A DNA stretch of 35,127 nucleotides from Nitrospirota bacterium (lineage in GTDB: Bacteria > Nitrospirota > Thermodesulfovibrionia > Thermodesulfovibrionales > UBA9159). Where the stretch lies: the NCBI GenBank assembly GCA_021790195.1, contig JAJYIF010000033.1, positions 1-35,127 on the forward strand, read 5' to 3'. The notes beneath the pieces were generated by a model. It searched no databases, was not told the DNA's origin, and was given only the letters and a program-made list of their open reading frames with translations. Positions 1 through 35,127 of the stretch are shown piece after piece (position 1 is the stretch's first letter; every line of letters begins with the position of its first letter). Position numbers and translations under genes: made by a program.

Positions 1-200
1 CAATAAGGACCAAAACACATGGCGGCCGGGTTCGAGAATACGGCGCTGATGGCATCCTGCGGCGCGGCAATGCCGACACCACCCATGCTCCTCGAAATCG
101 GGCCTATACTGATCATATTATCGCCGTTCGTTGCCATGGCCGGAGCCGCGAGAAAAACTACCAAACCGAAAAGCAACAAAAATGTCAAACTTCTCCGCAT
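1..200 (-). CDS. OmpP1/FadL-family outer membrane protein, N-terminal part (gene runs off the window)
   Basis: Only the first 66 codons are inside the window. The start ATG is at 198-200 with an AGGAGG-type ribosome site at 201-210. The translation begins MRRSLTFLLLFGLVVFLA and has a clear signal peptide ending near APAMA. It is followed by NGDNMISIGPISRSMGG and then AAPQDAISAVFSNPAA. That mature N-terminus (a GxGxxSxSMGG-like plug region and a DAxxAxFxNPA motif) is typical of OmpP1/FadL/TodX transport porins, which carry hydrophobic molecules across the outer membrane. It is probably the last visible gene of the operon that starts at 2058 on the same strand, 102 bases after the DUF302-like gene. 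The substrate cannot be told from this fragment. Confidence 0.8.
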   Translation of the reverse strand, partial: MRRSLTFLLLFGLVVFLAAPAMATNGDNMISIGPISRSMGGVGIAAPQDAISAVFSNPAAMCFGPY

Positions 201-302
201 ATCTACCTCCTTTTTTGAATTTCTGATTTCTTTACCTCTACCCCCGTTATCTTAAAACTCTCTTATGTTCTTCTTCACCCCCTTTCCGGAAAAAAGAGAC
301 AG

Positions 303-1268
303 CTATTTCAGATCGGCCTTGATCATATCGACGATTTCACCTTGTATCTGACCCGGCATCCTCATGTTCTTCATGAACGCCCACATGCCTGCGTCCTCGA
401 AATAAAGCTTCATCCTGTACATCTCATCGAGGACCGCGACCTTGACCTTGCCCGCGTCTTTGAAAACAACGACCTCTATGGGAAACGCCGAGTTGTGATC
501 GATCCCCGGAAACTTATAGGAATCGGAGGAGCGTTTTTCTCCTGCGATGCCAAAGGCCCGCCCTTCCATCTTCGGTTCCGTCACTCCAAAAATTATAGCG
601 CCATTCGGCGAAAGGTCAAGAGTGTAAATCAATTTCCAGCCTTTTTTGTTTTGCAATATCCCCTTTTTCACATTCTCCGACACCCTTTTGAGCAAATCGG
701 GACTGTCCGGCGCTGAATAGACCTCTTCGATCTTGTCCAGAAACTCCCCTCCTCCCATGCCTCCGACCTTTCCCTTGCTCCTTAACTCGCCTATCTGTTT
801 CTTCACGACGCTGCCGGGCACGCTCCTGGCTATTGCGTCGACGATGGAATTCATTTCACCGGCTGAAAAACCGTCAAGCTTGGTCTCATGGATAATTGTC
901 CTGTTGATAGAGGCGGGATTCAGGACGGCGACGTTGATGCCGGTCTCATCCTCATATATGCCGGCCCTCAGAGGCAAGGCGAAAGCGGCTTTGACGCCGT
1001 TTGATAGAATGGACTTTGCGTAGGAAGGTGAGCTGAATACTATGACCCTTGACCGGAACCTGCAGCCCTCCGGCACCCCTGTTTCGAACGTCCCGAGGAT
1101 CTCCCATCCGGCCTTCCTGAGCGCCGAATCAACCCTGCTGCTTACCTCGTCGAAGCTTCCCTTTGCTTTCTCGATGACCTTGACATACACGCCATATTCA
1201 CTCGCTGAGCCAGCAGACGCAAAAAGTACCGTCATCAGGCACGCGAGGAGTAAAGTTTTAAGCCTCAT
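303..1268 (-). CDS. Exported DUF302-like protein with two similar halves
   Basis: This 321-residue protein has an N-terminal signal peptide (hydrophobic residues about 5-20, cleavage near SAGSAS). Residues about 25-125 hold a DUF302-like pattern, with an alternating strand/helix region ending in ALPLRAGIYEDETG and then VAVLNPASIN. A second region at about 260-321 (FPIEVVVFKDAGKVKVAVLDE, then MKLYFEDAGMWAFMKN) looks like another copy of the same fold, so I read the protein as an internal duplication. DUF302 domains are small lipid- or metal-associated domains of unknown role. The start is well supported by GGGGGTAGGTA directly before ATG. The gene lies 22 bases after the TusA gene and precedes the FadL-like gene, so it probably acts in the periplasm in the same process. 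The family call rests on pattern memory, and the function is unknown. Confidence 0.6.
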   Translation of the reverse strand: MRLKTLLLACLMTVLFASAGSASEYGVYVKVIEKAKGSFDEVSSRVDSALRKAGWEILGTFETGVPEGCRFRSRVIVFSSPSYAKSILSNGVKAAFALPLRAGIYEDETGINVAVLNPASINRTIIHETKLDGFSAGEMNSIVDAIARSVPGSVVKKQIGELRSKGKVGGMGGGEFLDKIEEVYSAPDSPDLLKRVSENVKKGILQNKKGWKLIYTLDLSPNGAIIFGVTEPKMEGRAFGIAGEKRSSDSYKFPGIDHNSAFPIEVVVFKDAGKVKVAVLDEMYRMKLYFEDAGMWAFMKNMRMPGQIQGEIVDMIKADLK

Positions 1269-1290
1269 TACCTACCCCCTTTTTTGATTT

Positions 1291-1530
1291 TTACTTCACT
1301 TTTTTTATCAAAAAAGTGAAGACGTTCCCGTTCTCCTCGGATTCGAGCAGTTCGTTTCCGGTCCTGTTCAGCATGGCCGGTATATCGGCCTTGGAACCCT
1401 TGTCCGTCGCCTCTACAAAGAGGACCTGCCCCGCCGTCAGTGAGTCGAGGGCTTTCTTGGTCTTAAGCACGGGCATCGGGCAACTCATCCCCTTCAAGTC
1501 TATGGACATGTTGGCCTTTGCTTTATCCAT
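1291..1530 (-). CDS. tusA: TusA/SirA-family sulfur carrier protein
   Basis: This 79-residue protein carries the family signature CPMP at residues 17-20, preceded by the usual DLKGMS strand. Cys17 is the expected persulfide-carrying residue. The length and the beta-alpha-beta pattern match TusA, a cytoplasmic protein that passes sulfane sulfur between partners. The start ATG at 1528-1530 has GAGAGGTGAGAAT upstream. It sits 48 bases after a DsrE-like gene, a pairing known from sulfur oxidisers and sulfate reducers. With a single TusA-like gene in a DsrE context, a role in dissimilatory or storage sulfur transfer is more likely than tRNA thiolation, but this is inferred from context. Confidence 0.88.
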   Translation of the reverse strand: MDKAKANMSIDLKGMSCPMPVLKTKKALDSLTAGQVLFVEATDKGSKADIPAMLNRTGNELLESEENGNVFTFLIKKVK

Positions 1531-1578
1531 ATTCTCACCTCTCTTTCGTTAATTCTTACGTATAGAACACGTGTTGGA

Positions 1579-2058
1579 TCAGACAAAGAGATTCACGTTG
1601 GCGTCAAGGGCAAAATCGAGGAACTCCGCTGCCCCCGCAACTTCGACCCCCTCTACAAGGTCAGCTTTGCTCATACCCGTCATCTCCAGCGTAGGCGTAC
1701 AGGCCGTCATCTTCACGCCTGATTCCAGACAGACGTGCAAAAGCTCCGGGATGCTCGGCCAGTTTATCTTCTTGATCATCCCCTTCATCATCATGGTCGC
1801 CATAGGCGTCATGCCAGGAAGAACACCAAGGATATTAGGGAAAGGCACGGGTGACGGCATCGCCGGATTCGCGATAGGGGCCACCTTGAGGGAGCCGTAC
1901 TTCTTCTTGGTTACGATGTCCACGCCGTAAAGCGTGAAGAATATTCCCACCTCGCAGTCCATCGCAATAGCGGTCGAGGCAAGGATCAGCGGCGGATACG
2001 CCATATCGAGCGTTCCTTTTGACGCAATAATAGCCATGCGCTTCTTTTTCTCTTCCAT
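1579..2058 (-). CDS. DsrE/DsrF/DrsH-like sulfur transfer protein
   Basis: The 159-residue product starts MEEKKKRMAIIASKGTLDMA and holds a hydrophobic DsrE fold. The likely active cysteine lies in TACTPTLEMTGM, the position where DsrE2-type proteins carry (S/A)CxMxxxMMG. Such proteins bind and hand over persulfide sulfur, often to TusA, and a TusA gene follows 48 bases downstream. I chose ATG at 2056-2058 because GGAGGTGAT lies 5 bases upstream. The longer reading from a TTG at 2073 would place the ribosome site inside the coding sequence. It is the first gene of the operon and is driven by the promoter at 2093-2121. Confidence 0.82.
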   Translation of the reverse strand: MEEKKKRMAIIASKGTLDMAYPPLILASTAIAMDCEVGIFFTLYGVDIVTKKKYGSLKVAPIANPAMPSPVPFPNILGVLPGMTPMATMMMKGMIKKINWPSIPELLHVCLESGVKMTACTPTLEMTGMSKADLVEGVEVAGAAEFLDFALDANVNLFV

Positions 2059-2092
2059 CTCTATCACCTCCAATACTTAAACATTATCAAAT

Positions 2093-2121
2093 AGTATAAG
2101 GAAGTCAATCCACCCTGTCAA
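2093..2121 (-). promoter_or_regulatory. Sigma70-type promoter of the DsrE-TusA-DUF302-FadL operon
   Basis: Read on the minus strand, TTGACA (2116-2121) and TATACT (2093-2098) are separated by exactly 17 bases. This matches the consensus at 11 of 12 positions. Transcription would begin near 2086, giving a leader of about 28 bases that contains the GGAGGTGAT ribosome site. Confidence 0.75.
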
Positions 2122-2138
2122 GCGGATTCGAATTCATG

Positions 2139-2173
2139 AAACTGTAATTATTAACATACCTTAAACTGTAATT
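2139..2173. repeat. Two direct 11-bp repeats upstream of the operon promoter
   Basis: AAACTGTAATT occurs at 2139-2149 and again, unchanged, at 2163-2173, so the copies are 24 bases apart start to start. They sit just upstream of the -35 box, centred at roughly -58 and -82 from the inferred start of transcription. That is where activator sites are usually found. The role is inferred. Confidence 0.55.
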
Positions 2174-2279
2174 TTATGTGTTAAATTCGCTCAGTTACCA
2201 CAGCAAGATACCAAATGGATTCAGGAGCCGGAAGTCAGAAATGAAGAACCCCGCAGCAAAGCGATAACCTCTGTTTTTC

Positions 2280-2314
2280 TTCTGACTTCTGAATTCTGTA
2301 TTCTGAATTCTAAC
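2280..2314. repeat. Heptamer tandem array (TTCTGAN x5) abutting the 3' end of queC
   Basis: Five consecutive seven-base units are seen: TTCTGAC, TTCTGAA, TTCTGTA, TTCTGAA and TTCTAAC. The last unit overlaps the queC stop codon. The ten bases at 2231-2240 (GAAGTCAGAA) are an exact inverted copy of 2280-2289, so the transcript could fold back here. Confidence 0.8.
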
Positions 2315-3176
2315 GAATCAGGGGGTCCGGGATGCCGGCCTCCTTGAAGCCTTTCTCTCTGTACAGGCAGCTATCGCATTTCCGGCAGGGGACAAGCGAG
2401 GTTGAGGCTGAGGTTGAGGTTAAGGTTGAGAACTTCCCTGCCGTGGTCTTAGTCTTGACCTTATCCTTGACCTTTAGCTGTTGCGGGTCGTAGCAGCTCC
2501 ATGTGAGGGAATAATCGAGCCCAAGGCTGTTGCCCTTTCTTATTATTTCCCCTTTGGAAAGATACAAAAGCGGCGCCCTGATACGGAATCTCACCATCCC
2601 CTCAACCGATGCCTTGGTCGCAAGGTTAGCCATTTTTTCGAACGCCTTTAGATATTCAGGACGGCAATCGGGATAACCGCTGTAGTCGACCGCGTTGGCC
2701 CCGATGAATATGTCGCAGACTCCCAGGACCTCAGCAAGCGCAAGGGCAAAGGAGAGAAAGATCGTGTTACGGGCAGGAACGTAAGTGACGGGAATAGGTG
2801 ACGGGTGGCGGGTGACAGGTGACGACTTGCCGGAAGCGGATGTCCTGATCATCAACTTCTTACTTGTCCTTTGTGAATTGCTGCTGCTTTTGGGCACTTC
2901 GATGTCCGCCGTCAGGGCGGACCCCCCGATGTCCCGCAGATCGAACTTTATGACAAGATGGTCCCTGACGCCGAGGCTCTTTGCAACCGCCTTTGCGGAA
3001 GCAAGCTCCCTTTTGTGTCTCTGGCTGTAATCGAAGGTCAGGGCATAAAGCTCATAGCCTTCTGATTTGGCGACTGCAAGGGTAGTAGATGAGTCAACCC
3101 CGCCGCTCAGCAGGACTACCGCCCTATCTTTCTTGTCCTGCGTCCGCATCTTCATCGATCCATGATGCGTGATCAT
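2310..3176 (-). CDS. queC: 7-cyano-7-deazaguanine synthase (preQ0 synthase), with two low-complexity insertions
   Basis: QueC converts 7-carboxy-7-deazaguanine to preQ0 using ATP and ammonia, for queuosine in tRNA. The PP-loop SGGVDS is at residues 24-29, with [12 protein letters not shown] at about 47-58 and [17 protein letters not shown] after the first insertion. The zinc cysteines include SCYDP and then Cys264, Cys267 and Cys270 near the C-terminus (PCRKCDSC). At 288 residues it is about 55 longer than usual. The extra length lies at about 97-127 (Ser/Lys-rich) and 234-261 (Lys/Thr/Ser-rich), and both contain tandem DNA repeats. All conserved motifs are in one frame, so the enzyme is probably active. 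The start is uncertain: no strong ribosome site precedes any of the ATGs at 3176, 3155 or 3149. Confidence 0.9.
2401..2430. repeat. Hexamer tandem repeat inside queC
   Basis: Five units are seen: GTTGAG, GCTGAG, GTTGAG, GTTAAG and GTTGAG. A second related run of NNNAAG hexamers on the minus strand lies at about 2443-2475. Together they encode the Lys/Thr/Ser-rich insertion at queC residues about 234-261, just before the zinc-binding cysteines. The six-base period preserves the reading frame. Confidence 0.75.
2797..2824. repeat. Heptamer tandem array (GGTGACN x4) inside queC
   Basis: The four units are GGTGACG, GGTGGCG, GGTGACA and GGTGACG. They encode part of the insertion at about residues 112-127, immediately before the conserved VTYVPARNT motif. 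Confidence 0.8.
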
Positions 3177-3199
3177 GATTATGATATTGTTTTTCTTTT

Positions 3200-3234
3200 A
3201 TATCTTATATCTTGTATTTTGTATCTTGCATCAT
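3200..3234. repeat. Heptamer tandem array between queC and the DUF4388 gene
   Basis: The units are ATATCTT, ATATCTT, GTATTTT, GTATCTT and a diverged GCATCAT. The array fills most of the 62-base gap and ends four bases from the stop codon of the DUF4388 gene. This is the same placement as the array at the end of queC. It occupies the place where a queC leader would be. Confidence 0.75.
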
Positions 3235-3238
3235 GATT

Positions 3239-4324
3239 TCAGTAGATGTCATCCGTCGTACCTGTCTTGCCGTCGGGTCCGGCGCAAGAAATAAAAGGAA
3301 CGCCGTCCGAGAGATAATACACGTAAGGTCTTCCCCAAGGGTCTTTCCTTCCGCTCAGCTGGTCGATATTCGCAGGATAAGAGCCGTTCTTATATTTGTA
3401 GACCTCAGCTTTAAACCTCAATTCCTGCAGGTCTCTGACCGCCCTCGTCATTTTCGGGGGATCGCCGCTCCAGAAGACGGAGAAACCGCCCTGCGGTCCC
3501 GCTCCCTGAAAGGTCGCAACGAACAGGGAGACCACCAGAGCTGCGGCAAAGATTATGGCGGTTAATAGCCCGGCAGCGGGCCTCTCCGGTTTCACGCGCG
3601 CTTCTTCGCCCTCTTCAGAGATTACAGGACGGACCTCGGCCGGCTCTATAAGCCCCCGCTCCATTAAAGAGGCCAGGGTCTTTGAGGCCTCAAAATCTTC
3701 GCTGCCGCTCAAGTCTATAATAACACCCACATCGCTTTCTCCATCCACGAATCTCAGGATGTCTTCTTCCTTATCGGTCAGGTCCGGCACTGTCTTGTCG
3801 GTCCTTCTGAAAACCGAGTCAAGGGTGACCCTTCCCTCCACGAGCGACCACTCATCGATCTTACGCAGTCCGTCCATTAGGATGTGCTCGGTATCGAGCG
3901 GCGTCATTTTGTCCCTGCCCTGTGCAACCGGCCCGGACTGAAACTCGTATGTCCCCTCCTTCCATGAAAAGAGCTGGACCACCGTATCCGTCATCTGCGA
4001 CAAAAGGGTTTCTTCTATCGCGGACTTCTCCACCAGTCCCCTCCTTAGGAGGATATCCCCTATCCGCCCGCCTGACGTCCTTTGCTCCTCAAGGCTGGAC
4101 CTAAGGTCCTCTTCGCTGACAATGCCCTTTTTGAGGAGGATCTTCCCGACACGGTTTTCCTCGATCCTCCTCCCCGACTCCGCAGCAACAATGTTGCCGT
4201 CTGAGAACATAAGCCGGACCTTGTCTTTGCCGTAAAGCGTAAGAACTCCGGTCTTCTTCTGAAAATAGATCAGCTGGAGGATATCGGCAAGTCCGAAATC
4301 TCTTAAAGAACCTTCTAGAGCCAT
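3239..4324 (-). CDS. DUF4388 protein with a transmembrane helix and a GspG/pilin-like C-terminal domain
   Basis: This is a 361-residue protein. Residues 1-130 form a DUF4388 (PatA N-terminal-like) region beginning MALEGSLRDFGLADILQLIY. Within it, VGKILLKKGIVSEEDL and IGDILLRRGLVEKSAI (about 59-100) resemble the paired repeats of type II secretion/pilus ATPase N-termini. A single membrane helix is at about 252-272. The C-terminus (293-361) resembles a pseudopilin GspG tail, with DLQELRFKAEVYKYKNGSYP, DPWGRPYVY and ending AGPDGKTGTTDD. I chose ATG 4322-4324, preceded by AGGAGGATAAGCAGGGG. It overlaps the upstream TPR gene's stop by 10 bases, so the two are probably translationally coupled. Readings that start further upstream run antiparallel to nothing conserved and were discarded. 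The domain order suggests a membrane regulator or assembly factor, and the function is unknown. Confidence 0.7.
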   Translation of the reverse strand: MALEGSLRDFGLADILQLIYFQKKTGVLTLYGKDKVRLMFSDGNIVAAESGRRIEENRVGKILLKKGIVSEEDLRSSLEEQRTSGGRIGDILLRRGLVEKSAIEETLLSQMTDTVVQLFSWKEGTYEFQSGPVAQGRDKMTPLDTEHILMDGLRKIDEWSLVEGRVTLDSVFRRTDKTVPDLTDKEEDILRFVDGESDVGVIIDLSGSEDFEASKTLASLMERGLIEPAEVRPVISEEGEEARVKPERPAAGLLTAIIFAAALVVSLFVATFQGAGPQGGFSVFWSGDPPKMTRAVRDLQELRFKAEVYKYKNGSYPANIDQLSGRKDPWGRPYVYYLSDGVPFISCAGPDGKTGTTDDIY

Positions 4325-6015
4325 CCCCTGCTTATCCTCCTTTTGAGATTGAAGACGGAGATTATATAAACGAACACCATAAATGCTATCGCCGGAGGCG
4401 CAATCCATCCATGATTGAAAGGAGCAAGCGCCGCAGGAGACACCCCGCCTAATATCGCCAAAAGGCCTCCGAACAGGAACAGCCAGAGATACAACAGGCC
4501 GGAAAGTATCCTGCCCGAATATATCTGTCCCACTCCAGGCACAGCATAGGAAAGCGCCTTCGCTATCTTTCTCCTCCTTGCCTGGCTCTGGTGAATAGAA
4601 AGGAGTCCGGCAATCCTCTCCCTGGAATCCACTCCTTCGATCTTGATGAGAGAACGGTAGCACCGCGGACACGTCTCTCCCCACGTAAGCGTCCTCGAAC
4701 ACCTGCTGCAGAATATCGCGCCGCATCTCTTGCAGCTATGCGCCCTATATCTCACGTTCCTGTTGAGGACATAATAAGCCGCAGTTGCCGCAAGAGCTAT
4801 TATGATCTCAATTATCGGAAAGGCGCCGAAGCTCCAGCCTCCCTTCGCCATTGCGTACGCCCACAAGGCCGAGATGGGGAGCGTCTCATCCACGACAAAA
4901 CGGTTAGGCGTAAGACCTGCGGTCGCGGTAAACCTGGATATGGCCGCACGATCGAGCCTGGCGGCCTCCTGGAAATACTCATCCCCTTTTGCAAAATCAA
5001 GGGCCTCTCTATAAAGCTGGCTCAAATCGTACAAAGCTGCCGGACGGGGTCTTATCTCGATCGACTTCCGGTAAGAGTCCATGGCCGCTTCCCTGTCCCC
5101 GTTCGCATAGTAGGCGTTGCCAAGATTGGTTAATACGCGAGGGTCTTGCCCGAATGACCGGTCGGTAAGGCCCTTATATGCGTCTATCGCCTCCTGGTAA
5201 AGACCTCCTCTCTTGAGCGCCAATGCGTATGAGAACCTGGAAGCGAAGTCGCTTCTGCCTTTCGATACCCATAGGGCGAATTCATTGTCCTTCCCTTCAT
5301 TCACCGCCACGACCGCCCTCAGGTCCGCCGAAGGCGCCGAAAAGAATTTTTCTCCTATGATCAGGAGGACCGGTGATAGGAGGAAGAAAAGCAGCGACAC
5401 ATACACCACCACCTTGTTTTCCCTCTTGAAGTACAGCCCGACAAGGAAGAACACGCCGGCTATCAAGGCAATGGGGCCGAAGAATGAAAGTATGACGGGG
5501 ACGGCCAGGATAATCAGCCGTCTTTTGTCTTCCGCTGCGTCATGGAGAACCAGGCCTCCATCCATGACAAGCCTTACTATAAGGACTATGAGCAAGGACA
5601 ATGCCAGTGAAAGCGTGAGGCCCGCATATAGCAACCCCGCAAGTGTAAACTCCCACCAAAAGTTTCGCCCGTAAGCCCGTATGCCCTGCCTGAAATAGTC
5701 GAGCCCCTCGAATATCCCCTGCCCGGAAAGAGAAAGGTCCTCCTTCGCAAGCTCAAAGTATACGAGCGGGAGGTCCGGCGAATACCTCTTTGCCTGAGAA
5801 AGTAACTCATGTGCCCCGGTGCCGTCCTCGCGGGCCGTCTCCATAAGGAGATATGAATACGGCTCGGTATTAAAAAGCCCCTTGTCGAGCCTTGAATCGT
5901 AGAGGTCTCCGGTCGTTGCGCAAAAAGCAACCCTGCAGCAGGAGACACATAAAACTACCGAGAGAATATAAAAGACGACGCTCCCGGGCCTTGAAAGCAA
6001 ATGTTTTTTTGTCAC
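4315..6015 (-). CDS. Membrane TPR protein with a C-terminal zinc ribbon
   Basis: The 566-residue protein begins with a signal peptide-like segment (residues about 11-33). Next come a short soluble stretch and four or so membrane helices at about 120-225. At least two TPR units follow near 255-345 (DPRVLTNLGNAYYANGDREA, AALYDLSQLYREALDF). There is then another helix, a double zinc-ribbon (CKRCGAIFCSRCSR and CPRCYRS, about 427-455), and two or three C-terminal helices containing PGVGQIYSGR. That last motif is seen in TM2-like membrane proteins. The start is GTG 6013-6015 after GAGGGAATAGA, one base past the plsY stop. It overlaps the DUF4388 gene downstream, so the two proteins probably work together in the membrane. 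I cannot assign a function. Confidence 0.75.
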   Translation of the reverse strand: MTKKHLLSRPGSVVFYILSVVLCVSCCRVAFCATTGDLYDSRLDKGLFNTEPYSYLLMETAREDGTGAHELLSQAKRYSPDLPLVYFELAKEDLSLSGQGIFEGLDYFRQGIRAYGRNFWWEFTLAGLLYAGLTLSLALSLLIVLIVRLVMDGGLVLHDAAEDKRRLIILAVPVILSFFGPIALIAGVFFLVGLYFKRENKVVVYVSLLFFLLSPVLLIIGEKFFSAPSADLRAVVAVNEGKDNEFALWVSKGRSDFASRFSYALALKRGGLYQEAIDAYKGLTDRSFGQDPRVLTNLGNAYYANGDREAAMDSYRKSIEIRPRPAALYDLSQLYREALDFAKGDEYFQEAARLDRAAISRFTATAGLTPNRFVVDETLPISALWAYAMAKGGWSFGAFPIIEIIIALAATAAYYVLNRNVRYRAHSCKRCGAIFCSRCSRTLTWGETCPRCYRSLIKIEGVDSRERIAGLLSIHQSQARRRKIAKALSYAVPGVGQIYSGRILSGLLYLWLFLFGGLLAILGGVSPAALAPFNHGWIAPPAIAFMVFVYIISVFNLKRRISRGWL

Positions 6016-6016
6016 T

Positions 6017-6607
6017 CTATTCCCTCTTCCCGATCTTCCTTTCCTTCCCGTGAATCAGACGGTCTATATTGCCGGCATGGCGAAAAATGATCAAGCCGCT
6101 CATCAGGAAAGATACAATCATCTTCTCTTGTGTGTGGTCAAGAAGATACATGCTCGCAGGCAGGACACCGAAACCGATGACTGCGCCGAGTGAAGAATAG
6201 CGGGTGACAATTATCACAACAAGCCATAGGGCAACGGTCACAGCCGCGATTTTCGGAGAATAGACAAGGAGGACTCCGGCCGTCGTTGCGACCCCCTTCC
6301 CTCCCCTGAACCTGAGGAAAACGGAAAAGTTATGTCCCAATATGGAAGACAGGCCCACAATGCCCAGCATTAAGGGATCATTAAGAAAATACTTGCCGAC
6401 GGCGACGGAAAGAGCGCCTTTCATAACGTCTCCTGACAGCGTAAGTATGGCCGGACCCCTCCCCATCGCCCTCAACACATTCGTCGCCCCTATATTGCCG
6501 CTGCCCACCCTCTTCAGGTCAACCCCTTTAAACCTGGCAACAATCACACCGAACGGGACCGAACCCATCAAGAAGGCAAAGACCACCAGCATCAGCACGG
6601 TCCTCAT
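6017..6607 (-). CDS. plsY: Glycerol-3-phosphate acyltransferase PlsY
   Basis: The 196-residue integral membrane enzyme transfers an acyl group from acyl-phosphate to glycerol 3-phosphate, the first step of phosphatidic acid synthesis. Motif 1 (GSVPFGVIVAR), GSGNIGATNVLRAMGR and GHNFSVFLRFRGGKGVAT are all present and match PlsY. The ATG at 6605-6607 overlaps the pgsA stop as ATGA, a classic coupled junction. A longer in-frame reading up to 6673 lies inside pgsA and is not supported. Confidence 0.93.
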   Translation of the reverse strand: MRTVLMLVVFAFLMGSVPFGVIVARFKGVDLKRVGSGNIGATNVLRAMGRGPAILTLSGDVMKGALSVAVGKYFLNDPLMLGIVGLSSILGHNFSVFLRFRGGKGVATTAGVLLVYSPKIAAVTVALWLVVIIVTRYSSLGAVIGFGVLPASMYLLDHTQEKMIVSFLMSGLIIFRHAGNIDRLIHGKERKIGKRE

Positions 6608-7128
6608 ATCTTTTTCCAGAAGGAGACGGTGTATTGCACGCCGGACACAATTGAGAGGAACAGCGCGATCCATATAAAAACGGTCCCGACGTCATAGAGG
6701 TCGACGCCGAAGACATCGATGCCCATTATCAGGCAAAGTATCGCGACTATCTGGAAGGACGTCTTCAATTTTCCTCCGAGCTCGGCAGGTATCACAATGT
6801 CTTTCGACAGCGCAACCGCCCGAAGACCCGTGACCAGGAATTCCCTTACGATTATAATAATGGCGATCCAGACAGAGAGCCTCGCCATGTCCACAAGAAG
6901 GACGAGAGCGGATATAATGAGAAACTTGTCGGCGATCGGGTCGAGAATGATTCCGAACTTCGTTATCTGTCCCCTTTTCCTCGCTATATAGCCGTCCAGG
7001 AAATCGGTAATCGACGCTACCCCGAAGATAAAGGCGCCGAGAAACGGCCTTTCCGGGGCGGTAAGGACAAAAAACGGTATGAGCACTATCCTGCTGAAAG
7101 TCAGGATTGTAGGAAGGTTAAATCTCAA
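6604..7128 (-). CDS. pgsA: CDP-diacylglycerol-glycerol-3-phosphate 3-phosphatidyltransferase
   Basis: The 174-residue membrane protein makes phosphatidylglycerophosphate. The CDP-alcohol phosphotransferase signature DGx2ARx8Gx3Dx3D is complete in DGYIARKRGQITKFGIILD followed by PIAD. Four to five membrane helices surround it. The start is TTG at 7126-7128 with AAAGGAG five bases upstream, and it overlaps the end of kdsC by 11 bases. The same CDP-alcohol fold is used by other enzymes, but length, start (RFNLPTILTFSRI) and neighbouring plsY fit PgsA. Confidence 0.92.
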   Translation of the reverse strand: MRFNLPTILTFSRIVLIPFFVLTAPERPFLGAFIFGVASITDFLDGYIARKRGQITKFGIILDPIADKFLIISALVLLVDMARLSVWIAIIIIVREFLVTGLRAVALSKDIVIPAELGGKLKTSFQIVAILCLIMGIDVFGVDLYDVGTVFIWIALFLSIVSGVQYTVSFWKKI

Positions 7129-7657
7129 AATACTCCTTTGTTGCGGTCCCCCACAGTCCCTTTGCCTTGAGAAGAAAGTCGCAGACCTCCCGGACAGCCC
7201 CCCTCCCTCCCCGGTTCTTTGTTACCATGACAGCGGACTCCCTGGCCTCATCCGCAGCGTCACTGACTACGATCGGGATCCCGGCCTTCCTCAGAACGGG
7301 CACATCCACGATGTCGTCTCCCATGTAAGCCACCTCTTCGTAAACGAGACCGTATTTACCTAGGATACGGTCAAGGGCCGCGGTCTTATCATGACACCTT
7401 TGATATACCTCTGTTATTCCTAGCTCACGCGCCCTGATTTCCACTACCTTAGACTGTCTCCCCGTGATGATCGCGACTTTAAGGCCGGCCTTAATGAGCA
7501 TCTTTATGCCATGGCCGTCCCTCACATGGAATATCTTGTATTCATTGCCGTCGTTGTCGAGTATGATGCTCCCGTCCGTCATGACCCCGTCGACATCTAT
7601 GACAAGGAGTTTTATCTTCTCCGCGATCTTCTGAAGTTCCTTCCTTGTTCTTTTCAA
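7118..7657 (-). CDS. kdsC: 3-deoxy-D-manno-octulosonate 8-phosphate phosphatase
   Basis: This 179-residue HAD-family phosphatase removes the phosphate from Kdo-8-P. HAD motif I is DVDGVMTDG (about 21-29), motif II is ITGR (about 64-67) and motif III/IV is MGDDIVDVPVL (about 111-121). The small capless form is typical of KdsC. The apparent start is TTG at 7655-7657, directly after the kdsD stop, with AGGGGAT about nine bases upstream. No ATG or GTG is available before the first catalytic motif. KdsD feeds the pathway directly upstream. Confidence 0.93.
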   Translation of the reverse strand: MKRTRKELQKIAEKIKLLVIDVDGVMTDGSIILDNDGNEYKIFHVRDGHGIKMLIKAGLKVAIITGRQSKVVEIRARELGITEVYQRCHDKTAALDRILGKYGLVYEEVAYMGDDIVDVPVLRKAGIPIVVSDAADEARESAVMVTKNRGGRGAVREVCDFLLKAKGLWGTATKEYFEI

Positions 7658-8626
7658 CTATACGATCCCCTGTTTCAGTATATCGTGGAGGTGGATTATG
7701 CCCTTTGCCCTTCCTTCTTCGTCAGGAACGACAAGCGCCGTTATTGCATAGTTTTCCATAACAGATAACGCCTTTGCGGCAAGCTCCTCTTCCGAGATCG
7801 TCTTCGGGTTCCTGCTCATCACCTCTCCGGCCTTCATATCGAACAAGGCCTTGTCCCACCTTTCCACGCCCCTTCTCACATCGCCGTCCGTTACAATGCC
7901 GAGAATCTTGCGGTCCTTATCGATGACAATAGTGACCCCGAGCCTTTTGGAGGATATCTGCATTACGGTCTTTATCATGTCTTTATCGGCTTCGACAACC
8001 GGAAGGGCGTCGCCAGAATGCATAAGGTCCTTTACCTTTGTGAAGAGCTTCTTTCCAAGGCTTCCGCCGGGATGGAAAAAGGCAAAGTCTTCTTCCTTGT
8101 ATCCCCTCTTTATCAAAAGGGCAACCGCGACCGCATCGCCCATCGCGAGCGCCGCGGTCGTCGACGCCGTCGGTACGACACCGAGAGGACATGCCTCTTC
8201 TATGACTGACACATCGAGAATAACGCCGCCTGCTCTAGACAAGGTCGAATTGGGATTCCCGGTCATCGAGATCAAACCGACGTCGAACCTCTTCAGAAAG
8301 GGTATCAATTCCACGAGCTCCTCTGTCTCGCCGCTGTTCGATATCGCGATCACCACATCATCCCTGGTAACCATTCCGAGGTCTCCGTGAATTGCCTCGG
8401 CAGGGTGCATGAAAAACGCCGGGGTCCCGGTCGATGCAAGCGTGGCCGCTATCTTCTTCCCGATAAGCCCTGATTTGCCCATGCCCGTGACCACAACCCG
8501 GCCTTTGCTTTGATAGATCAGGTCCACCGCTTTTTCAAAATCGCTGTTCAGCTTGCCTATCAATGCGGAAACAGCCTCAGCCTCCGTCTTTAAGACCTTT
8601 CTTGCGATGTCAAGAATACTTTCCAA
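7658..8626 (-). CDS. kdsD: Arabinose-5-phosphate isomerase, KpsF/GutQ family
   Basis: The 322-residue protein converts ribulose 5-phosphate to arabinose 5-phosphate, the first committed step to Kdo. An N-terminal SIS sugar-isomerase domain (about 35-170) has VTGMGKSGLIGKKIAATLASTG and ISNSGETEELVEL. Two CBS domains follow (about 205-260 and 270-322). The start is TTG 8624-8626 with AGGAG nine bases before it. The 163-base gap upstream shows only a weak hairpin at 8727-8739 and no clear promoter. kdsC follows without a gap. Confidence 0.93.
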   Translation of the reverse strand: MESILDIARKVLKTEAEAVSALIGKLNSDFEKAVDLIYQSKGRVVVTGMGKSGLIGKKIAATLASTGTPAFFMHPAEAIHGDLGMVTRDDVVIAISNSGETEELVELIPFLKRFDVGLISMTGNPNSTLSRAGGVILDVSVIEEACPLGVVPTASTTAALAMGDAVAVALLIKRGYKEEDFAFFHPGGSLGKKLFTKVKDLMHSGDALPVVEADKDMIKTVMQISSKRLGVTIVIDKDRKILGIVTDGDVRRGVERWDKALFDMKAGEVMSRNPKTISEEELAAKALSVMENYAITALVVPDEEGRAKGIIHLHDILKQGIV

Positions 8627-8789
8627 ATAAGCTATCTCCTATGGAGGAAGGCATCTTGTTTGAGCGGCTTATTTTGCCGATAGTCCGAATAGCAACGATA
8701 TAAAATCAAGAGGCTGAACCCTCGGAGGTCGGAACGACCGGGAATGGGCGAAAACAATACGACTTCCTCCCTCATATTAATCACTTTAA

Positions 8790-9275
8790 TCACTCGAACT
8801 GGCATCTCAGCCAGCCGGGCGGTATGTCTTTTCTACGGGCCTCTTCTTCCAGGTCGGAAAGGTCTCTCTCCGCATATTCCTTCAGCTTCTCGGCCTTGCC
8901 GAGCTTCTTTCTGAGAGCGGCAGCCTTCTTCTTGCGGCCCATATCTTCTTCCGAAAGCTCCTTCTTCGCTTCCAAGATCTCGTCCTGCGCCTTCTCTATT
9001 CTCCTCCTTGCGGAATTTGCTTTCTTGCACCAGCTTTCACTCTCCTGGTGTTCTTTCTTCTCCCTCATCCTCTGTTCTTTATCGTACGTCATGGCCGCGC
9101 CTGAGCCCTGAGACTTGTTGTCAGAGGGCATTTTGTACCGCTCAATGTCTTCATTTGAAAAATACGGAGTCTCTTCCCGCGCCTGATTGTCTTCCCCCGG
9201 CGCCGAAACAGGAAATAACCCCGCAAAAAAAAGCACCGCCAGGAACGCCCCTTCCCTGAATAACATGTTCGTCAT
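8790..9275 (-). CDS. Exported charged coiled-coil protein of unknown function
   Basis: The 161-residue product starts MTNMLFREGAFLAVLFFAGL, a signal peptide with likely cleavage near VSAPG. After a short acidic linker, residues about 70-150 are very rich in Lys, Glu and Arg, with heptad-like spacing that predicts a long coiled coil. The C-terminus is PPGWLRCQFE. I prefer ATG 9273-9275, with GGAAGGGGAA just upstream. An in-frame ATG at 9314 would lie at or before the likely transcription start. It sits between kdsA and kdsD in the Kdo run, so an envelope role is plausible, but I recognise no family. Confidence 0.65.
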   Translation of the reverse strand: MTNMLFREGAFLAVLFFAGLFPVSAPGEDNQAREETPYFSNEDIERYKMPSDNKSQGSGAAMTYDKEQRMREKKEHQESESWCKKANSARRRIEKAQDEILEAKKELSEEDMGRKKKAAALRKKLGKAEKLKEYAERDLSDLEEEARRKDIPPGWLRCQFE

Positions 9276-9312
9276 TTCCCCTTCCAACAAATCCCTTTTT
9301 ATGTTTCGTTCC

Positions 9313-9321
9313 ATTGTATCA
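9313..9321 (-). promoter_or_regulatory. Possible extended -10 promoter for the coiled-coil gene
   Basis: On the minus strand TGATACAAT fits an extended -10 (TGnTATAAT) with one mismatch. No good -35 box is visible 17 bases upstream. Transcription from near 9306 fits the chosen start at 9275. It lies in the 198-base gap after kdsA, where I see nothing else definite. Confidence 0.35.
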
Positions 9322-9473
9322 TATTAACTCTCGCTCATAAAACCTAAAATAACCAAAAAATTATGGATTAAGGATTGTTAATCTTCGGCTGTCCTCAGCG
9401 GCCCTAAAGCAGGGAAATAAGACAGGAGATTTATACTCTCAAGGAAAGAAATGCGGTTGAAACGATCGAGGGG

Positions 9474-10298
9474 TCAGGTATGAACCGCAACGTGCACCTT
9501 CTTGAGCGTCGCGAGCAGCGGCCCGACCTCGGAGAGTCTTATCATATTAGGGCCGTCACAGAGCGCCTTTTCAGGCTCAGGATGGACCTCCATGAACAGG
9601 CCGTCGACACCGGCGGCAACCGCGGCCCTTGCAAGCGGCCCTGCAAACTCCCTGTCCCCGCCGGATCTGTCCCCTTTTCCTCCCGGGAGTTGGAGGCTGT
9701 GGGTCACATCGAAGAGGACCGGATAGCCGAAAGAGCGCATGATCGGGAAGCTCCTGAAGTCTACGACAAGGTTATTGTATCCAAAGGATGCGCCCCTTTC
9801 GGTTATGAGCAGATTGTTGTTGCCTGTCGAAGTGAATTTTTCGATGATATTCCTTACGTCCCAGGGGGCAAGGAACTGGCCCTTTTTTATGTTGACCGGC
9901 TTCCCGGTCCTTGAGGCCGCCAGGATCAAATCCGTCTGCCTGCAGAGGAATGCGGGTATCTGAAACGCGTCGAGGGCTCCCGATGCAGGTCCGACCTCGT
10001 CTATTGAATGGATATCCGATATCACGGGGACGCCGAATTTGCTTCTCACGTCCGAAAGCATCCTGAGCCCCTTCTCGCTTCCGGGTCCCCTATAGGACGA
10101 AAGGGACGTGCGGTTTGCCTTGTCATAGGAACTCTTGAAAACGAACGGGAGACCGACAGAACTGCAGATCTTCTTTAGTTCGGCCACGGTATGAAAGGTG
10201 ATGTCCTCGTTTTCGATAACGCAGGGGCCGGCTATTATGAGCGGCGGGTTATCTCCCCCCGCAGCAACAGCGCCCGAGATGGCGATTTTCCGTACCAC
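9474..10298 (-). CDS. kdsA: 3-deoxy-8-phosphooctulonate synthase, metal-dependent class
   Basis: KdsA condenses phosphoenolpyruvate with arabinose 5-phosphate to give Kdo-8-P. The 274-residue sequence has IIAGPCVIE, FKSSYDKANRTS, PAFLCRQTDL, KKGQFLAPWD and a C-terminal FMEVHPEPEKALCD. Cys26 in AGPCVIE corresponds to the metal-ligand cysteine of Aquifex-type enzymes, where the metal-free class has Asn. The His in DVTHS and the Glu and Asp of the last motif complete the site. The start is GTG 10296-10298, seven bases after the pyrG stop, with AGAGGAG upstream inside pyrG. The product feeds KdsC and KdsB, encoded nearby. Confidence 0.95.
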   Translation of the reverse strand: MVRKIAISGAVAAGGDNPPLIIAGPCVIENEDITFHTVAELKKICSSVGLPFVFKSSYDKANRTSLSSYRGPGSEKGLRMLSDVRSKFGVPVISDIHSIDEVGPASGALDAFQIPAFLCRQTDLILAASRTGKPVNIKKGQFLAPWDVRNIIEKFTSTGNNNLLITERGASFGYNNLVVDFRSFPIMRSFGYPVLFDVTHSLQLPGGKGDRSGGDREFAGPLARAAVAAGVDGLFMEVHPEPEKALCDGPNMIRLSEVGPLLATLKKVHVAVHT

Positions 10299-10304
10299 CG
10301 GGCG

Positions 10305-11963
10305 TCAACTCCTCTCTTCGGCAACATAAGGGAAAAGGGATCTTCTTTCCCTTAGGGCCGCGCCGATAAACGCCCTGAAGAGCGGATGGGGCTCGGTCGG
10401 CCTGGACTTGAACTCCGGATGGAACTGACAGCCCAAAAACCACGGATGGTCTTCCACCTCCACGATCTCCACGAGCTCGCCGTCCGGACTCGCCCCGCTT
10501 ACCTTCATGCCGTGTCTCGTACAAATGCCTCTGTAAGCATTGTTGAATTCATAGCGGTGCCTGTGCCTCTCGGATATTTCCTTCGTCCCATATGCCATAT
10601 GAGCATGGGTGTTCGGCTCAAGGACGCACGGATACGCCCCGAGCCTCATCGTCCCGCCCTTTTCTGAGACTTCGCTTCTTTCTTCGAACCTCCCCCGCCT
10701 TACGTCATACCACCTTTCCATAAGATAAATTACCGGGTCTTTGATGTTCATGTTGAATTCAGTGCTGTTCGCTTCCAGGCCGCAGACGTTCCTCGCAAAC
10801 TCTATCACCGCGCACTGCATCCCGAGACATATGCCGAAATACGGTATCTTCTTTTCCCTCGAATAGCGGACCGCCTCTATCTTCCCCTCGATTCCCCTGT
10901 AGCCGAAACCTCCCGGGACAAGGACCCCGTCGACTTCCGACAGGTACTTGTCCGCCCCGTGGATTTCTATCTCTTCGGAGTCGACCCACTGCAGGTTCAC
11001 TCGCGCGTCATTGGCGATACCGCCGTGGACAAGGGCTTCCATCAGGCTTTTGTAAGAGTCCTTGAGTCCCACATATTTGCCGACAATGGCTATGGTCACC
11101 TCGTTCTTGGGCTCCTTTATCTTCCTTACGATGTCCTTCCAGAGGTCGAGGTTTCTTTCCTTAGATTCCAGCTTCAGTCTTTCTATTATCCTCTGGTCGA
11201 GGCCCTCGGCGCTGAATGCGAGAGGCACTTCGTATATGGTCTCCACGTCCATGGCATTTATGACCGCATCTCCGTCGAGATTGCAGTGGATCGCTATCTT
11301 CTTCTTTGCCTCGGGCGGGATCGGCCTGTCGGTCCTGCAGAGCAAGAAGTCGGGCTGGATACCGATCTCCCGGAGCTCCTTGACACTGTGCTGCGTCGGC
11401 TTTGTCTTGAGCTCGCCCGCAGTCTTGATGTACGGCACGAGGGTGAGATGGACGTAGAGCACGTTTTCCCGTCCGACGTCGTAGCGCATCTGTCTTATGG
11501 CCTCGAGGAAAGGCAGGCTTTCGATATCTCCTATGGTGCCGCCGATCTCGACGATCACCACGTCGTTGTTGTCGCTCACGGATTTTATGGCCTGTTTTAT
11601 CTCGTCGGTGAGATGCGGAACTACCTGGACGGTATCGCCCAGATAATCACCTCGCCTCTCTCTTGTGATGACGTTATAGTAGATCTTCCCGGTAGTGAAG
11701 TTGTTGGCCTGGGAAGTCCGTATGTGGGTGAACCTCTCGTAGTGTCCGAGGTCGAGATCGGTCTCTGCGCCGTCATCCGTCACGAAGACCTCTCCGTGCT
11801 GAAAAGGGCTGAGAGTGCCGGGATCTACGTTTATATACGGGTCCAGCTTCTGGATAGTGACCCTCAGTCCTCTTGCCTCGAGCAGCGCGCCGATTCCCGC
11901 AGCGGCGATCCCCTTTCCGAGAGATGACACAACTCCACCCGTTACGAAGATATACTTAGCCAT
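10305..11963 (-). CDS. pyrG: CTP synthase
   Basis: The 552-residue enzyme aminates UTP to CTP using glutamine. The N-terminal synthetase domain begins [19 protein letters not shown] and includes [21 protein letters not shown] (read in two overlapping blocks) and [12 protein letters not shown]. The C-terminal amidotransferase domain has GGFGYRG, the nucleophile in GICLGMQ and the His/Glu pair in [11 protein letters not shown]. The length is normal. ATG 11961-11963 follows GGGTGGAGAA and overlaps kdsB by 22 bases. Placement between kdsB and kdsA makes sense, since KdsB consumes CTP to activate Kdo. Confidence 0.97.
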
Positions 11964-12700
11964 TTCTCCACCCTTTCAAGATCCTGAGGGGTATCGATCC
12001 CCACGGTTTCTAATGACGTCTCTGCCACCTTGATCCTCAAGCCGTTTTCAAGGGCCCGAAGCTGCTCGAGCCTCTCTATCCCTTCTAGTCCGGACGGTTT
12101 CATCCCGGTGAGTCTCAAGAGCGCCTCCCGCCTGTAACTATAAATACCTACATGTTTAAATACTTTGAACTTTGAACTTTGAACTTTGAATTCGTCCAGG
12201 CTTCCCCAATCGTCCCTGTGATACGGTATCGGCGCCCTCGAAAAATAAAGGGCGAAACCTTCGTGGTCAAAAACGACCTTCACGACATTCGGGTCAAGGA
12301 TCTCCTCGGCCCGCCCAACCTTCTTTGCCAGCGTTCCGATGTCCGCGCCCTCGTCCGACAGAAGATTTACCGCATCGTCGATCATCTCGGGCCTGATGAG
12401 CGGCTCGTCGCCCTGGACGTTCACAATTATATCACAGCTCAGCGTACGGGCGACCTCGGCCACCCTGTCTGTTCCGGAGGCATGCTCCTTGGAGGTCATC
12501 GAGGCCTTGCCTCCGAAGGCGAGCACTGTCTCGAATATCGTTTCGCTGTCCGTGGCGACTATGACATCATCGGCGGACGCAGCGAGCTTCGAATTCTCAT
12601 AAACGTGCCGGATGACGGGCATCCCTCTTAAGGGGGCAAGCGGCTTTCCCGGAAAACGGGTCGAATCATAACGGGCAGGGATAACAATTACAGCAGACAT
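11942..12700 (-). CDS. kdsB: 3-deoxy-manno-octulosonate cytidylyltransferase
   Basis: KdsB makes CMP-Kdo from CTP and Kdo in the cytoplasm. The 252-residue protein starts [21 protein letters not shown], the nucleotide-binding signature, and has [21 protein letters not shown] and [13 protein letters not shown]. Between SLDE and KHVGIYSY it carries a short extra stretch, [11 protein letters not shown], encoded by a heptamer array. No clear ribosome site precedes ATG 12698-12700, and the nearest -10-like box is only about 12 bases away, so the message may be nearly leaderless. It heads the Kdo run on this strand. Confidence 0.95.
12164..12191. repeat. Heptamer tandem array (TTTGAAC x4) inside kdsB
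   Basis: The units are TTTGAAC, TTTGAAC, TTTGAAC and TTTGAAT. Three units (21 bases) give the seven-residue peptide period seen as FKVQSSK in the protein. The array lies in a loop region before the conserved KHVGIYSY motif and keeps the frame. Confidence 0.85.
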
Positions 12701-12711
12701 TACTGTGATTA

Positions 12712-12740
12712 ATTATATACGATAATTCTTAAATTTGAAA
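12712..12740 (-). promoter_or_regulatory. Possible promoter of the kdsB operon
   Basis: A perfect TATAAT is read on the minus strand at 12712-12717. The hexamer 17 bases upstream (TTTCAA, 12735-12740) is a poor -35. The start would fall about five bases before the kdsB ATG. Confidence 0.4.
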
Positions 12741-12763
12741 TCCCTATTTACCTTTTATATCTT
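12735..12763 (+). promoter_or_regulatory. Possible promoter of the PEPCK-like gene, overlapping the divergent kdsB promoter
   Basis: TTGAAA (12735-12740) and TATCTT (12758-12763) are spaced by 17 bases on the plus strand, matching nine of twelve consensus positions. The -35 hexamer is shared with the opposing kdsB promoter candidate, so the two could interfere with each other. Confidence 0.4.
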
Positions 12764-12812
12764 ATCTGACATAATATGAAATTAATTTTCAGCTAAGCAG
12801 ATAGGAGGACCT

Positions 12813-14474
12813 ATGGCAACGATCCACAAGGCACCCGCCTCTTCATGTCGGGCATATATCGAAAGCGCGTTCTACGCGAACTCGGTCCGAAAGACGACGT
12901 TGGCCGAGCTTTACCGGCTCGCCCTAAAGCAGCCTGAAGTGGTCGTTACCTGCCATCCCATGTATAAGCCCGCGCAGTTCGGCCTGCCGAAGGACGCAAA
13001 GGTCCTCGTCTCCAATGATGGAGGAATCGTCGGCCGCACTGCGCGCGCAAGACGCCTTGTCAGAGAGATGGTAAAGGACAAGGACAAATATATGGGCCTT
13101 CTTGGCGAGGCCATCTACAATTTCAACAGGCGTCCCGGTCTCCGGCTTGAGGGGATTATCGGTCTTCATGCTGATTTTATGGTCAAGGCCCACCTCCTGA
13201 GTCCTGAGACCGACGCCAAAAATATGCTCGATTGGGGCATAAACTTTTCTCCATGGATGAAACCCTGGACCGATCCTTACAAGAAATCGAGGTTGATCAA
13301 AGAGCCGGACATCCTCGTCTTCGCCGACCCCGAGTGGTCGCACCCGGAGTTTCCTAACGGCCTCGTCATTATAGATGAGGACAACAACTGCATAGCCATC
13401 CTCGGTCTCCGCTATTTCGGCGAAAGGAAGAAGGGGACCCTCACCCTGGCCTGGACAATGGGCGTAAGACAGAATATGGTCGCCTGTCACGGCGGCATCA
13501 AGACCGTCGGCGACAAGCCCCCCATTGCCCTGTTCGGCCTTTCAGGGTCCGGCAAGTCCTCTCTGACAAACAGTCTCGACCACGGCGGCACGCTGAAGAA
13601 GAATGAAAAGGTCACGGTCATTCACGACGACGCCTTTCTTATCGACCTTGAACACAATTACACCATCGCCCTGGAGCCGACCCTCTTCGACAAAACGGAT
13701 GCGGTGACCTTCGACGACCCCACCATACCGTACTTCTATTCCGCGATGAACGTGGGAACAACTATGTTTCCCGACGGGAAGGCGAAGATGGTTTGCGAGG
13801 ACATCCGCAACGACAACGGCCGCTGCCTCAAATCGCGGGACATGTTCAATATCTCGAATTTCTGCACGCGTCCCGGCAGTGTGGTATGGCTGCAAAAGGA
13901 TACAAGCCTTCCGCCCGTGTGCAAGGTGACATCGGTCGGTCTTGCGGTGGCCATGGGGGCCTCCCTCAGCACCTTGAGGGCAAAAGGCGTGGAGAACGTG
14001 CCCAAAGAAGAGCTTGCAAAGCTTGTCATAGAGCCGTTTGCGAACCCCTTCAGGGTCCATCCCCTGACCGTGGACTGCCACCAGTTCAAGAAACTTTTCA
14101 AACTCGGGACCGAATGTTACATCATGAATACTCACGCCTTCGGACTGGCCGATTCCCTGGTCGACATACCGAAAGAGCTTTCCCTCAAAATTGTCACCGA
14201 GCTTGTCCGTAGCAATATCGAGTGGCGTGACTGGAAGGCCTTCGAAGGGCTTCAGCTCCCGAAAAACGGTAACGAGCTTTTCGCCCCCGATTACGACAGG
14301 AAATACAAGCCGTCCCGTATGCCGCAGTATCTGAACTTTCTCAGAGACCGCATGCAGGACCGCATTACATTCCTGTCCAATAAGAGGGACATCGAGCACG
14401 ATATGGACAGCGCCTTTATAGACCCCATCGTGGTGGCGAGGACTGTGATCGACAAGATTCTTAACCCTATTTAG
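12813..14474 (+). CDS. Divergent ATP-type phosphoenolpyruvate carboxykinase-like protein
   Basis: This 553-residue protein has a P-loop GLSGSGKSSLTN at about 244-255 and a following VIHDDAFLID at about 272-281. These fit kinase motifs 1 and 2 of ATP-dependent PEP carboxykinase (GLSGTGKTTL and LIGDDEH). The overall length is also right. The usual FEGGCYAK segment is not recognisable. It is replaced by HNYTIALEPTLFDKTDAVTF. PEPCK interconverts oxaloacetate and phosphoenolpyruvate. The motif loss means a different substrate is possible, so I give no gene symbol. ATG 12813 follows AGGAGG seven bases upstream. It starts the plus-strand run towards the protease and trpS. Confidence 0.7.
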   Translation: MATIHKAPASSCRAYIESAFYANSVRKTTLAELYRLALKQPEVVVTCHPMYKPAQFGLPKDAKVLVSNDGGIVGRTARARRLVREMVKDKDKYMGLLGEAIYNFNRRPGLRLEGIIGLHADFMVKAHLLSPETDAKNMLDWGINFSPWMKPWTDPYKKSRLIKEPDILVFADPEWSHPEFPNGLVIIDEDNNCIAILGLRYFGERKKGTLTLAWTMGVRQNMVACHGGIKTVGDKPPIALFGLSGSGKSSLTNSLDHGGTLKKNEKVTVIHDDAFLIDLEHNYTIALEPTLFDKTDAVTFDDPTIPYFYSAMNVGTTMFPDGKAKMVCEDIRNDNGRCLKSRDMFNISNFCTRPGSVVWLQKDTSLPPVCKVTSVGLAVAMGASLSTLRAKGVENVPKEELAKLVIEPFANPFRVHPLTVDCHQFKKLFKLGTECYIMNTHAFGLADSLVDIPKELSLKIVTELVRSNIEWRDWKAFEGLQLPKNGNELFAPDYDRKYKPSRMPQYLNFLRDRMQDRITFLSNKRDIEHDMDSAFIDPIVVARTVIDKILNPI

Positions 14475-14515
14475 AGGACATTTCGAAGAGCGCATTTTTT
14501 TGAGGACAGACAATA

Positions 14516-15202
14516 TTGGATTATACAGACATCGTAAGGCAGCTCCTCCTGGCGGCCCCGGCGATTCTAATAGCAATCACCTTTCATGAGATCGCCCACG
14601 GTTTTGTCGCCTATAAACTCGGGGACCCGACCGCAAAAGTCATGGGCCGGCTCACGATTAATCCGCTGGCGCATATAGACCCCGTCGGTACGATCCTGAT
14701 GCCGCTTATGCTCTTTATCCTCTCAAAGGGGCAATTCATGTTCGGCTCGGCCAAGCCGGTCCCTGTAAACTTCTACAACCTGAGACGGCCGAGGCGCGAT
14801 TCCGCCCTTGTTTCCGCGGCGGGGCCGGCGACCAACGTCATTATCGCATTTATCAGCATACTGCTTTTGATACTCAGCTATAAGCTTCCCTATTGGGGGG
14901 CTTTTGTCGGCAGCAGGATCATAACTCCCGTTCAGTTGATATTGCAGTACAGCGTTTCCTTCAACATATTTATTGCTGCCTTCAACCTTCTGCCGATCCC
15001 TCCGCTCGACGGAGGCAGGATAGTGACCAGCCTCTTGCCGGGCAGGCACGCTTATCAATTCGGAAAGCTTGAGCCGTATGGGATATTTATCGTGATCATC
15101 CTGTGGGTGACCGGAATCGCACAATATATCATTACGCCGCTCCGGATGCTTATCGAATTAATTCTCAAGATATTTCTCATCCCCTTCGGAGGTCTAATGT
15201 AA
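14516..15202 (+). CDS. Site-2 protease family (M50) membrane metalloprotease
   Basis: The 228-residue, mostly hydrophobic protein has the zinc motif HEIAH at residues 24-28 inside the first helix. The third ligand motif is NLLPIPPLDGGRIV near 157-170. The layout (no PDZ or CBS domain, about 220 residues) is that of the short SpoIVFB-like/Rip class found in many bacteria, which cleaves substrates within the membrane. The start is TTG 14516-14518, 41 bases after the PEPCK-like gene, with a weak GAGG about 11 bases upstream. Its stop shares one base with the trpS start. The substrate is unknown. Confidence 0.88.
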   Translation: MDYTDIVRQLLLAAPAILIAITFHEIAHGFVAYKLGDPTAKVMGRLTINPLAHIDPVGTILMPLMLFILSKGQFMFGSAKPVPVNFYNLRRPRRDSALVSAAGPATNVIIAFISILLLILSYKLPYWGAFVGSRIITPVQLILQYSVSFNIFIAAFNLLPIPPLDGGRIVTSLLPGRHAYQFGKLEPYGIFIVIILWVTGIAQYIITPLRMLIELILKIFLIPFGGLM

Positions 15203-16188
15203 TGGACAGGGTCCTTAGCGGCATGCAGGCGAGCGGGAAGCTCCACCTCGGAAATCTTGTCGGTGCGCTCCGGAACTGGGTCAGGCTCCAGGACCAATAC
15301 GAGTGCTTCTATTTTATTGCCGACTGGCATGCCCTAACCACCGGTTATGCGAAGCCTGAAGACATCAAGCAGTCCACCCAGGATTTGCTGATGAACTTCC
15401 TCGCCGCCGGCCTCGACCCCGACCGCTGCACCATATTCCTCCAGTCGAAGATACTCGAGCATGCGGAGCTTCATCTCCTGCTTTCGATGATAACGCCGCT
15501 CGGCTGGCTCGAGCGCGTTCCGACATACAAGGAAAAGATCCACGAGCTGCAGGACAGGGACCTCTCTACTTACGGCTTCCTTGGCTACCCCCTTTTGCAG
15601 ACCGCCGACATCATCATCTACCGGGCCAAATACGTTCCGGTCGGCGTCGACCAGGTCCCTCATCTTGAGATATCGAGAGAGATCGCGAGGCGGTTCAACT
15701 ATTTTTACAAGGAAGTTTTCCCGGAGCCCGAGGCGCTCCTGACGGAATTCCCGAAGGTGCCGGGGACCGATGGAAGGAAGATGTCTAAGAGTTACGAAAA
15801 TGCGATTTACCTCTCTGACACCCCCGAGACGGTCGAGCAAAAGATAAAGACCATGATGACCGACCCTGCAAGGAAGAGGAGAACGGACATAGGCGACCCG
15901 GACCTCTCGCCGGTGCATCAGCTGCACAAGATTTTTTCTTCGAAGGAAGAGCAGGAGTATACGGCCCACGGCTGCAGGACGGCCAGCATCGGATGCCTCG
16001 ACTGCAAGAAGATCCTGATAAAGAACGTCCTCGCGGTGCTTGAGCCGATATGGGCGAAGCGAAAAGAGCTCGTTGACAACCCGGACATCCTCCATGAGAT
16101 CGTGAACAAGGGCACGGAGAAGGCAAAAAAAGTCGCGCAGGAGACCATGGAACTTGTGAGGGATGTCATGGGACTCGGAAAGTTTTAG
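15202..16188 (+). CDS. trpS: Tryptophanyl-tRNA synthetase
   Basis: The 328-residue class I synthetase charges tRNA-Trp. It begins MDRVLSGMQASGKLHLGNLV, where KLHLGN is the HIGH-type motif. KMSKS follows near residue 195, in GRKMSKSYENAI. The length is standard. The ATG at 15202-15204 overlaps the protease stop in TAATG and is preceded by GGAGG nine bases away. Readings that begin further upstream lie within the protease gene and lack support. Confidence 0.96.
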   Translation: MDRVLSGMQASGKLHLGNLVGALRNWVRLQDQYECFYFIADWHALTTGYAKPEDIKQSTQDLLMNFLAAGLDPDRCTIFLQSKILEHAELHLLLSMITPLGWLERVPTYKEKIHELQDRDLSTYGFLGYPLLQTADIIIYRAKYVPVGVDQVPHLEISREIARRFNYFYKEVFPEPEALLTEFPKVPGTDGRKMSKSYENAIYLSDTPETVEQKIKTMMTDPARKRRTDIGDPDLSPVHQLHKIFSSKEEQEYTAHGCRTASIGCLDCKKILIKNVLAVLEPIWAKRKELVDNPDILHEIVNKGTEKAKKVAQETMELVRDVMGLGKF

Positions 16189-17460
16189 TTGCGGTTTATC
16201 GCAGACCTCCACGTCCACTCGAAATATTCAAGGGCCACGAGCAAAGAAATCTCCCCCGAGTCGCTCTCAGGATGGGCGCAGTTAAAAGGCGTCTCGGTCA
16301 TCGGCACGGGGGATTTCACTCATCCGGAATGGCTCAAAGAGCTCAGGGAAGAACTCGATCCTGAGGGCAACGGGTTATTCAGACTGAAGAAGAGAGGCGA
16401 GTCTCATGACGTACCCGACCAGTGCAGGGACGATGTCCATTTCCTTCTCACCACCGAGATAAGCTGCATTTACAAGAAAAACGGCAGGACCCGAAAGATC
16501 CATTGCCTCGTGTTTGCGCCCGATTTCCGGGATGCGGAAAAGATCAACAGGACATTGTCGAAGGTGGGCAATCTCAATTCGGATGGAAGGCCAATTCTTG
16601 GACTGGATTCGAAGGAGCTCCTGAAGATTGTGATAGGCGAATCGCCGGAATCCATGTTTATTCCTGCCCACGCGTGGACCCCCCACTTCTCTGTCTTTGG
16701 CGCAGCCTCAGGATTTGACACGATGGAGGAATGCTTCGAGGAGCTTACGCCGCACATTCGCGCCATCGAGACCGGCCTTTCCTCTGACCCTCCCATGAAC
16801 TGGCGGCTCTCCTCACTTGATGGGATAACCCTGATATCCAACTCAGACGCCCATTCGCCGGCAAAGATCGGGCGCGAGGCGAATATCTTCGATACCGGGA
16901 TTTCATATGACGCCATCACAGATGCGATAAGGACAAGAAAAGGGTTTGTCGGGACGCTTGAGTTCTTCCCTGAAGAGGGGAAATATCATTTCGACGGCCA
17001 CAGGGCGTGCGAGATGAGTCTCTCACCGGGAGAGACCATCAGACACAATTACCTCTGTCCCGTTTGCGGAAAGAAAGTCACGGTCGGCGTTCTGCACAGG
17101 GTCGAGAAGCTCGCAGACAGAGCTGAAGGATTCAGGCCCGAAGGCGTGCCGGATTTCCATTCCCTCATCCCTTTGCAGGAGATCATTGCTCAGGTCTTGA
17201 ATGTCGGGGCAAACAGCAAGACGGTCGGGAAGGCATATTTTTCTATGCTCGAAAGACTCGGCAACGAGTTTGAGATCCTGATGAATTGTCCTATAGGTGA
17301 GATAGAAAAGGCGAGTTCCCCGAAGATAGCGGAGGCGGTTTCCCGCATGCGGCGCGGCAAGATTTACATAGAGCCGGGGTATGACGGTGAATACGGCAAG
17401 ATAAAGATATTCGAGGAAGTGAAAAGGAAAGAGATCAGGGGACAGAGGACGTTGTTTTGA
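16189..17460 (+). CDS. Endonuclease Q family protein (PHP domain plus zinc finger)
   Basis: The 423-residue protein has an N-terminal PHP domain with DLHVHSKYSRATS, GTGDFTHPEW, TTEISCIY, KIHCLVFAP, PAHAWTPHFSVFG and SNSDAHSP, all expected metal-binding motifs. A zinc-finger segment CPVCGKKVTVGVLHRVEKLA follows at about 285-304. That combination is characteristic of endonuclease Q, which nicks DNA 5' of deaminated bases such as uracil and hypoxanthine. The enzyme is best known from archaea, with some bacterial homologues. The start appears to be TTG directly after the trpS stop, with a weak GGAAAG upstream. It probably shares the trpS transcript. Confidence 0.85.
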   Translation: MRFIADLHVHSKYSRATSKEISPESLSGWAQLKGVSVIGTGDFTHPEWLKELREELDPEGNGLFRLKKRGESHDVPDQCRDDVHFLLTTEISCIYKKNGRTRKIHCLVFAPDFRDAEKINRTLSKVGNLNSDGRPILGLDSKELLKIVIGESPESMFIPAHAWTPHFSVFGAASGFDTMEECFEELTPHIRAIETGLSSDPPMNWRLSSLDGITLISNSDAHSPAKIGREANIFDTGISYDAITDAIRTRKGFVGTLEFFPEEGKYHFDGHRACEMSLSPGETIRHNYLCPVCGKKVTVGVLHRVEKLADRAEGFRPEGVPDFHSLIPLQEIIAQVLNVGANSKTVGKAYFSMLERLGNEFEILMNCPIGEIEKASSPKIAEAVSRMRRGKIYIEPGYDGEYGKIKIFEEVKRKEIRGQRTLF

Positions 17461-17504
17461 ACAGAGCTTTCCGGTCTATATTAAGAAAGTGAAGGAGGAT
17501 TGCT

Positions 17505-18347
17505 GTGACAGAGTTTACGGCGGACAATATGAATGCTTTCCTTGAGGCGTTGGGGCTTGAGGAGGAGCCCTTTGGGATGTATTATACGGACCGTCAGCCC
17601 GAAGAGGGCTTTTGTCCGAAGAAGGGGGCCCTCCCTACTTCTCAGCAGGAGGCAAGGGGAGAAGTGGATTTCAACTCGCTCTTCGAAGGCTTCTCCTGCG
17701 TCATCGGCAATATCTGGCTTGCCCGCAGGAAGAAGACCGTCGCCTATTTCGACAGGGAGCACTTCGGATGCCTCGGCGGAGCGTTCTATCTCGGTTTCCT
17801 TAAGCCCCAGTTGGAGTTCGTAGCGCATTATGTCTCCTCCGGCATATCGGGGAGGATGGAAGGGGAGCATTATCTTGAGTCTCCGGAGATCACGCGTGAC
17901 TTCTTCAAGACAGTGGACCCGCGCCCTGCATCCTCGCGTTATTGCGTTTTTATGCCTGTGAGCAGGTTCACCGGGAAGGACAGGCCCGAGGTCGTCACCT
18001 TTTTTGCGAGGGCAGAGGTCATCGCGGGCCTTAATCAGCTTGCCACGTTTGTCACGAATGACTTTGAGGCCGTATCTTCTCCCTTCGGGGCCGGCTGCAC
18101 CAACGTCGTTACATGGCCGCTCAAATATTTGTCGGAAGGGAAGCTTAAAGCGGTTATAGGAGGATGGGACCCCTCGGACCGGAAATTTCTCAAAACCGAC
18201 GAGATCACCTTTAGTGTCCCCTTTGAAATGTTCATGCGCATGATCACACGCTGGCCCGAATCGTTCCTGACGACGAAGACCTGGTCGATGGTGAAGAAAA
18301 AGATAGAGATGAGCAAGAAGGCCTGGGGAGAAATTTCAAGGACATAA
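17505..18347 (+). CDS. DUF169 family protein
   Basis: The 280-residue protein matches the DUF169 pattern. It starts with an alpha-helical segment and EEPFGMYYTD, and then has DREHFGCLGGAFYLGF, CVFMPVSRF and a late FGAGCTNVVTWPL. The conserved cysteines (CVIG, GCLGG, GAGCTN) suggest a metal or cofactor site, but the family has no proven function. It is common in anaerobes. The start GTG at 17505 has GGAGG seven bases upstream, and the gene lies 44 bases after the EndoQ gene on the same strand. An early reading from the first internal ATG would lose the ribosome site. Confidence 0.85.
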   Translation: MTEFTADNMNAFLEALGLEEEPFGMYYTDRQPEEGFCPKKGALPTSQQEARGEVDFNSLFEGFSCVIGNIWLARRKKTVAYFDREHFGCLGGAFYLGFLKPQLEFVAHYVSSGISGRMEGEHYLESPEITRDFFKTVDPRPASSRYCVFMPVSRFTGKDRPEVVTFFARAEVIAGLNQLATFVTNDFEAVSSPFGAGCTNVVTWPLKYLSEGKLKAVIGGWDPSDRKFLKTDEITFSVPFEMFMRMITRWPESFLTTKTWSMVKKKIEMSKKAWGEISRT

Positions 18348-18813
18348 TACTTTGAGACGGGTCGGTTGAAAGGGGCAAAGTTGTGAGTATAAGCGCTATC
18401 GTCCCCGGACCAGCCGGATGCACCTGATATCAAATAGTTAGGCGCCGGCGCAACAGGCGCGAATTTTGTCCCATACAATGCATGCCGATAGCGATATGAA
18501 AACTCATGCCATATGTCAGTCTGGCATTAAAGAATGATGCTCTGCGGTGTTGATTATTTTTGGCATTCAATGGTCGATGGCCTTTTTTCTCCGGATCGAT
18601 TGTTTTCTCCCGATGGTGGCACAGCTGTCTTTACAAAAAGAGAAGGTCCTTATGCTCTGGGATCCACCGACAAGTCCTCGCGGTTCTATTTATTGCAACA
18701 GTGAAGATTTTCGGTACAAGTTTGCAAAGCACAGGGAGCGAGATGCCGTATCTTATGCACAATGGATTGGTCAAGCATATCTGATCAGTGTGGCTTTAAG
18801 TTGCCAGCAAAAA
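18348..18813. other. 466-base stretch without a supported gene
   Basis: No tRNA, terminator or recognisable protein is seen. A small reading frame at 18537-18704 (55 codons, starting MLCGVDYFWH) ends at TGA. It is followed in another frame by a stretch open to about 18784 (VKIFGTSLQSTGSEM), which might be a decayed gene. Neither part resembles a family I know. The stretch is the left edge of the accessory patch and borders a gene on the opposite strand. Confidence 0.4.
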
Positions 18814-19539
18814 CTAATGTTCTGCTTTTGTGTCGGCTTTCTGTCGCAGCCATCTTTTCACGAGGTTTGAAATAAGATCAATTGCTTCACCCTTCATCAT
18901 TGGTTTCTTGGGCGGTGCATATCTATTATTTCCATGTCGTGCTTCTACACCAAGTGCTGCTGAACTATTGGCAGTATTTGTAAATCTATCCTTTTGAGTC
19001 TTTGTGATCCAGCCATTACTAATCATTTTGCCACCGACATCAGATTCAACGATTTCGAATATTTTATAAAGATTATCCCAGTTATGATCCTCATTTCCAA
19101 AAAGGAGAAGAACTTTTTTAACTTTATCGTCCCCATTGCTTAGTGCAGTCCATTTGTCCAGAGCAGTTGGAAGAACTTTGTCGCCGATCCGTACTGTCGC
19201 AGTGAAAAATGATCGGGTCTTAGCCGGTGGAAGAAATATGTGAACACCACCTCCTTTCACCTCTCCATCGGGGGTTCTTTCAATATTTTTAATGCTCCCT
19301 GTCTGCTTAATGATATGAATACTTGGATATGATAATTTTGCAGCTCCATTAATGACATTGATCAACTCTATTGCCTGTGCGTGGATACTTTCAGCGGCTG
19401 TTATAGAATTGAAACCAGAATACCAGAGATAGTTTTTGTCGTCATATTTGATTATCTTTAAATCATTTGTGCGAAGCTCCGTACCGAGCATTTCTATATC
19501 GGATGGATTGCCTTCGATTTCGATCCACCATTCAATCAT
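18814..19539 (-). CDS. Hypothetical protein with a helical C-terminal region
   Basis: The 241-residue product starts MIEWWIEIEGNPSDIEML. The N-terminal half looks like an alpha/beta domain. The second half (DNLYKIFEIVESDVGGKM, RFTNTANSSAALGVEARHG, APPKKPMMKGEAIDLIS) recalls helical C-termini of proteins found in accessory regions, but I cannot name the family. The ARHGN segment has an Arg-His pair of the sort seen in HEPN ribonucleases, which is only suggestive. AAAGGAG lies 13 bases before the ATG at 19537-19539, or 10 bases before a TTG one codon earlier. It is AT-richer than the neighbouring housekeeping genes and lies beside a toxin-antitoxin pair, so acquisition by transfer is likely. 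Confidence 0.6.
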   Translation of the reverse strand: MIEWWIEIEGNPSDIEMLGTELRTNDLKIIKYDDKNYLWYSGFNSITAAESIHAQAIELINVINGAAKLSYPSIHIIKQTGSIKNIERTPDGEVKGGGVHIFLPPAKTRSFFTATVRIGDKVLPTALDKWTALSNGDDKVKKVLLLFGNEDHNWDNLYKIFEIVESDVGGKMISNGWITKTQKDRFTNTANSSAALGVEARHGNNRYAPPKKPMMKGEAIDLISNLVKRWLRQKADTKAEH

Positions 19540-19683
19540 CAACTATGCTACGCTCCTTTCAAGAACTATAGCAAAAAGGGGGCGGTTAACGGAAAATGAA
19601 AAAACGTGTTGATTTTCGAGATTAATGCGCGGTTTCCGAATTGACCCGTTGTGCGCGGATAACAGGAAGATTATATTCTAATA

Positions 19684-19953
19684 CTACTGAATAAGAATGC
19701 GAACTGCCAAATAGAAAAAAAAGAGTGAGGGCAGGATTGAAGAAAGACCTGCCAACGTATAAACGGCTTTTGGATAATTTTTTTCCAGTGAGCGATTAAC
19801 GAAAGGATAATCCCAGCGCAATTCTCTATATCGAAGAACTCTGTAGGTCGCAAAGAGGCCATAAAGACTCAGGAACAAAAAAAAGATTCCAATAAGTTCC
19901 TGCCCCCACTCAAGATTATTGCTCATAGTATGCACAATTATATCAGATTTCAT
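19684..19953 (-). CDS. Possible small membrane protein
   Basis: This reading frame gives about 89 residues with two hydrophobic helices (ELIGIFFLFLSLYGLFATYR and LAGLSSILPSLFFFYLAVRI) separated by a charged loop. The start is unclear. ATG 19951-19953 (MKSDIIVH) and ATG 19924-19926 (MSNNLEWG) both lack a ribosome site. A TATAAT on the minus strand at 19937-19942 would favour the shorter, nearly leaderless form. No family is recognised. It points away from the toxin-antitoxin pair. Confidence 0.4.
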   Translation of the reverse strand: MKSDIIVHTMSNNLEWGQELIGIFFLFLSLYGLFATYRVLRYRELRWDYPFVNRSLEKNYPKAVYTLAGLSSILPSLFFFYLAVRILIQ

Positions 19954-20053
19954 GGGTGCGCACTTCAGGAAGCAGCAAGAACTGCCTTTGAAATCTTTAT
20001 AATAATTCTTTGTAGCTATAGTTCGGGGTAAATTTTGCAACTCTTGAATAATA

Positions 20054-20069
20054 GTAACTCTTGTGTTAC
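20054..20069. promoter_or_regulatory. Inverted repeat in front of the toxin-antitoxin operon
   Basis: GTAAC and GTTAC are separated by six bases and end 10 bases before the toxin ATG. Antitoxins of this class often bind a palindrome here to repress their own operon. No convincing -35/-10 pair is visible. Confidence 0.4.
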
Positions 20070-20079
20070 CATTAAGGCA

Positions 20080-20409
20080 ATGAACGTCAAAGTGATAGAG
20101 TTCTTGCAAAACGGTGTGTCCATTTTCGGAGAATGGTTCTCCGGACTCGACGCTCAGGCGGCCGCCAAGGTTGCTGCAGCCCTATACCGGCTTGAACAAG
20201 GCAATCTGTCCAATGTGAAATCTGTCGGGCAAGGAGTTTCTGAATACAAGATAGACTTCGGTCCGGGATACAGGATTTATCTTGGTCGCGATGGCAATAC
20301 GTTAATCATTTTGCTTGGAGGAGGTTCCAAGAAGACACAGAGCAGGGACATAAGAAATGCCCAATCGATGTGGGTTCAATACAAGAAGGAAAAGAAAAAA
20401 ACTAAGTGA
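20080..20409 (+). CDS. RelE/ParE-family toxin (HigB/Gp49-like)
   Basis: The 109-residue basic protein has the compact RelE-fold pattern of the phage Gp49/HigB-like killer family. It includes FGEWFSGLDAQAAAKVAAAL, LEQGNLSNVKSVGQGVSEYK, DFGPGYRIYLGRDGN and LIILLGGGSKKTQSRDI. Such toxins are ribosome-dependent mRNA interferases that act in the cytoplasm. I chose ATG 20080-20082, with AAGG just before it. A longer reading from 20035 adds an unrelated N-terminus. The antitoxin gene follows 9 bases downstream, so the order is toxin first, as in higBA. Confidence 0.88.
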   Translation: MNVKVIEFLQNGVSIFGEWFSGLDAQAAAKVAAALYRLEQGNLSNVKSVGQGVSEYKIDFGPGYRIYLGRDGNTLIILLGGGSKKTQSRDIRNAQSMWVQYKKEKKKTK

Positions 20410-20418
20410 GGAGGTACT

Positions 20419-20742
20419 ATGCCAATTACAAGGGAATTTCGCAAAACAGTTTTGAATCGTGCCCAAAATGATCCGGACTTTCGCAGACATATGCTGACAG
20501 AGGCAGTGAACGAACTGCTCACAGGGGATCTTAATGCGGGCAAGTCAATTCTTCGCGATTACATCAACGCTACTATAACATTCGAGGGACTATCCAAGAA
20601 GCTTAATAAACCGAGCAAAAGCGTTCATCGCATGCTCGGACCAAGGGGGAACCCCAGGGCTAAAAATATTCTGGAGATTATCAGGATACTTCAAATGCAT
20701 GAGCATGTCACACTTCAGGTAAGAGCGAAACAGGCCGCCTAA
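20419..20742 (+). CDS. HTH antitoxin of the toxin-antitoxin pair
   Basis: The 107-residue protein has a helical N-terminus (LNRAQNDPDFRRHMLTEAVN). A helix-turn-helix follows at about 55-85, in TFEGLSKKLNKPSKSVHRML and GPRGNPRAKNILEIIRIL. This is the pattern of antidote proteins paired with Gp49-type toxins. It would neutralise the toxin and repress the operon. ATG 20419 is preceded by GAGGAGGTACT. No terminator is evident after the stop. Confidence 0.88.
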   Translation: MPITREFRKTVLNRAQNDPDFRRHMLTEAVNELLTGDLNAGKSILRDYINATITFEGLSKKLNKPSKSVHRMLGPRGNPRAKNILEIIRILQMHEHVTLQVRAKQAA

Positions 20743-20848
20743 GATCTGTTGAAACTTTTCTCCTCATATCGACCTTATTCGCCGATCTTCCGTCTCTTGA
20801 CACAATTACAGATTTCTCATTAAGCTAAATAATAGTTAAAATTAAACT

Positions 20849-23800
20849 ATGAATGCCTTTGTCTCACTTTTGTTCTTCATATCCGGAGCCTGCGGCCTGA
20901 TCTATGAAGTCGTCTGGTCCCGGATGATGTTGTTGATCTTCGGAAGGACCGCCCTTTCAGTCGGAACCGTTCTCGCAGCCTTCATGTCAGGACTTGCTCT
21001 CGGAAGTTTCCTGATCGGAAAATACGCCGACAGAAGCCGCAATCCGCTGCGGCTTTATGCTTTATGCGAGGCCGGAGTCGGCCTTTCCGCCCTTGTCGCC
21101 TCTCTTCTCTTGACCGGATCTATCCCGATCTATGTCTGGATGCACTCGACCTTCGGAGGGTCTCCTTTGCTCCTCGGCGTCGTCCGTTTTCTTTTCGCGT
21201 TTCTCCTCCTTATAGTGCCTACTGCCCTGATGGGAGCGACATTGCCTATACTTTCGAGACTTATGCTTAGACAACAAGGGAAGGTGGCGCACGAGCTTGG
21301 GCGCCTTTATGCGATCAATACCATCGGCGCAGTCGCAGGAAGTCTTGCGACCGGTTTTTATCTCATAGGCCATATAGGCCTGCACCGTACTGTTGTTGTA
21401 GCTGTGCTCGGGAATCTCGCGGTCGGCGCTGCCGCATGGTTCGCGTCAAGACGTTCTGTTTTGGCCTCAAACGAAATTCCTTCTCAGGCGGGGCGTGTGG
21501 AGCCGCAGTTTCTTGCAGAATCTTCCGACAACACCCGCAGGATATATCTGATTGCGCTTCTTGCCTTCGCTCTTTCTGGCCTGACCTCTTTCGCATATGA
21601 GGTCTTTTGGACGCGCTCGCTCGTTTTTTTGTTCGGAAACACCACATACGCATTCACCCTCATGTTGACGGCCTTTCTTTCAGGCATCGCACTCGGCGGG
21701 TACGGGATACGGTTCGCTGCCGACAGGGTCAAGAGTCCGTTGCGGTTGTTCGCTGCCATCGAAGCGCTGATAGGAGTATTTTCGGCAATTGCCCTGCCCC
21801 TGCTTTTTTTCATCGTAAAGTCAGAGGCGATTCGCTCGTTTGTGGACAGGATGTCCGGCCAACTCGGGCTTCTGGCTTTTTCGAATTACTTGATTGCGCT
21901 GCTGCTCATGCTTCTGCCGGCCGCGCTGATCGGAGCGACCTTCCCGCTCCTCGGTAGGATCTTCGTCCAAGACCTTGGAAACACGGCAAAGACCGTCGGA
22001 AGGGTTTATGCGGTAAATACACTGGGCAATGTTCTGGGGGCCCTCCTGCCCGGCCTTCTGATCCTGCCTTTAATGGGCATCCAGAAAGGCATCCTCCTTA
22101 TGGCGGCATTGAATGCAGTCCTTGGGATCGTGATTATATCTGCCCGCGGTCGCAGGTCTATGATTATCATATCTTCTGCGTCCGCCGCATTTCTGGTCTT
22201 CGCCCTCTTTCTCAATCGCGAGTCGATAAACTTCGAGTTCCCGTCGGAATATGAAAGCCCACAGGATGCGGTCTTCTTTTATAAAGAGGGCGGTCTCGTG
22301 ACTACGAAGGTCTGGGACAGCGTGGACAGCGGCTACAAGATGATGAGCGTCGACGGAATAAATATCGGAGGGACCTCGGATTCAGACTATAAGCAGCAGA
22401 TCCTGGCCCACCTGCCGAAGCTGCTTCTGAAGTCATATAGCTCTGAGCTGTCCATTGGTCTCGGCTCGGGCATCCTGATCGGCGAAAGCGCCAGGCACAA
22501 GGACCTCAGGAAGATAGTCTGCGTCGAAATATCTAGCGGCGTTGTCGAAGGGTCCCGCCATTTTTCGGAAGAAAATTATGGCATACTCAACGATCCACGG
22601 ACCGTCATGGTTGTCGACGACGTAGCGGATTATCTTCATACGACAAAGGACCGCTTCGACATAATCTCGGCTGACGAAAAGACAGCCGGGAAATACGCCA
22701 CGAACGCTTTTTCTTATTCGACCGAGTACTACTCCCTGCTGAGGAAAAGGCTTTCTCCCGGTGGACTCGTCATACAGTGGGTGCCGACCGACCTTCCAGG
22801 TTCTCAGTATCAGATGGTAGTCAGGACATTCCTCAAGTCATTCCCCCACGTAATGCTCTGGTATTTTCCGCCTGTCGGCAGGTTCACCCTGACCAACTCT
22901 TTCCTCGTCGGGTCCAATGAGCGCCTCGAAATCGACCCGGATTGGATGCAAAAGAGCATGGAAGCGGATTCCGGGTCCTTCGAGGGTATTCGCAAATACG
23001 GCCTGACCACGGCCGACTCGATCCTAGCCCACCTTGTAGCCGACGAAAGAACTCTTCGGCAGGTCCTCCCGCCGGGTCCGGTAAACAGTTTTGACAAGCC
23101 TTATTATGAGTTTTACTCCCCAAGAGATTATGCCTTACCGTCGGACAAAAGAGCGCTCGCCAACGAAAAGCTGCTTATCTCTATGCGCAAGCAGGATCCG
23201 GGATTGTTGCCGTCCGGAGATATCGAAGGAAAGGGCCCAGGCCGTCTGAATGAAGCCGTCGAGGCAGAGGGGATCTTCCTAAAGGGAGAGGAGACGCAGT
23301 TTCAGGGCCTTCCCTCCGAAGAGGTCCTTGAGCATTATGACCAGGCTGTGGAGAAAGCTCCCTGGGACGAAGACTTGCGAAATGAGGTCGTCTCTTATCT
23401 GTACGATGAGTTCAGACGTTCCTATGCCGCGGGCAATTTTGCGCAGGCTGCGGCCTTCCTTAGCCGCGCCACCCAGACGTTCCCCGAAAGCGCAGAGGCG
23501 CATAACGATTACGGGACGATGCTTTTCAGGATGAACCGGCCGGACCTCGCCGTGGGAGAGTTTCAGAGGTCTTTGGCCTTAGACCCGAAACTCGTCCTTG
23601 CCCACCGCCAGTTGGCGCTGCTTTATATATTGCAAGGTCAGGTCAAAGAGGCGGTAAACGAATGGAAGACGGCCCTCAGCCTGTCCCCCTATGACGTTCC
23701 GTCCCTGGTGGGTTATGGGACTTATCTCGCAGGGCAGGGGCCAACGCTTGGTGAGGCGCTGAAATACCTGAGAAAGGCATATCAACTCGCACCCAAAAAT

Positions 23801-23884
23801 CAGGCGGTACGCGCAGAATGCGCCGATTTGAAACACTTTGGCGAGAATTGCGCGGCAGGTCCGGTCCCTCAGAAGAACGGATAG
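20849..23884 (+). CDS. Fused MFS-like transporter / spermidine synthase-like / TPR protein
   Basis: This 1011-residue protein has three parts. Residues 1 to about 460 hold two related sets of membrane helices (FFISGACGLIYEVVWSRMML near the start and again ALSGLTSFAYEVFWTRSLVF). Residues about 470-760 form a spermidine-synthase-like methyltransferase fold with LSIGLGSGILIG, an acidic VCVEIS, and DIISADEKTAGKYATNAFS. Residues about 810-1005 contain TPR units (AEAHNDYGTMLFRMNRPDLA, VLAHRQLALLYILQGQVKEA). Such fusions are widespread, and their substrate is mostly unknown. No ribosome site precedes ATG 20849. A TTGACA at 20797-20802 lacks a good partner -10. Confidence 0.88.
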   Translation: MNAFVSLLFFISGACGLIYEVVWSRMMLLIFGRTALSVGTVLAAFMSGLALGSFLIGKYADRSRNPLRLYALCEAGVGLSALVASLLLTGSIPIYVWMHSTFGGSPLLLGVVRFLFAFLLLIVPTALMGATLPILSRLMLRQQGKVAHELGRLYAINTIGAVAGSLATGFYLIGHIGLHRTVVVAVLGNLAVGAAAWFASRRSVLASNEIPSQAGRVEPQFLAESSDNTRRIYLIALLAFALSGLTSFAYEVFWTRSLVFLFGNTTYAFTLMLTAFLSGIALGGYGIRFAADRVKSPLRLFAAIEALIGVFSAIALPLLFFIVKSEAIRSFVDRMSGQLGLLAFSNYLIALLLMLLPAALIGATFPLLGRIFVQDLGNTAKTVGRVYAVNTLGNVLGALLPGLLILPLMGIQKGILLMAALNAVLGIVIISARGRRSMIIISSASAAFLVFALFLNRESINFEFPSEYESPQDAVFFYKEGGLVTTKVWDSVDSGYKMMSVDGINIGGTSDSDYKQQILAHLPKLLLKSYSSELSIGLGSGILIGESARHKDLRKIVCVEISSGVVEGSRHFSEENYGILNDPRTVMVVDDVADYLHTTKDRFDIISADEKTAGKYATNAFSYSTEYYSLLRKRLSPGGLVIQWVPTDLPGSQYQMVVRTFLKSFPHVMLWYFPPVGRFTLTNSFLVGSNERLEIDPDWMQKSMEADSGSFEGIRKYGLTTADSILAHLVADERTLRQVLPPGPVNSFDKPYYEFYSPRDYALPSDKRALANEKLLISMRKQDPGLLPSGDIEGKGPGRLNEAVEAEGIFLKGEETQFQGLPSEEVLEHYDQAVEKAPWDEDLRNEVVSYLYDEFRRSYAAGNFAQAAAFLSRATQTFPESAEAHNDYGTMLFRMNRPDLAVGEFQRSLALDPKLVLAHRQLALLYILQGQVKEAVNEWKTALSLSPYDVPSLVGYGTYLAGQGPTLGEALKYLRKAYQLAPKNQAVRAECADLKHFGENCAAGPVPQKNG

Positions 23885-23890
23885 AAAGAG

Positions 23891-23920
23891 GGGCCGCACC
23901 TGCTCCAGGAGGTGCGGCCC
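23891..23920. terminator. Strong hairpin between convergent genes, possible bidirectional terminator
   Basis: GGGCCGCACCT and AGGTGCGGCCC form a perfect 11-bp stem with an 8-base loop, seven bases after the upstream stop codon and 14 before the opposing stop. No run of T follows on either strand, so Rho-independent release is not certain. Confidence 0.6.
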
Positions 23921-23934
23921 GACCCTGAGCAAGA

Positions 23935-25389
23935 CTAAAATCTCATCCTCACCCTATATGTCAGCTTCGTCTCTTTGTCCTTAGGCACCGGGATATTGAA
24001 TTCAGCGGTGAACGCCTCCGTCTTCTTATAGGCGTGGGATGAGCTGAGCATCTTCCAGTCGCCGGGTATCGGCTCGATCACTCTTACAACAACATCTTCC
24101 TTCTTGTGGTTTCTGAGAGAGATTTCGAAGGCCGCTTCGTAAGTGTCGTAGGCGATCTTCTTCCAGTCTGTCTGCTTCCTGCTGCCCACCACATCAAAAG
24201 CGTCGCCAAGTTTCACCCTGACCTTTTCATCCTTCGGAGTATGGTCTATGGAATCCTCTCCCACGAACTGAAGGCTGCCCTCGCTGTCGTTCTTATAGAC
24301 CCGCACAGTGCCTTTCGGCAGAGGTATACCGAGATTGTGGTCCTTCTTGTTTTCGATCTCAAGGAATACGCCGACCTTCTGGTTCGAGATCGTCTCGCCG
24401 TACGTACTGTAATAGTAATACGCAGCACCGCGGTACAACAGCTCTTTCTTGACCGGTATGTCATCGGCATTTACGAGACTGATCTGCTTTGTCTGGTTGT
24501 CTTTGACAGTCGAAGGCCTCTGAAGAGTATAGATATGGTATTCAAAGAATTCCTCCTCTTTAAACTGAGGAGCGGGTCTTGTCGCTGCCTCGGCAAACTG
24601 CATCATGCCCTTCTTATATGCGATCTCGTCCTTCACTCTGTTTACGTCTCCTGCTACCAGCTTGATCTTCGCGTCTTTGTAGGTCGTGCCGCTCTTATTG
24701 TCTATGGTCACCCAGCCCGAGAGGTCTGCCCTATCGTCTTTATCGTTCAATGTAACGACATAGTCGGCCCGCCAGTTGATACCGTTTGTGAGATACGATG
24801 CCTCAATCTTCTGGAGTGACTGAAGACTATTTTCGAGAAGCCAGACAAGGGTCGGCTTTGAGATGAGGTTCTCAGGAACCCCCGGGAAGATGACCCTTCC
24901 TGGATAGCCGATGGTTATCTCGTCTCCGATCTTGTATATCGGACCGCCGTTGTTTGAAAGAAGAGTTGCGGTCACAACCTCTTCCCGCTCTGTGTAGGGA
25001 TTCTTCTGATAGAGCTTAACTTCCTTGCCTACGTATTTGTCCATGAGCTTCTGGGGATTCAGAAGATCGTATTCGTAATTCTGCTCAAGAATCTGAAGAC
25101 TGTCAGAATTAACGAGAGATTTAATGTGGACACTCGTCGGGATTATCTGTGAGGCAACGTCCATGAATTTGAGCTCTCCCGTCCCTTTCGGAATCCGAAG
25201 CTCCCTTTGGTCCTTCACCAAACCAAGGTTGACGTTATAGATTGTAAGCGCTATCCCTGTCTGATCTTCAAGGCCGGTCGAAAGACTTTCGGCCTTCTTG
25301 CCACCCTCCTTTGCCGATGCGCCGATATTGAAAACAATGACCACAGAAAAGACTAAGACCAATACACCTATCATCCCTCTTGTTCTCAT
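23935..25389 (-). CDS. Exported DUF4139 domain protein
   Basis: The 484-residue protein has an N-terminal signal peptide (MIGVLVLVFSVVIVFNIGA). It has the DUF4139 pattern: LTIYNVNLGLVKDQRELRIP at the start, LVWLLENS, SYLTNGINWRADYVVTLN, LVAGDVNRV, and a beta-rich C-terminus with LEIENKKDHNLGIPLPKGTV and FNIPVPKDKETKLTYRVRMR. Related proteins are found in many Gram-negative envelopes, and their function is unknown. ATG 25387-25389 follows AGGAGGTTGGAG. Earlier in-frame starts are inside the ribosome site. An ECF-type promoter lies 40-68 bases upstream, matching one in front of the ECF sigma gene at 28469. This suggests envelope-stress control. Confidence 0.85.
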   Translation of the reverse strand: MRTRGMIGVLVLVFSVVIVFNIGASAKEGGKKAESLSTGLEDQTGIALTIYNVNLGLVKDQRELRIPKGTGELKFMDVASQIIPTSVHIKSLVNSDSLQILEQNYEYDLLNPQKLMDKYVGKEVKLYQKNPYTEREEVVTATLLSNNGGPIYKIGDEITIGYPGRVIFPGVPENLISKPTLVWLLENSLQSLQKIEASYLTNGINWRADYVVTLNDKDDRADLSGWVTIDNKSGTTYKDAKIKLVAGDVNRVKDEIAYKKGMMQFAEAATRPAPQFKEEEFFEYHIYTLQRPSTVKDNQTKQISLVNADDIPVKKELLYRGAAYYYYSTYGETISNQKVGVFLEIENKKDHNLGIPLPKGTVRVYKNDSEGSLQFVGEDSIDHTPKDEKVRVKLGDAFDVVGSRKQTDWKKIAYDTYEAAFEISLRNHKKEDVVVRVIEPIPGDWKMLSSSHAYKKTEAFTAEFNIPVPKDKETKLTYRVRMRF

Positions 25390-25428
25390 CTCCAACCTCC
25401 TTTTCATATTCTTGCTGCTTTTGGTTGT

Positions 25429-25457
25429 TTAGACAAGAGAGAGGCTGAAAAAGTTCC
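25429..25457 (-). promoter_or_regulatory. ECF/SigmaE-type promoter of the DUF4139 gene
   Basis: On the minus strand GGAACTT (25451-25457) and GTCTAA (25429-25434) are separated by 16 bases, matching the classic E. coli SigmaE pattern. The GAAC to GTCT spacing (18 bases) is identical to the site in front of the ECF sigma gene. The leader would be about 32 bases and includes AGGAGG. Confidence 0.65.
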
Positions 25458-25485
25458 GGAGGGTCAAAGGGTTGGGAATTCTGCG

Positions 25486-25500
25486 AGTCGGTTACCGACT
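25486..25500. promoter_or_regulatory. 15-base palindrome upstream of the ECF-type promoter
   Basis: AGTCGGTTACCGACT is a perfect palindrome with one central base. It lies about 29 bases upstream of the -35 element of the DUF4139 gene. It could be a regulator site or a weak hairpin, and the role is unknown. Confidence 0.4.
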
Positions 25501-25567
25501 GATATTGAGTTTCAGGAAGCCGAAATTGATGCGGATTTCCGAAAGAAACAGGATACGGATCAGCCTC

Positions 25568-26103
25568 TTACTTCTTCAGTTTTCCCTGAAGAATCTCCGT
25601 AAGAAATTGAGACTCCTGTTCAACTTTGGTCGTCAATTTCTGCAAATAAACTTTGTTCGTTTTCCAGATCGTGTACCCTGTTACAGGACTTGTTAAAAAG
25701 CCGATTAGAACAGCTATTTTCGTAGACACGTTAAATGATGCCAGCAGAACTGGTATCCCTATCAAATGAAATAGCATGCCCATTGCGGCAGTCAATTTCT
25801 TTCCGGCCCAACCTTCCGGCTCTCTAGCCGGCCTTGTATCATCGCTTATCTCAATAGAAACTGTCGCACCATTTGCTTTGTCCTGTACTATGCCCTTTAG
25901 TCTCAGGTACCCCTTCTTGGTTATGAGAAAGGTATTGTCTCTAATCTTCCCTTCGTAAAGTTTATCGTTTCCCCAAAAAGGCGATTTAAACTTATACCAT
26001 TTGGGTAGGATTGCGACATATTCTGAAAGCTTCGCGATTGCTTTTTCGGCAGTCAGTGGTGTTTGATAGTTACCTTTATTCTCTTATCTTGGAAGAATTC
26101 CAT
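25568..26103 (-). pseudogene. Probable frameshifted gene for a small membrane protein
   Basis: The frame ending at 25568 is open back to 26083, with no ATG, GTG or TTG before 25795. Yet the upstream part reads like protein: PLTAEKAIAKLSEYVAILPK, SPFWGNDKLYEGKIRDNTFL, and GATVSIEISDDTRPAREPEG. It is followed by two helices (LFHLIGIPVLLASF, IAVLIGFLTSPVTGYTIW) and a charged tail. An ATG at 26101-26103 in a neighbouring frame reads MEFFQDKRIKVTIKH and stops at about 26056. A one-base shift near there would join it smoothly to PLTAEKAIAK. So either the gene is broken or the sequence has an error. No ribosome site precedes that ATG. The family is not recognised. Confidence 0.5.
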
Positions 26104-26223
26104 GTGCAATCACAGAAATCTTGTCATCGAGCTATCCCTAAGGGTTTCAGAGAGACTCTTCCCATATTCTCTCACTATCCTTTGAATGGTCTCAATGCCG
26201 AATGCCTGGAGATCAGGTCGAAA

Positions 26224-27393
26224 TCAGCCATACTTGCCGCCCCAGAGTCTGTCGAGGAATTCCCGATAAGGTAGCACCTCTATCCCTTGCACCTTTCTCG
26301 GACGCGCTTCGAGGCTCACGCAAAGATAGTGTTTATGCTTCTTTTCCTCCGCCAAGGCACGGAGAGACCTTAGATCCTGAATCGATACGTTCTCTTTGGC
26401 CTTGACTTCCACGGCCGTATGATCCCCTATAATGAAATCGACCTCGAAGCCGGAAGTCGACCGCCAGTAGCTCACGGCTTCACCAGACACATAATCGCTG
26501 TAGCTTATGAGTTCATGCATGATATAAGTCTCAAACGCCTGTCCGGACTCCGGCGTACCGATGCGAAATCTCCTCCCTTGAAGCGCGGATACAACGCCGA
26601 CATCGAAGAAATAATACTTTGACGAGGCGAGAGGCTTCCTTTTCTCGGTCTTTTTCCACGGTGGGAGTTCATGGAGCACAAGAGTATCCTTCAATATCTC
26701 GAAATATTCATATACGGTCGTCCTCGGGACCTGAGCATCGTTCGCAACGTTGGTGAAGTTGACAACGGTGCCATTGCAAAGCGCTGCAACCTTCAGGAAA
26801 CGACTAAAGGCCGGTGCATTGCGCGTAGCCCCTTCCGCGACAATCTCCTGCTGAAGATAAACGCCCGCATATGCCTTCAGGTCCTCCTGTGGTTCATCCG
26901 AGAAATAAATGGACGGCAGTAACCCGCGCTCCATAGTGACGCCCATATCGAACCGGTCCCCCAGTTCCCTGTATGTGAGCGGATGGAGATATTTGGTGCG
27001 GGCGCGTCCACCGAGAAGGTTGACCCCTCCGCGACGGAGTTTCCTGGCGCTCGACCCTGTAAGAAGAAAACGCACGCCTCTGGTTTCGATAAGCCGGTGG
27101 ACCTCATTCAGGAGCTCCGGAAGCCGTTGAATTTCGTCGATGACTATCATGCGTTCCTTCTGGTTGAGTTCCTGTGCAATGCGACCGGGGTTCTGATTGA
27201 GCGCCAGATACACTGAAGTGTCGAGAAGGTCGTACGTACGAATGTCTTTCAATAGATGGCGGATAAGCGATGTCTTGCCGGTCTGCCGGGGTCCCAGCAG
27301 AAAATAAGACCTCTTTGCAAGGAGACCGGGCAGGTCAAGTATGCGCGAAACCCATTCCGGATGAGAACTATTAGCTGTCGCCATTGTCGTCAT
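26224..27393 (-). CDS. AAA-type ATP-binding protein with C-terminal DUF4143
   Basis: The 389-residue protein has Walker A GPRQTGKTS at about 34-42, Walker B MIVIDEIQRLPELL near 83-96 and sensor LLTGSSARKLRRGGVNLLGG at about 111-130. A winged-helix segment follows (VPRTTVYEYFEILKDTLVL). The nuclease-like DUF4143 end has SGFEVDFIIGDHTAVEVKA. This family is common and patchily spread in bacteria and archaea, with no settled function. The end, with a D...E.K core, resembles a PD-(D/E)XK fold. The probable start is ATG 27391-27393. It has no ribosome site, and a palindrome lies across it. A second ATG follows three codons later. Confidence 0.88.
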   Translation of the reverse strand: MTTMATANSSHPEWVSRILDLPGLLAKRSYFLLGPRQTGKTSLIRHLLKDIRTYDLLDTSVYLALNQNPGRIAQELNQKERMIVIDEIQRLPELLNEVHRLIETRGVRFLLTGSSARKLRRGGVNLLGGRARTKYLHPLTYRELGDRFDMGVTMERGLLPSIYFSDEPQEDLKAYAGVYLQQEIVAEGATRNAPAFSRFLKVAALCNGTVVNFTNVANDAQVPRTTVYEYFEILKDTLVLHELPPWKKTEKRKPLASSKYYFFDVGVVSALQGRRFRIGTPESGQAFETYIMHELISYSDYVSGEAVSYWRSTSGFEVDFIIGDHTAVEVKAKENVSIQDLRSLRALAEEKKHKHYLCVSLEARPRKVQGIEVLPYREFLDRLWGGKYG

Positions 27394-27403
27394 ATATTAT
27401 GAC
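27389..27403. promoter_or_regulatory. Palindrome across the start of the AAA/DUF4143 gene
   Basis: GTCATA, three bases, then TATGAC form perfect six-base arms that include the start codon. A wider partial copy (CGTCAT ... ATGACG) extends to about 27411. It could be an autoregulatory site or could hide the start in a hairpin. Confidence 0.4.
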
Positions 27404-27481
27404 AAATGACGATAGACATGTCAAGCTTTATCATCCGGAGCCTTGATGAATTCTTCGAGTGCCGGCCTGACAATTACGTCA

Positions 27482-28468
27482 TTAACGATTCTCGATAAGT
27501 TCGACGTTAACTTTCAGCATTCCCTCCCCTTCCTTAATCTTCCCAATCTCTTTAACTTCCCCGATAGATTTCAGTTTCTCACGAAGATCGTTAAGCCTGG
27601 CCGAATTCAACTCTGCTACAAAGATCTTCCTGCCTTCAAGGGACTGCCTCTCAATAATCTCACCGCCGAGAGCTGCAACGGTCTTCTCTATCTCTTTAGC
27701 GGCGCCTTCGAGATCTCTGACTTTGACAGTTAAGCCCATACTCTCCGTCTTCCCTTCAACGGCAGCTTTCATTCCTGGGACGGCTTGCGCAACTTCCCGC
27801 TTCGTTTCTTGTCTCATGGCGCCTGCCGCAGACTTTGCTGCTTCAGTTGCCGAGGCAGGAGCTGCCTTTTGCTCTTTATACGCAAACTCGAATTTCTTTT
27901 GCGGCTCAGGTGCTTTAGGAGCAGCCGCCTCAATCTTGTCTTTAGCCTCGGACTTGCCTTGCGTAGTCTCTCTTGCGGGTTTCTCCGGCGCAATCGCGAC
28001 TTCCTGAGAGATGTTCTTTTCTTCGCTTTTCTTGATCGGCCCTATCCTATCTTCCCTGATTATTTCTTTTTGAAGAATTTCTGGAGAGGCCTCTTCGGTC
28101 GGCGCCTTTGCCAATTTCACTTCAGGATTGATATCGCGGTAGATGTAAAGGGCGAGACCGACGATGAGGAGAGTTGCAACAGCTTCGAGCGGTACTTTGA
28201 TCCGAAGAGGATAGAATAACCTTTGAAGGATCCCTTTCTTCCTCTGGCTCTCTTCATGCACCTTCGCCATGATCTTTTGGGTCATCCATGCCGGAGGCTC
28301 AATTTCTTCGAGCCCTTTGATATGTTCGATAGTTCTTCTCAAATCAGCAAGCTGGGCGCTGCATCCGGCGCACGATTTCAGGTGGTCCTCGATCTTGGAC
28401 CGTTCTTCCGGAGAAAGCGCGCCATCAAGATAAGACGAGAGTTTTTCTCTGATATCGCTGCATTCCAT
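27482..28468 (-). CDS. Membrane anti-sigma factor, zf-HC2 with DUF2275-like domain
   Basis: The 328-residue protein begins MECSDIREKLSSYLDGAL and has the zinc-binding HxxxCxxC of anti-sigma factors in HLKSCAGC at about 29-36. A membrane helix is at about 91-110 (LEAVATLLIVGLALYIYRDI). A long Ala/Lys/Glu/Pro-rich linker follows, and then a compact C-terminal domain (VKVRDLEGAAKEIEKTVAAL, GGEIIERQ, FVAELNSARLNDLREKLK), which would lie outside the membrane. The layout is that of DUF2275 proteins. It directly follows the ECF sigma gene with no space between them, so it should hold that sigma factor inactive until an envelope signal arrives. Confidence 0.87.
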   Translation of the reverse strand: MECSDIREKLSSYLDGALSPEERSKIEDHLKSCAGCSAQLADLRRTIEHIKGLEEIEPPAWMTQKIMAKVHEESQRKKGILQRLFYPLRIKVPLEAVATLLIVGLALYIYRDINPEVKLAKAPTEEASPEILQKEIIREDRIGPIKKSEEKNISQEVAIAPEKPARETTQGKSEAKDKIEAAAPKAPEPQKKFEFAYKEQKAAPASATEAAKSAAGAMRQETKREVAQAVPGMKAAVEGKTESMGLTVKVRDLEGAAKEIEKTVAALGGEIIERQSLEGRKIFVAELNSARLNDLREKLKSIGEVKEIGKIKEGEGMLKVNVELIENR

Positions 28469-29080
28469 CTATAGCTCCTCTGCCATAACTTTCTTCAGAC
28501 AGCCCTTTATCGCGTCCCGCGCCCTGAAGAGCCTTGACTTCACCGTCCCCTCCGCGATCTTGAGCATTCCGGCAATTTCGCCATATGAGAACCCCTGCAT
28601 GTCCTTCAGGACAATGACTTCCCGGGATTCATGCTCCAGTCTCTTAATGCAGTCCTGCACTTTCCTCTTTAGTTCATCTTTCTCCAGCGTATCAACCACA
28701 GAAGGCCCATTGTGAGCTACCTCCCTCCTGATCAGCCCATCTTCAGTCTCCACGGGGTCATCGAGCGAGTATTGTTCATGCCGGCTTTCCGTCTTCATTT
28801 TCAGGATTCTGTTCTTCGAAAGGTTTATGATAATGGAGCAAAGCCAGGTCGAAAACTTTGATGTCCCCCTGAAGCTGTCGAGGTTGCGGTATCCCGATAG
28901 GAATGCGTCCTGGACTACTTCGCATGCGTCTTCAAAACTGCCTATCATCCGGTATGCGACATTCAGCATCTTCTTCTGATATTTAACTACAAGCTTTTCG
29001 TATTCGTCGATATTGCCCTTCCTCACTGAAAGGACGATATCCATATCCTCATCGGGCCCGCTTTGTTCTCTTCCTCTCAT
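28469..29080 (-). CDS. ECF-family RNA polymerase sigma factor (RpoE-like)
   Basis: The product is 203 residues from ATG 29078-29080. Region 2 includes AYRMIGSFEDACEVVQDAFL and SFRGTSKFSTWLCSIIINLS. Region 4 is SREVIVLKDMQGFSYGEIAG followed by MLKIAEGTVKSRLFRARDAI. Region 3 is absent, as is normal for ECF factors. It should direct RNA polymerase to GAAC/GTCT-type promoters, one of which (29085-29113) lies in front of it. That site would start transcription close to this ATG. The start may therefore be the next in-frame ATG at 29044, although its ribosome site is poor, or a TTG at 29092. The anti-sigma gene follows immediately. Confidence 0.9.
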   Translation of the reverse strand: MRGREQSGPDEDMDIVLSVRKGNIDEYEKLVVKYQKKMLNVAYRMIGSFEDACEVVQDAFLSGYRNLDSFRGTSKFSTWLCSIIINLSKNRILKMKTESRHEQYSLDDPVETEDGLIRREVAHNGPSVVDTLEKDELKRKVQDCIKRLEHESREVIVLKDMQGFSYGEIAGMLKIAEGTVKSRLFRARDAIKGCLKKVMAEEL

Positions 29081-29084
29081 GTTA

Positions 29085-29113
29085 TAAGACAAGTCAAGAA
29101 AGGATTTTGTTCA
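29085..29113 (-). promoter_or_regulatory. ECF-type promoter in front of the sigma factor gene
   Basis: On the minus strand TGAAC (29109-29113) and GTCTTA (29085-29090) have the same 18-base spacing as GAAC/GTCTAA at the DUF4139 gene. This is the pattern expected for autoregulation. The -35 lacks the final CTT of the stronger site. Confidence 0.5.
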
Positions 29114-29364
29114 TTGTCAAAGAGAAGAAGTCGACCTATCGTTACATGTTCACACTGCGCGGAAAGCGGACATGCCGAAAAACCTTTTATAGCGATACGT
29201 CTAAACGTCAATGACGGTGGAAACAATATCCTGTCGGACGTGGCCATGCATGACATTCTCTTACACATCCCCTCTAAATTTCAAATCGCATTATAAAAAG
29301 TTCTGAGGTGTGTCCGCCTTCCGTATTGCGCAACCCAGGGTTTATAAATGATCCATCTGAACGC
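29114..29364. other. 251-base stretch upstream of the ECF sigma gene, no gene seen
   Basis: I see no tRNA pattern, terminator or supported reading frame here. It separates the ECF operon from a small zinc-ribbon gene read on the same strand. Apart from the promoter described above, it holds nothing I can support. Confidence 0.4.
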
Positions 29365-29565
29365 CTATCTCCAAATCCGATTTTGTTTATGTTGATTGGA
29401 CAAGCCCGTAAAGGGATTGACGGCAAGACTCTCCGGAATGAATTCTCCGCACTTACAGTTCCACCCGTCATCGGTCCTCTCCTCGTCATTGAGGATCGCG
29501 CCGCATGCTGGGCAAAGGAACTCGGCAGGTTTGTCATCCCCTCGGTTGTCCATATGATTCATCAT
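29365..29565 (-). CDS. Small zinc-ribbon protein
   Basis: The frame codes for up to 66 residues. CPACGAILNDEERTDDGWNC followed by KCGE gives four cysteines in a CxxC...CxC arrangement, typical of small zinc ribbons. The tail (FIPESLAVNPFTGL) is ordered-looking. The start could be ATG 29565, 29562 or 29553 (MDNRGDDKPAEFL), and none has a strong ribosome site. The order of charged and hydrophobic residues looks like real protein. The function is unknown. Confidence 0.5.
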   Translation of the reverse strand: MMNHMDNRGDDKPAEFLCPACGAILNDEERTDDGWNCKCGEFIPESLAVNPFTGLSNQHKQNRIWR

Positions 29566-29808
29566 TCTATCATACTCTTAAGATGCTTAAGGGTAGTCTC
29601 AAGATGGTTAGTTGCATAGAATTCATTTATCTGTGCGGGCCTGATGTGAAGAAAAGTCTTTAGTTACGATACCCTGAAGTACGGAAACCACGACACTCAT
29701 CCCCTGCAAACATCACCTATTGTGAAATTACCTGCATTGCCGATCTTAAATAGTTCATCGTTTCTAAAGACTTTGAAGCACATCCGCCCTGCGTCTTGCA
29801 GAGGTCCG

Positions 29809-30456
29809 TCAAACAGAAATGGGCCGCAACTTGTTGAGCGGACACTTGTCGCATTGCGGCTTCGGCTTACAGTAGTTCTTCCCGACAGCCACAAGAAGCG
29901 CGTGGTATTCATTGAAAAGCTTGAGGTCCCTCTTGAGCGATGAATGAAAAAGTTCCTGAAAGTCTTCGTAAGCTTTGTCATGATCCATGATCTTATGTCT
30001 TGAAAGTACTCTCTTCGTGTACGCATCGATTACAAACACCGGCTTATCCAGTGCATACAAAAGAATTGAATCGGCCGTCTCCGGCCCGATGCCGTTTACC
30101 GAAAGAAGCTTTTCTCTCAGCGAGTGGACATCTTCACGTTTCATGATCGCCATGCTGCCGTGATAATTCTTCATTAGAAAGGAGATGAAAGTCTTCAGTC
30201 TCTTTGCCTTGACATTAAAATATCCGGCCGGCCTTATCAGGACCGAGAGACTATTTGCAGGCATCACATGAATCTTCTTAGCGCTTAGTGACCGAGCAGA
30301 TTTTAAGTTGTTGATCGCCTTCTCCACATTCCCCCAGTTGGTATTCTGGGTCAGAATTGCGCCGACGGCAACTTCAAAAGGGGTCTCTCCCGGCCACCAA
30401 TGCTGAGGACCGAAGGTTCGAAGGAGGGTCTTATAGATAAGTTCAAGTTTGTTCAT
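29809..30456 (-). CDS. Endonuclease III-like HhH-GPD DNA glycosylase
   Basis: The 215-residue protein has LILTQN-type sequence (VGAILTQNTNW), the helix-hairpin-helix LLSVNGIGPETADSILLYAL, and the catalytic Asp in VFVIDAYTKRVL. In true endonuclease III the hairpin carries a catalytic Lys where this has Glu (GPETAD). It is therefore more like the MagIII/mono-functional group. The C-terminal cluster has only three cysteines (CKPKPQCDKC), and the fourth is missing because the frame ends ten residues later. An adjacent frame would provide it, so a frameshift is possible. It would remove damaged bases, most likely alkylated ones. Confidence 0.82.
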   Translation of the reverse strand: MNKLELIYKTLLRTFGPQHWWPGETPFEVAVGAILTQNTNWGNVEKAINNLKSARSLSAKKIHVMPANSLSVLIRPAGYFNVKAKRLKTFISFLMKNYHGSMAIMKREDVHSLREKLLSVNGIGPETADSILLYALDKPVFVIDAYTKRVLSRHKIMDHDKAYEDFQELFHSSLKRDLKLFNEYHALLVAVGKNYCKPKPQCDKCPLNKLRPISV

Positions 30457-30574
30457 GCTGGAGCAATTTATTCTATCATGAAGAAACTGGGAAACGGGTG
30501 ATTAGCTTTTATTGACTAAGGCATATTGCGATTTTACCGTACGCTAAGAGCTGTTGGATTTCAGAATCCTTGCC

Positions 30575-30603
30575 TTGACTTCCTTTAGTTTTGGAAATAA
30601 GAT
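30575..30603 (+). promoter_or_regulatory. Sigma70-type promoter of serS
   Basis: TTGACT (30575-30580) and TAAGAT (30598-30603) are spaced by 17 bases, matching nine of twelve consensus positions. The leader would be about 23 bases and contains GAGAGGA before the serS ATG. Confidence 0.6.
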
Positions 30604-30623
30604 ATGACAACAACTGTAAATGA

Positions 30624-31898
<1,275 letters not shown>

Positions 31899-32012
31899 TT
31901 CTTCTTAACTTTCAAGCCTTTTTTGCCTCTTCTGCTGAGCATCGGTCAGGCATTAAATGTCTTTATTAATTCCTATTTAAAGCAGCATTTAGAAGACAAC
32001 TTAAATAAAAAC

Positions 32013-32041
32013 TTGACACTTTTGTCCATCTTGGTTATTTT
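32013..32041 (+). promoter_or_regulatory. Sigma70-type promoter of the LysM protein gene
   Basis: TTGACA (32013-32018) and TATTTT (32036-32041) are spaced by 17 bases, matching ten of twelve consensus positions. The leader would contain GGGAGGA. Confidence 0.6.
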
Positions 32042-32063
32042 TAATAGAGAAAAGGGAGGACTT

Positions 32064-33503
32064 ATGACCAAGATAGCGCGAAACTTTTTTGTTTATTCTT
32101 TGACGGTAGCTTGTTTCATTTGTATTTCGGATCTCTCACGCTCATATGCGGAGGAATATAAGGACTACACGGTAAAAAAAGGCGACACGCTCTGGGGCAT
32201 ATCCTCGAAAGAAATCTCGGACCCTTTCCTCTGGCCCAAGGTATGGAAGGAAAACCCGGGAGTAAAGAACCCGGATCTTATCTATCCCGGCCAGACGATA
32301 AAGATCCCATTGAAGTTGATGCAAAAGGAAGTTGCACCCGCGCCTCAACCACAGCCGCAAACAGAAGAACCTGTCAAGGTCGAGCATAAGATCGTACCTC
32401 AGCCGGAACCGAAAAAGGAGAAGCCCGAGGAAAAGACAGCGGTTCCAATAACACCAGTCGAAAAGAAGTACCTGGTTGACAAGGATGCGTTCATATCAGG
32501 CGGCTTTATAGCCGACAGCGTAGCACACGTGGGAAAAATCATCGGCGCGCCTTCTGAAAGATCCGCGTTCGGAGAAGGCGATTATGTGTACGTAACGACA
32601 TTGAAGCCCGTGAATGTCAACGAGCGTTTCTACATTATCAGATCCCTGGGCGTCGTTAAGCATCCATCAACCGGGGCCAGGCTCGGCTATCTCATAGATG
32701 TCATTGGAATCGCCCAGATTGTGGGAGAGGAGAGCGGAGAGATAAAGGCAAAGATCGTCTCGTCATACGACGGTATTTTTGTGGGAGACCTTCTCAATGA
32801 TTTCTCGGAGCCGGACATTCCTTACCTTGTCGAGAAACCGCGGACTCCAGATGTCAGCGGAGTCATCGTAGCGGCAAAGAAGAGGCGCACACTGAACGGG
32901 ATGTTGAATTTTGTGTATATCGATAAGGGGAAAAGGGACGGTCTCGAGGCAGGTGACGTGCTGAAGATTCTGTCAAGAAATCAGTATACGGTACCGAACG
33001 GCTCGGTACAGATCATAAGAGTGGAAGAGAAGACTTCGACGGCCATAGTGAGAACAAGCGATAAGGAGGTCTCTGTCGGCGATCTCGTTGTCCCCGCCGG
33101 CGAAGAAGCGTCGGCCTCAAGAGTCGCGAGAACCCAGCTGGACGAAGGGACTCTGGAAGAAGAAGTGAACCTCTTTACAAACCAGTATTCCAATGCTTAT
33201 GAATCGGGCGACATCGACAAATTCATGTCTTTCTATTCGAAATCTGCCGTGGAAAATGGCTTGCACTATGAGGACATAAAACGCGCATACGAGAAAAACT
33301 TTCAAGAAGGCCGTTATGCATACGCCCTGAAGAATGTTCATGTCCAGAAGAGCGATGACCTTATTATATTGACAGGCGCGTATATTATCCGGAGACTACA
33401 GGGAGAAGCCCCGGGTAATACGGTTCAGGGAAAAATAACGTGGACACTTCGAAAAGAAGATGGCTCTCTTAAAATTGTCAGAGCTGATTACAATAGAGTC
33501 TAA
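32064..33503 (+). CDS. Exported LysM protein with a C-terminal NTF2-like domain
   Basis: The 479-residue protein has a signal peptide (NFFVYSLTVACFICISDLS, cleavage near SYA). A LysM domain spans about 33-83 (KDYTVKKGDTLWGISSKEIS, NPDLIYPGQTIKIPLK), which binds peptidoglycan. After a Pro/Glu/Lys-rich linker, a middle region (about 135-370) recurs in LysM proteins of sulfate reducers and relatives. The last 110 residues (LFTNQYSNAYESGDIDKFMS, GKITWTLRKEDGSLKIVRAD) resemble an NTF2/SnoaL-type fold. I chose ATG 32064 after GGGAGGACTT. A much earlier reading start at 31923 lies upstream of the promoter. It converges on rpoD, with only 22 bases between the stops. Confidence 0.82.
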   Translation: MTKIARNFFVYSLTVACFICISDLSRSYAEEYKDYTVKKGDTLWGISSKEISDPFLWPKVWKENPGVKNPDLIYPGQTIKIPLKLMQKEVAPAPQPQPQTEEPVKVEHKIVPQPEPKKEKPEEKTAVPITPVEKKYLVDKDAFISGGFIADSVAHVGKIIGAPSERSAFGEGDYVYVTTLKPVNVNERFYIIRSLGVVKHPSTGARLGYLIDVIGIAQIVGEESGEIKAKIVSSYDGIFVGDLLNDFSEPDIPYLVEKPRTPDVSGVIVAAKKRRTLNGMLNFVYIDKGKRDGLEAGDVLKILSRNQYTVPNGSVQIIRVEEKTSTAIVRTSDKEVSVGDLVVPAGEEASASRVARTQLDEGTLEEEVNLFTNQYSNAYESGDIDKFMSFYSKSAVENGLHYEDIKRAYEKNFQEGRYAYALKNVHVQKSDDLIILTGAYIIRRLQGEAPGNTVQGKITWTLRKEDGSLKIVRADYNRV

Positions 33504-33525
33504 TATCGAGAACAGAGAAAGAACC

Positions 33526-34947
33526 CTAAGTCGTCAGCAGTCTCAGCGCCCTTAATCTGCTCGGGTGTTTGAGTTTCCTTAAGGCCTTGGCCTCTATCTG
33601 GCGCACCCTTTCTCTCGTGATCGACAAATGCCTTCCTACTTCTTCAAGGGTATGGTCTCTTTCAGCGCCAATGCCGAATCTCATCCTTATCACTTTTTCT
33701 TCCTTGGGGGTCAAGGTGCGCAATACCCTCTGGATCTGCTCCGATAATTCTATCCTCTCTGCGTCGGAGTAAGGTGACGGGCTGTTCTTGTCGCCAATGA
33801 AATCTTCAAGCTCCGTATCCTCGTCTCCAACAGGAGTCTGAAGTGCAATAGGATCCTGAATCGCCCGAAAGACTTCTTCGACCTTTCTTGTAGGAACGGT
33901 AAGCTTCTGCGCTATCTCTTCATTGCTCGGCTCTCTGCCTAATTGCTGCGTCAGGTCTCTCGATGCCTTCGTCACCCTGTTATAAAACTCCATCATGTGC
34001 ACAGGCACCCGAATGGTCTTCGTCTGGTCGATAAGCGCCCTTGTGATAGCCTGCCTTATCCACCATGTCGCATAGGTCGAAAATTTAAATCCTTTCTCAT
34101 ATTTGAACTTGTCCACTGCCTTCATAAGACCTATGTTCCCTTCCTGGATGAGGTCAAGCAGGGGGAGCCCCCTTCCAACATAGTTCTTTGCTATATTGAC
34201 CACAAGTCTCAGGTTCCGCGTAATCAGCTCATTCTTTGCCCCCATGACAAGGGATTTCGCCTTGGAGATCCTCTCGTACAGGCCCACGAGATCGCTGATC
34301 CTTACCCCAACTTCCGATTCCACTTTTCTATGTTCCTGCTGGACTTCTTTTGCAAGTGCCTCGAGCTTTTCAGGATGAATCCCCTTCTTCTTCTTCTCAT
34401 TTATTGTCCGCTTAAGATCCTTCAGGGAGCCATGGCGGCCCAATTTTTTCTCGGTCATCGCTACGACTGTCATTAATTCGTCGAGGCGGGAAAGAGATTT
34501 CAAAAGCGCTTCGTCGGCCCGCTCCTCCTCGGGGGTCATTTCTTCTTCGTCTCCGTCAAGACTTGCCTCGATCTTCTTATATATAGGCAGACCGGTAATT
34601 ATGCCCTTTATTATTTCCCTGCCCTCTTCAAGTCTCTTGGCGAGTTCGGTTTCCTCGTCCTTCGTAAGAATCGAAATATCTCCCATCGAATGGAAATAGG
34701 CCTGGACAAGATCCTCCGTTTTTTCATACTCTTCCAGTTCCTCTTCTTCCACCTCTTCTTCAGGGGGCAACGCTTCTTCATAATCAACCACTTTGACGCC
34801 CATATCCTGAAGAAGGTCCATAAGGTCTTCTATTTCGTCGGGGGAAAAGAATTCGGAAGGGAGTGCGTCATTTATCTCATCATAGGTAAGAACTCCGCGT
34901 CTCTTGCCAATGTCTATGATCTCTTCAAATATATCTCGCTCTCTCAT
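33526..34947 (-). CDS. rpoD: Housekeeping RNA polymerase sigma factor (SigA/RpoD)
   Basis: The 473-residue protein has an acidic region 1.1 (residues about 1-60, DIFEEIIDIGKRRGVLTYDE) and the core binding and -10 recognition region 2 with NLRLVVNIAKNYVGRGLPLL, DLIQEGNIGLMKAVDKFKYE and FSTYATWWIRQAITRALIDQ. Region 4 holds RMRFGIGAERDHTLEEVGRH and RERVRQIEAKALRKLKHPSR. The shorter non-conserved insert separates it from the long proteobacterial RpoD. ATG 34945-34947 follows AAGGAGTGAA. The only gap upstream is 25 bases to the terminator of an rRNA gene. A promoter is not visible there, so read-through from the rRNA operon is possible. Confidence 0.95.
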   Translation of the reverse strand: MRERDIFEEIIDIGKRRGVLTYDEINDALPSEFFSPDEIEDLMDLLQDMGVKVVDYEEALPPEEEVEEEELEEYEKTEDLVQAYFHSMGDISILTKDEETELAKRLEEGREIIKGIITGLPIYKKIEASLDGDEEEMTPEEERADEALLKSLSRLDELMTVVAMTEKKLGRHGSLKDLKRTINEKKKKGIHPEKLEALAKEVQQEHRKVESEVGVRISDLVGLYERISKAKSLVMGAKNELITRNLRLVVNIAKNYVGRGLPLLDLIQEGNIGLMKAVDKFKYEKGFKFSTYATWWIRQAITRALIDQTKTIRVPVHMMEFYNRVTKASRDLTQQLGREPSNEEIAQKLTVPTRKVEEVFRAIQDPIALQTPVGDEDTELEDFIGDKNSPSPYSDAERIELSEQIQRVLRTLTPKEEKVIRMRFGIGAERDHTLEEVGRHLSITRERVRQIEAKALRKLKHPSRLRALRLLTT

Positions 34948-34972
34948 TTCACTCCTTGTTGCTCAAACACAT

Positions 34973-34994
34973 AAAAGGGCCTTCTTCAAGGCCC
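34973..34994 (-). terminator. Rho-independent terminator after the 23S rRNA gene
   Basis: On the minus strand GGGCCTT, four-base loop GAAG, AAGGCCC form a perfect seven-base-pair stem, followed by TTTT. It ends 25 bases before the rpoD start codon. The T run is short, so some read-through into rpoD is plausible. Confidence 0.8.
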
Positions 34995-35036
34995 TGAATC
35001 GTTCTTTTGACAACAGGAGGGAAGAAGTAGAATAAG

Positions 35037-35127
35037 GGTCAAGCCACACGGTCTATTAGTACTGGTCAGCTGAATGCGTTACCGCACTTACACTTCCAGC
35101 CTATCGACGTGGTGGTCTACCACAGAC
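35037..35127 (-). rRNA. 23S ribosomal RNA, 3' end (partial)
   Basis: Read on the minus strand, the last bases of the window contain the conserved end of 23S rRNA. GTCGATAGGCTGG and then ACCAGTACTAATAGACCGTG followed by TGGCTTGACC correspond to the E. coli end (GTTGATAGGC ... GGTACTAATGAACCG ... GCTTAACC). The 3' end is placed at about 35037, where GGTCAAGCC starts on the plus strand. Only about 91 bases are inside the window. No 5S rRNA gene lies between this end and rpoD. Confidence 0.93.

Follow-up and report, generated by a model that had tools for sequence, protein, structure and literature searches.

A conserved predicted autoregulatory ECF promoter with a leaderless-type sigma gene start, shared with genes for secreted DUF4139 proteins in Nitrospirota and other bacteria

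Introduction

Among described ECF circuits, those closest to the one reported here are E. coli RpoE (sigma-E) with RseA and P. aeruginosa AlgU with MucA. The -35 box recognised by E. coli sigma-E is GGAACTT. The present system shares with both pairs a two-domain ECF factor, a similar promoter-reading segment, promoter boxes of the GGAAC and GTC types, a membrane anti-sigma factor and, by prediction, autoregulation. Unlike either pair, it has a zinc-finger anti-sigma factor, a sigma message predicted to be leaderless, and DUF4139, P266 and VIT-VWA proteins as its known targets, and its sigma protein scores far below the cut-off of the RpoE equivalog model TIGR02939 (127 versus 236 bits). B. subtilis SigW gives the best NCBIfam match and is also a relative of known structure, yet the sigma protein also falls below the SigW equivalog cut-off (NF007223, 130 versus 209 bits).

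Autoregulation is common among ECF factors, at about 55% by prediction (PMC8103513). Leaderless sigma messages are known from M. tuberculosis sigEp1 (PMC4921905) and S. coelicolor sigJ (PMC3160421), and leaderless messages in general are enriched among transcription genes (PMC3160421, PMC7563307). What the two known cases have in common with ours is a sigma mRNA that begins at the start codon, a property that is predicted here. In M. tuberculosis, however, the leaderless sigE message comes from a WhiB7-linked promoter and not from the one with SigE/SigH features, whereas in the system described here it would arise from the autoregulatory promoter, which is kept in many genera. DUF2275 is mentioned in the literature in connection with, among others, ECF36 fusion sigma factors. 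The regulon is not named in the open-access literature that was searched, and we take it as new, built on a circuit of a known type.

Results and Discussion

The locus and its proteins

The window, by which we mean the whole 35,127-nucleotide stretch that was analysed (contig JAJYIF010000033.1 of Nitrospirota assembly GCA_021790195.1), contains the following features.

29085..29112, minus strand: sigma gene promoter of ECF type, predicted to be autoregulatory; -35 GAAC at 29109-29112 and -10 GTCTTA at 29085-29090, with N18 between
28469..29080, minus strand: ECF sigma factor gene; predicted ATG at 29080, 4 nt past the -10 hexamer, without an SD
27482..28468, minus strand: anti-sigma factor gene; zf-HC2 with HX3CX2C (HLKSCAGC), one transmembrane segment near residue 90, DUF2275
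25429..25457, minus strand: putative ECF promoter for the DUF4139 gene; -35 GGAACTT, -10 GTCTAA
25390..25424, minus strand: 5' leader predicted for the DUF4139 mRNA, the 5' end being likewise a prediction; SD AAAAGGAGG
23935..25389, minus strand: gene for a secreted DUF4139 protein of 484 aa; N-terminal hydrophobic helix, the rest almost all beta in the predicted model

The pattern GAACN18GTCTWA has exactly two matches in the window, at 25429-25456 and 29085-29112 of the minus strand, as against a mean of 0.09 in 100 shuffles, none of which reached two. They sit immediately upstream of the DUF4139 gene and the ECF sigma gene, which confirms the claim of an earlier note on this DNA that the motif precedes both genes with identical N18 spacing. 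Its description of the DUF4139 copy as GGAACTT-N16-GTCTAA was likewise correct. The sigma-gene copy, TGAACAAAA...TTGTCTTA, reads TGAAC... and GTCTTA; the first G is missing and the fifth -10 base is T, and the sigma promoter of the source genome is a weaker match than most.

The mechanical sigma ORF begins at TTG 29092, within the -10 box; the ATG at 29080 is better supported as the start, by comparison with orthologues. The resulting 203-aa protein is a two-domain ECF factor, with Sigma70_r2 and Sigma70_r4_2 both above cut-off and a TIGR02937 score of 95.4 (cut-off 42.9). It possesses regions 2 and 4 only, joined by a short linker, as ECF (group IV) factors do. Its closest relatives of known structure are AlgU, sigma-E and SigW, and in the comparison with them its recognition segment is GTVKSRLFRARDAI versus GTVRSRIFRAREAI. 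The protein is like sigma-E and AlgU, the region 4 recognition segment included.

The ATG of the anti-sigma gene abuts the sigma stop codon. The zf-HC2 domain of its product (50.8 versus 22.2) and the HX3CX2C motif point to a zinc-finger anti-sigma factor. That motif is found in 45 of 46 ORFs downstream of sigma genes, and a transmembrane segment in 44; the recurrence of HX3CX2C suggests that an adjacent cognate anti-sigma gene is the rule at these loci.

Conservation of the sigma promoter

In a set consisting of the source genome and 60 relatives, the sigma factor was detected in 11 at the threshold used and a DUF4139 homologue in 22, and comparison of gene order places the two genes side by side in several. 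A class-level set of 230 genomes has the sigma factor in 39 genomes from 29 genera. Named relatives include Nitrospirae, Deltaproteobacteria and Holophagaceae MAGs and a Geobacteraceae MAG. GAAC-N18-GTC-type boxes with the same spacing lie upstream of the sigma gene in 42 of 47 distinct loci (those with at least 43% identity), a figure that, like the other locus and genome counts given here, does not represent independent cases because the genomes are related. Outside these 42, three loci (L094, L181 and L210) have near-matches on reading.

Aligned across the 42 loci, the boxes are 90%–100% identical, apart from the fifth -10 base (74%), whereas identity in the spacer from its third base on is mostly 30%–50%, as expected under selection on the boxes. 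By this promoter footprint alone, the sigma factor would be classed with the positively autoregulated ECF factors.

A leaderless-type start

Comparison of start spacing separates the sigma genes from their putative targets. The sigma start codon lies 3–4 nt past the -10 hexamer, without an SD, in 33 of the 42 loci. Of the 42 sigma genes, 34 have a start no more than 5 nt from the -10 box; among 62 target genes only 1 does, and its start is a TTG, with an ATG behind an SD at +38. The first start with an SD ahead of it lies 26–98 nt past the -10 box in target genes, mostly 30–41. The leaderless-type arrangement, on which the earlier note is silent, recurs in Nitrospirota, Deltaproteobacteria and Holophagaceae. 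Transcription usually begins about 5–8 nt after the -10 element, so with the sigma ATG only 4 nt away the 5' end should coincide with it; the sigma mRNA is predicted to be leaderless, its 5' end falling at or within a base of ATG 29080.

The most serious alternative accepts the promoter and disputes the leaderless message, which would instead be translated from a downstream start codon or would acquire a leader from an upstream promoter. An SD-preceded downstream start is indeed present in 6 of the 42 loci, and additional upstream promoters are possible. Eight of the 42 have no start within 5 nt (L081, L216, L095, L096, L139, L209, L213 and L217), and in two of these an ATG appears only at +14 (L095) or +13 (L096). 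We nevertheless regard this alternative as unlikely: the 3–4 nt position is retained in the large majority of loci just described, several loci, L009 among them, have no other start ahead of the conserved region, and even a longer message would lack an SD ahead of that ATG, the space being occupied by the promoter boxes. In L081 (G166) and L216 (a Smithella MAG), ATA replaces ATG at the +4 start position, which would mean either an uncommon start codon or a start that has moved elsewhere.

TA-type boxes 4–7 nt before an ATG occur at about 1%–3% per position in 332 ORFs of these loci (a rough figure for sigma-70 boxes only), so leaderlessness does not seem to be the rule in these genomes. Tentatively, the leaderless sigma message might be a selected part of the switch, in which a single promoter class serves a leaderless regulator and SD-led effectors through different initiation modes, although we would put this below an even chance. 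If true, a separate initiation mode could, for example, sustain the feedback during a failure of normal initiation, or leaderless initiation could hold sigma output down relative to its anti-sigma factor. With its nearly constant gap of 4 bases between -10 hexamer and ATG, the system offers a predicted leaderless regulator alongside leadered targets under one promoter class, in a form that is simple and testable, and it is relevant to the enrichment of leaderless messages among transcription genes.

One family of relatives (L193 in G120, L194 in G121 and L195 in G049) carries a further ECF sigma gene, which is more distant in sequence (33%–35% identity). It has GGAACTTTC...TGTCTAA at its start, with GTG or ATG directly after the hexamer, and is possibly another autoregulated ECF factor, its start codon uncertain.

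DUF4139 and other target families

For the DUF4139 gene, ATG 25389, which follows the SD, is preferred to ATG 25407 as the start, and comparison shows the promoter-to-start spacing and the SD to be kept in orthologues. Together with ATG 29080 this corrects the likely start codons of both the sigma and the DUF4139 genes. The protein exceeds the gathering score of DUF4139 (PF13598; 34.4 versus 31.8). PDB fold matches to its model (fair, pLDDT 81) had TM values of about 0.15 and were set aside. In the open-access literature that was searched, DUF4139 was found only in Leishmania proteogenomics and Anisakis protein papers, as judged from titles and abstracts. The domain may be linked to the mucoidy inhibitor MuiA, a link of which we make no use.

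Comparison of genomes ties the DUF4139 promoter to the presence of the sigma gene. It is present in 20 and absent from 8 sigma-positive genomes, versus 4 and 28 sigma-negative ones (Fisher p = 4e-6), these being raw counts among the matches listed, before exceptions were read and with nine genomes left out. The exceptions include genes at contig edges in G061, G166 and G167, a GTCCAA in G043, and a truncated sigma gene at a contig in G180. Three genomes (G138, G185 and G002) are only 80%–88% complete, and the absence of a sigma gene from them is thus unproven. Many pattern matches of one family, of the form GGAACNGGNATNGGNCTNTANATGTCTAA and from seven genomes (G112, G118, G040, G121, G123, G049 and G031), were discarded as coding false positives; the one that was translated reads GTGIGLYMS and looks like a histidine-kinase box.

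In relatives, the genes behind other promoter matches encode two secreted groups, the P266 family and VIT-VWA proteins. P266 is a family of ~266 aa with a signal-like N-terminus and a strongly conserved AVDGRNII motif (e.g., at L046, L055, L057 and L169). It has no Pfam match above cut-off (DUF7918 is weak, at 22.4 versus 27), and its weak structural model (pLDDT 60) yielded no fold match with E ≤ 0.001. VIT-VWA proteins have a sub-threshold match to the sortase-target family TIGR03788; no sortase was recognised by eye among the ORFs of five VIT loci, and the sortase link was dropped. Homology searches, used in place of the motif, detected P266 in 6 of 17 genomes and VIT-VWA proteins in 4 of 15; every one of these is sigma-positive and has the promoter. 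The totals of 26 P266 and 10 VIT promoters are biased upward, as the remaining loci were mostly fetched for having the motif. Neither gene is present in the source genome. DUF4139, P266 or VIT-VWA genes often adjoin the sigma gene.

The bases following GGAAC are mostly TTTT(T) before DUF4139 and VIT-VWA genes and mostly AAAT before sigma and P266 genes, a difference among target classes that may tune promoter strength.

These promoters might be read mainly by some other ECF factor of the same specificity, which would make the sigma gene a target and not the regulator. ECF promoters do overlap in specificity, and a loose search flagged eight candidate places in the genome, so other sigma-like genes probably exist there, although only this locus passed 1e-30. 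The distribution of the promoters makes such a reading distinctly improbable: those of DUF4139 occur mostly where this sigma gene is present, P266 and VIT-VWA are confined to sigma-positive genomes among those tested, and members of all three families are frequent neighbours of the sigma gene. Control by the sigma factor encoded at the locus itself remains the better account.

Motif frequency in the source genome

Pattern searches of the 3.3 Mb genome returned six matches to the loose motif, compared to eight for a reversed-pattern control, i.e., no enrichment, and the evidence from a single genome is therefore thin. The stricter pattern GGAAC(W)4-N13-TGTCTMA has one exact match, the DUF4139 promoter, and one more with a single mismatch. 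The genome scan for further envelope targets that the earlier note had suggested gave, at the level of pattern matches, none that was convincing with either pattern. The note's refuting condition, a motif frequent at random, bears on the loose motif, which is at background in this genome; the matter is settled by orthologues, in which the boxes and their spacing are kept. That the window holds merely two unrelated chance matches to GAAC-N18-GTCTWA, as the lack of enrichment might suggest, is refuted by the same boxes, spacing and position in orthologues whose spacers have diverged, and we give it a negligible probability.

A proposed circuit

We consider it very likely that the locus encodes a self-amplifying sigma/anti-sigma switch with a leaderless sigma mRNA, which also drives an SD-led DUF4139 mRNA. 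Autoregulation and control of DUF4139 are well supported by the comparative sequence evidence. An autoregulated sigma factor with a zf-HC2/DUF2275 anti-sigma factor, driving the DUF4139 gene, was the central proposal of the earlier note, and the boxes at 42 of 47 sigma loci and a DUF4139 promoter that tracks the sigma gene speak in its favour.

In the resting state, the membrane zinc-finger anti-sigma factor would hold the sigma factor. A signal from outside the cytoplasm would inactivate the anti-sigma factor, and the freed sigma factor would then direct RNA polymerase to GGAAC-N17-TGTCTAA promoters. From its own promoter would come a leaderless sigma mRNA continuing into the anti-sigma gene, by which the sigma factor would amplify both itself and its partner. 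The second promoter in the source genome would give an ordinary SD-led mRNA for the secreted DUF4139 protein, and in relatives the same promoter would also drive the secreted P266 and VIT-VWA families. A role in envelope stress is plausible, given that the anti-sigma factor is transmembrane and that the targets have signal-like helices at their N-termini, and the products might accordingly serve in envelope protection. The regulon, found in a little-studied bacterial group, would make three poorly characterised secreted families (DUF4139, P266 and VIT-VWA) outputs of one extracytoplasmic signal.

Other features of the window

An AAA_14/DUF4143 ATPase gene (26224-27393) lies between the anti-sigma and DUF4139 genes in the window; in G039, DUF4139 closely follows the anti-sigma gene. 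At 25580-26085 on the minus strand there is an open frame of ~170 codons (TAEKAIAKLSEYVAILPKWYKFKSPFWGN...LTEILQGKLKK), with no obvious ATG near its beginning, which is possibly a decayed gene or a gene with a rare start.
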